This document shows positions 1 to 64,000 of a DNA stretch of 64,000 nucleotides, piece by piece. How positions within the stretch are numbered: position 1 is the stretch's first letter; each line of letters begins with the position of its first letter. Origin of the DNA: Spirochaetales bacterium (GTDB lineage: Bacteria; Spirochaetota; Spirochaetia; Treponematales; UBA12059); the NCBI GenBank assembly GCA_016926955.1, contig JAFGNN010000030.1, forward strand, positions 1 through 64,000, in the 5' to 3' direction. Position numbers and translations under genes: made by a program. The notes beneath the pieces are model-generated. The model worked only from the letters and a program-made list of their open reading frames with translations. It was not told the origin of the DNA and searched no databases.

Positions 1-97
1 CGACGAACGGCCATCGGAGACTTCGTATAACCGGTATTACCCGAGCTTCCCAAGCTCGTGAAGCGGGTTCGTAGCGCGGGTCGCGCGCGACCGAGCC

Positions 98-940
98 TTA
101 CTTCTCATCCCACGAAAAGTCCGTGTGACCCTGAGCTTCGTTCCCGAGTGTTTTCGCGAGCCACGACAGGCTCTCCTCGAGCACGGCTTTCAACCCCCAC
201 GGGGGATTGAGGATCGCGAATCCGCTCCCGTACATCCCCCATCCATCATCCGGGGGCTTCCTGACCAGAAGCTCAAGGCGCGCGCGAGCCCCGCGACCAA
301 GCGACAGGATCCGCTCGGGAAGAAAGCGCGCCTCGTCCTTAGCCAAAACCGGATACCAGACCGCGTAGCAGCCCCCGGGAAACCGGATCCTCGCGTCGTC
401 AACGGCTTCCAGGACCGCGTCGTACTCCTCGTCCCGTTCATATGGCGGATCGACAAGAACGAATGCCCGTCTGGACGGCGGAGGCAAAAGTCCTTTCAGG
501 GCAGCCAATCCGTCCGTCTGGCCGATCCGGAACCGACGATCGGCGCCCAGGCCGGCCCTCAACTCCGTCGCATCCGCCGGATGCATCTCGTACAGGAAGC
601 CGCGGTCTTCGCGCCGTAGCACGGCAGCCGCGACAAGCGGCGAGCCGGGATACCGCTCAAGCCGACCTTCGGGATTGACGGCCCTGACGATATCGACAAG
701 GCGCCTGACCGGCTCTGGAAAGTCCCGCGCCTCCCACAGGCGCCCGATGCCGTCCCGGTACTCTTCCGTACGAGCGGAGTATCCTCGACCGAGATCACAG
801 GCGCCCGGTCCGGCATGGGTATCGATATAGCGCAGCGGTGAGGGTTTGGCGACCAGGTAGCGGAGGGACTCCGAAAGGACAAGATGCTTTATGACGTCGG
901 CATGGTTGCCCGCGTGGAAGCCGTGTCGGTAACTCAGCAT
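98..940 (-). CDS. rlmJ: 23S rRNA (adenine(2030)-N(6))-methyltransferase RlmJ
   Basis: N-terminus MLSYRHGFHAGNHADVIKHLVL and internal LVDPPYE are typical of the RlmJ/YhiR family. Confidence 0.92.
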   Translation of the reverse strand: MLSYRHGFHAGNHADVIKHLVLSESLRYLVAKPSPLRYIDTHAGPGACDLGRGYSARTEEYRDGIGRLWEARDFPEPVRRLVDIVRAVNPEGRLERYPGSPLVAAAVLRREDRGFLYEMHPADATELRAGLGADRRFRIGQTDGLAALKGLLPPPSRRAFVLVDPPYERDEEYDAVLEAVDDARIRFPGGCYAVWYPVLAKDEARFLPERILSLGRGARARLELLVRKPPDDGWGMYGSGFAILNPPWGLKAVLEESLSWLAKTLGNEAQGHTDFSWDEK

Positions 941-1042
941 ATCGGAAACGCCTCCCTCTGGCGGGGAGAATTATGCCGTCCGAGAGGACTGAGGGCAATG
1001 ACGCGGAAACCCATCGCTCGCGCCCGGAAATGGACCATAAAA

Positions 1043-1066
1043 ACGGCGCCTCCCGGGAGGCGCCGT
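1043..1066 (-). terminator. Rho-independent terminator of the sigma factor gene
   Basis: Perfect 24-nt palindrome ACGGCGCCTCCCGGGAGGCGCCGT followed on the minus strand by TTTTTA, just past the stop of the 1105-1980 gene. Confidence 0.85.
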
Positions 1067-1104
1067 CCTGAAGACGATCGTTTCCGATCGCGCTATTCGT
1101 GGAA

Positions 1105-1980
1105 TTATGCCACGTAGTCCTCGAGCAACTCGGTGCGCCCGGGCTGCTGGAGACGCTTGAGCGCGCTCTTTTCGATCTGGCGAATGCGTTCCTTGGTCAG
1201 CTTGAAGCGATCGCCTATTTCCTTCAGGCTCATCGCGCGCCGGCCGTTGAGGCCGAAGCGGAAGCGGATGACTTCAGCTTCTTTCTCGGAGAGGGTCTCG
1301 AGCACCGCGTCGATATCATCCTTGAGATTGTTCTCGATGACGGATTCCACGGGGGCCGTGTATCCCGAATTCTCGACGAAGTCGCCTACCACGCTGGAAT
1401 CGCGCTCGTCGAACACCGGGGTCTCGAGCGACACCAGGTCACGGGAAACGGCTACAAGATCGGCGACGTGCGAGGCGTCCATGTTGAGCATCCGTGCGAT
1501 CTCGCGGATTTCCCCGTCCTCCGTCCTGCTTCCCTCGATGTATTTCCTTGCCTTCTCGATCTGCACCAACTCGTTGGCGCGGTTCAGGGGCAGGCGTATC
1601 ATACGGCTCTTTTCGCAAACGGCTTTCAGAATGGCCTGGCGTATCCACCACACGGCGTAGCTGATGAAGTGGAAACCCTTGTCCACATCGTATCGCTCTA
1701 TGGCGTTGATAAGGCCGATGTTCCCTTCGCTGATGAGGTCTGAAAGAGGAAGACCCTGATTCTGGTACCTCTTGGCTACATTCACGACGAAACGCAAGTT
1801 GCCCTTGACGAGCATGTCCTTGGCGTACTGGTCGCCTTTCGCCGCGGCACGGGCATACTTGTCCTCGTCCTCGCGCGAAAGCAGGGGAATGCGATTGATT
1901 TCCTTGAGGTATATGGAAAGAGTGTTCTCGTCGGCGTTGGTGCGGGTGGCGACAGGCTTGCGGGTACGGGCAGTGGTCAT
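1105..1980 (-). CDS. Sigma-70 family RNA polymerase sigma factor (RpoD/SigA/RpoS-like, short form)
   Basis: NTLSIYLKEINRIPLLSREDE, GNLRFVVNVAKRYQNQGLPLSDLISEGNIGLINAIERYD, FISYAVWWIRQAI, region 4 LKEIGDRFKLTKERIRQIEKSALKRL; start taken at MTTARTRKP. Confidence 0.93.
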   Translation of the reverse strand: MTTARTRKPVATRTNADENTLSIYLKEINRIPLLSREDEDKYARAAAKGDQYAKDMLVKGNLRFVVNVAKRYQNQGLPLSDLISEGNIGLINAIERYDVDKGFHFISYAVWWIRQAILKAVCEKSRMIRLPLNRANELVQIEKARKYIEGSRTEDGEIREIARMLNMDASHVADLVAVSRDLVSLETPVFDERDSSVVGDFVENSGYTAPVESVIENNLKDDIDAVLETLSEKEAEVIRFRFGLNGRRAMSLKEIGDRFKLTKERIRQIEKSALKRLQQPGRTELLEDYVA

Positions 1981-2228
1981 AATGTTCCTCCCACTGCTAG
2001 TATTGCAAACCTCGTGCCAACCACCCCGGGAGCATGCAATCATTTACATGACGACACAGACCATGTCACGAAACGTATATTTGTCTACATAATAATGACT
2101 TAGATTGAAGTCCCCTGATGGCGTCAAGCGAAGAAGAAAGATCAACGCCCCGGACTTGGCGAGAGGTGACGCAGCTCGTGTTTCAAAATGAGACAAGTCG
2201 CGTCAAACGAGCCTGGATCGTATGAAAA

Positions 2229-2939
2229 CTACCCACGCGGGTGTTCCGAGGGCGAAACCGTGCGCCCACAACACAGCCTCCAAGGCAAGCCCGAGCCGCA
2301 TGAGCATCGATCGGCCGGCCCGATCCGACGGTCCCGCCTGAAATCGACCGGGATGACGTGCGCGCGCGAATCCCGCGTCTCCGCGAGCACCGAAGGAATG
2401 CCCGCGTCGATCTTCCGATAGAGCTGTAGCTTGCCCGCGCAATCGAGGTCATCGAGCAAGCCGGAGGCGACTATGCCTATCCAGGCGCCGGCCAATGCGT
2501 GCGAGACAGCCTCCCGCTCGATTTCGTCGCGGAACGCAGTCCGACCCCCGAGATACCGCTCGGCCTGCACCGAATAGAAAGCGCGAAAATCATCATGGTC
2601 CTCGCAGGAGGATTTTGCCATTCCGTACCCGTTCACGAGACGGCCGTAGAGCGAACGCGCATGACCGCGCGGCGCGAGCTTCTGCGCCGAAGCCAGGCTT
2701 TTAACCGCGAGGTCCCTGCGACCGAGCCTCAGCAACGCGATGCCCAGCCAATAAAGACGCTGCGAAAGCAGGCGATCGCCGGGCCCGAGTTCGTCGACGG
2801 CCGCTCGCAGAAGCCGGAGGGCCTCGAGATCACGGTGCAGGGCGAGGGCTCGCCGACCGTTGGAATAGCCCCTGTCAGGGCATTTCGTGCTCCGCTTCAT
2901 GACTTGATTAAAAATACTTACGATTTCCTTCCAAGCCAA
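2229..2939 (-). CDS. TPR-like protein with C-terminal SEC-C zinc-binding motif
   Basis: C-terminal DRCSCGSGLPWRLCCGR matches the SEC-C pattern; helical repeats upstream. Confidence 0.6.
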   Translation of the reverse strand: MAWKEIVSIFNQVMKRSTKCPDRGYSNGRRALALHRDLEALRLLRAAVDELGPGDRLLSQRLYWLGIALLRLGRRDLAVKSLASAQKLAPRGHARSLYGRLVNGYGMAKSSCEDHDDFRAFYSVQAERYLGGRTAFRDEIEREAVSHALAGAWIGIVASGLLDDLDCAGKLQLYRKIDAGIPSVLAETRDSRAHVIPVDFRRDRRIGPADRCSCGSGLPWRLCCGRTVSPSEHPRG

Positions 2940-2972
2940 GCGCGGAGCGCGTTCGCGTCGATCATGGCCGGC

Positions 2973-5126
2973 TCAGAGCCGTCGGGCCAACAAGACGGCC
3001 ACGGATCGGGGCTTGAGGACATATGAATCCTGGGGAACCAGCAATTCCTCCCCGCCCAGCTCCAACGCATCGCGAGGCGATTCCAGCCCGGTATCTATCG
3101 ACCGGAACCAGCGTTGACCGAGCGGCGGTTCGCAGATCCTGAATCCCAGTTCCTCGCCCGAGGCGTTGAACATGAGGAAGAAGTCGTTGTCGTCGCGGTC
3201 GGCTACGATATCGGCCCGGGACCCGTCGACGCGGATGGCGACGGCGCGTTCGTCGAGGGCCCAATCGACGTCCCCGCCGGAGGGGCTGTACCACGCGATA
3301 TCCGGTATCGCGTTGAAGCTGGAATCCTTGCCGGTGAAGAATTCCGGGCGCCTGAAGGACGGATGCCGCATCCGGAGCTCGACCACGCGCGCCGCGAAGC
3401 GCAGAAGGTCCGCGTTGGTCTCGGCGAGGCTCCAATCGATCCAGGAGACCTCGTTGTCCTGGCAATACGCGTTGTTGTTTCCGCGCTGCGATCTCCCGAA
3501 TTCGTCTCCGGCCAGCAACATCGGGGTTCCGATCGAGAGAAGGGTGGTGACCAGGATGTTGCGCTGTTGCCTCGACCTCACCGTCTCGATCGCGGGATTC
3601 CGCGTGGGCCCTTCGTAACCGTGGTTGTAGCTGAAATTGGACCCGTGCCCGTCATTGTTGTCCTCGCCGTTTTCCTCGTTGTGCTTCCCGTTGTACGACA
3701 CGAGATCGCGAAGCGTGAAGCCGTCATGGCTCGTCACGTAATTGATCGAATGGAATGGCTTGCGTCCGTCCCGCAGGTACAGGTCGGAAGACCCGGTGAT
3801 GCGCGTGGCGAAACCGCGGAGCGCGTGCGCGTCCCCTCTCCAAAAGCGCCGGATGTCGTCGCGGAAGCGGTCGTTCCACTCGGCCCAGCGCCCGCCGGGG
3901 AACCAGCCGACCTGGTACGCGCCGCCGGCGTCCCAGGCCTCGGCTATGATCTTGGTGTGCCGAAGTATCGGATCCTCCGCAATCTGCTCTATGACCGGCG
4001 GATTTTCCAGCAGGCGACCGCGCTGGTCCCTCCCGAGGATCGACCCGAGATCGAAACGGAATCCGTCGACGTGCATGTCGACCACCCAGTAATGAAGGCA
4101 ATCCATGATGAAGCTGCGCACGACCGGGTGGTTGCAGTTGAGCGTGTTCCCGCAGCCCGAGTAGTTCTTGTAGTACCGCGGATTGTCGTCGAGCATGTAC
4201 CAGATCGGATTGTCCAGGCCGCGGAACGAGAGGGTCGGGCCGAGCTCGTTTCCTTCGCCGGTATGGTTGAAAACCACGTCCAGGATGACCTCGATGCCGG
4301 CGGCGTGAAGTTCCCGCACCATCGTCTTGAACTCGGCGACCTGCCCGCCGAGCGAGCCATCCACCGCGTAGGAGCCCTTGGGCGCGAAGAACGAAATGGT
4401 GGAGTAACCCCAGTACTGCCTGAGCCGTTCGCCGGTTCTCGGATTCCTTCGCGGATTCTCGAAGGAGTCGAACTCCTGGACGGGCAGCAGCTCGAGGCTC
4501 GTGACGCCGAGCGCCTTGAGCCTCGGTATGGACTCGACCACGCCAAGGAAAGTGCCCGGGTGCTCCACTCCGGAACTCGGGTGCATCGTGAGCCCGCGGA
4601 CATGCGCCTCATAAATAACGCAGTGCCTGAGGGGATAGTTGAGGGGGCGGTCCCCTTTCCAGTCGAAGTCGTCATCGACCACGACGCACTTCGGCATGTC
4701 GCCGGCATCGTCGCTGGCAGAGAACGACAGGTCCGAATCCGGATCGCCGGGCACGTATCCCGAGGCTTTCGAGAAATTCCAGGCGAAATCGGAGGTCAAG
4801 GCGCGGGCGTAGGGGTCCAGCAAGGCTTTATGCGCGTTGAACCGAAGGCCGCGCTCCGGGATGAACGGCCCCTCGGCCCGCCAAAGGTACAGGGCGCCGG
4901 GACCGAGCCCCTCGATGAAACAATGCCAGATATCGCCGGTGCGGTTCTGTCGCGGATCGAGGGCCAGAGCGAACGACGGGTCGGAGTCGGTAGACCGTTC
5001 GAAAACGCAAAGCATCATCGAGGTAGCGTCCCTCGAAAACACGGCGAAATTGACGCCGCCGGCCGACGCGGAGGCGCCGAAGGGTCTGGGGTATCCGGGA
5101 TGGACGACGAGGGGCCGGTTCGGCAT
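2973..5126 (-). CDS. glgX: Glycogen debranching enzyme GlgX (isoamylase type)
   Basis: GASASAGGVNFAVFSRDA, GIEVILDVVFNHTGEGNE, VDGFRFDLGSILGRD, TSHDGFTLRDLVSYNGKHNEENGEDN, AGDEFGRSQRGNNNAYCQDNE. Confidence 0.95.
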   Translation of the reverse strand: MPNRPLVVHPGYPRPFGASASAGGVNFAVFSRDATSMMLCVFERSTDSDPSFALALDPRQNRTGDIWHCFIEGLGPGALYLWRAEGPFIPERGLRFNAHKALLDPYARALTSDFAWNFSKASGYVPGDPDSDLSFSASDDAGDMPKCVVVDDDFDWKGDRPLNYPLRHCVIYEAHVRGLTMHPSSGVEHPGTFLGVVESIPRLKALGVTSLELLPVQEFDSFENPRRNPRTGERLRQYWGYSTISFFAPKGSYAVDGSLGGQVAEFKTMVRELHAAGIEVILDVVFNHTGEGNELGPTLSFRGLDNPIWYMLDDNPRYYKNYSGCGNTLNCNHPVVRSFIMDCLHYWVVDMHVDGFRFDLGSILGRDQRGRLLENPPVIEQIAEDPILRHTKIIAEAWDAGGAYQVGWFPGGRWAEWNDRFRDDIRRFWRGDAHALRGFATRITGSSDLYLRDGRKPFHSINYVTSHDGFTLRDLVSYNGKHNEENGEDNNDGHGSNFSYNHGYEGPTRNPAIETVRSRQQRNILVTTLLSIGTPMLLAGDEFGRSQRGNNNAYCQDNEVSWIDWSLAETNADLLRFAARVVELRMRHPSFRRPEFFTGKDSSFNAIPDIAWYSPSGGDVDWALDERAVAIRVDGSRADIVADRDDNDFFLMFNASGEELGFRICEPPLGQRWFRSIDTGLESPRDALELGGEELLVPQDSYVLKPRSVAVLLARRL

Positions 5127-5205
5127 GGTGACCTCGGAAGGAGGCTAACGTTTGCCGAAGTATAGCACGTCGCGGGAATGAGTGGCCCTCGAAGCGTCCG
5201 CGGCG

Positions 5206-5973
5206 CTACATGGCCAAGCCTCCGTCGACTTTGAGCACCGCTCCCGTGACGTAGGTCGAAAGATCAGAGACGAGAAAGAGCGCGGCCGCGGCAACGTCAC
5301 CCGGCGAGCCGGTGCGCCCGAGCGGGATGCGTGATTTGAGCGCTTCCTTGGCCTGTTCGGGAATCGCCTCGGTCATCGCGGTGTCGATGTAGCCGGGAGC
5401 CAGGACGTTGACGCGAACTCCGCGGCCCGCCACCTCGCGCGCGAGACTCTTCGAAAATCCCACGACCCCTGCCTTGCTCGCGGCATAATTCGTCTGTCCC
5501 CCGTTGCCGATCAGGCCCACCACGCTCGAAACGTTCACGATGCTTCCCGCGCGTCGCTTGATCATATGCCGCGCCACCGCGCGAGAGACAAGAAAGACGC
5601 TGGTAAGGTTGGCGCCGATCACCTCGTTCCAATCCTCGAGCGTCATGCGGAACACGAGGCCGTCCCTGGTGATGCCCGCGTTGTTCACTGCCGCGTCGAG
5701 GCCGCCGGACTCGGCAATGACCTTCCCCACCGCCGATTCGACGGCCTCTTCGGCGGAAACGTCACAGGCGACGTGCGCGATCGCCCCACCCCGCTCGGCC
5801 GCCAACAAGGCCAGCTCGTGATGGTCTTCGGCGCGATTCCGGGACAGGTACCAGACCTTCGCGCCTTCGCGGAGGAAGCGCTCCACCATGGCGCGACCCA
5901 TGCCGCGAGATCCCCCGGTAACCAGCACGGACCGCCCCGCGAGCAATCGGGAATCAAAACCGTCGTTCGCCAT
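5206..5973 (-). CDS. fabG: 3-oxoacyl-ACP reductase FabG (SDR family)
   Basis: VTGGSRGMGRAM, NNAGITRDGLVFRM, NYAASKAGVVGFSKSLAREV, APGYIDTAMTEAIPE. Confidence 0.93.
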   Translation of the reverse strand: MANDGFDSRLLAGRSVLVTGGSRGMGRAMVERFLREGAKVWYLSRNRAEDHHELALLAAERGGAIAHVACDVSAEEAVESAVGKVIAESGGLDAAVNNAGITRDGLVFRMTLEDWNEVIGANLTSVFLVSRAVARHMIKRRAGSIVNVSSVVGLIGNGGQTNYAASKAGVVGFSKSLAREVAGRGVRVNVLAPGYIDTAMTEAIPEQAKEALKSRIPLGRTGSPGDVAAAALFLVSDLSTYVTGAVLKVDGGLAM

Positions 5974-5975
5974 GC

Positions 5976-6923
5976 TCAGGCCGCCCGCTCGTCCGCGGAG
6001 AGCGCTTCGACGAGCGCGTCAAGATTCTCCAGGGTTCCGCAAGCGCGGCACTCGACCTCGGGGTGCGCGCCCTTCATCAAACCGGCGAGCACAGTCCCGG
6101 GTCCTACCTCGATGCACGACCTGACACCGGCGGCGACCATGGCGGATTCCTCGTCGATCCAGCGGACGGGACTAACGATCTGGCTCGCGGCGAGCCGCTT
6201 CATGTCGAAACCGTAGCGCACGGGTCCTCCGGTGACATTCGAGAAAAAAGCCACCGTCGGATCGTCGAAAGCCACGCCGTCAAGCAGGATCTTGAAGGCT
6301 TCGTATGCCGTCGACATGACGGGGGAATGGAAGGCGCCCGAAACCTTGAGCCGGATGACCCGCTTTGCTCCCGCAGCCTTGAGCGCGGATTCAGCGAGAG
6401 AAAGCCCGGCTTCGGTTCCCGCTATCACGGTCTGGGTCGGCGAATTGCGATTGGCGACCCAGGCCTCGCCGATACCCGCTTCGGCCAAGGCGTTCCCGAC
6501 CTCGTCCGGCCAGAGGCCCATTACCGCCGCCATGCCCGATCCGCCCGAAGCGGAACCCGCTTCGTCCATCAGGCGCCCCCGCGCCGCCACCAGGCTGAGC
6601 ATTGTTTCCATGGAGAGGGAACCCGCCGCGACCATGGCCGGCCATTCCCCGAGGCTGAATCCCGCGACCGCTGACGGCTCGACACCGCGCTTCCGCAATG
6701 CCAGCACCAGCGAGTGCTCAACGGCAGCGAGTGCGACCTGGGCTACGCTGGTCCGCTTCAGGTTGTCCTCATCACCTTCGAATACTGCTTTCGGGAGGTT
6801 GAATCCCGCTAAGTCGGACGCGGCCTCGAATACGGATCGAACCTCGGGGTCGGCATCGAACAGGTCCTTGCCCATGCCTACGTATTGGGCGCCCTGGCCC
6901 GGGAACAGGAAACACGCTTTCAT
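5976..6923 (-). CDS. fabD: Malonyl-CoA:ACP transacylase FabD
   Basis: MKACFLFPGQGAQYVGMGKDLF, GFSLGEW, SGAFHSPVM, EVGPGTVLAGLMK. Confidence 0.94.
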   Translation of the reverse strand: MKACFLFPGQGAQYVGMGKDLFDADPEVRSVFEAASDLAGFNLPKAVFEGDEDNLKRTSVAQVALAAVEHSLVLALRKRGVEPSAVAGFSLGEWPAMVAAGSLSMETMLSLVAARGRLMDEAGSASGGSGMAAVMGLWPDEVGNALAEAGIGEAWVANRNSPTQTVIAGTEAGLSLAESALKAAGAKRVIRLKVSGAFHSPVMSTAYEAFKILLDGVAFDDPTVAFFSNVTGGPVRYGFDMKRLAASQIVSPVRWIDEESAMVAAGVRSCIEVGPGTVLAGLMKGAHPEVECRACGTLENLDALVEALSADERAA

Positions 6924-7057
6924 CTCGCCTCCTCGACGCGACAGCCCGCCTGGGTCAAACGCGCCCGACAATCGACACTATTACACTACGGGTCATTATG
7001 TCAACGTCTGGATCCCATGATATCACGCTCGAGTTCAAGCGGCGCTATACTGGAGGC

Positions 7058-7369
7058 ATGAACAGCAGTCAGCGGATCATCGAGGTTTTGCGCCGAATTC
7101 CTCGCGGACGCGTCTCCAGTTACGGCGCGGTCGCGGCTCGCGCAGGGCTTCCTAACGGCGCGCGGCAGGTAGCCCGCCTGCTCCACTCTTCTTCACGAAA
7201 GGAAGACCTGCCCTGGTTCCGAGTGGTACGAAGCGACGGCAGCATCGCGCTCGAACCGGGATGCGGTTTCGAGGAACAATCCGCGCGGCTTGCGGCAGAA
7301 GGCGTCGAGGTGGGCCCAGGCGGGCGCGTCGATCTGGATCGCTTCGGCTGGGTCGATGCGAGGGACTAG
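7058..7369 (+). CDS. MGMT-family DNA-binding protein (alkyltransferase-like, Cys-less)
   Basis: IIEVLRRIPRGRVSSYGAVAARAGLPNGARQVARLL...LPWFRVVRSDGSI; the PCHR active-site Cys is replaced by Trp. Confidence 0.85.
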   Translation: MNSSQRIIEVLRRIPRGRVSSYGAVAARAGLPNGARQVARLLHSSSRKEDLPWFRVVRSDGSIALEPGCGFEEQSARLAAEGVEVGPGGRVDLDRFGWVDARD

Positions 7370-7444
7370 CGAAAAGGCGAGCCACCGGCCGCGGACACCC
7401 GCCGGAGGACTCTCGGGGCCGCAAAGGCTCGGCGTGCCGATGCG

Positions 7445-8374
7445 CTAGTCCTCGGCGGCCTTTATCCAGCGCGCACCGAAGGACCGGTAACCGACCGCGC
7501 CGAGAGCCTCGCCGAATTCGTCGCCCAGAAAGGGCATGTCGACGATGACATGATGAACGGAGCATTCGGCGAAGCGCTCGCGCGCGGTCTCGATCAGGCG
7601 GCGCCCCAGACCAAGCCGTCGCCGCTCGGGCTTGACGTACAGGTATACGACCTTGCCGAACGACCTGTCAGCCACGAACAGCGTCCGCATGACGGCCACT
7701 CCCGCGGCGTCGCCCGGAACGGCTTCGGCGACCAGCACTCGCAAGCCCTCGTCGGGGCCGGAAGCGATCTCTCCCTCGAGCCGCGTGTATTCATATTCGA
7801 CCACCGCCTCCGGGAAGCGCTCGAGCGCTTCGACGAGGCTGGCCCGGAACACCGGCTGCAGATCGACCCACAGGCTCCGACCGCCTTCCCGGAGCACGAA
7901 GTCCTCGGCGATCAGATCGTCGAGGTCGTCCGGTTCCGGACCGAGCCTCTCGAGCCCCTGCAGCTCACGAAGATCGTCATACCACGCGACGATGACCCGG
8001 CGCATGGCCTTGTGCTTGTGCTCGTACCACCGCTTCTCTATGTCGGGACGGGAATCCAGGACATTCTTGAAAGCGCGGAAGACGCCACGGCCCCGGGCGA
8101 GCGCGGCAAGAAGCTCCCCGCGGGTTACCGCGTCATATACGGTCCTCGAGAAGTCTTCCATGAGCTTGAACCCATCCTGGCTCGACCACTGGGGAACGCG
8201 GACCCGCGCCATGGTCGAAGCCTCCGGCCCGGAATCCGCCCCGTCCTCGCCTTCCTCGGCCTCGCATGGCCGCTCGATGCGAGAGCCGGTCTCCAGATCG
8301 ATCCAGGAGTCGCAGTTCTGGTTTTCCATCCCGAAGATCACTTCTTCGACGACGGCATCGCTCAATTCGAACAT
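7445..8374 (-). CDS. UPF0158-like N-terminal region fused to a GNAT acetyltransferase
   Basis: VVEEVIFGMENQNCDSWIDLETG (UPF0158-like) and VVYLYVKPERRRLGLGRRLIETARERF (GNAT motif A). Confidence 0.75.
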   Translation of the reverse strand: MFELSDAVVEEVIFGMENQNCDSWIDLETGSRIERPCEAEEGEDGADSGPEASTMARVRVPQWSSQDGFKLMEDFSRTVYDAVTRGELLAALARGRGVFRAFKNVLDSRPDIEKRWYEHKHKAMRRVIVAWYDDLRELQGLERLGPEPDDLDDLIAEDFVLREGGRSLWVDLQPVFRASLVEALERFPEAVVEYEYTRLEGEIASGPDEGLRVLVAEAVPGDAAGVAVMRTLFVADRSFGKVVYLYVKPERRRLGLGRRLIETARERFAECSVHHVIVDMPFLGDEFGEALGAVGYRSFGARWIKAAED

Positions 8375-8490
8375 CGCGCCCCCCCCCTGGAATGGCTGGA
8401 TATCCTAGCCAGCGCACCCTGCGCGGTCAAGAAGCGGCGGCCGCGGCCGCTCGCTTGCGGACCGGGCGAGGCGAGGCTAGGCTGGACGGC

Positions 8491-9414
8491 ATGAAGGCCG
8501 ACCTCCATCTCCATTCGGACTGGTCCGACGGCACGGACCGGCCGGCCGAAGTACTCAGGGCAGCGGCAGCGGCCGGACTCGAAGCCGTATCGCTGACGGA
8601 CCATGACACGATGGCCGGTGTAACCGAATTCCTTGTCGAAGCGCGAAGGGCGAACATCATGGCCTGGCCCGGCGTGGAGATCGATTGCACGGAAACGGAG
8701 CTCGGCTACCGAAGCGAGCTGCTCGCCTATTTTCCGAATACCGAGCCGCCCGCCACGGCAACCCTGCTCTCGGCCCTTCGCTCGCGGCGGCTCGAGAGAA
8801 CGAAAGGCCACATTGACGAGGCGCGCAGGCTTTTCGGAAGAAGCGACCTTCATTTCGGGGACATGCTGGCCCGCCGGCTCACCGCCCATGGCGAACGTGA
8901 CCCGGAAGGCATCTCCTGGAGCCGCCTGGACGTGTACCGCTACCTCTTGCGGAAAAGCGCGATACCCGCGAAGACGACTTACCGGGAATTCCGGAAGGCA
9001 TTCTTCGATTCCGGCTTGCTCCGTGACGGAAAATACCGAAAACCAGGCCTCGATGAGGTGATGAAACCGGTTCTCGCCGACGGGGGCTACGCGGTAATCC
9101 CCCATCCCGCCCACACGATCGGCGACGATCCAGAAAGGTTGGACCGCGAGCACCCGCGCCTGATCGCGCTCCTCGAGCGCTTCCGCGAAGCGGGAGTCTC
9201 CGGCATCGAGCTCTACGCGTACGCGGGGGAGAGCAGGAAGCGGCTCAACGACGTATTCGCATCGCTGGCCCTCGCCATGGGCTTCACGCTCACCTATGGC
9301 TCAGACTGCCACGGTTCCGCCTCGGACAGGCTGCGCATCGGAACCTTCCACGGGCCTTTCGACGGATTCCCATGGTCCCGCGCGGACGACGTCCCCCATA
9401 AGCGAACGCCGTAA
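8491..9414 (+). CDS. PHP domain-containing metal-dependent phosphoesterase
   Basis: MKADLHLHSDWSDGTDRPAEVLRAAAAAGLEAVSLTDHDTMAG; GSDCHG near the C-terminus. Confidence 0.9.
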   Translation: MKADLHLHSDWSDGTDRPAEVLRAAAAAGLEAVSLTDHDTMAGVTEFLVEARRANIMAWPGVEIDCTETELGYRSELLAYFPNTEPPATATLLSALRSRRLERTKGHIDEARRLFGRSDLHFGDMLARRLTAHGERDPEGISWSRLDVYRYLLRKSAIPAKTTYREFRKAFFDSGLLRDGKYRKPGLDEVMKPVLADGGYAVIPHPAHTIGDDPERLDREHPRLIALLERFREAGVSGIELYAYAGESRKRLNDVFASLALAMGFTLTYGSDCHGSASDRLRIGTFHGPFDGFPWSRADDVPHKRTP

Positions 9415-9503
9415 CAGTCCGCCACCCCCCGCACACATGCTCGGGTTGACTCGAAGCGGCATGCGCGACAAGATTCGCGGACAGCATCTGCATGGAGGCC
9501 CGC

Positions 9504-10340
9504 ATGGCTCATACGGTAGTCCCCGCCGCCGAGGAAATCCTCGACCGCGAATACCCGGTACTCGACAAGGGATTCGTACGGCTTGTCGATTACCTTGGCG
9601 GAGACGAGCGCATCGCCCAAGCCGCCAGGGTTTCCTACGGCGCCGGGACGCGGACCGTTCGCGAAGACGCCGCGCTGATAGATCATCTGCTCAGGAACGA
9701 GCATACCTCTCCCTTCGAGCAGGTGGTTTTGACCTTCCACGTCAAGCTTCCGGTCTTCGTCGCGCGCCAGTGGATACGCCACAGGACCGCGCGGGTCAAT
9801 GAGATTTCCGGTCGCTATTCAATCATGAAGGACGAATTCTACGTCCCTGCGCCGGATGACGTCGCCTTGCAGAGCAGGGACAACAAACAGGGGCGCACGG
9901 ATGAACCGGTCCCTCCCGAAGCCGCGCATGCGACCATCGCCCGGATGCGTGACGACCAGAAGGCCGCCTATGAATCGTATGCGGCTCTGGTAGAGTCCGG
10001 TCTGGCTCGCGAACTGGCCCGGATCAATCTGCCCCTCTCGCTCTACACCGAGTGGTACTGGCAGATCGACCTTCACAACCTGTTCCGCTTCCTGTCACTG
10101 CGGCTCGACCCGCACGCCCAGCGCGAGATCCGCGCGTACGCCGCGGCGCTGCTCGAGGTGGCTCGAAAGGTCGCGCCGACCGCTTGCGCCAGTTTCGAAC
10201 GGCACGTTCTCGGCGGAACCCAGTTTTCAGCCGAGGAAATGCGGGAGCTCAGATGCCGGCTCGAAGGTGGTGCCGCGACCTTGTCGGGCAAGGAACTCGA
10301 GCGTTTCGAGGAAAAGCTGCGGAGCGGCCGCCAGACCTAG
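9504..10340 (+). CDS. thyX: Flavin-dependent thymidylate synthase ThyX
   Basis: RVSYGAGTRTVREDAALIDHLLRNEHTSPFEQVVLTFHVKLPVFVARQWIRHRTARVNEISGRY (RHRTASxNExSxRY-type signature); start could also be 9492. Confidence 0.95.
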   Translation: MAHTVVPAAEEILDREYPVLDKGFVRLVDYLGGDERIAQAARVSYGAGTRTVREDAALIDHLLRNEHTSPFEQVVLTFHVKLPVFVARQWIRHRTARVNEISGRYSIMKDEFYVPAPDDVALQSRDNKQGRTDEPVPPEAAHATIARMRDDQKAAYESYAALVESGLARELARINLPLSLYTEWYWQIDLHNLFRFLSLRLDPHAQREIRAYAAALLEVARKVAPTACASFERHVLGGTQFSAEEMRELRCRLEGGAATLSGKELERFEEKLRSGRQT

Positions 10341-10346
10341 TCCGGC

Positions 10347-10547
10347 GACGAGCTCCTGCTCGTCGCCGTCAGGGCGCGAAGCGCTTCATCAGTGGATCGA
10401 CGAGCTCATGCTCGTCGCCGTCAGGGCGCGAAGCACTTCATCAGTGGATCGACGAGCTCATGCTCGTCGCCGTCAGGGCGCGAAGCGCTTCATCAGTGGA
10501 TCGACGAGCTCATGCTCGTCGCCGTCAGGGCGCGAAGCGCCCTGACG
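10347..10547. repeat. Four-copy 52-bp tandem repeat with internal hairpins (last copy partial)
   Basis: Unit GACGAGCTCATGCTCGTCGCCGTCAGGGCGCGAAGCGCTTCATCAGTGGATC begins at 10347, 10399, 10451 and 10503; last copy ends in hairpin GTCAGGGCGC-GAA-GCGCCCTGAC. Confidence 0.95.
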
Positions 10548-11504
10548 CTAGATCCTGAGATCCTTCCGTTCGCCCATGCCGTAGAGGTTTTCAAGTTCCA
10601 CTTTCTCGCCGTCGCGGCTTTTGATTACTCCCTTGAACGATCCGAACGGCCCTCGGTAATCCGCGCGTCCCAGCAAAAGATCGCGGCGGAACGTGTTGGG
10701 AACCTCGGGCTTGAATTCCAGATCCACGAGCCCTTCGTAATCCTGCACGATCCATTCGCCCATGATTCCGTGCGGCCGGGTCACGCGGACGGGCGGCAAC
10801 GAAAAGACGCGCGAATTGATCCAGAGACAGTTTTCGTTGTGGCGTTCCTGGTCGCGAACCTGGTTGTCGGTCAAGTTGAAGCCGACGCGCCGACCTTTCT
10901 GGTCGAGCCCGAAGCCGCTTACCCAGTCGTAGTGCATGTTCCATGGATAGAACCCGCGATGCTCGTCCAGCATGCCGATCGCGTCGGGCCCTCCGATGGC
11001 GAAGCGCTCGTCCCCGATGGCGAGAAAGCCTTGAATAGGGCTCAGCACCTTCAAGGAGAAGATCGCGCGGTTGAGTCCGAGCGGCAGGCACACCGCCTGC
11101 GGGCCAACAGATCGAGGGGTCATCCCATATTCGAGGAACAGGTCGAACGGCGCGGAACCACGCGCGGTGGACCTCGCCCGGACGCGGGCCTTCGTGCTCG
11201 ATCGGTCCAGGTCCAACGCGATCCGCGAGTGGATCGAACGCCATTCGATGCGGGAGCGCTCCAGGGTCGTACCGAAGCGGAACGCGGATCCCGCCACTAT
11301 CCTCCGGAAGCCAAACCGTCGCCGGGCGACCTTGTCCCAACCCGCAACAAGCGCCAGAGAGAAGAACTTGGCGTCGTAAAGCGCCGCCATTCCGTAAAAG
11401 CGCTCGTTCCCGAAGTGGAGCGCCCGCCACTCCTTGAGCCGGAGATTCTTGATGAACCTCGGCACCGGATAGTGGTAGGGCCGCTCTACGTCGAGCATGT
11501 TCAC
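10548..11504 (-). CDS. DUF2804 family protein
   Basis: PYHYPVPRFIKNLRLKEWRALHFGNERFYGMAALYDAKF and PFDLFLEYGMTPRS...PIQGFLAIGDERF resemble DUF2804 proteins. Confidence 0.65.
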   Translation of the reverse strand: MNMLDVERPYHYPVPRFIKNLRLKEWRALHFGNERFYGMAALYDAKFFSLALVAGWDKVARRRFGFRRIVAGSAFRFGTTLERSRIEWRSIHSRIALDLDRSSTKARVRARSTARGSAPFDLFLEYGMTPRSVGPQAVCLPLGLNRAIFSLKVLSPIQGFLAIGDERFAIGGPDAIGMLDEHRGFYPWNMHYDWVSGFGLDQKGRRVGFNLTDNQVRDQERHNENCLWINSRVFSLPPVRVTRPHGIMGEWIVQDYEGLVDLEFKPEVPNTFRRDLLLGRADYRGPFGSFKGVIKSRDGEKVELENLYGMGERKDLRI

Positions 11505-11590
11505 TCGCGCCGGAGCGTCCCGGAATCGTCCGAATACGAAACGCCCCTCCTCAACAACCGCCTCGGGCGGATCGAGGAAATCATCGCCGC

Positions 11591-12475
11591 TCAGATCCTG
11601 CCCTCTTTGTAGAGAAGGTAGAGTACCTGCGTTCCGAGCTCGCCCTTCCCTTCCTTCTCGACCAGAGAGAACAGGCGCTCGGCGAGCTCGAGCAAGGGCA
11701 AGGGCACGTTCATGGCCTTCGCCGAGTCCAGCGCTATCCGAAGGTCCTTCAGGAAATGCTTGGCGTAAAACCCGGGAGCGAAATTCCCGTCGAGGACGCG
11801 TGGCATCATGCTGGTAAGCTGCCAGGAGCCGGCCGACCCGGAAGAAACGCTTTCGAGTACGCGTCGCGGATCAAGCCCCGCAGCCTGGGCGTACACCATC
11901 GATTCGATGGCGCCGGTCAGGTTGCCGGCGATGATGATCTGGTTCGCCATCTTCGTGTGCTGCCCCGAACCGGCAGGCCCCTGGAGGATCACGGTCTTTC
12001 CGAGCACGCGGAGCAGGGGCTCCACCTCGGCAAAGTCTTCGCGTTCTCCTCCGACCATTATGGTCAACGTCGCGTTCCTGGCGCCGAGGTCGCCGCCCGA
12101 CACGGGGGCGTCCAGGGCACGCAGCCCCGCGGCGCGGGCGGCCTCGTGGATGCGGCGCGCGAGGTCGGGACGGCTCGTGGTCGTATCCACAAGCAAAAGG
12201 CCCTTGCGGCCATTGGCGATCAGTCCGTCAGAACCGAAGTAGATCTCTTCGACATCCTTCGGGTACCCGACCATGGTGAAGACGACGTCGCACTCGCGGG
12301 CGAGCTCCGCGGGGGTCTCGTGCCAGCAGGCTCCCGCTTCGATGACGGATTTGGCCTTCTCGCGGGTCCGTGTGAAGACATGCAGTGAGGCACCGGCGGA
12401 AATAAGGTGGCCGGCCATGGGACCGCCCATCACGCCGAGACCGACAAAGCCGATTCTGGCTCCCTTGGGTTCCAT
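11591..12475 (-). CDS. NAD(P)-dependent beta-hydroxyacid dehydrogenase (3-hydroxyisobutyrate dehydrogenase/GarR-like)
   Basis: IGFVGLGVMGGPMAGHLISAG, APVSGGDLGARNATLTIMVGG, GSGQHTKMANQI, FAPGFYAKHFLKDLRIAL. Confidence 0.9.
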   Translation of the reverse strand: MEPKGARIGFVGLGVMGGPMAGHLISAGASLHVFTRTREKAKSVIEAGACWHETPAELARECDVVFTMVGYPKDVEEIYFGSDGLIANGRKGLLLVDTTTSRPDLARRIHEAARAAGLRALDAPVSGGDLGARNATLTIMVGGEREDFAEVEPLLRVLGKTVILQGPAGSGQHTKMANQIIIAGNLTGAIESMVYAQAAGLDPRRVLESVSSGSAGSWQLTSMMPRVLDGNFAPGFYAKHFLKDLRIALDSAKAMNVPLPLLELAERLFSLVEKEGKGELGTQVLYLLYKEGRI

Positions 12476-12665
12476 TTGTCCTCCTCGTCGCAAGCTCGGC
12501 CAGATTACCACTTCAAGGCGTCCTGTTCAAGTTTGGAGATCCTGCCCGCCCGCGACGTACTCGAGTTAAAACCAAGCAATGGCGAACGCTTGTTCATTGA
12601 TATTTTCCGACATGATGCCTATATTTAGTTGAAGGAGCGTTCATCATGCCCTTATCGGATCTTCC

Positions 12666-13745
12666 ATGAAAAATCGCGTCGCTTTCGGGAAGCTCGGGAC
12701 CGGGGTTGTGCTGCTGGTCATTCTGGCAGCTTCGATCGGCGCCCGGATCGCTGCGGCGCTCGCGGAGCAGGCGCCACCGGAACAGACGGCGATGCCGGTT
12801 CGGGTCACGAGACCGTCCAGCGAGCCCTTGGTCAAGGAACTGCGGTTAAACGCCTTCCTCGAGAGCGAAAGCATGGTAACGGTTTTACCGCTCGTTTCCG
12901 GCATACTGCAGGACCTGTCGGTCGACATCGGCCAACGGGTCTCCAAGGGCCAGGTCGTTGCCAGAATCGATGCGGCCCGATACGACCTGCAGCTCCGGCA
13001 AGCCGAGGCGGCCTGGCTTTCGACCAAGGGAACGTTCGAGCGAGTCGAGCAGCTCTACAAGGCCGGCGCGGCAAGTCAGCAATCCTACGACCAGGCTCGC
13101 GGGCAGTACGACGCGTATCGTTCCCAGTACGAACTGGCGCTGCTGCAACTCGAATACGCGACGGTGCGAAGCCCGATCGACGGCGTCGTCCTTGTTCGGC
13201 ACATGGCCATCGGCTCGATCGCCGCGCCGGAACGTCCCCTGCTCACCATCGGCGACCTATCCCGCCTTGTGGTGAGAGCCCGGGTGCCCGAGCGATACTA
13301 CGCGGAGTTCGTCAAACCGGGCAACGTCGTTGAAACCCGGATCGAACAGGTCGGGGGGGGCTCCTTCGCGGCGTCGCTCAGCTCGGTCACCCCCTTCATT
13401 TCACCCGAGAATCGAACCTTCGAAGCGACCTGCGACCTCGTCGAGGGTCTTGATTCGTTGCGCCCCGGCATGTCAGCCGTCGCTGTCTTCACCCTCGCCA
13501 GACGGGAAGGCGCCTGGTCCCTTCCTTTCGACGCCCTGGTCGGCGAGTCCGGTCTCTGGTACGTGGAAACGGACGCAAAGGGGAACGACCTGGCACGCGA
13601 ACTCTCGCGGGAACCCGGCTTCTCGACCGACGAACGATTCGAAGTGCCGGCATCCCTTTCAGGACTCCGGTTCATCGTGGAAGGGCAGCACTTCCTGAAA
13701 GACGGCGCGGCCGTCAGGATAGTCGGCGAACGGGCTTCCCCATGA
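12666..13745 (+). CDS. RND efflux periplasmic adaptor (HlyD/MFP family)
   Basis: VLPLVSGILQDLSVDIGQRVSKGQVVARIDAARYDLQLRQAEA, ATVRSPIDGVVLVRHMAIGSIAAPERPLLTIGDLSRLVV. Confidence 0.92.
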   Translation: MKNRVAFGKLGTGVVLLVILAASIGARIAAALAEQAPPEQTAMPVRVTRPSSEPLVKELRLNAFLESESMVTVLPLVSGILQDLSVDIGQRVSKGQVVARIDAARYDLQLRQAEAAWLSTKGTFERVEQLYKAGAASQQSYDQARGQYDAYRSQYELALLQLEYATVRSPIDGVVLVRHMAIGSIAAPERPLLTIGDLSRLVVRARVPERYYAEFVKPGNVVETRIEQVGGGSFAASLSSVTPFISPENRTFEATCDLVEGLDSLRPGMSAVAVFTLARREGAWSLPFDALVGESGLWYVETDAKGNDLARELSREPGFSTDERFEVPASLSGLRFIVEGQHFLKDGAAVRIVGERASP

Positions 13746-16700
13746 AGCTGGCTGACTTCTCGATCCGTCACCCGGCGGTGGTCGGAATGGTCCTGATCGC
13801 CTCGGTCGTCTTCGCCAGCCTTTCCTTCCTCTCGATGAACAGGGAGATGATTCCTCCGGTCGGGCTTCCCCAAGCGACCGTTCTGGCCACCTATCCGGGA
13901 GCCGATGCCCGAGAGATCGAACGCACCGTCACTCGCCCGATCGAAAACCAACTCTCCTCGCTCGCCGGGGTCTCCTCACTCTCCTCGACCAGCAAGGATT
14001 CGTATGCGCTCGTGGGCATGGAATTTCGCGAAGGCGTCGACGTCTACGATAAACTGCCGCAGATCCGGGAACTGCTCAACGGAATCGTCGGCTCGTTGCC
14101 CGACGGACTGTCGGGCCCGCCCGAGATCATAGTGAGCGAAGCGTCGGGACTGCTCCCGGTATTTTCCGCACTGCTCGATTCCGGCATCGACCCCGTGACC
14201 CTCGCCAAACGCATCGAGGACGACCTGATCCCCCGCCTGGCCAGGATCGGAGGAGTGTCAAAGGTCAACATCCGCGGCGGCGCGACTCGGCGCGTGCGCG
14301 TGGACCTCGATCTTCCGAGGCTCGAAGCGCGGGGGATTTCACCGATAGCCGTTTACGAATCAATGCGCCACGCCAACGTCAACATTCCCGCGGGTCTCGC
14401 GGACTGGCGCGGCTCCCGCCTTTCCCTCACCAGCCGCGGCGCCTTCTCCAGCCTCGATGAGGCAGGCGGCGTGGTGGTCGGATTCAGGGATGGAGCGTCG
14501 ATCTATCTCCGTGATGTCGCCGAAATCCGCTACGAGGTGACGCCGCCCGATTTCCGCGTGCGATCGGGCGGGAAAGACCTTGTCGTGGTCGACGTGCTCA
14601 AGCGGGAAGATGGAAACACCGTCGACATCGTCGCCGCCGCCAGGAGGGAGTTGGACGCGTTCACGGAACGCCTCGGCGGATCGGCGGAATGGCGAACTAT
14701 CTCCGATCAGGGCGAAACCACCGACGCCGCGCTCGCCGTGGTGATGAACAGCGCCGCCATGGGCATCTTGCTCGCCGTCCTTGTCATCTTCCTGTTCCTG
14801 CACGACTGGCGCGTCACCTTGATAATCGGCGCAAGCATCCCGCTATCCATCCTCCTCACGGTTATCGGCATGAAGCTTTCGGGACAGACCCTGAACCTTC
14901 TTTCGCTCTCCGGCATCACCGTCGCCATCGGCATGATCGTGGACGCATCCATAGTCGTGCTTGAAAATTCCTGGGGCTGGTACATCCGGATCGGCGATCG
15001 CAAGCTGGCCGCCAGCAAGGGTGCCGGCGAAGTCGGGTCGGCGGTATTGGCCAGCACCATCACGTCTATCGCCGTTTTCGCCCCGCTCGCCTTCCTGGGC
15101 GGGATCATCGGCATCATCATGAAGGACTTGTCGCTCACCATCGTGTACGCGCTTTCGTCCTCCGCCCTGGTAGCGCTCGTGGTCGTTCCGTTCCTCTTCA
15201 CCAAATTGTTGCGTGAAGGCGGTCCCTCCGCGAAACCGCCCGCGATCCGTCGAATCGAGGATGCGATCGACCGAGGCTACCGTCAGATCGAGCGCGCCTA
15301 CGGACGCATGCTCGGAATCGCCCTCCGCGAGAAGCGCCTGACCCTTTTATCCGCCCTGACGGTTTTCGCGGCGAGCGTCCTTCTGCTCGGAACCCTGGAG
15401 GTTTCCTTCCTGCCGCCCACCGATACGAGCGAGTTCGAGCTCCACGTCCGAATGCCGTCGGGCTATTCGCTGGACCGCAGTACCGCCAAGATGGACGAAA
15501 TCGAAACCATGGTATCAACGCTGGTTCCCGAGATCGAAGCAGCGGCCTACTACGTCGGAGTGTCGAGCGCTCTCGCGATCGCCGGATCACCTGACCAAGG
15601 CTTCGGCCGCATCCGCCTGGCGCCGACCGGTTCGCGCGAGCGCTCGGTCCACGAGATCATCATCGCAACCCGGGAAGCGATCGAACGCGAAATCCCGGAC
15701 GCCGAGGTGGCGGTCCTGAACGGCGGATTCGACTCCTTGCTCGCCTTGGCCACAGGCGGGCAAGGCTTCCGACTTGCTTTCGTAGGCTCCGACATCGATC
15801 GCACCGCGCAGGCGGCGGCGGCGGCGGAGGTCCTGCTTTCCCGTGATCCGGATGTCATCGAGACCGAGCTTTCGGTGGACCTGTCCCGCAGGCAGCTCTA
15901 CGCGGATTTCTCGCAACGCGCGATGGCGGCGCTCGGCATCACGCCGTACGAAGCCGGCTTGACCGCACGGCTGCTTTTCACCGGCATGAAGGCGGGCGAA
16001 TACAGCAGCCCCGACGGCGAGCTCCCCATCGTCGTAAGCTCATCCCTGGCGGACAGTCCCTTGCCGTCCGATACCCTCGACCGGATATCGCTCGTAACCC
16101 AGGACGGTCGCGTCGTGCGCTTCGCCGCCTTCTCGGAGCTGGCTGACGAGGCCGGCGTATCGAGCATCTCGAAAAAGAACCGCGCGGTCACCGTGGTTCT
16201 GACCGGTTACCTTTCCGGCGAAGACCAGTCCGGGGTCGCGAGCCGCATGGGAAAGGCCCTCGAAACCCTTGACCTGCCCCCCGGGGTGAGCATCGAGAAG
16301 ACCGGCACCAGCGAGCTCATAGACGATTCCCTTTCGAGTCTTTCACTTGTTCTGGCGATCAGCATCTTCCTCGTCTACGCCGTCATGGTCATCCAGTTCG
16401 AACGCTACGTCCAACCCCTGCTCATCATGATCTCGGTACCCTTCATCCTTATCGGCGTGGTCGGCGGCCTCCTGGTCTTCGGATCGGCGCTATCGATAAT
16501 CGCAATGCTGGGCCTGATAACCCTCGGCGGGACGGTCGTGAACAACGCCATCGTCATGGTCGATTACACCAACCTGCTCCGCCGCCGTGACGCCAAGGAA
16601 CTTCACGCCGCGACCATCGAAGGCGCGATGAGTCGTCTCAAGCCTATCCTCATGACCACACTCACCACCATCGTCGGCGTCATGCCGATGGCCTTCGCGC

Positions 16701-16849
16701 GCGGCGACGGTTCGGAAGTTTACGCCCCGCTCGGCCAGGCCATCCTCGGCGGACTCGCGACAAGCACGCTCATCACCCTCTTCGTCGTCCCGGTCCTGTA
16801 CGAGCTGCTCGAACGAAGAATGGCAAGCCTCAAGGAGTTGACCCCATGA
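13742..16849 (+). CDS. RND efflux transporter permease (AcrB/HAE1 family)
   Basis: MKLADFSIRHPAVVGMVLIASVV, PGADAREIERTVTRPIENQLSSLAGV, GMIVDASIVVLENSW, GTVVNNAIVMVDYTNLLRRR; 4-nt ATGA overlap with the adaptor. Confidence 0.95.
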   Translation: MKLADFSIRHPAVVGMVLIASVVFASLSFLSMNREMIPPVGLPQATVLATYPGADAREIERTVTRPIENQLSSLAGVSSLSSTSKDSYALVGMEFREGVDVYDKLPQIRELLNGIVGSLPDGLSGPPEIIVSEASGLLPVFSALLDSGIDPVTLAKRIEDDLIPRLARIGGVSKVNIRGGATRRVRVDLDLPRLEARGISPIAVYESMRHANVNIPAGLADWRGSRLSLTSRGAFSSLDEAGGVVVGFRDGASIYLRDVAEIRYEVTPPDFRVRSGGKDLVVVDVLKREDGNTVDIVAAARRELDAFTERLGGSAEWRTISDQGETTDAALAVVMNSAAMGILLAVLVIFLFLHDWRVTLIIGASIPLSILLTVIGMKLSGQTLNLLSLSGITVAIGMIVDASIVVLENSWGWYIRIGDRKLAASKGAGEVGSAVLASTITSIAVFAPLAFLGGIIGIIMKDLSLTIVYALSSSALVALVVVPFLFTKLLREGGPSAKPPAIRRIEDAIDRGYRQIERAYGRMLGIALREKRLTLLSALTVFAASVLLLGTLEVSFLPPTDTSEFELHVRMPSGYSLDRSTAKMDEIETMVSTLVPEIEAAAYYVGVSSALAIAGSPDQGFGRIRLAPTGSRERSVHEIIIATREAIEREIPDAEVAVLNGGFDSLLALATGGQGFRLAFVGSDIDRTAQAAAAAEVLLSRDPDVIETELSVDLSRRQLYADFSQRAMAALGITPYEAGLTARLLFTGMKAGEYSSPDGELPIVVSSSLADSPLPSDTLDRISLVTQDGRVVRFAAFSELADEAGVSSISKKNRAVTVVLTGYLSGEDQSGVASRMGKALETLDLPPGVSIEKTGTSELIDDSLSSLSLVLAISIFLVYAVMVIQFERYVQPLLIMISVPFILIGVVGGLLVFGSALSIIAMLGLITLGGTVVNNAIVMVDYTNLLRRRDAKELHAATIEGAMSRLKPILMTTLTTIVGVMPMAFARGDGSEVYAPLGQAILGGLATSTLITLFVVPVLYELLERRMASLKELTP

Positions 16850-18132
16850 AACCCCGAACAACGATACTCCCGGCACTCGCCGCGGCGTCACTCATCCTTG
16901 CTTCGTGTTCTTCTGTCTTCACCGCGTCGCTGTCCGGTCGCCTGGTCGACAGGGAAATCCATGAAGCCGATGACGGTCGCGATGCCTCAATCGCCGAGGC
17001 CACGGTTTACCTTTATATGGAAGAAAGCGAACGCGCCGCCGATCTGTCCGCCTGGGATGGTACGGATGCGACGTTGCCCGATGGTCCGGGTAATGGTTTC
17101 AAGTGGTTCGCGTGCACGACTTCAGGCGTCGAGGGCGACTTCCAATTCACCGGCATCATTTGGGAGAACCTCTTTCCCGAATTCGGCAAGACGGCGGATC
17201 GCAAGGAAGTTTTCCTGCTCTTCCACCACCCTCGATACGGATTGGTCCCGAACGCCGTTCCCGTCTACGTACTCTCCGATTCCACCTATCGCGCCGGCAT
17301 AATACGGTTGGAAGACCGCTACAATACACGAGTCCTGAGCGGACGCCTCGTGGACTGGCAGGACGGAAAAGGAATCGACGGCAGGTCCGTCGCGGTTTAC
17401 GTGCCCGAGGAGTGGACATACTCCGAGCCCGCGAGCATCGATCCCGCATCGATCCGCTGGAAGACCATGCCTAGCCATACCTCGACCACCATGGATGGAG
17501 GCTACTGGAGCGTGGAGATTTCTTTCCCGCGGATGCCGGCGGTAGGCGCAGACGGCGGCATCGCGCCGGTTCGCGTGGCATTTCCTGGCGATACGCATCG
17601 GGCGAATCCGGACGCGACAATCCAGACGGAAGGAGCCGTTGTATCCGGAACAGTCGACCTTGACCGTGACGGACGGACCTATGTCTCGGGCGACGACTTC
17701 GATGACGCGGCTCTCGAACTCGAAGTGGCCAAGGAGGATCCAGATGCACCCGCTCCGTACACGACCGGAACCGTGGTCCTGCAACGCTGGCGCTTCTCAA
17801 AGCAGCTCGCCGGGCGCGTAAAGGACGCGAGCGAAGCCGCGTTCGTAAACGGACGGACAGTTTCCATCCTTTTCGTCTACTCCACGACTTCATTCACCGA
17901 TACCACCGCGCCCATCCAAAGCGGCGATATTGCTCTCGACGGCCGTTTCGATTTCGGGACGCTCGCCTGGACACTTGACGACGACATTGACCCCGCCGCG
18001 TCAGAGGCCGACCGAAAGGCCGGCAGACTGCCTGTTTCCTTGACCGTCAACGGCTCTGTCCCCGATTCAGGCGCGCCGAATTTCTTGGACCTGGCGGGTG
18101 GCGATACCTTCCTCGAGCTCGTCGTGCCATGA
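16846..18132 (+). CDS. Predicted lipoprotein of unknown function, within the RND operon
   Basis: Lipobox-like LAAASLILASCSSVF; ATGA overlaps with genes on both sides. Confidence 0.8.
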   Translation: MKPRTTILPALAAASLILASCSSVFTASLSGRLVDREIHEADDGRDASIAEATVYLYMEESERAADLSAWDGTDATLPDGPGNGFKWFACTTSGVEGDFQFTGIIWENLFPEFGKTADRKEVFLLFHHPRYGLVPNAVPVYVLSDSTYRAGIIRLEDRYNTRVLSGRLVDWQDGKGIDGRSVAVYVPEEWTYSEPASIDPASIRWKTMPSHTSTTMDGGYWSVEISFPRMPAVGADGGIAPVRVAFPGDTHRANPDATIQTEGAVVSGTVDLDRDGRTYVSGDDFDDAALELEVAKEDPDAPAPYTTGTVVLQRWRFSKQLAGRVKDASEAAFVNGRTVSILFVYSTTSFTDTTAPIQSGDIALDGRFDFGTLAWTLDDDIDPAASEADRKAGRLPVSLTVNGSVPDSGAPNFLDLAGGDTFLELVVP

Positions 18133-19619
18133 ACCGATCATCGATGCTGATTGCCCTGCTTTGTTCCGTGCTCGTCCCCGCCGTCGCCAGAGGCCAAACA
18201 CCGCCTGCGACCCTGGAATCGGAAGCGTTCGCTCGTGCAGCGGCTCTCATCGAAGCGGCGCGCTTCACTGAGCCGTTCTTCCCGGCCACGCTGACGACGC
18301 CCTCCCCAAGCGATGACGCCGCCGCGCCTTGGACCGCGACCGAACTCGCCGCGCGGGCCGATGAGTTCAACCCGTCTCTCGCCGCGGCGCGCGCAGGCCA
18401 TCTGTCGAGCTCAGCCGATCTCGCGCTCGCCCGCTCATCACGTCTTCCGCGCCTCGACGCGAGCGTCTCCGCAACCTTGATCGGTAATCCTGTCGGCCCC
18501 GTCTCCATCGGCGCCGGGTCGCTCGGCGACTACGCGGGCACCCCCTTCCCCGCAGAGGACATCCAAATCTACGACGGGCAGGAAGCATCCTGGTATGTCT
18601 TCAAGCTGACGGGCGAGCAGCCGCTCATCACCTGGGGTAAGATTCCCGCCGCGATCGACATGGCGCGCGCGAGCGTGAACGCCGCCACCCTGCAGTATGA
18701 AAAGACGCGCAGGGAAGCACGTCTTGAGCTCGGCGGTACGCTCGACGCGCTTTCGGTAGTCGCGGAGCTTTCGAAGGTCCTCGATGCCCAGGCGGCAATC
18801 GTCGACCGCCTCGTCTTCATCAGCGAGCTCAGCGCGGAGGCGGGCTTCATCACGAGCGCCGAACTGCTCGAGGCGCGGATAGCGGCGAAGGAATCGGACG
18901 CGGCCCGGGCGGAGCTCGCGAACCGCCGCGAAGGGCTTCTCCAGCGAATCCGCTCGCTCTGCGATCTGCCCGATCTTAACCTGGAGGACATCGTGTTGCC
19001 CGAGCCTGGCGCAGGCGTGCCGCGCTTCGACACGGCCGGCTTGATGGCCATGGCCAGGATAGGCTCGGTGGACCTTGGACTCGTCGCGGCGCTCGAAGAC
19101 GCCCGAAGCGCGGCCCGCGATCTGGCCGCCGCAAAGAAGCCCTGGCTCCCGGATCTCGGGCTTCGCGTCGAGCTATCCTACCAGGGAGCCCGCTTCCCCT
19201 TTCTCGAGACCGACTGGTTCCGCCAAGACGACTGGAACCTCAACATAAGCTTCGGCACGTCTTCGAGGATTTTCGACGGCGGCGAATCCAGGGCCAGGCT
19301 CGCCAAAGCCGACGCCGAGCTGGCCGAAGCGGCCGCGCGGGCGGAAGAAGCCCGTCTCGGCGTTGACGGTTTCATCCGGACGGGAAACCTCGAGCTGGAG
19401 CTTGCGCGGTCCCGACTCGAGTACGATGCCCTCAAGCTTTCGGGCCACCGCGAAACGGTGAGGAATTTAGGCGCGGAGCTGATGGCCGGCGCCGGTCTCG
19501 AAACGAGCTGGCTTCGCTCATTGCTCGACATGCTGAGCACCGTTGGCGAAGGATGGCAACGGCTCGCCGAATATCGATCCGCGCTCTGGAAACTGGAAGC
19601 TTTGCTGCCGAATCCGTAG
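18129..19619 (+). CDS. TolC-family outer membrane efflux protein
   Basis: Signal peptide, long coiled-coil regions (ELAARADEFNPSLAAARAGHLSSSADLALARSSRLPRLDAS), last gene of the RND operon. Confidence 0.85.
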   Translation: MNRSSMLIALLCSVLVPAVARGQTPPATLESEAFARAAALIEAARFTEPFFPATLTTPSPSDDAAAPWTATELAARADEFNPSLAAARAGHLSSSADLALARSSRLPRLDASVSATLIGNPVGPVSIGAGSLGDYAGTPFPAEDIQIYDGQEASWYVFKLTGEQPLITWGKIPAAIDMARASVNAATLQYEKTRREARLELGGTLDALSVVAELSKVLDAQAAIVDRLVFISELSAEAGFITSAELLEARIAAKESDAARAELANRREGLLQRIRSLCDLPDLNLEDIVLPEPGAGVPRFDTAGLMAMARIGSVDLGLVAALEDARSAARDLAAAKKPWLPDLGLRVELSYQGARFPFLETDWFRQDDWNLNISFGTSSRIFDGGESRARLAKADAELAEAAARAEEARLGVDGFIRTGNLELELARSRLEYDALKLSGHRETVRNLGAELMAGAGLETSWLRSLLDMLSTVGEGWQRLAEYRSALWKLEALLPNP

Positions 19620-19820
19620 TCGACCGAGCCGACGCGAGAGTCGGTTCGTGTCCTCATACGCGCACAAACGGGGACATAGCTCTCGACCCGGGAGCCCGAA
19701 AGGCGTCAGAGCACGTGCCTTCTCTAAGCCCCGCGGGGACAGAGCACTTTCCTTCCTTTAGTCCCGCGGGGACAGAGCTCTTGCCTTCCCCGCGTCCCTC
19801 GCGCTATCGTGATTGCATAT

Positions 19821-20098
19821 CCTCGGGTGCCCCGACCCGCGCGTTGCGCGGCATGGGGTGAAAAGGGAAAACGGTGAGCGCCGTCAGGCGCCACGACCGG
19901 ATCGTCGGCCTCGCGCCGCGACCGCTCGTGGCCTTCCGCGCGAATCCGTTGCAGCCCCCGCTACTGTGAGCGGCGACAAGCAGGAACGAGACCACTGGAC
20001 CCTTCGCGGTCCGGGAAGGGTTCCTGCGGGATTTCATGGGAATACGCTCGACGCTATCCCGGGAAGTCCGCGCCGCGAGCCAGGAGACCTGCCCGTGG
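19821..20098 (+). ncRNA. Cobalamin riboswitch
   Basis: GGTGCCCC...GGGGTGAAAAGGGAAAACGGTG, B12 box GCAGCCCCCGCTACTGTGAGCGG, and GGGAAGTCCGCGCCGCGAGCCAGGAGACCTGCC, upstream of the BtuF-like gene. Confidence 0.95.
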
Positions 20099-20135
20099 AA
20101 GCGTTTTCCAACTCTTCGGAGGGAGGAGGAGGACC

Positions 20136-21311
20136 ATGCGCCGTATCCACGCGTTCGTCCTCTCGCTGTTCTTCGTCTCGGGTGCCCTGGCGCCCGCAGT
20201 CTTCGCCATCGGCTCCCGCGAATCCGCGAGCGCCGCCTACCCGGCCCCGCTCCGCTCGCTCGAGCTCCGCTACACCTCGGGCTTCTCGGTGGACTACTTC
20301 GACGGCTTCAAGGTCGTCACGGTCCGAGCCCCCTGGCCCGGCGCGACCGAGAGCTTCCGCTACGTGCTCCATACCCGTGGCACGCCTCGCCCGTCCGATC
20401 CGCGCCTTTCCGGCGCCAGCTTCATCGAGACGCCGGTCCGCTCGGTCGCCACATTCTCCACAAGCTATCTGCCTGCCATCATCGCGATCGGGAAGGCCGA
20501 AACCGTGGTCGGCGTCGACAGCGCGGCTTTCGTCTACTCCCCGGAAATCCGCGCCCGCGTGGATTCGGGCAAAGCGGTCGAGGTCACCCGCAACTGGATG
20601 CCCGATGTCGAACGGCTCATCGCGCTCAAACCCGACGCCGTGTTCACCTACGGCATGGGCAACGAGTGGGACACGCATCCGAAACTGCTTGAAGCCGGCC
20701 TGCCCGTCATCCTCAACGGCGAGTGGAACGAAACCGACCCGCTCGGGCGCGCGGAATGGGTCAAGTTCATCGCGGCTTTCTACGACGAGGAAGCAAAGGC
20801 AACAGCGCTCTTCGACCGCATCGCCGCCGATTATCTCGACGTCAAGACTCGTGTCGCCGCCGCCAGGACTCCACGACCCGCGGTTCTCGTCAACGGGCCT
20901 TTCCAGGGAACCTGGACGGTCTCGGGGGGACAGAGCTTCATGGCTCGCCTCGTCGCCGACGCGGGCGGCGCCTACCTGTGGTCCGACGATCCCGGCACGG
21001 GAGGGCTCACCCTCTCCGTCGAAGCAGTTTTCGAACGCGCGCGCAAGGCAAACGTTTGGCTCAACCCTGCGCTCATGCCGACCACAATCCGCGAGGTGGT
21101 CGCGCTCGATCCGCGCTTCGCCGAGCTGCCCGTCGTCGATTCCGGCGCAGTCTGGAACAACAACCGCAAGATCAACGAGTCTGGCGGAAACGACTATTTT
21201 GAAAACGCCGTGCTCCGACCCGACCTCGTCCTTGTCGACCTGGCGAAGATCTTGCATCCGGAGCTCTTCGCCGACCGCGATTTCACCTGGTACCGGAAGA
21301 TGACGGAATGA
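20136..21311 (+). CDS. ABC transporter substrate-binding protein (BtuF-like, cobalamin/cobamide importer)
   Basis: Signal peptide; LPAIIAIGKAETVVGVDSAAF..., ERLIALKPDAVFTYGMGNEWD; directly downstream of the B12 riboswitch. Confidence 0.87.
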   Translation: MRRIHAFVLSLFFVSGALAPAVFAIGSRESASAAYPAPLRSLELRYTSGFSVDYFDGFKVVTVRAPWPGATESFRYVLHTRGTPRPSDPRLSGASFIETPVRSVATFSTSYLPAIIAIGKAETVVGVDSAAFVYSPEIRARVDSGKAVEVTRNWMPDVERLIALKPDAVFTYGMGNEWDTHPKLLEAGLPVILNGEWNETDPLGRAEWVKFIAAFYDEEAKATALFDRIAADYLDVKTRVAAARTPRPAVLVNGPFQGTWTVSGGQSFMARLVADAGGAYLWSDDPGTGGLTLSVEAVFERARKANVWLNPALMPTTIREVVALDPRFAELPVVDSGAVWNNNRKINESGGNDYFENAVLRPDLVLVDLAKILHPELFADRDFTWYRKMTE

Positions 21312-22384
21312 GCGATTCGCCCGTTCCTCACTCCGAGCTTCGGGCGGGAACGGCGCGACGCCGAGCGGGTTTCATCCTGCTCGGCGTCGCGGGCGCGCTG
21401 CTCCTCGGTGCGGACCTGGCCTTCGGCTCGGTCCGGATACCTTTCATGGAGGCCAGCAAGGCCCTTTTCGGACGCGCCTCGGACTCTGCCTGGAACGATA
21501 TAGTCCGAATCTTCCGCCTCCCGAAGGCACTGACCGCGGCTTCAGCCGGCGCGGCGCTCGCGCTGGCTGGACTCATACTCCAGACGATCTTCCGCAACCC
21601 GCTCGCCGGCCCCGATTCGCTCGGCATCGGCGCGGGCGCAAGCGTCGGCGTCGGGATCGTTGTCCTCCTTGCCGGGGGCAGTTCAGGCGCCGCTTTGCTC
21701 TCGGGCTTGGGACTCGCCGGTTGGGCCGGGTTGGCGGCCGCTGCGGCGCTCGGATCCTTCGCAGTTCTTCTGCTCATCCTGGCGGCCGCTCGCCGCGTGG
21801 AAAACGGCGTGACGCTCCTCATCGTAGGGCTCCTCGTCGGCTACCTGGCGGGAGCCTTGGTCAGTCTGATGGTATGGTTCGGATCTCCACAAAAGACCCA
21901 GGTCTTCCTTGGATGGACCTATGGTTCATTCTCCGGCGTCACGCTCGAACGCCTGCCGATCCTGCTCGGGGCCCTGGGAATGGGCGCGGCGCTCACGGGA
22001 CGGAGCGCGAAGCCGCTCGACGCGCTCCTTCTGGGAGAACGCTACGCGGAAAGCGTCGGCATCCGGGTGAAGCCCGCGCGCGCGCGCGTCCTCGTCGCGG
22101 CCAGCATCCTTGCCGGTACGGTTACCGCCTTCTGCGGCCCCATCGCCTTTCTCGGCATCGCCGCTCCTCAAGCCGCCCGCAGGATATTCCGCTCGAGCGC
22201 CCATCGAGTGCTCATGCCCGCGTCCGCTTTGATCGGCGCCGTCTTCGCCTTGACCGCCGACGTTGTCGCTCAATCGCCAGGGGGCGGTTCGGTTCTGCCG
22301 GTAAACCCCATATTGGCCTTGATCGGCGCTCCGATAGTCCTTTCGGTCTTCCTCCGCGGAGCAAGCGGTAAGGATCCCGCATGA
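21308..22384 (+). CDS. FecCD/BtuC-family ABC permease
   Basis: RLPKALTAASAGAALALAGLILQTIFRNPLAGPDSLGIGAGASVG is the FecCD signature; ATGA overlap with the upstream gene. Confidence 0.93.
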   Translation: MSDSPVPHSELRAGTARRRAGFILLGVAGALLLGADLAFGSVRIPFMEASKALFGRASDSAWNDIVRIFRLPKALTAASAGAALALAGLILQTIFRNPLAGPDSLGIGAGASVGVGIVVLLAGGSSGAALLSGLGLAGWAGLAAAAALGSFAVLLLILAAARRVENGVTLLIVGLLVGYLAGALVSLMVWFGSPQKTQVFLGWTYGSFSGVTLERLPILLGALGMGAALTGRSAKPLDALLLGERYAESVGIRVKPARARVLVAASILAGTVTAFCGPIAFLGIAAPQAARRIFRSSAHRVLMPASALIGAVFALTADVVAQSPGGGSVLPVNPILALIGAPIVLSVFLRGASGKDPA

Positions 22385-23460
22385 AATCAAGCGAAGCTCT
22401 GTCCCCGCCCGCCGCCACGGCAGTCCTCGAAGCGTGCGGCCTTTCCGCTGGCTGGAGGCAAGGCAAATCCGCGACGCGGCTCCTTCGAAACATCACCCTC
22501 ACCCTCCCGCCCGGTCGCTTCGTCGCGCTCGTAGGACCGAACGGCGCCGGGAAATCGACCTTGCTCCGGACCCTGGTCGGTATGCAATCGCCCCTCGCGG
22601 GCACGGTCCGACTGCGCGGCTTGCCCATCAAGTCCTTGACGGTCGAAGATCGGGCGAGACTGGCCGCCTGCGTGTTTACCGACCGCTTCGACTCGGGATG
22701 GTTCACCGTTTCCGACATCGTTTCGTTCGGGCGCTACCCCTATACGGACGCCCGCAACCGGCTGACGGAGAGCGACCGCGAAATAGTCAGCGAAGCGATC
22801 CGCGAAACAGGGCTATCGGGTTTCGAGTCGCGGCGTTTCGCGGAACTTTCAGATGGCGAAAAACAGAAGGCGCTGACCGCGCGAGCGGTCGCCCAGGACG
22901 CTCCGCTTCTCGTCCTCGACGAGCCGACGGCCTTCCTCGACGCGCCCGCCCGCATCGAAGTCTTCCATCTCGCCGCCCGTCTCGCCAGGACCCGCGGGAA
23001 AGCGGTTATCGTTTCCACCCACGACGTGGATCTGGCCCTTCGACACGCGGAAGAGCTTTGGATCCTTGACCGCGAGCATCGGTTCTCCTCGGGCGCGCCT
23101 GAAACCATGGCGCTGTCCGGCGCACTGGGTCGAGCGTTCGACGGGCCAGTGGTACGTTTCGATCCCGCGAGCGGCGCCTTCCGAGCCCTTTCCGAATCGG
23201 TTCCATTCGCTGTCGGTATTTCGGGAGACGACCCCGTCGCCCTCGGCTGGACCTTCCGACTGGCGGAACGGCTCGGCTGCGTCATCGAACCCGAAGACGG
23301 GCACTACGACGCGTCCATAAAAGTCTCTCGAACCGGACATGCGATATCCTGGGAGCTCGAGGCGGCCGGGAAAGTAACCCGCGCGGCAAGTTTTGAAACG
23401 CTCGCCGAACTTCTGGGTCGCCTTATCGATTCCGCCCGGAAACGGCCGGACCCCACGTGA
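22381..23460 (+). CDS. ABC transporter ATP-binding protein (BtuD/FecE-like) with C-terminal extension
   Basis: Walker A LVGPNGAGKSTLLRTL, ELSDGEKQKALTARAVAQDAPLLVLDEPTAFLD; about 80 aa beyond the usual NBD. Confidence 0.92.
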   Translation: MKSSEALSPPAATAVLEACGLSAGWRQGKSATRLLRNITLTLPPGRFVALVGPNGAGKSTLLRTLVGMQSPLAGTVRLRGLPIKSLTVEDRARLAACVFTDRFDSGWFTVSDIVSFGRYPYTDARNRLTESDREIVSEAIRETGLSGFESRRFAELSDGEKQKALTARAVAQDAPLLVLDEPTAFLDAPARIEVFHLAARLARTRGKAVIVSTHDVDLALRHAEELWILDREHRFSSGAPETMALSGALGRAFDGPVVRFDPASGAFRALSESVPFAVGISGDDPVALGWTFRLAERLGCVIEPEDGHYDASIKVSRTGHAISWELEAAGKVTRAASFETLAELLGRLIDSARKRPDPT

Positions 23461-24455
23461 AGCTGCTTGGCATCGATTGGCTTTTGACCTATTCATGCGA
23501 CAGGACCTGCCCGCATTGCTTTTTCGACACGAAGGACGGAGGGCCCGTCCTCCCTGCCGCCCTCGTGGACCGGGCGCTCGGGGACAGAGCCCTTGCCGCG
23601 GGGATGTTCTTCCAGCACGTCTCCGGCGGGGAACCCTCCTTGCACACCCGCGAGCTGGTGGAACTCGTACAGGCGCTTCGGCGATGCGATGCGGGAGAGA
23701 TCGGCATTTCCACCAATGGTCGATGGGCGGTAGATGACCGGGAAGCCCGACAATGGGTAGCCGTCATGGCCGACGCGGGCGTCACGGGAATATCAGTCAG
23801 TCTCGACGGACTTCATGGTGCCCCTGATTCCGAGGCGCGCAGGCGGGCTGAGCGCGCCTCGCGCGCGGTGCGGATCGCGGGGCTCGGGCGGCACTCCTGG
23901 CTCATGGCCTGTCGCACACCCGGTGCCGAGTCCGGAGCGCGGCCGATGGAGCGTCCGAAACGGGAACAGGAACTCGTGGCGCTTCCGCTCGCAAACGTGT
24001 CTATCCGGCCGATTGGGCGAGGTTCCCTATTCCTGCGCGGTTTTGCGTCGCCGGGCATACCCTCGGCGCCATGCACCCGACTGTCAGAATGCCTCGGCGA
24101 GCGCACGCCCTTCGAACCAGCCATGGTTTGGATCGACCCATACGGCAACGTGTCGATCTGCTATGGACTCGTGATCGGTAAGCTCGGGGAGTCGTCTCTC
24201 GGCGAGATAGTGAGCGCGTACCGTCCGGACATGAATCCCGTGCTTGCGGCGCTATCCTCTGGCGGTCCCGCCCGCTTGCTCGAATTGGCCGAAAGCCTCG
24301 GGCTCGGTTCCGCCGTCGAGGCAAAGGCCGGATTCGTGGACGAGTGCGATCTGTGCTGGAGGGTTCGGAAAGCGCTTAGGCCGGTCTTTCCGGCAGTTCT
24401 CGGCCCCGCCGAATGCTACCCGGAGGAACGGGTGCAAGCCGGGACCGTACCATAG
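23457..24455 (+). CDS. Radical SAM protein of unknown function in the B12-riboswitch operon
   Basis: LLTYSCDRTCPHCFFD (CxxxCxxC), FQHVSGGEPSLHTRELVELVQAL, GISVSLDGLHGAPDSE; GTGA overlap with the ABC ATPase. Confidence 0.88.
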   Translation: MKLLGIDWLLTYSCDRTCPHCFFDTKDGGPVLPAALVDRALGDRALAAGMFFQHVSGGEPSLHTRELVELVQALRRCDAGEIGISTNGRWAVDDREARQWVAVMADAGVTGISVSLDGLHGAPDSEARRRAERASRAVRIAGLGRHSWLMACRTPGAESGARPMERPKREQELVALPLANVSIRPIGRGSLFLRGFASPGIPSAPCTRLSECLGERTPFEPAMVWIDPYGNVSICYGLVIGKLGESSLGEIVSAYRPDMNPVLAALSSGGPARLLELAESLGLGSAVEAKAGFVDECDLCWRVRKALRPVFPAVLGPAECYPEERVQAGTVP

Positions 24456-24502
24456 AATTCGGATACGATCCCGAACGCACCCCATCCCTCCGTGGCGGAC
24501 GG

Positions 24503-24991
24503 CTAGGCGAACTTATAGCCGAAGCGTCGGAGCATGCCCTTGCGTTCAGTCTTGTCGGCATCGCTTTCGACGCCCTTCGGCGACGACCCGTCAATGATGC
24601 CGAGGATGCCCGCACCATCCTCGCTCCGCGCTACGATGACCTCGACTGGATTCGCCGTCGCGCAGAACACATGGCAGACTTCCTGGCAGGATTTCACGCG
24701 ATCCAGCACGTTGATGGGAAAAACCCCGACTCCAAGCACGATGTAGAAAGTGTGCCCCGCGCCGGTCGCCTTGGCGCAGCCGACAGCGTCCGCGATTAAT
24801 GCCTGGTCCGTCCCTTCCGTGCGCACCAGGCAGGGCCCCGACGCTTCATTGAACGCGAGACCATATTTCGTGCCGGGCAGTGACGATGCCATTATTTCCG
24901 CGAGATCCTCGACAGTCTTGATGAAATGCGCTTGCCCGATTATTACGTTGCAGTCCTTGGTCCATTGTAGCCGGATGTTCTCGATCTTCAT
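24503..24991 (-). CDS. Adenosine-specific kinase family protein
   Basis: KIENIRLQWTKDCNVIIGQAHFIKTVEDLAEIMASSLPGTKYGLAFNEASG...VFCATANPVEVIVA. Confidence 0.85.
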   Translation of the reverse strand: MKIENIRLQWTKDCNVIIGQAHFIKTVEDLAEIMASSLPGTKYGLAFNEASGPCLVRTEGTDQALIADAVGCAKATGAGHTFYIVLGVGVFPINVLDRVKSCQEVCHVFCATANPVEVIVARSEDGAGILGIIDGSSPKGVESDADKTERKGMLRRFGYKFA

Positions 24992-25053
24992 GCCCATCTC
25001 CGTTTCCTCCATTCGATCGCGTGCGTCTCTTTATGCTTCCGCCTTCAAGCCGC

Positions 25054-26544
25054 TTACTTGTAGAATCGCGCGGTTTCAACCGCGGCGCGCCAGCGTTCCA
25101 GCAAGCGTTCCCGCGTCGATGCCGCCATTTCAGGAATGAACTCGCGTTTTTTTCGCCAGTTGCGCTCGACGTCATCGAGCCCCGACCAGAATCCGACGGC
25201 CAGCCCGGCCAGGTAGGCCGCTCCAAGCGCCGTCGTCTCGTTGACCTCCGGCAGTATGACCGGCCGATCGATGATGTCCGCCTGGAATTGCATGAGGAAG
25301 CTGTTCGCGCTCGCGCCGCCATCGGCCTTGATGTACGGCAGGGGCCGGCCGAAATCCTTTTCCATGGCATCGAGCAGATCTCGCGACTGGTAGGCGATCG
25401 ATTCCAGCGCGGCGCGCACGATGTGCGCCTTGGTGGCGCCGCGAGTCAAACCGACCAAGGTTCCGCGAGCGCCCGAATCCCAGTACGGGGCGCCCATGCC
25501 GACGAAGGCCGGGACAAGGTAGACTTCGCCGTTGTCGGGGACGGACCTGGCCAAAACTTCCGTTTCCGCCGCTTCCTTCACGAGTCCGAGTTCGTCGCGC
25601 AGCCATTGAACCACCGCGCCCGCGATGAAGACGGAACCTTCCAGCGCATAGGTCGGACCCGTTCCGAGATCCCACGCGATGGTCGTCAGGAGCTGGTTGC
25701 TCGATGGCACCGGGACAGCCCCCGTGTTCATCAGGGTGAAGCAGCCTGTTCCATACGTGTTCTTCGCGGCACCCGGCTCGTAGCAGGCTTGCCCGAAGAG
25801 CGCCGCCTGCTGGTCGCCCGCCACACCCGATACGGGGATCCCGACACCGAACAGCTCCGGCCTGGTCGTACCGATCAAGGCCGAACTCGGCACCACCTCA
25901 GGGAGTATCGTTTCGGGAATCTTGAAGAGCCGGAGCATTTCGGGATCCCAGCGCAGCTCATTTATATTGAAGAGAAGTGTCCGAGAAGCGTTCGTGACGT
26001 CGGTCGCGTGCCGCCCGCACAGCTTCCAGAGCAACCAGGAATCGATGGTGCCGAAGGCGAGATCGCCCCGCTCGGCCCGATCTCGCAGCCCTGGGACCTC
26101 GTTGAACAACCACACCAGCTTGGTGGCGGAAAAGTATGGGTCGAGGACGAGGCCGGTCCGCGCGCGCACCTCTTCGGATACACCAAGCGCCTTCAATTCG
26201 CGGCAGATATCAGCCGAACGCCGGCACTGCCACACGATTGCGTTATAAACCGGCTCGCCCGTCTTCCTGTCCCATACCACGGTAGTCTCGCGCTGGTTCG
26301 TGATTCCGATTGCCGCGACCTGGTCGCTCCTGATCTGCGCGTCTTCGAGCGCTCCGAGCGCCGCCTCGAGCTGCGTCGACCATATCTCCATGGGGTCGTG
26401 CTCGACCCAACCGGGCCTCGGATAGATTTGCCTGAACGGTAGTTGCCGCATCCCGATGGCCGCGCCGTTCCTGTTGAATACGATGGCCCGGCTGGTCGTC
26501 GTTCCCTGGTCGAGTGCGAGTATGTATCGTTCGGCTCCCGGCAT
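25054..26544 (-). CDS. glpK: Glycerol kinase GlpK
   Basis: [75 protein letters not shown]-like segment; start at MPGAERYIL. Confidence 0.96.
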
Positions 26545-26706
26545 TGCTAACTCCGCGCGGTCTATGGAATGCCGACATTCTAGACCGCATTCCCCTCGTC
26601 GTCGAGAACGAGCTCGGATCATCGCGCAATCGACGGATGGCGAAAGCGGGTGTAGCATGATCCAAATCGTCGGCGTCCTGCCGGCATTCCGCTCAAGGAG
26701 GCAACC

Positions 26707-28011
26707 ATGGCGGAAAGGAAGAAAGGGCTCTTCTCCTGGTACTTCGGGACGAACCTGCTGATCAGGATACTCGTCGGTCTGGTCCTCGGCGCCATCGTCG
26801 GCATAGTCCTCGGCTTTTTCCCCGACGCGACAAAAGCCTTCTCGACCTGGGCAAAGCCCTTCGGCGACCTGTTCGTCCGGCTCCTCAAGATGATCGTCGT
26901 GCCGGTCATTTTCCTCTCGCTGGTCGCCGGCTCCGCGAGCATCGCGCCCTCGCGCCTCGGCAAGGTCGGTGTCAAGATTCTTGGTTACTATTTATTAACT
27001 TCGGCGTTTGCTGTTACCCTGGGGTTGTTTGCCGGCCAGCTCTTCCGGCCCGGCGCCGGGCTTTCAATCATAGCGGACACCGCGGCGAAGGCCAAACCCT
27101 CAAACGCCCTGCCCCTCAAAGACGTCCTTCTCAACATCATTCCGACCAACCCGATTGAATCGATGGTAAAGGGCGACGTGCTGCCTATCATCTTCTTCGC
27201 CCTCTGCTTCGGAATCGGACTCGCGGTGCTGAAAGACTCGAAGCAGAAGCGTCTTGCCGAATCGGCCGAGTGGCTCTACCGCATCTTCGAGGCCATGGCC
27301 GAAACGATGTACAAGGTCGTGAGCGGAGTCATGCAGTATGCGCCCATCGGCGTGTTCGCCCTGATCGCGATCGTTTTCGCCCAGCAGGGACCGAAGGCGA
27401 TAGGGCCGCTCCTCATCGTAGTTCTCGCCACCTTCCTTGCCATGATCGCGCATTTCGTCGTGGTTTATGGCGGCTTCCTATCCACCTCAAAGCTTTCCTT
27501 GCTCAAGTTCATCAGCCGCGCGCGCGAGGCCATGATTACCGCCTTCGTAACCAGGTCCAGTAACGGCACGCTGCCGGTCACCATGCGCAACACCGAAGAA
27601 AACATGGGCGTGCCGCGCGCTATCGGTGCCTTCACCCTACCGCTCGGCGCCACCATCAACATGGATGGAACCGCCATCTACCTCGGCGTCTGCGCTTCGT
27701 TCATCGGATTCGCGACCGGCAACCCGCTGAGCTTCGCGCAGATGGCCACCATCGTCCTGACCGCTACGCTCGCCTCCATCGGTACAGCTGGCGTCCCGGG
27801 CGCTGGCGCGATCATGTTGCTCATGGTTCTCGAGTCCATCGGCCTCGGCGTCACGGAAGGCTCGGCAATCGCCGCCGCTTACGCCATGATCCTTGGCATC
27901 GACGCCCTCCTCGACATGGGCCGCACCTGGCTCAACGTCTCCGGGGACATGGCCGGCACGGTCATAGTCGCGAAGAGCGAGAAGGAGCTCGATCTGACGA
28001 AATGGTCTTGA
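26707..28011 (+). CDS. Dicarboxylate/amino acid:cation symporter (DAACS family)
   Basis: [72 protein letters not shown]. Confidence 0.93.
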
Positions 28012-28028
28012 TGCGTACCGTCTGACGA

Positions 28029-28059
28029 ACGGGCCCGGTTTCCAGGGCCCGTTTTTTTT
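28029..28059 (+). terminator. Rho-independent terminator of the DAACS transporter gene
   Basis: ACGGGCCCggtttccaGGGCCCGTTTTTTTT. Confidence 0.9.
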
Positions 28060-28320
28060 CTCCCCTCATGATAGTCTTGCCTTGCCGCTCAAAAATCTTC
28101 ATTATAAACATGTGTGGATGCTGGTTGCTTCCTTGCCGGAATTGACGCACGCATCGACGCTACCGCCGATTTGATCCGTATTGCGGGCGGTCTAGAAATC
28201 CACGCTAAATAGGAGTCCGCCATGCCGCCGCATGAACAACGCCCAGTCACTCTCCACGCAAAGCGCGCAAACGCGCGTCATCGTCATCACCCGACCCCAA
28301 AAACTGATCGAGCATAAGGA

Positions 28321-29508
28321 ATGGCAATGAAGGACAAGCGCTATCTTTTCACTTCAGAATCTGTCGGCGAAGGTCATCCCGACAAGCTTTGCGACCAGGT
28401 GTCGGACGCGGTCCTCGATGCCTGCCTCAAGGACGACCGAAAAGCCCACGTGGCATGCGAATGCTTCGCGACAACCGGAATGGTGCTGGTCGGCGGCGAG
28501 ATAACGACCGACACCTACGTTGACATCCAGCAGCTCGCCCGGGACGTCGTCAAGGATATCGGCTATACGAATCCGGATTACGGCATCGACTTCGAATCGA
28601 TGGCCGTGCTCAACACCATTCACGCGCAAAGCCCCGATATAGACCAGGGCGTCGAAGGCCATCGGCAGGTCGAAGATCTCAAGCAATGGGAGGGCAAGCA
28701 GGGAGCCGGCGACCAAGGCATGATGTTCGGCTTCGCCTGCACGGAAACTCCGGAGCTCATGCCCGCGCCCATCATATACTCTCACCGCATCCTTGAGCAT
28801 GCCGCGAGGCTTCGAAAGGAAAAGAAGATCCCTTGGCTCCGGCCGGACGCCAAGAGCCAGGTCACGCTGGAGTATGAGGGACACAAGCCCATTCGAGTCG
28901 ACACGATCGTCGTATCGCACCAGCACGATCCCGACGTTCCTTACAAGACCATCAAGGAAACGGTAATCGAGGAGATCATCCGGCCCATCCTCGGGCCGAC
29001 CGGGCTCCTGACGCCGGAAACGAAGTTCTTCATCAACCCGACAGGTCGCTTTGTCATCGGTGGCCCGACCGGAGACACCGGACTTACCGGTCGAAAGATC
29101 ATTGTTGACACCTATGGCGGCATGGGGCGGCACGGAGGCGGCGCCTTCTCCGGCAAGGATCCTTCCAAGGTCGACCGCTCCGCCGCCTACATGGCCCGCT
29201 ACGTCGCTAAAAACGTGGTGGCCGCAGGCTTGGCCGAGCGCTGCGAAGTCCAGTTGGCCTACGCCATCGGCGTGCCGGAACCCGTTTCGGTGATGGTCGA
29301 TACCTTCGACACGAGTGAAATTCCCGAACGTCAGATCGCGGACGCGATCAGGAAAGTATTCCAGCTGGATCCCCGCGGAATCATCAAGACTCTTGATTTG
29401 CTCAAACCGGTGTATCGGAAGACCGCCGCATACGGACACTTCGGTCGCGACGGCTTCACTTGGGAACTCACCGACAAGGCCAACGCCTTGAAGAAAGCCA
29501 TTCATTAG
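28321..29508 (+). CDS. metK: S-adenosylmethionine synthetase MetK
   Basis: [66 protein letters not shown]; start could be 28327. Confidence 0.97.
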
Positions 29509-29531
29509 ATTCGTAACTTCCCTCTTGCGCC

Positions 29532-29581
29532 GGAGGAGCGTTCAGGCGAACATCGCCGTATGGACGCTCCTCCTTCTTTTT
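29532..29581 (+). terminator. Terminator downstream of metK
   Basis: GGAGGAGCGT...ACGCTCCTCC stem followed by TTCTTTTTT. Confidence 0.7.
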
Positions 29582-29880
29582 TCGATCTCGTCAGAAAATC
29601 CCCGCGGGCAACGGTTCAATCACGGCTCTTGGCGACGGCCGACCGAGATCTTGCCGCGGTTCTCTCTGTCGCGAGCGCGGAAAACCTGGCCTTGGTGCTC
29701 GCCTTGGTAGGCCCCGCCAAAAAGAAGCGCCTTGAGGAAGAACTCGTGCGCATGCGGCATGTCAGGCTGAGTCCGGCGACCATAGAACGCATCGCAAACC
29801 ATTTAGGAACACACCTTTCGGCAGATCGTCCGTTGGGACCGGCCTCCCGGTACTTCAAACCGGTGCATACCGACAATTAG
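29560..29880 (+). CDS. Hypothetical protein (106 aa)
   Basis: Uninterrupted ORF; the proposed start overlaps the metK terminator hairpin. Confidence 0.5.
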   Translation: MDAPPSFFDLVRKSPRATVQSRLLATADRDLAAVLSVASAENLALVLALVGPAKKKRLEEELVRMRHVRLSPATIERIANHLGTHLSADRPLGPASRYFKPVHTDN

Positions 29881-29926
29881 CATCCTTGGAACATCGTCAC
29901 GACCCCGTTACGACAAGGGAGGATCC

Positions 29927-30259
29927 ATGACATTCAGACCCATACGTGGTTTCGCGGTACTCGGCATCGCCCTGCTGCTACTCTCTTCATGCGGCCTGTT
30001 CGAAGGAACCAGCATCGAGGGAAAGCTGAAGCGGCTCAACCGTGATGCCCAAAGCCTGATTGCGCAAATCCAGAAAGAAGCCGATCCCTCGCGCCGGAAA
30101 ACCCTCGAGCGCGACCTGGCCAAGGTCAAGGACAACATAGAAGACTTGCTCAAGGACCTGGCGAAGGAAAGTTCGAAAATCGATGTGAAAGGGATGCTTG
30201 ATGAACTTGGCGATGGATTCGAGGACATCGGAGACGCATTCAAGGATTTAGGGAAATAA
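29927..30259 (+). CDS. Small predicted lipoprotein
   Basis: GIALLLLSSCGLFEG lipobox; charged helical remainder. Confidence 0.75.
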   Translation: MTFRPIRGFAVLGIALLLLSSCGLFEGTSIEGKLKRLNRDAQSLIAQIQKEADPSRRKTLERDLAKVKDNIEDLLKDLAKESSKIDVKGMLDELGDGFEDIGDAFKDLGK

Positions 30260-30267
30260 CCCTTCGG

Positions 30268-30283
30268 TGTTTCACGTGGAACA
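30268..30283. promoter_or_regulatory. parS-type site 1
   Basis: TGTTTCACGTGGAACA. Confidence 0.85.
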
Positions 30284-30334
30284 CTTGAGCCGCTGATAAC
30301 ATCGACCGGGCCGCTCTCGGCTCCTCGAAGTAAA

Positions 30335-30350
30335 TGTTCCACGTGAAACA
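30335..30350. promoter_or_regulatory. parS-type site 2
   Basis: TGTTCCACGTGAAACA. Confidence 0.88.
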
Positions 30351-30379
30351 AATGGCTCCGATGGCGTTTCCATGCACCC

Positions 30380-30395
30380 TGTTCCACGTGGAACA
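30380..30395. promoter_or_regulatory. parS-type site 3
   Basis: TGTTCCACGTGGAACA (perfect palindrome). Confidence 0.87.
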
Positions 30396-30428
30396 AAAAG
30401 GCCCGGCGGATCGAACCGCCGGGCCTTT
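30396..30428 (-). terminator. Rho-independent terminator of gyrA
   Basis: AAGGCCCGGCGG-atcgaa-CCGCCGGGCCTT stem; T-run on the minus strand; adjoins parS site 3. Confidence 0.85.
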
Positions 30429-30446
30429 CACATTTCAGGACCACTT

Positions 30447-32999
30447 CTAGTTGGGCGACGCTTCTCCGTCCGGATCTTCGATCGCGATGAAGGTCGGAAC
30501 AGGATCCGCCGTGGGCAGCACCGGCGCGACGGATTCGGGTTCCGAATCGTCCTGCGCCTGATTTTCAGCGTCATCTTCCTTGACTATCCTGTCCAAGCCT
30601 ATCACGAAGTCCGGCGGATCTATGGCCAGGATGCGAACGCCATGGGCGGCCTTTCCCTGGATACTGACAGTGTCCGCTGCAAGCTTGAGCGTCTTTCCGA
30701 CGCTCGTGATCACCATGACGTCATCGGAGTCAGAGACGGAGATGGCGCCAACGAGCTCGCCGGTCTTCTCGTCAGGGTCGTAGATCATCTGGCCCCGTGT
30801 GCCGCGTCCGTGGGGATTGAAATTGGAATACTCGACGCGTTTGCCGTATCCGTGCTCGGAAAGGAGCAGCATCCGCTCGCCGTCGGTGACGCGGAGCATC
30901 GCGGAAAGCTCGTCGTCGTTGGCAAGCCGAATTCCCGTCACGCCTCGCGAAGCCCGTCCCATGGCGCGGACGTCCTCTTCGGTCATTCGAAGCGCCTGGC
31001 CCTTCCTCGTGATGAGGACTACCTCGTCTTTTCCGGCGGTCTTGCACGCTGACACGAGCTTGTCGCCCTCGTCGAGCTTGATCGCGATGATGCCGCGGGT
31101 CTTGGCGTTGACGAACTCACTGGTGGCTACTTTCTTGACTACACCCCTCAGCGTGCCGAGCAAAAGGTAAACGGATTCGGAGAACTCGCGCAGGTCTATA
31201 ACCGTCGTTATCTCTTCTTCGGAGTTGATGGCGAGCAGTCCCTTGAGATGGACGCCGCGGGCAGCCCTGGATGCTTCTGGAATCTCGTGGACTTTGAGCC
31301 AGTATGCCTTTCCCAAGCTCGAAATAAAGAGCAAATAGTCGTGAGTGTTGGCCACGAAGAGCTGCTCGACGAAGTCGTCCTCGATGAGGCTCGCGGAATT
31401 GGACCCCTTCCCGCCCCGCCCCTGGCTCCTATAGGCGCTCGTAGCGACACGCTTCACGAAACCCTTGTTTGAGATGAGGATGACCATCTCTTCTTTACGG
31501 ATCAGGTCCTCGATGTTGATGGCCTCGACCTCGTCAGCGACGATTTCCGTGCGACGCGCGTCCCCGTACTTCTTTGAGATCTCGAGCGTCTCAGCCTTGA
31601 CCACCTGAAGGATTTTCTCTGGATGGGCGAGCAGGTCTTCAAGGTAGGCGATGCGGGCCTTGATCTCGGCGAGCTCGGCCTGGATCTTCTCGACCTCCAG
31701 GCTAGTGAGACGACCGAGGCGCATATCTACGATGGCCTGGGCCTGAATCTCCGAAAGCAGGAAGCGCTCGCAGAGCCGCCCTTTGGCGTTCTCGACATCC
31801 TTCGAGCCCTTGATGATCGCGACGACCTCGTCGATATTCGCGAGCGCGATGACGAGTCCTTCGAGAATATGGGCCCGCTCCTTTGCCTTGCGGAGCTCGA
31901 AGCGCGAGCGCCTCTCCACGACGTCGACGCGATGGTCTACGAAGTGGATGATCATATCTTTCAAGGATAGTGTCTTGGGCGTACCGCCGACCAGGGCGAG
32001 CGCGTTGACTCCGAAGGTGCTCTGAAGCGCGGTGTGGGCGAAAAGCAGGTTGAGCACGAGCTTGGCGATAGCGCCCTTCTTGAGCTCAAGGACTATGCGG
32101 ATGCCTTCGCGGTCAGATTCGTCCCTGACGTCTCCGATGCCGTCGATGACTTTCTCGCGGACGAGCTGGGCTATTCGAGCGATCAGCGAAGCCTTGTTCA
32201 CGGCATAGGGGATTTCCGAGAAGATGATCTGCTCGCGTCCGCCTCTCATCGTCTCTATCTGGAATTTTCCACGGACGGTGATCTTGCCTCGACCCGTCGT
32301 GTAGGCTTCGCGGATGCCCCGTCGCCCGAAGATGATGCCGGCGGTCGGAAAGTCGGGACCCTTTACGAAACGCATCAGGCCATCAATCGAGATCTCCGGA
32401 TCATCGATATAGGCCGAGATGGCCTCGCCGATTTCCACGAGATTGTGGGGCGGCAGGTTGGTCGCCATACCGACCGCGATACCGCTCGAACCGTTGATCA
32501 GAAGGTTCGGCACCGCCGACGGCAATACCGATGGCTCTTTGAGGCTTTCGTCATAGTTGGGAACGAAGTCGACCGTTTCCTTCTCGAGATCGGCGAGCAT
32601 CTCGTCGCCGACCCTGGAAAGCTTCGCTTCGGTATATCGGCTCGCGGCGGGCGGGTCGCCGTCGATGGACCCGAAGTTGCCCTGGCCGTGGACGAGCGGA
32701 TAGCGCAGGCTGAATTCCTGAGCCATGCGGACAAGCGCGTCATACAGCGACAGGTCGCCATGCGGATGGTACTTTCCCATCGCGTCGCCGGTAATGCGCG
32801 CGCTCTTCTTGGTGGATGAGTTCGGCTTGAGGCCGAGTTCGTCCATGGCGTAGAGCAAGCGCCGGTGCACGGGCTTGAGTCCGTCTCGCACGTCCGGAAG
32901 CGCACGGGCGACGATGACGCTCATCGCGTAGTTGAGGTAGGCGGTCTTCACCTCCTCTTCGATGGGCATCGGGATGATCTTGCCGGTCATTTCAGCCAT
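30447..32999 (-). CDS. gyrA: DNA gyrase subunit A
   Basis: [82 protein letters not shown]. Confidence 0.97.
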
Positions 33000-33019
33000 T
33001 GCGATCTTTCCTTAACACT

Positions 33020-35360
<2,341 letters not shown>

Positions 35361-36761
35361 ATGACGAACTGGGATTACTCGGCATTCTGGAACGAAGCGA
35401 TGAGCCAGCTGAAGGCCAAGCTCGGCGAGCACGAATTCGGTCTCTGGTTCAATATCAGTTACGAATCCGCCACCGAAGGCACGATTACGGTCGGCGTACC
35501 ATCCACCTTCTATCGCGATCAGCTGGTCAAGAATTATCAGCGCGTCATCGAATCAATGTTGCTTGATCTTTCGGGCAAGCGCCTCACCCTCGATTTCGTC
35601 GTCGTCCGCCGCGAAGTACAGCTCCCCGATGCCGTGCCGGATTTCATGGACGAAGCGACGAATTCCCCTCCGGAAACCGTCCGCCAGGCGCCTCCTCCGC
35701 GCACCGAGCTCGATCGGGGCAAGCACCCCCAATTGCGTCTCGATTTCGTTTTCGAGAACTTCGTGATCGGAGAGAACAATTCCTTCGCGGCCAACGCGGC
35801 CCTCGCAATAGCGAGCAATCCGGGTACAGCTTACAACCCGTTCCTGATATATGGTGGCGTCGGACTTGGAAAGACCCACCTGATGCAGTCGATCGGCAAC
35901 CGGGTCTGGCGTACGAAGGAAACCGCGCGGATCATCTGCATCACGGCGGAAGAGTTCACCAACGAATTCATACAGTCCATCCACGACAAGACGGCGCAAG
36001 CTTTCAAGAACAAGTATCGCTACGTGGACGTCCTGTTGATCGACGATATCCACTTCTTCCAGGACAAAAAAGGCGTTCAGGAAGAGCTGTTCTACACCTT
36101 CAACGCCCTCTATGACGCCGGCAAGCAGATGGTCTTCACCTGCGACCGCCCCGTTTCGGAACTCAAGAACCTGAACGACCGTCTCAGGAGTCGCTTCGAG
36201 CGCGGCCTCAATGTCGATTTACAGCCCCCGAATTTCGAGACCAGAATGGCCATTCTCAGGAAAAAAACCGAGGCTTGGTCGTTCAAGGTTCCGGTCGAAG
36301 CGGTTGAGATCATTGCAAAGAACATTTCCTCGAACGTCCGTGACCTCGAAGCGGCTCTCGGCAAGCTGGTCGCCTACGCCCAGCTTGTAGGTAAAGAGAT
36401 CACGCTGGACGTCGCCCGCCAGCAGCTGAAAGATGTCTTCAGCCAACCGCGTCAAGGAAACGTGACCGTCGATACCATAATCAGGACCGTCTCCGACCAG
36501 TTCAAGGTGAGCTACAACGATTTGAAAGGAAAGAAGCGGACAAGGAACATCGCCTTTCCCCGCCAGGTAGCAATGTACATCGCACGTGAAATCACCGAGT
36601 TCTCTACCACGGAGCTCGGGCTCGAATTCGGTGGCCGGGACCATACGACCGTCATGCATGCATGCCAGAAAGTCGACGAAAAGCTGAAACTCGACCCATC
36701 CCTTGAAGCAACCATTCAGAAGTTGATCGGCGCGGTAAAGGAACTTTCAACCCGTTCCTGA
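35361..36761 (+). CDS. dnaA: Chromosomal replication initiator protein DnaA
   Basis: LDFVFENFVIGENNSFAANAALAIA, YGGVGLGKTHLMQSIGN, DVLLIDDIHFFQDKKGVQEELFYTFN, ELGLEFGGRDHTTVMHAC. Confidence 0.98.
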   Translation: MTNWDYSAFWNEAMSQLKAKLGEHEFGLWFNISYESATEGTITVGVPSTFYRDQLVKNYQRVIESMLLDLSGKRLTLDFVVVRREVQLPDAVPDFMDEATNSPPETVRQAPPPRTELDRGKHPQLRLDFVFENFVIGENNSFAANAALAIASNPGTAYNPFLIYGGVGLGKTHLMQSIGNRVWRTKETARIICITAEEFTNEFIQSIHDKTAQAFKNKYRYVDVLLIDDIHFFQDKKGVQEELFYTFNALYDAGKQMVFTCDRPVSELKNLNDRLRSRFERGLNVDLQPPNFETRMAILRKKTEAWSFKVPVEAVEIIAKNISSNVRDLEAALGKLVAYAQLVGKEITLDVARQQLKDVFSQPRQGNVTVDTIIRTVSDQFKVSYNDLKGKKRTRNIAFPRQVAMYIAREITEFSTTELGLEFGGRDHTTVMHACQKVDEKLKLDPSLEATIQKLIGAVKELSTRS

Positions 36762-37120
36762 GCGGTCATCAAACAGGATCTCCGCAGCAGAAGAAAATTT
36801 TTCTTTATTTCTTCCTGTGGATAAGCCCTGTATGAAATTGTATAAGTCGCTGCGTTTTGTGCGGGGATCCTGACGGCGGTGTACATGTGGATTACCTTGC
36901 TCACTTCGTATGCGATTTATGTGCCGTCCAATTTCATACCCCTAAAGGCGGATCCCGTCTTTTCCACAAATCCACAGCCCTTATTACTATTACTATTGTC
37001 ATATCTATATCTCCATTCATAGTAAGACGGGACAAACCCGTAAGCCCAGGGTTCGTCCCCGTCTGGTCCGTTGCGCGGTCTGTTTGCTCATGCTAGAGTA
37101 GGCTTTCAAAGAGGTGCCCG
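36762..37120. promoter_or_regulatory. dnaA-dnaN intergenic origin region with DnaA boxes and DnaA-trio-like tract
   Basis: TGTGGATAA 36816-36824, TGTGGATTA 36886-36894, TTTTCCACA 36960-36968, AAATCCACA 36968-36976, then TTATTACTATTACTATTGTCATATCTATAT from 36981. Confidence 0.85.
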
Positions 37121-38224
37121 ATGAAGTTCGTATGCGAGAAGAATGCGTTCACGAGGGAAGTATCGTTCGCCCAGGAGATCATCGCCTCCAAGAACGCCCT
37201 TTCGGTCATGTCCAACGTCCTTCTCGATGCCGGTAGCGACGGCCTCGCCATCAAGGCTACGGACATCAAGGTCGCGTTCGAAACGCGCATCCCGGTCGAA
37301 GTCAGCGATCCCGGATCCGCTACGGTTTTTTGCGACAAGCTTTCGGGTATCCTCTCCAGCATTCCCGAGGGTGACATCGAGCTCGAGGCAGACGACTCGA
37401 AGGCCGTGGTCAAACCGACTTTCAAGAAGGTCAGGTTTCAGTTGAAGACCATCGCCAGCGACAAGTTCCCAGAGCTGCCGGCCATAGACGAATCCGCCTA
37501 CTTCTCCGTCCCCGCGTGCGAGTTCAAGGACATGATCTCACAGACCGTGTTCGCCGTATCCGACGACGAGACGCGCTACTTCATGAATGGCGTATTCCTC
37601 GAGCGGACCGAGGACGGGCTTGCGATGGTCGCGACGGACGGTCGACGTCTGGCGTATATACGCAAACGGCTTGACGCGACCATTCCGGAATTCAAGGGCG
37701 TGATAGTACCCCCGAAGATCCTGCACCTGATCCAGAAACGCGCGTCGGATGAGGGTCTCATCGAATTGGCCGTAACCGAGAAGAATCTTTTTGCCAAGTT
37801 CGGATCCTACCGGATCAGTTCTGTCCTGATCGAAGGCCAGTTCCCGAATTACCAGAAAGTCATTCCCGACTCGCAGAAGCACGAACTCACCGTCAAACGG
37901 GTGGATCTCGTCGACGCATTGAAGCGCGTTTCGATCTTCGTCGAACAGAAATCGCGCCGGACTTTTCTCGAACTTTCGGGTGGCGCCATAGCCATTGCGA
38001 GCGAGGAAAGCGAACTCGGAGCGGCTCGCGAGGAGATCCCCTGCAGGTATTCCGAAGAGGACGTTACGATCGCACTCAACTATCGATATATAGAAGATCC
38101 GCTAAAAGTCATGGGTTGCGATGAGGTCACGATAGAATTCAGCGAGCCCACGAGAGCCATAACACTGAGACCGGAACCTGCGTCGGATTATTTCCATATC
38201 GTCATGCCGATGGTACTGGAATAA
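37121..38224 (+). CDS. dnaN: DNA polymerase III beta sliding clamp
   Basis: MKFVCEKNAFTREVSFAQEIIASKNALSVMSNVLLDA, MVATDGRRLAYIRK, C-terminal YFHIVMPM. Confidence 0.96.
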   Translation: MKFVCEKNAFTREVSFAQEIIASKNALSVMSNVLLDAGSDGLAIKATDIKVAFETRIPVEVSDPGSATVFCDKLSGILSSIPEGDIELEADDSKAVVKPTFKKVRFQLKTIASDKFPELPAIDESAYFSVPACEFKDMISQTVFAVSDDETRYFMNGVFLERTEDGLAMVATDGRRLAYIRKRLDATIPEFKGVIVPPKILHLIQKRASDEGLIELAVTEKNLFAKFGSYRISSVLIEGQFPNYQKVIPDSQKHELTVKRVDLVDALKRVSIFVEQKSRRTFLELSGGAIAIASEESELGAAREEIPCRYSEEDVTIALNYRYIEDPLKVMGCDEVTIEFSEPTRAITLRPEPASDYFHIVMPMVLE

Positions 38225-38331
38225 GGCTGACATAGGCGGACCAGCCTGACGCGATCGGCCACGAACCGCTTGCATCTACTATTCTTCTGCGGGGAGGGCA
38301 TGCGCCCTCCCCGTTTGGTCATGAAGGAGTC

Positions 38332-39426
38332 ATGGTGCGCCTTCTCTCGATCGAACCATACTCATTCAGGAATCTGGAGAATAGTCCGGTCGAAACGGAC
38401 GCGGACCGGGTATTCCTGATAGGCGAGAACGGACAGGGAAAAACGAATTTCCTCGATGCGGCATATACCATCTGCTTCGGCTCTTCGTTCAGGGGAGCTT
38501 CCGACGGCGAAGCGGTCCGCAAGGGCCAAGCCGCCTGGAGTCTGGCGGCGCGGATCGACGACGGGTACGGAAACCCGCGGGAGCTGAGGGTAAGCTGGCA
38601 GGATGGGGCGAAAGGGATAAGCGAAAACGGCAAGCGTGTCAGTGACCGAAAAGAGCTTGTTTCGAGGAATCCCGCCGTCGTGTTTTGTCACGAGGACTTC
38701 TCGTTTGCCGCGGGGGAACCGGAACGTCGAAGATTCTTCTTCGACCAGACCGCCAGCCTTGCCTCAGCTGATTATGTCGATCGCCTCCGCTCGTACCGTC
38801 GCGCGCTCAAGATGCGCAACGCAACCCTCAAGGAAGGGATTCTCGACGTCGTGGATGTTCTCGACGAGCAGCTGGCTGAATACGGAACGGCCTTGGTGCG
38901 GGCGCGAACGTCGTTGGTGGACCGTTTTGATCCGGTGTTTGCCGAACGTTTCGAGGCTGTCTCCCGACTCGGAAGACGAGTCGGTCTTGAATACCGGCCC
39001 TCGTGGCCGGTGGAACTCGGACCCGGGGAAATTGTCACTCGCTTGCGCGCCAAGCGAAGGGAAGAGTTGGCGATGGCAACCACGCTCTCAGGCCCGCATA
39101 GGGATCGCTTCCGGTTCTCGTGCCAGGGTGGAGGCGATTTCTCGACTGAAGCCTCAACAGGCCAGTTGCGCCTTTTGGCCTTGACGCTCAGGGTCGCCCA
39201 GGCGGTCTTCACAAGAGCGGAGACCGGTCGGGCTCCGATCCTCTTTCTCGATGACGTTCTCCTGGAGCTGGATCCCGCAAAGCGAAAACGGTTCATGGAC
39301 GCGTTGCCTGAAACGCCGCAGGCGTTCTTCACCTTCCTGCCGGGCGAGCCTTGGGAAGCTTACCGGAGCGATTCCACCCTGCTATACTGGACGGACGATG
39401 GACGATTCACGCGTAAAGAAAGCTAG
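38332..39426 (+). CDS. recF: DNA replication and repair protein RecF
   Basis: FLIGENGQGKTNFLDAAYTICFGSSFRG, STGQLRLLALTLRVAQ, LFLDDVLLELDPAKRKRFMDALP. Confidence 0.95.
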   Translation: MVRLLSIEPYSFRNLENSPVETDADRVFLIGENGQGKTNFLDAAYTICFGSSFRGASDGEAVRKGQAAWSLAARIDDGYGNPRELRVSWQDGAKGISENGKRVSDRKELVSRNPAVVFCHEDFSFAAGEPERRRFFFDQTASLASADYVDRLRSYRRALKMRNATLKEGILDVVDVLDEQLAEYGTALVRARTSLVDRFDPVFAERFEAVSRLGRRVGLEYRPSWPVELGPGEIVTRLRAKRREELAMATTLSGPHRDRFRFSCQGGGDFSTEASTGQLRLLALTLRVAQAVFTRAETGRAPILFLDDVLLELDPAKRKRFMDALPETPQAFFTFLPGEPWEAYRSDSTLLYWTDDGRFTRKES

Positions 39427-39892
39427 CGACCTCGTGAGCGCGCTGGTCAGTCCGAAGGCTGCCAGAATGGGCGAAGGCTGGCAAGGCTTCTTTTCCGCCT
39501 GGTCGGAGCTCGCCGGCGAAAGAGTCGCCGCCCACTCGAGGATAGCCGATGTCGACAAGGGAATCGTTGTAGTCGAGGCGGATCATCCGGGCTGGATACA
39601 GACGCTTCAGTTTTCCCAGGCGCGCATCCTGGCCGAACTCAAACGACGCTATCCGAATCTCGGACTGCGAGGAATCTCCTTCCGGAACGCCACGGAGGGC
39701 CGCGGAGCCCGTTCCGAAGCGATGCCCCCGTCGGTGGCCGAGAGGAATGCGGCCGCATGGTCCAAACACGAACAGCCGGAGACGATACCCGAGAATTCCG
39801 AGGGAACATCGGAGCGGATTCTTCCGGAAGGCGAGCTCGGGATGGCGCTCGAGAGGCTGAGGGCGGTGCTCGGAGGCTCGCGCTCCGATTGA
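39398..39892 (+). CDS. DciA-like DUF721 protein (putative helicase-loading factor)
   Basis: GFFSAWSELAGERVAAHSRIADVDKGIVVVEADHPGWIQTLQFSQARILAELKRRYP; follows recF. Confidence 0.85.
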   Translation: MDDSRVKKASDLVSALVSPKAARMGEGWQGFFSAWSELAGERVAAHSRIADVDKGIVVVEADHPGWIQTLQFSQARILAELKRRYPNLGLRGISFRNATEGRGARSEAMPPSVAERNAAAWSKHEQPETIPENSEGTSERILPEGELGMALERLRAVLGGSRSD

Positions 39893-40011
39893 CGAGCCGG
39901 GCGCGTTCACGCTAGACTCCCCCGATTTTCCGTCGAAATTTCGGCGCTCGAGATCGGAGCTGTCCATCGGCCTTCCGGTCCGGGTCGCCTTGATTCCCAA
40001 GGAGCACTCGC

Positions 40012-40167
40012 ATGAAGCGTACCTACCAGCCGAGCCGGACCCGCCGCGTTCGCAAGTTCGGATTCCGGGCCCGCATGAAGACCCGGGGCGGTCGTCTTGT
40101 CCTGAAGCGCCGTCGCGCCAAGGGCCGGATCAAGCTCAGCATCAGCGACGAGCAGAAGAAGTACTAG
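40012..40167 (+). CDS. rpmH: 50S ribosomal protein L34
   Basis: [51 protein letters not shown], read directly from DNA; absent from the supplied ORF track because it is short. Confidence 0.97.
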
Positions 40168-40171
40168 TTCC

Positions 40172-40546
40172 GTGGCCGACGGCGGACGGACCGCCCGGGC
40201 CTTCGCGTTCCCGAAGTCCGAGCGCATACGGAAACGTGCCGACATCGACATCGTCTTCAAGAAGGGAACCCGGTTCTCCGTGCGTGGCTTGCGCCTGCAC
40301 GTCGTCCCCAACGGGACGAAGGGGAACCGGGTCGTCTTCGTGCCCGTAAGGCAATACGGCAATTCAGTGCGACGCAACCGCGCGCGCAGGCTCGTCAGGG
40401 AGGCCTATCGGCTATGCCGCGGCGAAGCGATGGGTAGCGATCTCGTATTCGTCATCTATCCCGGCTTCGATGAATACGGCCAGCGAGCCGCTCAAGTCGG
40501 ACGCCTGCTCTCGATAGCGGGACTGGCGAACGGGAACGGCGCATGA
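40172..40546 (+). CDS. rnpA: Ribonuclease P protein component
   Basis: [23 protein letters not shown]...[22 protein letters not shown] start. Confidence 0.94.
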
Positions 40547-40764
40547 GGAAGCTACTCAACGCGGCGCTCATCGGCCTCGTCCGATTCTACCGAGTCGCCG
40601 TTTCCCCCCTTTTTCCCCCGTCCTGCCGCTACCATCCGACCTGCTCGGCATACGCCCTCGAGGCGCTTAAACGCCATGGACCCGTCAAGGGTCTCGGCTT
40701 GAGCGTCCGGCGTATCCTGCGCTGCCACCCGTTCCATCCTGGAGGCTTTGACCCCGTACCATGA
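40543..40764 (+). CDS. yidD: Membrane protein insertion efficiency factor YidD
   Basis: [65 protein letters not shown]. Confidence 0.97.
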
Positions 40765-42614
40765 GCATATTCAACCAGAACGAAAAAGGCATGGACTGGC
40801 GCACGCTGCTCGCGGTCGCGCTCTCCGTGCTCGTCATGAGCGGCTACGCCTTCCTCCAGACCCTCAAGGCGCCCAAGGCAATCGAACCCGTCGCGGTCGC
40901 CGAGCCGGCTCCTGTCACGGAGCCGCTCCCCGCCGCCGCCGAGGCGCCCGCTCCTCTCATCACGAGCGCTCCTCCTGCCGTCGAAGCGGGCACTACCGAT
41001 CTGGAGGCGGGGGTATCCGTCGAGGCACCGAGCGTCGAAAGCCGGACGATAGTCAGGACTGACGTGTTCGAAGCGACCTTCACCAACCGAGGCGGCGAGC
41101 TCGTATCGCTCAAGCTGCTCCAGCATGCCGATCGAGACGGCGTCATGGACCTGGTGCTCGATCCGAACGGGGATGTCGAAGGTTTCGCCATAGCCTTTGG
41201 AGGTCCGGATGCGGCCCCTTCGCGCGAGTTCATGAACGTCAGCCAGCCAGACGCCAACAGCGTAGTGTTCGAGCGAACCTATTTCTCCCGCTCCGCGGAT
41301 GGAGCGCTGAAGCCGTTCACGCTCACGAAGCGATACCAGTTCGCGCCCGGCGAGTACATGTTCCGTCTCGAGATCACGCTCACGACCGAAAACGGCGATT
41401 ACCTTCCCCTCGACGCGGAAGGAAAGGGTTACACCCTTTCTTTCGGCCCGCAGATAGGACCTCGGTATGAGCATCTTTCCAGGACCGCCGATTTCAGGAA
41501 ATTCGTCGTTCTGCTCGATGGCAAGAGAAAGGTGATCCGTCCGAAGGGCGATCTTGAAACGAAATCCGACCGCTTCGCCTGGTCGGCGATTTCCGGCAAG
41601 TACTTCACCTTGATCGCCATTCCGGACGCCACGAGCTGGCAGACTACGTTCGAATCGACCACTGTCGACGGGAAGCCCGGCGTCACGGCCTTCGCGTTCA
41701 CGAGACCCGCGATCAAGGCTTCCCGGCAGACCGACACGTTCATGATTTACGCCGGCCCGAAAAGCTCCAGGGAACTGGCTCGTTATGACGGCGCCGACAG
41801 GAACGCCTTCAAGCGCGCGGGCGACCGTCTCGAGGAAGTCCTCGAGGGCGGGAACATCCTTGGTTGGCTTGAGTCGCTCCTCAAGGTCGGACTGAACTTC
41901 TTCTACGGCATCGTTAAGAATTACGGCGTCGCGATTGTCCTGCTCACGATACTGGTCAAGGCCATAATGTTCCCCCTGACCAAGAAGGGATCGATGGCGA
42001 CGGCGCGCATGGCCGAGTTCCAGCCACGGATCAAGGAACTCCAGGAGAAGTACAAGAGCAACCCGCAAAAGCTAAATCAGGAGATGGCGGCGCTTTACCA
42101 GAAGGAAGGATACAACCCGCTTTCCGGTTGCCTGCCGATGCTGATCCAGATTCCTCTTTTCATCGCCATGTACGCGTTGTTCAACAACCACTTTGACCTG
42201 CGCGGAGCGTCCTTTATTCCCGGATGGATTTCGGACTTGTCGCAGCCCGAGGCCATCGTGGAATTCCCCACGATCACCCTGCTGTTCATCAAGGTCAGCG
42301 CGATCCGCGCCCTGCCGATCATCTACCTGGCCAGCCAGCTGCTCTACGGCAAGTTCACGCAGCAACCGACATCCGGCGCCCAGAGCGCGGGCCAGATGAA
42401 GATGATGATGTACGGCATGCCGATCATGTTTTTCTTCATCCTGTATGACGTGCCCTCCGGTCTGCTTGTCTACTGGATCGTGTCGAATGTCCTGACCATC
42501 TTCCAGCAGATCGCGATCAACAAGATCATCCATGCCAAGCGCGCGGAAGCCGCCGCATCAGCGCCCGCGGCCCCCAAGCTGATCGCGCCGAACAAGGGAA
42601 CGCGCAAGAAATAA
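40761..42614 (+). CDS. yidC: Membrane protein insertase YidC
   Basis: [90 protein letters not shown]. Confidence 0.97.
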
Positions 42615-42644
42615 GCATCCTCCCATCCGTCAGGAGACAGACAT

Positions 42645-43367
42645 ATGGTGCACGAATTCGAAGGGAAAACCGAGCGGGAGGCCATCGACCTCGCCGCCGC
42701 CGAACTCGGTCTCGCACGGGACGATTTCGACGTCGAGATCGTCGAGACCCAGACCGGCGGCATTTTCAAGAAGGGGCGGGTAGTGATCCGCGTCCACACC
42801 CGCGATGTTCGGGGAGAGGCTCGTCGCGCCGAGCGCCCGCGATCCAAGCCACTCGAGGATGAACCGCCCCGCGCCCCGCGAGCCGTGACCGAGCCTTTGC
42901 CGACAGACGAGTTCGAGGCGCAACTCGTCGACTTCACCAGGACCGTGGTGGAGAAGATGGGTTACAACTGCACGGTATCCGTGCTTTTCAGGGAACCGCA
43001 GAAGCTCGGACTCAAGATCGACAGCGAGCACGCATCGATCCTGATCGGCAAAAAGGGCAAGAACCTCGACGCCATCCAGCTGCTGGCCAACGTTTACGCG
43101 GGCAAGCTCGGACGCGAAGATCTGAGGATCATCGTCGACTCGGAGAACTATCGGATACGCCGCGAGGAGAGCCTGGTGCGCATGGCCTACGAGACCGCCG
43201 AGTCGGTGCGCAGGACCCGCAATTCGGTTCTGCTCGAGCCGATGAACCCGTTCGAGCGCCGCATCATCCACACGACTCTCAACGACATAGTAGACATCGA
43301 GACCAAAAGCGAAGGCGAAGGCCTCTACAAGCAGGTCCGGGTTCTCTGGAAGGGTCTCCGGCGCTGA
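42645..43367 (+). CDS. jag: RNA-binding protein Jag/KhpB (Jag_N, KH, R3H)
   Basis: MVHEFEGKTEREAIDLAAAELGL, LIGKKGKNLDAIQLLANVY, FERRIIHTTLNDI. Confidence 0.93.
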   Translation: MVHEFEGKTEREAIDLAAAELGLARDDFDVEIVETQTGGIFKKGRVVIRVHTRDVRGEARRAERPRSKPLEDEPPRAPRAVTEPLPTDEFEAQLVDFTRTVVEKMGYNCTVSVLFREPQKLGLKIDSEHASILIGKKGKNLDAIQLLANVYAGKLGREDLRIIVDSENYRIRREESLVRMAYETAESVRRTRNSVLLEPMNPFERRIIHTTLNDIVDIETKSEGEGLYKQVRVLWKGLRR

Positions 43368-43390
43368 CGCGTCACGAACGGCTGAATGGA

Positions 43391-43426
43391 AAAACGGCGC
43401 CATCCCGACGGGGTGGCGCCGTTTTC
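43391..43426 (+). terminator. Intrinsic terminator after jag (probably bidirectional)
   Basis: AAAACGGCGCCAtcccgacggggTGGCGCCGTTTTC. Confidence 0.9.
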
Positions 43427-43442
43427 TTATTCAATACTCGAC

Positions 43443-45515
43443 TCAGGGTTTCAGTGAGGGGAGGGTTGGCAGGGTCGGAAGTCCAGGAAGGAGGCCGGTC
43501 GCAAGGGTCTTGGCTCGGGCTTCGAGATCAGCGAGCTTTCGGTCGAGGGCGACCCGCAGCTCCCCGACCGCCTTTTCGTCTCCCCGGGCCGCTCCCAGAA
43601 GGCTCTCGACCGAAGACTTTGATCCCAGCAGGGGGGTGAGTGAATCCGTGGCCCATTCGGAGACCGCCTGTTCAATCTCCATACGGGCTTTCGCGGCGTA
43701 CTTGTCGGCGATTTCGGAGAGGGCTGCGGCGATGAGTCCATCAAGGTTGGTGCTGGCCTTGAACGAATCCTTACCCGAAGGGACAGAGGTCCACTCAAAC
43801 TCAGCGTTCACAACCCCCGCTCGGTCAAGGGCGCCAGCCACGACAGAACCGATCGTGCCGTTCGATGCGAGCACGTCCAGGCTGGAGGCGCGGGCTGTCG
43901 CTGTCGCGACGAAGCCGCCAACCTTGGGGCCCGTGACGGAGCCGGAAATATCTGCGATACCGATAAGCCGGTCGAGGCCTGCGGCCGCTAGTTGTTCCGT
44001 CAGATCGAAGGGGACAGCGCTTGCGCTGAAGCGGACAGCGAAGGCGTCGGACGAGGAGGATCGGAGGTCGGCTACCCCCTTGGCCTCGATGGCGGAAGGC
44101 TTCCGCTTCCAGCCCAGGGACAGAGCCGTGGCTCCGGGAACCAAGTCCGGATCGGTGCTGACAAATTCCAGGATGGTCGACCATTCGTCGTCGCCCGAAC
44201 GGAAGGAGGCGCCGAGGCGGTCAAGCCTGAAAACCGGCCAACTCGACTTGAACTGGATGTCGCGGCCTTTCGAAACGTCCCTGTCCATGGCGGCACTTTC
44301 CCCGGCGGAGTCGGGGCGGCTCTTCAGGGCGAGCTCACGGATCTTGATGGCCGCCTCGTATGCGCGGCGACCGTAGTAGAGGGCCGTCTCCGCCTTGGAT
44401 GAGAGGACCTCGCGGAGGACCGGCTCAAGCACCCCAGCAGCGGCGCCGCTCTTGAAATCAACCAGTGAAAGCAGGTAGGCCAGATCCGTGGAGAGGGCCT
44501 CGCGGGCCATACGCTCAAGTGAGCGCGCCGTTTCGATGTCGGCGGCGACGCCGGCCGCCACGGCGACTGCCTCGGCGCTCGCGGCCTTGGTCGCGTCGAT
44601 GGCTTCTTTGACCTTTGCTATGGCGGCAGCGGCATCCGCCGCGTTCGCGATCTTGGCCGGCTCGATAGCGAGCGCCGCCCGGGTGCTTTCCTTCATCCGG
44701 ACAACAGCAAGCCTGGATGTATCCGCGCGCGCAGTCCACTCGGATTTCGCCGTGTCATAGGCTTCCCCGGCATCGGTCCAGGCCTCGGGTGCCGACAACT
44801 TGTCGAGTTCGCGTTCGAGCAGGGCTTTCGCGTCGAAGGCGGCGAGGTCCACGAGCGGCGGACCGACGGGGCTTTCCTGCTCGACCTCCGGGAGCTTGGG
44901 CGTCTTTCCGGGCAAGGATCCGGGGAACGAGCGCGTGGTTCCCAGCTCGATGGTCGAGACGCTCGCTTCCTCGATGTGGACGCGACCGAGCAGAAGCGCC
45001 TCGGGATTGAGATTGAGGGCGACGCGCCCGGTTTCGACCAGGTTGGTCATGGGCGCGTCGCGGTCGGCGATGGTAAGGCCTGACATGGAGAAATCCATGC
45101 CGATCGGATCGAAGCGCAGGCCGATAACATCCGCCCGGGCCTCGAAAATCGATTCCAGGGCGAGCTCGATCAAGCGCTCGAGGGATGAATTGAGGAAGAA
45201 GGCGCCATAGACGGCGACACCGCCCGCGACGAGGGTTGTGGCAATCAAGGGGCCGGCCTTGAGGAGCCCGCGGTTGGCAAGGATCGTTTTCCCAAGCTTG
45301 CCGATCCGGGCTGCCGCCTTGGCGTCGAGCCCGGGCTTCGGGACCATCACGCCGTTCTTCGCCTCGAAGCTGCGGGAGAGGAATTCACGGTCTTGCGGCT
45401 GCTCGATGGCTTTAAGGATTTTTCGCTGGAAATCGGATTCCGAGAGCGGTTTACGGAAGAGCTTTCCAAGCTTGGGTGCTTTAGGAGGCTTTGGGATGCC
45501 GGCTGGTTTTGGCAT
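43443..45515 (-). CDS. TIGR03545-like conserved hypothetical protein
   Basis: LIELALESIFEARADVIGLRFDPIGMDFSMSGLTIADRDAPMTNLVETGRVALNLNPEALLLGRVHIEE; adjacent to a TIGR03546-like gene; start at MPKPAGIPK. Confidence 0.7.
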   Translation of the reverse strand: MPKPAGIPKPPKAPKLGKLFRKPLSESDFQRKILKAIEQPQDREFLSRSFEAKNGVMVPKPGLDAKAAARIGKLGKTILANRGLLKAGPLIATTLVAGGVAVYGAFFLNSSLERLIELALESIFEARADVIGLRFDPIGMDFSMSGLTIADRDAPMTNLVETGRVALNLNPEALLLGRVHIEEASVSTIELGTTRSFPGSLPGKTPKLPEVEQESPVGPPLVDLAAFDAKALLERELDKLSAPEAWTDAGEAYDTAKSEWTARADTSRLAVVRMKESTRAALAIEPAKIANAADAAAAIAKVKEAIDATKAASAEAVAVAAGVAADIETARSLERMAREALSTDLAYLLSLVDFKSGAAAGVLEPVLREVLSSKAETALYYGRRAYEAAIKIRELALKSRPDSAGESAAMDRDVSKGRDIQFKSSWPVFRLDRLGASFRSGDDEWSTILEFVSTDPDLVPGATALSLGWKRKPSAIEAKGVADLRSSSSDAFAVRFSASAVPFDLTEQLAAAGLDRLIGIADISGSVTGPKVGGFVATATARASSLDVLASNGTIGSVVAGALDRAGVVNAEFEWTSVPSGKDSFKASTNLDGLIAAALSEIADKYAAKARMEIEQAVSEWATDSLTPLLGSKSSVESLLGAARGDEKAVGELRVALDRKLADLEARAKTLATGLLPGLPTLPTLPSLKP

Positions 45516-45526
45516 TTCGGTTTCCC

Positions 45527-46066
45527 TTACTCGAAGGCACGCGCGAGGCGCGAGGCAGTTGATACCGCGCCGGCGAGCTTTTGCACCAACGGGATTTTGA
45601 AGAAGGCTTTCACGAACTTGCTGCCGGCGATTTTTGGCGCCAGGTTCTCGCGGTAAGCGTGGATGAGTGCGCGCATGCCGAAGAAGAGCGGCGCCCAGAG
45701 CAGGAGGCCGACAGCGAGCCCGCCCATGACCAGGGTGTTGTTGAAGCGGGTCAGGGGCAGGACGGGCAGGTCGTAGAGGCGTTCGAAGAGTCCCCTGAGC
45801 GAGGCCATGCGGAGGAGCCAGGCTCCGAGCCCCTCGATAGGACGAGCGAGAATAGGAACAAGAAACTTCCCGATGCCCATGACGAGCATGGTCATGCCGT
45901 AGTTGGCCTTGGTCATGAAGGAAACGAAGAAAAGGCTTATCCAAAGCAAGTTGCCTGACGGCACGAGGGCAAGCAGTACCCCCGTGGCGATGCCGGCTGC
46001 TATTTGGCCGCGGCTTACGTTGGAGTTGAGCGCCACTATCAGGCGTGCGAGTTTCTTGATGAACAT
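45527..46066 (-). CDS. TIGR03546-like membrane protein
   Basis: MFIKKLARLIVALNSNVSRGQIAAGIATGVLLALVPSGNLLWISLFF; paired with the TIGR03545-like gene. Confidence 0.75.
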   Translation of the reverse strand: MFIKKLARLIVALNSNVSRGQIAAGIATGVLLALVPSGNLLWISLFFVSFMTKANYGMTMLVMGIGKFLVPILARPIEGLGAWLLRMASLRGLFERLYDLPVLPLTRFNNTLVMGGLAVGLLLWAPLFFGMRALIHAYRENLAPKIAGSKFVKAFFKIPLVQKLAGAVSTASRLARAFE

Positions 46067-46162
46067 TTCCGGCCTCCGCGGGAAAGTATGGAGCGCGTTG
46101 GGGTCTGTGGCAAATTCGGGGGCTGCGTATGGGAGACAGAGTCCGGATGCGAGTCGCGCTTG

Positions 46163-47074
46163 TTACCCGAGCGCGATTCCCGCTATCCAGAGCGCGCCGA
46201 AGGAAAGGTGGAGGATGTTGGTGGCGGGGATGGCGTCGCGGCGGCCTGTCGCGACGCGGGCTCGGGCGCGGAACGCGAGGGGAAGGGCCGCGAGTGCCGC
46301 GAGCGCGGTTTTGGGGACAGAGCCCGCAAGCGGCAGGAGCAGGGCAAGGACGAATGAGCCGAGGAGGAGCAGGTCGTAAAGGGCGAGTCCGGCGCGTCGG
46401 CCGAGCCGGACGGTCAGGGTGCGGATCCCCATGGCCGCGTCGCGTTCGACATCGCGGATTTCATTGGAGAACATCATGGCGGGGATGAGGAGCGAGACGG
46501 GCAGCGAAAGCAGGAGCGGCCGCCATGAAAGGGCGCCGCCGTAGCCGAGCCAGGCGCCGAGGTTCATGAGCGGCCCCATGAGTACGAACGAGAGGATGGC
46601 GCCGAGGGCGAAACGTTTGTAGACCACCGGTTCGCCCGTGTACCCGTAGCCGCCGGCGAGGCCGAGCGCGCCGACCCAAAGCAGGTGCCGCGATCCGGTC
46701 GCGACAAGGTACAGGCCGATGAGTCCCGCGAGGCCGAAGCAGGCGAGGCCGGCCATGAAGACCAGCACGGAGAAGGCCTCACGTTCCTTCCCCAGGAAGC
46801 GGATCATCCGGGTGGACGGAGGCGCCGCCTTCTGCCCGCACTCGAAGAAATCGTTGATGAAGTTGGTGGCGCCTTGGATGGCCAGGCCGGCTATCGTAAC
46901 GAGCGCGAGCAGGAGCCAGCCGCGCGATTCCATACCAGGTAGGAGTATCCCGTCGCGATAGGCGAGCGCCGCGGGGACGCTGGTCGCGTAGAGCGCAAGG
47001 CTGAGCGAGAGCGGCCGGGAGGCTTTCCAGAGGTCACGGATCAAGGCCGCGGGATTTCGATCGAGTATGATCAT
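46163..47074 (-). CDS. UbiA-family prenyltransferase (MenA-like)
   Basis: ATNFINDFFECGQ (NDxxD-like region), GGYGYTGEPVVYKRFALGAILSFVLMGPLMNLGAW, FSNEIRDVERDAAMGIRTLTVRLG; start at MIILDRNPA. Confidence 0.85.
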   Translation of the reverse strand: MIILDRNPAALIRDLWKASRPLSLSLALYATSVPAALAYRDGILLPGMESRGWLLLALVTIAGLAIQGATNFINDFFECGQKAAPPSTRMIRFLGKEREAFSVLVFMAGLACFGLAGLIGLYLVATGSRHLLWVGALGLAGGYGYTGEPVVYKRFALGAILSFVLMGPLMNLGAWLGYGGALSWRPLLLSLPVSLLIPAMMFSNEIRDVERDAAMGIRTLTVRLGRRAGLALYDLLLLGSFVLALLLPLAGSVPKTALAALAALPLAFRARARVATGRRDAIPATNILHLSFGALWIAGIALG

Positions 47075-47179
47075 GCTGCTTCCACCGTCGCGGGGATTGT
47101 TGTCGTGCCGGAAGGGACGATACCATGACAGGGTCGCGGGGGCCAATGCCGCCCGTCCCGCACAGAAAGGAACACCGTA

Positions 47180-48091
47180 ATGAAGACTCGCATGCGACCG
47201 GGAATCGTGGGCCGGATCATCACCTCGCTCGTTGTTCTGACGGCTCTGTCCCCGATAGCCGTTGCCGCGCCCGTCAGGCTGAAGGTCGGCCTCATGCCCG
47301 CCGTTGACGCCGCCCCGATGCTGCTCGCCGCCGAACGCGGCTACTTTGAAGCCGAAGGCGTCGAGGTCGAACTCGTCGTCTTCACCAACGCGAACGAGCG
47401 TCAGGTCGCCTTGCAGACAGGCGCGGTTGACGGAACCATCACGGATCTCGTTGCCTTCGTCTACAACGTACAGGGCGGCTTCGACCTGCGCATCGCTTCT
47501 TCCACGGACGGATCTTTTCCCTTCCTGGTCCGAAAGGACTTCTCGGAAGCGACCAAGGTCCGAGTCGCGATGATGGAGGTGAGCGTCTCGAACTACCTGG
47601 CCGACGCCTGGCTCGGTTCGCGCTATGCGCTCGAGAAGGTCTTCATTACGGAGATTCCCGCTCGCCTCGAGGTCATCAAAGCGGGCAAGGTCGACATGGC
47701 TTGCCTGCCGGAACCCATCGCCTCGATGGGCGTCCTTGCGGGACTGGAAAAGCGGGAGTTCGCCAACACCGACGATTATTATCCTGATATCCTTGTGTTC
47801 ACCGCGTCCGCTGCGGCCAAGAAGCTCGACGCCATCCGTCGCTTCAATCGGGCGGTGGACCGGGCCGTGGCGGATCTCGTCGCGAATCCCTCTCTCGCCC
47901 GCGCCCTGCTCGTGGAAAAGCTGAGGCTTGACCCGCGGGTGAAGGATATGATGACCCTGCCGACCTGGCACCCGACGCGGCTTCCTGCCGCCGAATACCT
48001 TGCCAAAGTGTCGGCGTGGATCGCGGAGCTTCAGGGCAAGCCCGTGACGCTCGATTGGAACAAGTTCCTGCTCCGGGAGGCGCTCCCCTGA
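47180..48091 (+). CDS. ABC transporter substrate-binding protein (NMT1/SsuA/ThiY type)
   Basis: LKVGLMPAVDAAPMLLAAERGYFEAEGVEVELVVFTNANERQVALQTGAVDGTITD. Confidence 0.9.
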   Translation: MKTRMRPGIVGRIITSLVVLTALSPIAVAAPVRLKVGLMPAVDAAPMLLAAERGYFEAEGVEVELVVFTNANERQVALQTGAVDGTITDLVAFVYNVQGGFDLRIASSTDGSFPFLVRKDFSEATKVRVAMMEVSVSNYLADAWLGSRYALEKVFITEIPARLEVIKAGKVDMACLPEPIASMGVLAGLEKREFANTDDYYPDILVFTASAAAKKLDAIRRFNRAVDRAVADLVANPSLARALLVEKLRLDPRVKDMMTLPTWHPTRLPAAEYLAKVSAWIAELQGKPVTLDWNKFLLREALP

Positions 48092-48864
48092 TGGTGGAAG
48101 TGTCGGGGCTCGCGGTCGAGTACCTGAAGGCCGGCGGCGCGGTAGAACGCGCAGTCGACGGATTCTCCCTATCGGTCCCCAGGGGACAGAGCTGCGCCAT
48201 CATCGGACGCTCCGGATGCGGCAAGACCAGTTTGCTCAACGCGATCGCCGGACTGATAGCGCCCGCTTCCGGGAAAGTACAGGTAGCGGGAGAGCAGGTA
48301 ACGGGGCCGCGCCGGGGCACTGCGATGGTCCTGCAGGACCTGGGGCTTTTCCCGTGGAAGACCGCGCGGGACAACGTGGCTCTCGGCGCGCTCGCGTGGG
48401 CCGCCGGAGTATCGGGGCGCAAAATTCGCCGGGAGGCTCGATGCATGGCCGAGGGCATCCTCGACCGTCTCGGCGTCCCGGAAATCGCCGACAAATATCC
48501 CGCGGAGCTATCGGGGGGACAGAGGCAGCGCGTCGCCATCGGGAGGGCCTTGGCCGCCGAGCCCGACCTGCTGCTTCTCGACGAGCCGAGCGCCTCCCTC
48601 GACGCCATGACCAAGGAGGCGTTCCAGCGCCTCGTGTTGACGCTTTCACGGCCGGAGGCCGGCGGGCGAGAAATCACCGTGGTGCTCGTCACCCACGACG
48701 TGGAGGAGGCCGCTTACCTGGCCGACGCGATCGTGGTGATGGACGGGGGCCGCGTGCGCCATGTCGTCAAGAATCCGCTTGAGAGAGACCCCTCCCTGCG
48801 AGACCGGCTCGAATTCTACAAGTTCTGCCTGGATCTGCGGCGGCACGTCGGAGGCGGGGTATGA
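48091..48864 (+). CDS. ABC transporter ATP-binding protein (nitrate/sulfonate/taurine type)
   Basis: IIGRSGCGKTSLLNAIAGLIAPASGKV, ELSGGQRQRVAIGRALAAEPDLLLLDEPSASLD; start at MVEVSGLAV overlaps the upstream stop. Confidence 0.93.
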   Translation: MVEVSGLAVEYLKAGGAVERAVDGFSLSVPRGQSCAIIGRSGCGKTSLLNAIAGLIAPASGKVQVAGEQVTGPRRGTAMVLQDLGLFPWKTARDNVALGALAWAAGVSGRKIRREARCMAEGILDRLGVPEIADKYPAELSGGQRQRVAIGRALAAEPDLLLLDEPSASLDAMTKEAFQRLVLTLSRPEAGGREITVVLVTHDVEEAAYLADAIVVMDGGRVRHVVKNPLERDPSLRDRLEFYKFCLDLRRHVGGGV

Positions 48865-49679
48865 GGGAACGGCAAACCAGCGCGAGCTCTGTCCCCCGCG
48901 CTGCCGCCGGCTCGCTGCTTCGAGGCGTTTGGGAAACCTTGATCGGGCTCTTTCTGGTAACGTTGGCGTGGGAGCTGCTCCACCTCGCGCTCGGCACGAG
49001 CGCGGTTCCCTCGCCCCTCGAAGCGGTCGCGACGCTTTTCGGGCGGCTCGGCCGCGACCTTCCAGCCCACCTCGGCGCAAGCCTCGCGCGCATCCTGGTC
49101 GCCACCCTGGTTCAGGTCGTCTTCGGCGGGGCGCTCGGCATGGCCATCGGCGCGAGCCGTCGCGCGGCCGCCCTCATCGGTCCGGCCGTCTCGGTACTCT
49201 ATCCGGTGCCGAAGATCGCCTTCCTGCCCGTCTTCATGATCACGCTCGGCATCGGGGAGCTCTCGAAAATTCTCTTCGTGGTCACGGTGGCGATCTTCCA
49301 GACGATCGTCGCGCTACGGGACGGCGTGGCGGAGATTCCGCCGAACCTGCGGCTTGCGGCCAGGTCGCTCGGGCTCGGCCGGCGCGGCATGCTCCGCCAC
49401 CTGATCCTGCCGGCCCTGACACCGCGGCTCTTCACCTCGGCGCGTCTCGGCATCGGCGTCGGCCTCTCCGCGCTCTTCTTCGCCGAGAACTACGCGACGC
49501 GTTACGGGGTGGGATATCTCATCATGAACTCGTTCGCGATGGCCGACTACAAGGCGACCTACGCTGGCATCCTGGCCCTGTCCCTGCTGGCGCTCGCGCT
49601 CTTCGCCGCGATAGACGCCGCCGAACGCCGGGTCTGTCCCTGGCTGCGCGTGGGGTACGGCGCAGGAGGACGCGCATGA
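48861..49679 (+). CDS. ABC transporter permease (SsuC/TauC type)
   Basis: LYPVPKIAFLPVFMITLGIGELSKILFVVTVAIFQTIVALRDGVAEIPPNLRLAARSLGLG. Confidence 0.92.
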   Translation: MRERQTSASSVPRAAAGSLLRGVWETLIGLFLVTLAWELLHLALGTSAVPSPLEAVATLFGRLGRDLPAHLGASLARILVATLVQVVFGGALGMAIGASRRAAALIGPAVSVLYPVPKIAFLPVFMITLGIGELSKILFVVTVAIFQTIVALRDGVAEIPPNLRLAARSLGLGRRGMLRHLILPALTPRLFTSARLGIGVGLSALFFAENYATRYGVGYLIMNSFAMADYKATYAGILALSLLALALFAAIDAAERRVCPWLRVGYGAGGRA

Positions 49680-49819
49680 CGACGATACGATCCTGGCGCC
49701 GCGACGACCTTCCGCGTGCCGGCGTAATGCGCGACAACGAAAACGCGATCCGCTTCTACAAGGCTCACGGAATTTCGGAGGAGTACCTGTTGCTCGGGAA
49801 GGAGTTCGAGGGGACCTGA
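49676..49819 (+). pseudogene. GNAT acetyltransferase remnant (47 aa, internal deletion)
   Basis: MTTIRSWRRDDLPRAGVMRDNENAIRFYKAHGISEEYLLLGKEFEGT* joins a GNAT-like N-terminus to a GNAT-like C-terminus (NENAIRFYKAHGF-type) with no acetyl-CoA-binding core. Confidence 0.65.
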
Positions 49820-49846
49820 GCTCGATCGGGCTGGAAGGGGGCATTC

Positions 49847-50848
49847 ATGAGCGGCATCATGTTCGATCTGGCGAGCTTCGAGGCGTTGACCCAGGCCCAG
49901 CCCTGGGCTCGCTTCGCCGCCCAGGAGCGTGGCTTGTTCGGCGCCGCTGTCGCTGGCGCCGGCCTTGAAACGGCGCGACGCGCATCGATTGGCTCTTCAC
50001 TCATGCTCGAGTTGCTCGAAGCCCTGCGCGCCTGGCCCGGGACGGCGATCGCGAGCCACAAGAGCCCCGAGCAGGCATTCCACAAGCTGGCCTTCGCCGC
50101 CGAACTCGGCCTGCGCCGCGGCGACCACGGTGTGGACGATATCGCAGAATCCGTGATGTCGCGGGTTTCCGAGGAGGGACCGTTCACGCTGCCTTCGAAG
50201 GTGTCCGCCGCCCACGGCGGCTCTGGCGAGGAAACGCGCGGCTGGGCGCTTTGCGACGCGCCCGTCATCCTCCGCGCCCTGGTCCGCATGGGCTACGGCG
50301 ACGATCCGCGGGTCGCTCGCGCCATCGATTTCCTGGTTCCGCTCGCGCGGGAGAACGGCTACCCCTGCGCGGTGTCCTCGACCTTCGGCGCGTGGCGCGG
50401 GCCGGGCAAGAAATCCGACCCGTGCCCCTACGCGACGCTCGTCATGCTGGAACTGCTCCTCGAGCTGCCCGGGCGTCGCGAAGGAGCCGAAGCACGCGCC
50501 GCGGCCGAATGCCTGCTCCGGCTCCGGGAGCGCAGCCGCGAGGAGCACCCGTACATCTTCTACATGGGCGACGACTTCCGGAAGCTCAAGGCGCCGCTCA
50601 TCTGGTACGACCTGGTCCACGTGCTCGAAACGCTCTCGAAGGCGCCGTGGATCAGGGGAGACGCGCGGCTCGAGTCGATGCTCGACGTCCTCGAGTCCAA
50701 GGCCGGCCCAGGCGGCCTCTTCACGCCCGAGTCCGCGTACCAAGCCTGGAAGGCGTACGACTTCGGGCAGAAGAAGCTTCCCTCCGTCTACCTGAGCGCG
50801 GTTGCGCTGGGCATCCTGAAGCGTAGTGGGCGCCTTGTCGAGGACTGA
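49847..50848 (+). CDS. Hypothetical protein, alpha/alpha-barrel (prenyltransferase/squalene-cyclase-like) fold suspected
   Basis: Repeated helical pattern with DAPVILRALVRMGYGDDPRVARAIDFLVPLARENGYPCAVSS...PYATLVMLELLLELP. Confidence 0.5.
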   Translation: MSGIMFDLASFEALTQAQPWARFAAQERGLFGAAVAGAGLETARRASIGSSLMLELLEALRAWPGTAIASHKSPEQAFHKLAFAAELGLRRGDHGVDDIAESVMSRVSEEGPFTLPSKVSAAHGGSGEETRGWALCDAPVILRALVRMGYGDDPRVARAIDFLVPLARENGYPCAVSSTFGAWRGPGKKSDPCPYATLVMLELLLELPGRREGAEARAAAECLLRLRERSREEHPYIFYMGDDFRKLKAPLIWYDLVHVLETLSKAPWIRGDARLESMLDVLESKAGPGGLFTPESAYQAWKAYDFGQKKLPSVYLSAVALGILKRSGRLVED

Positions 50849-50939
50849 ACGAGGAAGGAAGGGGGAAGCCCTTCCTTCCTCGCGCTCCATCCATCCCCGC
50901 CGGGCGCCGGCAGCGCGAGCCTCCAATGCTCGGGGAAGA

Positions 50940-51136
50940 GGAACGCGACGAGCGCGGTTTCCCATGACGCAGAAGTTCTCGAGCCGGAAGTCGTACCGCT
51001 TCTTCGCCCGCCGGAGCGTCCGGATGAAGAGCGCCTTCATGGCGGCGCCTTCCATCACCAGCTCCTTGCGGTCCGCGCGGGCGGCGAGGTGGTTGAGGGC
51101 TCCGTCCCGCAGCAGGCGTGGCTTGCGCATGCGCAT
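50940..51136 (-). pseudogene. REP-associated tyrosine transposase (RAYT, Y1_Tnp) remnant
   Basis: MRMRKPRLLRDGALNHLAARADRKELVMEG...LFIRTLRRAKKRYDFRLENFCVMGN resembles the RAYT N-terminus; the expected HxHxL after MGN is lost. Confidence 0.7.
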
Positions 51137-51406
51137 TCAACGCCGCGAAGCCAACACGTCGCTTGCGCGGGAACGATAAAAGCGCCGTCTTCGTTGCTGG
51201 CAGTTCTGTGCCCATGGGACTGATCCGATCATCGATGCGCAGTATCCAATCCCGGCAAGCTCTGTCTTCTCCATGAGCTGGATCCCCACAAAATGTATAG
51301 GAAATTATGCATGGATACATGGCAGGCGTGCATATCGATTTTTCTTGCCCCCCCCCATTTTGTGCTAGAAACCAGCGGGCCCCAAAATTCATACTGAGGA
51401 AGTGCT

Positions 51407-51431
51407 ATGAAAGTTATCGACAGCGGTATTG
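51407..51431 (+). pseudogene. 5' stub of a gene cut by the IS21-family element
   Basis: GAGGAAGTGCT-ATGAAAGTTATCGACAGCGGTATTG: clear RBS and ATG in AT-rich DNA abutting the IS end; frame stops soon after entering the IS. Confidence 0.5.
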
Positions 51432-51498
51432 TGTCAACACCGATTTAGTTTTTCCGCTTTTCACCGATTTCAGCTTTCCGCTTTTCGGCGCGGATTTC

Positions 51499-52272
51499 TT
51501 ACTCGAAGCCGACGGCTCCGATCTTCATCCTGTTCTTCATACGGTATGACTCGGCCTTCAGGCTGAAGACTTGGGAGTGGTGGAGGAGACGGTCCAGCAT
51601 AGCCACCGCGACGGCCTCGTCGGACATGAACTCAGCCCATTTGGCGAAGCTCCGGTTCGAGGTCATGATAATTGGTGCGACTTCGTAGCGCGCGTTGACG
51701 AGCTGGAAGAAGACATGGGCCTGTTCCGCGTTGAGCGGCTCGTGCCCGACCTCGTCGATCATGAGGACGTGGGGCTTGCGGAACCAGGCAAGCGCCTTGC
51801 GGAGCCGGTTCTGCTCCCGGGCTCGGAGCAGTCGCTCGATGGCGTCGCGGGCGGTGATGTAATAGGCGGTATAGCCCGAAACGCAAGCCTTCTGGCCGAG
51901 GGCAAGCATGAGATGGGTTTTGCCGACCCCGGAAGGCCCGAGGAAGAGGACGTTTTCTTTCCGCTCCACGAACGCGAGGGAGGCGAGTTCCTCGAAGCGG
52001 TTTTGCGGCAACCCGCCCTTGAGCCAGGCGAGGTCGAAATCCTCGAGGCGCTTCGTCTGCGGCATGCCGGACAGCTTGATGCGTGTCCGCGCGGTCCGTT
52101 CCCTCCTGGCCGCGTACTCGATCTCTACGAGGTCCTTGAGGGATTCGACGAGGGTCATGTCGTTCCGGCGAGTGTCGGCGAGGAAGGTCTCGAGCCCCGC
52201 GGACATGAAGGCGAGCCCGAGTTCCTCCATACGCGACGAGAGGGCGGCGACGGCCAGTCCGGTCTCGTTCAT
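51499..52272 (-). CDS. istB: IS21-family helper ATPase IstB
   Basis: FLGPSGVGKTHLMLALGQKACVSGYTAYYITARDAIERLLRA, MIDEVGHEPLNAEQAHVFFQLVNARYE, IMTSNRSFAKWAEFM. Confidence 0.95.
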   Translation of the reverse strand: MNETGLAVAALSSRMEELGLAFMSAGLETFLADTRRNDMTLVESLKDLVEIEYAARRERTARTRIKLSGMPQTKRLEDFDLAWLKGGLPQNRFEELASLAFVERKENVLFLGPSGVGKTHLMLALGQKACVSGYTAYYITARDAIERLLRAREQNRLRKALAWFRKPHVLMIDEVGHEPLNAEQAHVFFQLVNARYEVAPIIMTSNRSFAKWAEFMSDEAVAVAMLDRLLHHSQVFSLKAESYRMKNRMKIGAVGFE

Positions 52273-53528
52273 GCCGGTATACCTTCGCTCGCGTCCATGA
52301 GCCTGGAAAGCGTCTCATAGGCCGAAGCGGACCCTGTCGCTACCTCGATGTCCGACGGCATCGTCCGTCGACGCGGCCTTCGCCGCCTGGCGGTGCGCTC
52401 GCGGTCTTCCCTCCAGCGACGGAGCAACGTCGAGCCGTCACCGGGGAACTCGACACGGGCGTGCGATCCGGCGGCCGCGAGAACGAAGCGCCGGGCGTTT
52501 CCGTCGGGGAACCGCAGTTCGACGTTTCGATTGAGCGGATGCACGAGCAGGCTGACGAGCTCGCCGATCAGCGCGGCGGGCACCGTGTAGCGGTTGCCTT
52601 CGTGGCGGATCGTCCCTTCGCGGCCGACGTGGAGCGGGAGCTCCGTACGCACGTCGAAGTCCGTAGCCGGCAGGCTCTTGAGCTCGGGGCGTTCCCGCTC
52701 GAAGCGCGCGGCCCTGTTTTCCCCGAGGTCGACGATGGTCTTCGAGGATATCGTGTCGATCCAAGCTCCGATCTCGGCGTTGAGGTTTGAGAGCGAGAGT
52801 TCGCGCCCTTCCATGCGGGGCCAGAAGTTGTTGTCGAGATAGCCGATGGTTCGCTCGACCTTGCCTTTGGTTTCCGGCCGTCGGACGCGGCAACGCCGGG
52901 GTGCGAAGCCATAATGCGCCGCGAGCGCGAGCAGCCGCTTCGTCGGTTGCCAGACGCCTTCCGCGTCGGGGGCGAAGGCCGTGCGCATGTTGTCGTAGAG
53001 GATTTCGCAGGGCACGCCGCCGAAACAGTCGAAGGCGAGTACGTGGCAGGCGAGGAGCGTGGCCTGGTCCATCGAGGTGGTGAACCTGACGAACGGCTTC
53101 CTGGAATAGCCGAGCACCATGACGAACGCGTAGAGCTTGGTCAGGCGGCCATCGACAACCTGCTTGCCAAACTCCTTCCAGTCGACCTGGGCTTGCCTAC
53201 CCGGCTCGGTCTCGAAACGGATGGTCGCGGCTTTGGTCACCTTTCGGGTCACCGCCGCGGCGTAGTCCCGCAGGATGGATATCCGGCCCTGGTAACCCTG
53301 CTTCCTGAGGCGTTCGATCAACAGCTCGCGGTTGAGGAAGGGGTTGTCTTCGAGGACGGTGTCGATGAAGCCCTTGAACTCGTCGAGTTTGCTCTTTCGG
53401 ACTCGCTCATGTCGTGGCTCGCCATGGCGTCGCAGGTAATTCCGGACCGTACGGTCGGTGACGCCAAGCGCTTCCGCGATCTCCTTCTGCGTCTTCCCCT
53501 GTTATTGAAGGATCTTCGCCTTCAGCAT
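52269..53528 (-). pseudogene. istA: IS21-family transposase IstA with premature in-frame TAA at codon 9
   Basis: Minus-strand reading MLKAKILQ*QGKTQKEIAEALGVTDRTVRNYLRRHGEPRHERVRKSKLDEF...ERLRKQGYQGRISILRDYAAAV...RFETEPGRQAQVDWKEFG; stop at 53502-53504. Confidence 0.85.
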
Positions 53529-53673
53529 ACAGTGCTCCCTGGTCATGGACGGCTCCTGGTGTTTGGGTGTCTGGCGACTCCATACTACCAAGGACGTCCA
53601 TGGCCTTTTTTGCACCGAAAAGCGGAAAGCCTACATCGGTGATTTCCGGAAAATTAACATCGGTGATGATACA

Positions 53674-54509
53674 GGGGCCTTAAGAGTGACCTGGAAGAGT
53701 CTCACAAGCTGGTCTTCACAATGGTGAGTAATGGTTATCTTTTGGATGTTGACAAGCTGGTATTGTTGGAAGAGTTGGGTTTTTCTTCCATCCAAGTCAC
53801 GATAGACGGGAATGAAGAAGTTCATGATTCAAGAAGAGTTCTTAGGGATGGACGCGGAACGTATAAAAGAATCACGGCAAACCTGGATAGATACCTCATA
53901 TCACACAGGCCGATGAGGATTCATATCAATCTGGTGGTTGATGAAAGCAATGCCGAATCAGCAGTGCGTGAAAAAATGGAACTAGAAGAAAAGTGGCGAG
54001 GGAAAAACGTTTCATTTTACCTTTCTGAAATAACATCCACAAAACATGACGAATACAGCCTTGCGTCTTCAGATACCTATATCAATAATAATCCTGCCGA
54101 GGGTGTCAGCGTTTGTACGTCGCACGGAGATCACAATTTTATAATCGACTTCAAGGGTGATATTTACAAATGTATCACCGGCGCAGGAGATCCGGATTTT
54201 TGTATCGGAAACATAAAAGATGACCTACAGTCGATAAGAGTAGGTCAGGCAAAATACATCGAGCCTCGAAGTAACAACAAAAACTGTTCCAGCTGTGGGT
54301 TTTTACCAGTCTGTAAGCTGGGATGCCAATATTATACGATCAAAAATCCTTTGGCTGAAATCTGCAATAAAGATAAGCTGAAAGAGTACTATTTACATCT
54401 TGTTGCGAGGAAGAATGGAATTAAAGTAACAGAACTTGAGATCGTTGATGATGATGAGACGCGGGAAATCATTGTTGCTAAGACCATTGGGGAGTGGCAA
54501 GAGATATGA
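53674..54509 (+). pseudogene. C-terminal part of a radical SAM/SPASM maturase truncated by the IS21 element
   Basis: Frame open from the IS edge: GLKSDLEESHKLVFTMVSNGYLLDVDKLVLLEELGFSSIQVTIDGNEEVHDSRRVLRDGRGTYKRITANL...CSSCGFLPVCKLGCQYYTIKNPLAEIC (SPASM Cys pattern); N-terminal CxxxCxxC absent. Confidence 0.82.
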
Positions 54510-56248
54510 AATCTGGCATTGCACTCTTGATAAGAACCCTGCGTTTTCTGCTGACAAAAAACCCATGGTCACTTTTTGCGATTTTCATCTTGACTGCTGC
54601 GGAAGGGGCGCTTCCTGCCGTGCTCATACTAATCATGAAGGCGATCATAGACTCGATCGCGCATGGCGGTATGGCGGGATTGCCTGTGCTCGTGGCGCTT
54701 TGGTGCGCGGCGATGGCTGGGCAGTTCGGCATTTCGTTCGTCCTCAGGCGGATTCTTGACGGTTTCATCCTGGCTGCGTCGCATTCGACGAGCACGCTCG
54801 TCATAAGGAAGGGACTCTCTTTAAAGGGGCTCCGCTGCTTCGAGTCGGAAGCGTTCCACTCGATCTACTCGCGCCTGGCGAACACGGACTATCGAGTCGA
54901 AAACTTTGTCAACAACTTCCGCTACCTTTTCAAAAATCTCGTGCAGTTCCTGTCTGTGTTTGCTATCTTTTGGCCGCTCGGTGCATGGATACCACTCGCG
55001 ATCGCCGTTTCAGCCGTGCCCGGCGTCATCGCCTCTACCCGGAACGCTCGGCTCGCGATGGAGCACGAGGACAGCATCGATGGAACACAGCGCCGGGCGG
55101 CGTACTTCCGGAACGCTGTTGTAAGTCCCGCGACGGTGAAGGAAAACCAGATTTTCGGATTTGGCGCACTGCTTTCCAACCGTTACCTTACCGCGCAGAC
55201 AGAACTAAAGCGACGTGCCCTCGCTTATAGCAGCAAGAAAGCGTGGAATGAATTTATCGGAACGCTATTTCGCATCGTCGCCGTGGGATTCATTATGGTT
55301 GGGCTCGCGGATCGAGTGGCAAAAGGCTTGATTTCAGTTGGCCAACTCGCGCTTTTCCTCCAGTCGATCTTTCATTTTTCGACAGCGATGCTCGAGCTGG
55401 TTGAATTTTGGTCGTTCCAAGCACCAGCGCTCCAGTATTTCGCGAAGCTATTTGATTTTTTGGCTACGAAAGACACCTTGGTCCTTCCAATAAACGCAAT
55501 CGTCCTGGATGGTGAAATTGAACGGGTCGAATTCAAGAACGTGTCCTTCGCGTACGAACCGGGACGAGCCGCGCTGTGTGGCGTGAGTTTCACGATCGAG
55601 CGGGGTCAGGCGATTGCACTGGTCGGAGAAAATGGCGCAGGCAAGACAACCATCGTGAAGCTAATTGCGCGACTTTATGACCCTGATTCTGGTGAAATTC
55701 TCGTGAACGGCATCGATCTCAGGAATATCGACGTGGATTTGTGGCGCGCCCGGATTTCCGCCGTGTTTCAAGATTTCGCGCGCTACCACCTGAGTGTGGC
55801 GGAGAATGTATCTCCTGACGGAACAGCGTCGTCCGGCGAATTCTGGAACAAAGGATTCTTGGATCTAGGATTTATTGATGAGTTGCCTGGACGCGGGGAG
55901 GCAACGCTCGGGAAAGAGTTCGGCGGCACCGAGCTCTCGGGTGGCCAGTGGCAGAAGCTCGCTATCGCCCGGGGTCTCGTGAAGCCGCACGAGATCTTGC
56001 TCGTCGACGAGCCGACCGCGAGCATCGATCCGATTCAAGAAGCTGACGTGTATCGCGCGTTGTTCGAGAAGAAGGCTGCTCTTTCCTTGCTCGTGACGCA
56101 TCGGCTCGGCAGTGTGAAGAACGCTGATCACATCCTGGTGCTGAAGGACGGGCGGGTGGTGGAACAGGGGGCGCACGATGAGCTTGTGGCCGCAGGTGGA
56201 TGCTACAAGACGCTTTATGATTCTCAGGCTGGACTCTATAAACAGTAA
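54506..56248 (+). CDS. ABC transporter, fused TM and ATPase domains (exporter type)
   Basis: VALVGENGAGKTTIVKLIARLYDPDSGEILVNGIDLRNID, ELSGGQWQKLAIARGLVKPHEILLVDEPTASIDP; ATGA overlap with the SPASM gene. Confidence 0.92.
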   Translation: MKSGIALLIRTLRFLLTKNPWSLFAIFILTAAEGALPAVLILIMKAIIDSIAHGGMAGLPVLVALWCAAMAGQFGISFVLRRILDGFILAASHSTSTLVIRKGLSLKGLRCFESEAFHSIYSRLANTDYRVENFVNNFRYLFKNLVQFLSVFAIFWPLGAWIPLAIAVSAVPGVIASTRNARLAMEHEDSIDGTQRRAAYFRNAVVSPATVKENQIFGFGALLSNRYLTAQTELKRRALAYSSKKAWNEFIGTLFRIVAVGFIMVGLADRVAKGLISVGQLALFLQSIFHFSTAMLELVEFWSFQAPALQYFAKLFDFLATKDTLVLPINAIVLDGEIERVEFKNVSFAYEPGRAALCGVSFTIERGQAIALVGENGAGKTTIVKLIARLYDPDSGEILVNGIDLRNIDVDLWRARISAVFQDFARYHLSVAENVSPDGTASSGEFWNKGFLDLGFIDELPGRGEATLGKEFGGTELSGGQWQKLAIARGLVKPHEILLVDEPTASIDPIQEADVYRALFEKKAALSLLVTHRLGSVKNADHILVLKDGRVVEQGAHDELVAAGGCYKTLYDSQAGLYKQ

Positions 56249-56527
56249 GCAAGGAATCTGATCGGTTGTTGGCCTGCCGCGAAGCCAAGCGGACGGCGAA
56301 TAGGACCGAAGCGGCCGGGATTAATGGCTCGGCCGCGATGAGATAGTCACACGAGCGACTACGACAATAATTTCCACTCCGAAAACGAGCCGAAGGCTCG
56401 TAGGAAGCGCGACGACGGGCGTGCGAAGCACCCGCCCCAAAAGCGGGAGGCGCGGTCCTCTCCCGTGGGCGCGGCGTGATTGGGCTAACCCGGCCGACGT
56501 TTTTGAGCATACAGGTCGGACGGCGGG

Positions 56528-56593
56528 TGACTCAGGACAACACGCCCCCGAGTGAAGCGCAGCTGAACGAGAGGGGTGTGTTGTCCTGAGTCA
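56528..56593. repeat. Long inverted repeat (21-bp arms, one mismatch, 24-nt loop)
   Basis: TGACTCAGGACAACACGCCCC ... GGGGTGTGTTGTCCTGAGTCA. Confidence 0.95.
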
Positions 56594-56688
56594 GGCCCCG
56601 CTCCGGTCGGCATGGATAAAACCCATCGCCGCATTAACAGGATAGCGCCGCGCTTCCCGCAGGAAGGGGAACAACGTGCTCCCCCTTC

Positions 56689-57480
56689 CTATATCCTCGC
56701 CCCCATCTTGTTCCCCGACTCGTAGCGCTTCAGGCCCGCGCGGAAAAGTGCGCGCGTCAGGAGGAGCCACGCGAGCGCGGCCGCCCAGACGATGCCGACG
56801 GCGCCCCAGTCGAGGCCGCGCCAGGCGGCGAGCGGCACGTAGGCGACGAAGGCCGAGGGCACGAGCGTGTAGAAGATCCAGCGCATGCCCGGGTCGAAGA
56901 TGGTCTCGGGGTAGAGCGAGAACGAGAGCAGGAATTCCTGCAGCGCTCCCGAGATGCCCTGCGAGTCGCCGAGCCAGAACGCGAGGGTCTCCGCCGCGGA
57001 GAACGCGGCCGCGAACACGAGCGCCGCCGCGGGGATGATGGCGAGGAACATGAGCCAGCGCTCCAGGCCGACGCCGGGCATGAGCGCGAGCACGATGAAG
57101 CCGTAGGCGAAGTCGCCCCAGGCGCTGACGATGGTGCGCGAGCAGACCACGTTGAGCCAGACGTCGCGGGGCTGGAGCAGGTACACGTCGAGCTCGCCCT
57201 CGCGCACCATGCGCGAGATGGAGCGGATGTTCCCGGCGACGACGTGCGCGAGGCCGAAGGCGGTGCTCGACACGGCCCACACGAACATGATGTCGGAGAA
57301 GCCGTAGCCGCCGACGCCGCCCGTGCGGTCGATGAGGACCTTCCAGAAGACGGCGAAGGCGGCGTTGTTCAGCATCATGCCGAAGACTTGCAGGAAGAAA
57401 TTGACGCGGTACTCGAGCACGGCCTTGGCGTTGACGGCGAAGGCGCGGCCGAGGAAGCGAAGGGTCGAAGCGACGCGCAT
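56689..57480 (-). CDS. ABC-2 type transporter permease
   Basis: VNFFLQVFGMMLNNAAFAVFWKVLIDRTGGVGGYGFSDIMFVWAVSSTAFGLAHVVAGNIRSISRMVREGELDVYLLQP. Confidence 0.87.
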   Translation of the reverse strand: MRVASTLRFLGRAFAVNAKAVLEYRVNFFLQVFGMMLNNAAFAVFWKVLIDRTGGVGGYGFSDIMFVWAVSSTAFGLAHVVAGNIRSISRMVREGELDVYLLQPRDVWLNVVCSRTIVSAWGDFAYGFIVLALMPGVGLERWLMFLAIIPAAALVFAAAFSAAETLAFWLGDSQGISGALQEFLLSFSLYPETIFDPGMRWIFYTLVPSAFVAYVPLAAWRGLDWGAVGIVWAAALAWLLLTRALFRAGLKRYESGNKMGARI

Positions 57481-57482
57481 GT

Positions 57483-58295
57483 TCAACCTCCGTTGACGAC
57501 GACGTGCCGGCGCCCGGCGGCGAAGACCGCGGACGAAAGCAGGGCGGCCGCCAGCACCCAGGCGGCCTGGACGCCCAGGATCGAGAGCGCGGCGCGCGGC
57601 TCGAAGGCGACCAGGATGCGCGCGGGCGACCAGGCGATGGCGGGGAAGGGCGTCCAGCGCGCGATGGCGCGGGCGGCGTCCGGCAGGAACTCGATCGGGA
57701 TCAGGGTGCCGACCACGAGCGCCAGCTTCTGGTAGATCCAGTAGAAGGCGTCGTTCTCCTCGAGTCGGAAGGCAGTCATGGCCAGCGACATCTGGAGGAA
57801 GAACTGGAGGCACGCCGAGAGGACGAGCGAGACCACGAGCGCCGGAACGACCGCGAACGCGAGTCCCGCGGGCACGGGCGGCGGCCCGACGAGCGCGAAG
57901 CCGAGCGCGAAGCCGACGGCGCCGAAAACCGCGAGGTCGAGCAGGGCCGGCCCGACGCGCTCGGCGAACGAGGCGGGGATGAAGCCGTAGGGCCGCGCCA
58001 GGCGGTAGACGATCTGCCCGTTCTTGAGCTCTTCCGACACGCGCGCGAAGAAGGCGCTGAAGGAGAAGATGGGCAGTTCCGCGACGATGAAGTACCAGGT
58101 GGACATGACGCGGTCGTAGCCGGCGATGCTCGCCTGCCCCGCGTACACGGCGGCCCAGATGCGCGAGAACACGAACACGAAGAGCCCGTAGGTCAGGTAG
58201 CGCGCGGTGGAGCTGGCCAGGTACGCGAACTTCTCGCGGATCGCGACTGAGGCGATGACCGAGTATTTCCTAAGCGCGAGCGCCGGCCGCGACAT
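57483..58295 (-). CDS. ABC-2 type transporter permease
   Basis: FSAFFARVSEELKNGQIVYRLARPYGFIPASFAERVGPALLDLAVFG; paired with the adjacent permease and ATPase. Confidence 0.87.
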   Translation of the reverse strand: MSRPALALRKYSVIASVAIREKFAYLASSTARYLTYGLFVFVFSRIWAAVYAGQASIAGYDRVMSTWYFIVAELPIFSFSAFFARVSEELKNGQIVYRLARPYGFIPASFAERVGPALLDLAVFGAVGFALGFALVGPPPVPAGLAFAVVPALVVSLVLSACLQFFLQMSLAMTAFRLEENDAFYWIYQKLALVVGTLIPIEFLPDAARAIARWTPFPAIAWSPARILVAFEPRAALSILGVQAAWVLAAALLSSAVFAAGRRHVVVNGG

Positions 58296-59283
58296 GGGCT
58301 TCCTCCTCGGAGCGGCTCGCGAAGATGGCTGCGATGATGTCCTCGAGCGGCTCGTCCTCGACGGTCAGGTCGACGATTTCTCCGCGATCGGCGAGCACCT
58401 TGATGACGTCCTCGAGCCGGTGCTTCGTGGTGTCGACCTCGTACTTCGCGGCGTCCTCGGTGTGCTTCAGGGGCTCGAGGCCGGGCAGCGAGGAATCGGC
58501 GGGTCCGGCCCACTTCACGCCGACGCGCTTCCGTTTGAGCGCGCGATGCTTGAGTTCCTTCATCGACTCGTCGACCACCACGGTGCCGTGGTGGATGATG
58601 ATGGCCCGCTTGCACACCTTCTCGATGTCCCCGATGTCGTGGCTCGTGAGGAAGATCGTAACGCCGTCCTCGCGGCGGAGCTCGTCGAGCAGGACGCGCA
58701 CCTCGCGCTTGGCCACCACGTCGAGCCCGATGGTCGGTTCGTCGAGGAAGAGGATCCGCGGCTTGTGCAGGAGACTCGCGGCGATCTCGCAGCGCACCCG
58801 CTCGCCGAGCGAAAGCTTGCGGATCGGCGTCTCGAGGTAGGGCGCGAGGGCGAAGCGCTCCACGAGCTCGCCCGTGCGCCGCGCGAGCGTGGCGTCGTCG
58901 ATCTCGTACACGGCGCCGAGCAGGCGGAAGCTGTCGCTCGCGGGCAGGTGGTACCAGAGCTGGCTCTTCTGCCCGAACACCGTGCCGATGCCCATGGCGA
59001 GCTTCATGCGGTCGCGCGCGGGGTCGAGGCCCAGCACGCGCGCCGTGCCGCCCGAGGGGTGGAGGATGCCGGTGAGCATCTTGATGGTGGTGGACTTGCC
59101 GGCGCCGTTGGGCCCGAGGAAGGCGAGCACCTCGCCGGCCTCGACTTCGAGGTCGATGCCGCGCACGGCGTTCACGATGCGCTTTTCGGGCTTCACGATG
59201 GACTTGAGCGAGGCGGCGAATCCGCGGGGGCGCACCCTGGATTCGAAGGTCCTCGACAGGCCGCGGGTTTCGATGACGGTCAT
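58270..59283 (-). CDS. ABC-2 type transporter ATP-binding protein
   Basis: FLGPNGAGKSTTIKMLTGILHPSGGTARVLGLDPARDR, LSLGERVRCEIAASLLHKPRILFLDEPTIGLDVVAKREVR. Confidence 0.94.
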   Translation of the reverse strand: MTVIETRGLSRTFESRVRPRGFAASLKSIVKPEKRIVNAVRGIDLEVEAGEVLAFLGPNGAGKSTTIKMLTGILHPSGGTARVLGLDPARDRMKLAMGIGTVFGQKSQLWYHLPASDSFRLLGAVYEIDDATLARRTGELVERFALAPYLETPIRKLSLGERVRCEIAASLLHKPRILFLDEPTIGLDVVAKREVRVLLDELRREDGVTIFLTSHDIGDIEKVCKRAIIIHHGTVVVDESMKELKHRALKRKRVGVKWAGPADSSLPGLEPLKHTEDAAKYEVDTTKHRLEDVIKVLADRGEIVDLTVEDEPLEDIIAAIFASRSEEEAHVAAGARA

Positions 59284-59552
59284 GGCCGTCTCCCCATGGC
59301 GGGGCGGCCGCGCGGACGCGGGGGAGCCCCGAAGGTCGAGACTCCGTCCTCGGGCTTTTTTCCCGTGGGTGTCGCGGGGCTACGCCCGCCGGCGCCGCTC
59401 GGTCGCTGCCGCGGAAGCCGCGGGTCCGGCCGCGAATCGGCAGGAGCGCGCTTCCCGCGAGGAACCCTAGGCGCCCTCTCGAGATATTGAAGCAAAGTGA
59501 AACGCCGCCTGAGGGGGCGCGTCAAGGGGTGCGGGTGTTTCTCTATAAAGAG

Positions 59553-60323
59553 TTATCGATTCCCGTCGGACTTCCGCCCGGCCAGTTCCCAGCAGAACAC
59601 GGTGGCGGCCTGCGCGACGTTGAGGCTCTCGACCTCGCCTGAGCCGGGTATCGAGACGAGCTTGTCCATCAGCTGGCGCACGGCGGGGGACAGACCTTCC
59701 TCCTCGTTGCCGAGGAAGAGCGCGACGCCCTGACCCGCGCCCAGCTGGGCGGAGAGCACCCCGGCCCCGATCTTGCCGCGGTGGTCAGCGCCGACGCGGA
59801 TCAGCTTGCCCTCGGCGATGCGGGCAAAGGCCGCAGCGGTCTGCGTTCGGTGGATTCGGACGAGCTCCATGCCGCCCTGGGCCACGCGGTAGGCGCTCGT
59901 GGTGGGCTTGGCGTCCTTGTCGTCGTCGGAGACCACGAGGGTGCGGATGCCGAAAAAGGCCATGGAGCGTACGACGGCGCCGAGGTTGAGCGCGTTGCCG
60001 ATGCCGTCGAGCGCGACGACCTTCTCGCCGGCCCGCGCCCACGCTTCGACGAGCCTCGCGTCAACCGGCTCGATGCGGGGCGGCTCGATCATGGCCACGA
60101 CGCCCTGGTGATGCACCGTGTCGGAGAGCTTTTCGAGGTCTGCTTCGGCAACGACATTGTAGGGCTTCTTGTCGGCGGCCATGCGGGAGCAGAGTTCGCC
60201 GAATTCCCTCGCGCGGTCGCGGTGGATATAGAGCCTGGCAATGCGCTCCGGGTGGCGTTCGGCGAGGGCTTGGACGGCTGCGCGGCCGCAGACCGCGAGC
60301 TCGTTGCGGATGGTGTTTTTCAC
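59553..60323 (-). CDS. TrmH/SpoU-family RNA 2'-O-ribose methyltransferase
   Basis: VVALDGIGNALNLGAVVRSMAFFGI, ALFLGNEEEGLSPAVRQLMDKLVSIPGSGEVESLNVAQAATVFCWE. Confidence 0.93.
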   Translation of the reverse strand: MKNTIRNELAVCGRAAVQALAERHPERIARLYIHRDRAREFGELCSRMAADKKPYNVVAEADLEKLSDTVHHQGVVAMIEPPRIEPVDARLVEAWARAGEKVVALDGIGNALNLGAVVRSMAFFGIRTLVVSDDDKDAKPTTSAYRVAQGGMELVRIHRTQTAAAFARIAEGKLIRVGADHRGKIGAGVLSAQLGAGQGVALFLGNEEEGLSPAVRQLMDKLVSIPGSGEVESLNVAQAATVFCWELAGRKSDGNR

Positions 60324-60462
60324 ATATTGATACTAGCGGAGCGGAGCGGAATGGACAACCGGAGGGTGGGGAACCGAGTGGTTCGAGAGGGACAGAGCTT
60401 TTCCGTCAGGATCCGGCCGCCGCGTTCATGAGGACCGCGACGGCCGGAGTTGGCTCCGAGGC

Positions 60463-60993
60463 TCAGTCGTTCTCGCCGATTTCGGTGAAGTCGAGGGGAA
60501 TCGATGGTTTGCGCTTCCCGAGCTCGATATTGAGCATGAACGTGCCTTGCTTCGAATCGCCGAGCAAAGCGAGGTTGCGGAGTATCTCCTCGGCGTTCTT
60601 TTCCTCTTCCACTTGTTCGTTGATGTACCACTGGCAGAGGACCTGGGTCGGGTAATCTTTTTCCGCCAGCGCCAACTCGTAGAGCTCGTTGATGCTTGCG
60701 GTGACCTTCTGCTCATGGGCGAGAACCCGTTCGAACACGGCTTTTACTGAGCTCTCCTTGAGTTCCTGTTTCGGAATTCCGGGTACCTCGAAGCTCGCGT
60801 CGCGATCCTGGAGGTAACGAGCGAATTTCATGGCATGGAACATTTCTTCGTGGTATTGGATGGTCAGCCACGCGGCCAGGCCTTCATAGCCTTCATCGGT
60901 CATGCGCGAGGCCATGGCGAGGTATAGGAAGGCGGATTCCATCTCTCGCTCGATCTGCAGGTTGATCCTGTCAGCGACTTTCTTCGAAATCAT
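60463..60993 (-). CDS. Ferritin
   Basis: INLQIEREMESAFLYLAMASRMTDEGYEGLAAWLTIQYHEEMFHAMKFARYLQDRD, QWYINEQVEEEKNAEEIL. Confidence 0.94.
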   Translation of the reverse strand: MISKKVADRINLQIEREMESAFLYLAMASRMTDEGYEGLAAWLTIQYHEEMFHAMKFARYLQDRDASFEVPGIPKQELKESSVKAVFERVLAHEQKVTASINELYELALAEKDYPTQVLCQWYINEQVEEEKNAEEILRNLALLGDSKQGTFMLNIELGKRKPSIPLDFTEIGEND

Positions 60994-61229
60994 CAAAAAC
61001 CTCCTGAAGGATTGCCCGACGACGTTTCGGGCGGGGCGACGCTGGAGCGATGGCCCGCATACCATATAAAAGTAGTAATTTACATCTCCGGAAGCAAGGA
61101 AGGCGCGCCCGAGCGGAACACTGCGCAAGGGTGCGCGGGCAACGGGCGCGAACAGGTGTCCGGGCGTAGGCGGTCCCGCTTGACAAGCCGCGGGGTCGGC
61201 GTATGTTTGTTAGGGAAAATGGAGCTTCA

Positions 61230-61814
61230 ATGGCACACGAAGATAATCTGAACACCGAGCTTGCCCGGCGGGTCGTCCAGCTGGTCGGAGAGGCTACGGG
61301 ACACAACGTCAACGTGATGGGACAGGACGGACTGATAATCGCCTCGACCGATCCGGCCCGTGTCGGGACCATCCATGACGGCGCCCGCCGCATCATGGCG
61401 GGCGAAGTGGACGAGATCGCCGTGACGCCCGAGATGGCCGCGGGCATGGCGGGAACCAAAGCCGGTTACAACGGCGTGATCACCTGGAATGAGCGTCGGG
61501 TGGCCTGCATCGGCATATCCGGCGATCCGGCGATGGTCAAGCCGGTGCAGAAAATGGCGGAGATCGTGGTTCGAGAGGAGCTCGACCGGCTCGCCGCCCG
61601 AAGGCGCGAACAGGAATTCATCTCGTCGATGGACGCGGAAATCGCCGATATAGCCGAGCGCATGATGGTTCTATCGCTCAACGGGTCCATCCAGGCGGCG
61701 CGGGTAGGCGCCGCCGGCAGGGGTTTCAAGATCGTCGTGCAGGAAATGCGAAGCCTTGCGGCCCAGATTCAGGAGAAAGTGCGGCGCCTCGACGAGGCGG
61801 CGCGGGAAGATTGA
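61230..61814 (+). CDS. Sugar-diacid-recognition-like N-terminus plus short chemoreceptor-like signalling tip
   Basis: ELARRVVQLVGEATGHNVNVMGQDGLIIASTDPARVGTIHDGA (CdaR-like) and AERMMVLSLNGSIQAARVGAAGRGFKIVVQEMRSLA (MCP tip-like). Confidence 0.75.
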   Translation: MAHEDNLNTELARRVVQLVGEATGHNVNVMGQDGLIIASTDPARVGTIHDGARRIMAGEVDEIAVTPEMAAGMAGTKAGYNGVITWNERRVACIGISGDPAMVKPVQKMAEIVVREELDRLAARRREQEFISSMDAEIADIAERMMVLSLNGSIQAARVGAAGRGFKIVVQEMRSLAAQIQEKVRRLDEAARED

Positions 61815-61865
61815 GCGCAGGCGTTTACCGGCCAGGCACTCCGGACAGAAGCAATGGAGGAAACC

Positions 61866-62840
61866 ATGGACATGCAGTACAGGCGGCTCGGTTCGGCGGG
61901 CATTCGCACGAGCGTCTTCTCACTCGGATCCTGGGTTACCTACGGGAAGCAGGTGGACGTGGATGCCGCCGAAGCGAGCCTGCGCATCGCCTATGACGCC
62001 GGCGTCAATTTTTTCGACAACGCCGAGGCCTATGCCGGTGGCGCCGCCGAGGAGCTTATGGGCGCGGCGCTCAAACGGCTCGGCTGGCGGCGCGGATCAT
62101 ACCTCGTCTCAACGAAAATATACTGGGGGCTCGATGACGGTCCCAACGAAAAGAACACGCTGAACCGGAAGCGCCTGCTCGAGGGCATCGACGGCTCCCT
62201 CAAGCGGCTCGGCATGGAATATGTCGACCTCCTCTATTGCCACAGGCCCGATCCGGACACGCCCGTCGAAGAAACCGTCTGGGCCATGTCTGATATCATC
62301 GCTTCCGGCCGCGCTCTCTACTGGGGGACCAGCGAGTGGAGCGCCGAGCAGATCCGCGAGGCTTGGGACGTCGCGGACCGGCGCAACCTCCGGAAACCCC
62401 AGATGGAGCAACCGCAGTACAACCTCTTCGTCCGCAATCGCGTCGAGAAGGAGTATTCGCGGCTTTACGACTCGATCGGCCTGGGGCTTACTACCTGGAG
62501 CCCGCTCGCGTCGGGCGTACTGACCGGCAAGTACCTCACGGGAATCCCGGAAGGCAGCAGGCTCTCCCTCAAAGGGTACGAATGGCTCAAGGAAGCTACC
62601 CTTACCCACGCGCGAGTCGACGCCGTTCGCAAGCTGGAGGGCATTGCCAAGGATCTCGGCGTACCGCTCTCGCGACTTGCCTTGGCCTGGACCGCCCGGA
62701 ATCCGCGCGTCAGCTCGGTGATCACCGGCGCGAGTCGACCCGAACAGGTTGCGGAAAACCTCAAGGCGCTCGAATTGTTGCCACAGCTCGATGACACGAT
62801 TGTCGCGCGTATCGAGGAAGCTGCCGGTCCGGGGGACTGA
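61866..62840 (+). CDS. Aldo/keto reductase
   Basis: [76 protein letters not shown]. Confidence 0.93.
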
Positions 62841-62854
62841 CGGACCTCCGCACC

Positions 62855-63451
62855 ATGGCATACACGGCCCCGCCCCTCGAACAGCGCATCATCCTCCACC
62901 CCGGCGAGCATCGGGTCGTCAAGGGGAAGGCCATCCTGCAGACTCTCCTCGGATCGTGCGTGGCTGCCTGTCTATACGACGAGAAGACCGGGATTGCCGG
63001 AATGAACCATTTCCTTCTCGCCAACAAGCGCTACGCGAAGGCGATGCCGCTCAGCGTCACCGAGGCGGGGCGCTACGGCATCCACGCGATGGAGCTCCTG
63101 ATCAACGACATGATCAAGCTCGGGGCCGAGAAGACGCGCATCAAGGCCAAGGCGTTCGGCGCCGGCAACATAATCGAGACGCTCGGTTCCGACAATTTCG
63201 AATGCGTCGGCGACGTGAACGGCCGTTTCATAAGGGAATTCCTGAGCACGGAAGGAATCGAACTGGTATCAGCCGACCTGGGCGGCGAGCTCGGCCGCGT
63301 CATCCACTTCCACACCGACACTCACCAGGTGTTCAGGCGTTTCATCAAGAAACAGGAGACGCTCGAGATCGAGAAGGATGAGCGCAGGTTCTGGACCAAG
63401 GAAATCGAACGGCACGAGAAGCCGGAGGGCGGCATCGTCTTTTTCAAGTGA
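62855..63451 (+). CDS. cheD: Chemoreceptor glutamine deamidase CheD
   Basis: TLLGSCVAACLYDEKTGIAGMNHFLL, LINDMIKLGAEKTRIKAKAFGAGNI. Confidence 0.94.
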   Translation: MAYTAPPLEQRIILHPGEHRVVKGKAILQTLLGSCVAACLYDEKTGIAGMNHFLLANKRYAKAMPLSVTEAGRYGIHAMELLINDMIKLGAEKTRIKAKAFGAGNIIETLGSDNFECVGDVNGRFIREFLSTEGIELVSADLGGELGRVIHFHTDTHQVFRRFIKKQETLEIEKDERRFWTKEIERHEKPEGGIVFFK

Positions 63452-63493
63452 TCCGCGTATGCATTCGTATCCTTCAGGTCGCCTTGCCGCCGC

Positions 63494-63970
63494 TCAGGAA
63501 ATCCAGGCGAGCATGCCGGCGCCCGATTCCGCGGACTTTCCGAACCAGGCTCTTATCCGGTCAAAATGGTACTCGAGGTAGTCGAAATCCGACGCGTCAT
63601 CGAATCCGGGCAAGATCTCACGGTTGCCGAGAACCTCCTTCTCGAAGCGGCCGCGGAGTGAAGAAAAATCCACGGTTTCCAAGGCGGCCCGGATCGACAC
63701 CACATCGTCGGGGGTGAGGACGCGCACAGGCCCGTAGCCCCAGTCCTCCTCGCCGACCTTGTCGCCGCCGAACGCGAGTTTGGCCAAGGCCCCTTCGCCC
63801 TCCCACGCCGAGCCGCAGAGCAGATAGTGTATGCCGTGCCAGGACTTGTCCGCGTCAAGCGCGAGCTCGTCATCGTCCTCGGCCCGTTCGAGAAAGCGCG
63901 CGAGCGCCTCGGTGTCGGCGATCAGGCCCCTCAGCAGCTCTGGATCGAGCGGGGCGTAGCGGGCGATCAT
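63494..63970 (-). CDS. DUF1877 (YfbM-like) family protein
   Basis: LDADKSWHGIHYLLCGSAWEGEGALAKLAFGGDKVGEEDWGYGPVRVLTPDDV. Confidence 0.85.
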   Translation of the reverse strand: MIARYAPLDPELLRGLIADTEALARFLERAEDDDELALDADKSWHGIHYLLCGSAWEGEGALAKLAFGGDKVGEEDWGYGPVRVLTPDDVVSIRAALETVDFSSLRGRFEKEVLGNREILPGFDDASDFDYLEYHFDRIRAWFGKSAESGAGMLAWIS

Positions 63971-64000
63971 CGCATTCCCGCCACGAGACGGGCGATCGTG

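Follow-up and report, generated by a model that had tools for sequence, protein, structure and literature searches.

Positions 51133 - 56402 of the 64,000-nucleotide stretch of DNA analysed here (the window) make up a variable insertion site that is best understood, with a probability of about 0.78, as holding an acquired RiPP-type islet that was entered by an IS21-type element and later truncated in its maturase gene by deletion or rearrangement. The site is bounded by a conserved gene on the left and by ABC-2 permease genes, and its contents differ among three genomes of the genus. The whole block of stub, IS element, radical-SAM remnant and exporter (Table 1) is missing from two congeners, in which the flanking genes are collinear; at the equivalent site G002 has approximately 430 bp of other sequence, and G001 a longer stretch, also of other content. 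The lower GC of the block relative to its neighbors, remarked upon in the initial annotation, was borne out, with 41% in the radical-SAM part, 55% in the exporter and 48% in the 187 bp left of the IS, against 68 - 70% in the flanking genes. Absence from both congeners, together with this composition, indicates that the radical-SAM and exporter genes came in horizontally, as an islet within intergenic DNA of variable content; because their own GC contents are unequal, the two genes may have had separate origins. The locus belongs to a known kind, of which it is a divergent and decayed example, a relic with only the exporter intact, and decay of this type is ordinary and by itself of little importance.

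Table 1. Features of the islet and its left border (window coordinates)
Feature	Position	Strand	Basis or remark
Conserved gene with no Pfam hit	49847-50848		Left boundary of variable site
Stub: RBS and ATG, MKVIDSGI, ended by left terminus of IS	51407..51431	+	Sequence
IS21-family element	51432..53671	-	Termini compared with related copies
istB, intact, 257 aa	51499..52272	-	PF01695, 240.5 bits
istA frame, in-frame TAA near usual 5' end	52269..53510	-	Pfam and sequence
3' remnant of SPASM radical-SAM peptide maturase gene, 277 codons	53672..54509	+	Open frame from IS edge and NCBIfam
ABC exporter, intact, 580 aa, MsbA/ABCB-like	54506..56248	+	Frame and NBD motifs

To the right of the IS, as first described, a frame is open from the edge of the element into the 3' part of a SPASM enzyme and continues to a TGA at 54507 - 54509. 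The remnant retains the complete seven-cysteine SPASM motif (CX13GX4C ... CX2CX5CX3CX12C) and passes the TIGR04085 SPASM model with 47.0 bits against a cut-off of 27. It aligns only from about position 160 - 170 of maturase models of 438 - 444 residues, such that some 150 N-terminal residues are gone, and the CxxxCxxC radical-SAM cluster motif that they include was found neither in the remnant nor on either flank of the IS. Loss of this motif would leave the enzyme unable to bind the radical-SAM cluster, and the maturase is, as had been proposed on the same grounds, almost certainly inactive in this genome. The best curated models over the surviving part are those of the TIGR04463 (92 bits), CefB (NF038107; 80 bits), geopeptide (78 bits) and Clo7bot (75 bits) SPASM maturases, with which the complete SPASM motif is held in common, followed by dynobactin DynA, FlmE/OhkG and PapB; all of these top seven NCBIfam matches are RiPP (peptide) maturases. 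Unlike the first four of these systems, however, the locus shows no cognate precursor, and the remnant's 75 - 92 bits stand against cut-offs of 400 - 600, a shortfall partly explained by the loss of more than a third of the protein. Since no named-subfamily equivalog cut-off was reached (the best score being 92 bits versus 525), the remnant is assigned to no single subfamily.

The closest relatives of the remnant are only about 31 - 32% identical to it, and in a tree of SPASM enzymes its branch is long and its placement unresolved, so that the type of substrate is not fixed by relationship. Several presumably treponemal clusters within the taxonomic order of the source genome nevertheless contain enzymes of the same broad SPASM group (approximately 28 - 31% identity), and these accompany small proteins with features of RiPP precursors. 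In G635, the neighbors of the SPASM enzyme include a PoyD-type epimerase, which passed its cut-off with 331 bits, and two NHLP-like small proteins, of which the one tested scored 66.6 bits to TIGR03793, also above cut-off; in G671 and G570, it adjoins small proteins with leader ends of the VAGG/VNGG type. These clusters differ from the present locus in having their own precursors and, for G635, the epimerase, whereas no exporter was seen among the genes read beside their radical-SAM genes. The RiPP-type system first proposed is consequently supported at the family level, by the ranking of the models and by the company that relatives keep, but not by a precursor at this locus, since the islet holds no convincing candidate for a precursor gene and the stub is of eight codons only. 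This support does not extend to the sactipeptide- or ranthipeptide-like chemistry also suggested at first, which would place a Cys-to-carbon thioether cross-link on the product. On these similarities, the cassette was probably one for making and exporting a modified small peptide.

The exporter provides the second part of this argument. Its ATG at 54506 overlaps the stop of the radical-SAM gene (ATGA), as had been observed initially, and the overlap suggests coupled expression of the two genes. The protein resembles MsbA/ABCB-type exporters as a 580-residue TMD-NBD half transporter with every NBD motif present (GENGAGKT, LSGGQ, ILLVDE and VTHR, for Walker A, LSGGQ, Walker B and H-loop, respectively), although it scores under equivalog cut-offs. 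A Pfam scan gave no match to a C39 peptidase domain, which at the N-terminus defines the bacteriocin-type, peptidase-containing exporters (PCATs), so leader cleavage would not be a function of this exporter. The adjacency of exporter and maturase is found here and also in plasmid p5 of Sarcina sp. JB2, where a SPASM radical-SAM gene is followed directly by that of an ABC exporter of approximately 560 residues, in the same order; that pair differs in being intact, on a Firmicutes plasmid, and only 28% identical. It might be argued that the SPASM enzyme served instead in a non-peptide or protein-maturing pathway, such as sulfatase maturation, with the exporter an unrelated neighbor. The disparity in GC between the two genes would fit this, the nearest relatives of the exporter (47% and 42% identity) do not adjoin any radical-SAM maturase gene, and an anaerobic sulfatase maturase model also matches the remnant, at 53 bits. 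This model is, however, outscored by all seven RiPP-maturase models, and with the ATGA overlap and the precursors found beside relatives, a non-peptide pathway appears improbable.

The element that separates the stub from the remnant has features common in the IS21 family, with inverted terminal repeats and an istA/istB pair on the minus strand that matched PF01695 (240 bits), rve (52.7 bits) and Mu-transpos_C_2 in Pfam. Its left terminus, TGTCAACACC at 51432, was set by two copies in G011 whose flanks diverge at that point, and its right terminus is GATGATA, in contrast to the GATGACA of three related copies (in G017, in G002 and in a remnant on contig C4). It departs from the family norm in this altered right terminus, in the in-frame stop of istA, and in the lack of a target-site duplication, none being seen around 51432 - 53671, where the two flanks differ. 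The C4 remnant (G000:C4:9704-9869) is a 164-bp right end with 90% identity, found in addition to the one full copy of the element in this genome.

The initial annotation had taken the locus for a simple interruption by the IS, an account that does not fit the missing target-site duplication, the GATGATA terminus, and some 150 residues that lie on neither flank. Taken together, these three observations point to deletion or rearrangement at the right-hand border of the inserted element, by which the maturase was probably truncated, although a single C-to-T change could also account for the altered terminus. The junctions could alternatively have arisen by misassembly, as a chimera in which sequences carrying the IS were joined although they came from separate loci or strains, and the division of the assembly into 94 contigs, the lack of a target-site duplication, and the position of related IS copies at contig ends in relatives (G011, G017 and G001 among them) could be cited in its favor. 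Such a chimera is nonetheless quite unlikely, given that the one full copy of the IS offers no within-genome repeat to mislead an assembly, and that low-GC islet DNA lies on either side of it.

The identity of the stub bears on how much was lost. Its ATG at 51407 is preceded by a good RBS (TGAGGAAGTGCTATG) and, as had been reported, opens a frame of only eight codons (MKVIDSGI) before the IS cuts it. It had been suggested that the stub might be either a precursor leader or the N-terminus of the maturase; the latter would mean that a single gene had lost approximately 150 codons where the element now lies. Stub and remnant are indeed on one strand, flanking the IS, behind an operon-like RBS. 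However, full-length relatives mostly begin with an S-K/R-Y-N motif (as in MYLSKYN, MVPSKYN and MKWSRYN), followed by a YN/FN motif, and although this start is not universal (ORFs of Thermus and G671, as called, begin otherwise), MKVIDSGI does not resemble it. The stub is for this reason more likely to have opened an independent ORF, the first of the operon, and its assignment to the maturase is doubtful. That it began a precursor peptide is possible, but a guess.

The favored course of events, deletion or rearrangement after acquisition, can then be outlined. An islet with a SPASM radical-SAM peptide maturase and an ABC exporter would have been gained horizontally at the variable intergenic site and subsequently entered by the IS21-type element, at whose right-hand border a later event would have removed the front of the maturase and probably also the rest of the operon's first ORF. 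By analogy with their families, the substrate of the intact maturase would have been a ribosomal precursor peptide, modified by cross-linking, and the product would then have crossed the inner membrane through the exporter. At present the enzyme would bind no cluster and no precursor would be left, and the exporter could be the only part of the cassette still able to work.

An intact version in a sister strain and a second, IS-free copy in this genome had both been envisaged, and neither came to light. No second radical-SAM copy is present in the genome, and with the N-terminus of the G409 homologue as query, the only match to the lost half (E 0.009, inside a 395-residue open frame) was not convincing. 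No close homologue was found in the genus genomes examined, in 99 relatives, 393 genomes of the phylum and 394 of the order (overlapping sets), in GTDB r220 searched with peptide patterns, or in viral contigs; a plasmid search gave only matches below 29% identity. When an intact pair was sought by way of the exporter, the nearest exporters stood without radical-SAM maturase genes. No paper combining these elements was found in the literature on treponemal SPASM/ABC RiPPs, and RiPP genes were present in few of the spirochaete genomes surveyed previously (PMC4289311). The locus documents how a probable RiPP cassette was gained and then decayed in a member of an order with treponeme-like relatives, where RiPPs are rarely reported, and the divergence of the enzyme is such that a new subfamily could be defined should an intact relative come to light. 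A more ambitious reading, that the islet is what survives of a RiPP system hitherto undescribed, whose SPASM maturase and peptidase-free exporter formed a subtype of their own, and that the exporter was kept as self-protection after loss of the maturase, is speculative and has a low probability.

Other SPASM loci were noted in the course of these comparisons. Locus L147 (G635:C61, 4280-8703) is a RiPP cluster with a SPASM maturase, a PoyD-type epimerase and NHLP-type precursors having a Cys/Ala-rich core (ACGAKGCGANACAG), and L146 (G671:C223, 3707-6695) is RiPP-like, with two small proteins that bear the leader-like ends LENVVGG and LESVAGG, a 271-residue protein and a SPASM radical-SAM enzyme. 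In G120, a 39-residue Cys-rich peptide (CCSTAGTTVAQCC), matched by no NCBIfam model, lies within a module of SAM methyltransferase, SPASM radical-SAM enzyme and thioredoxin/thioredoxin-reductase fusion; this module (L104, 4565-7991, and in part L106, L107, L108 and L109) recurs in the phylum.
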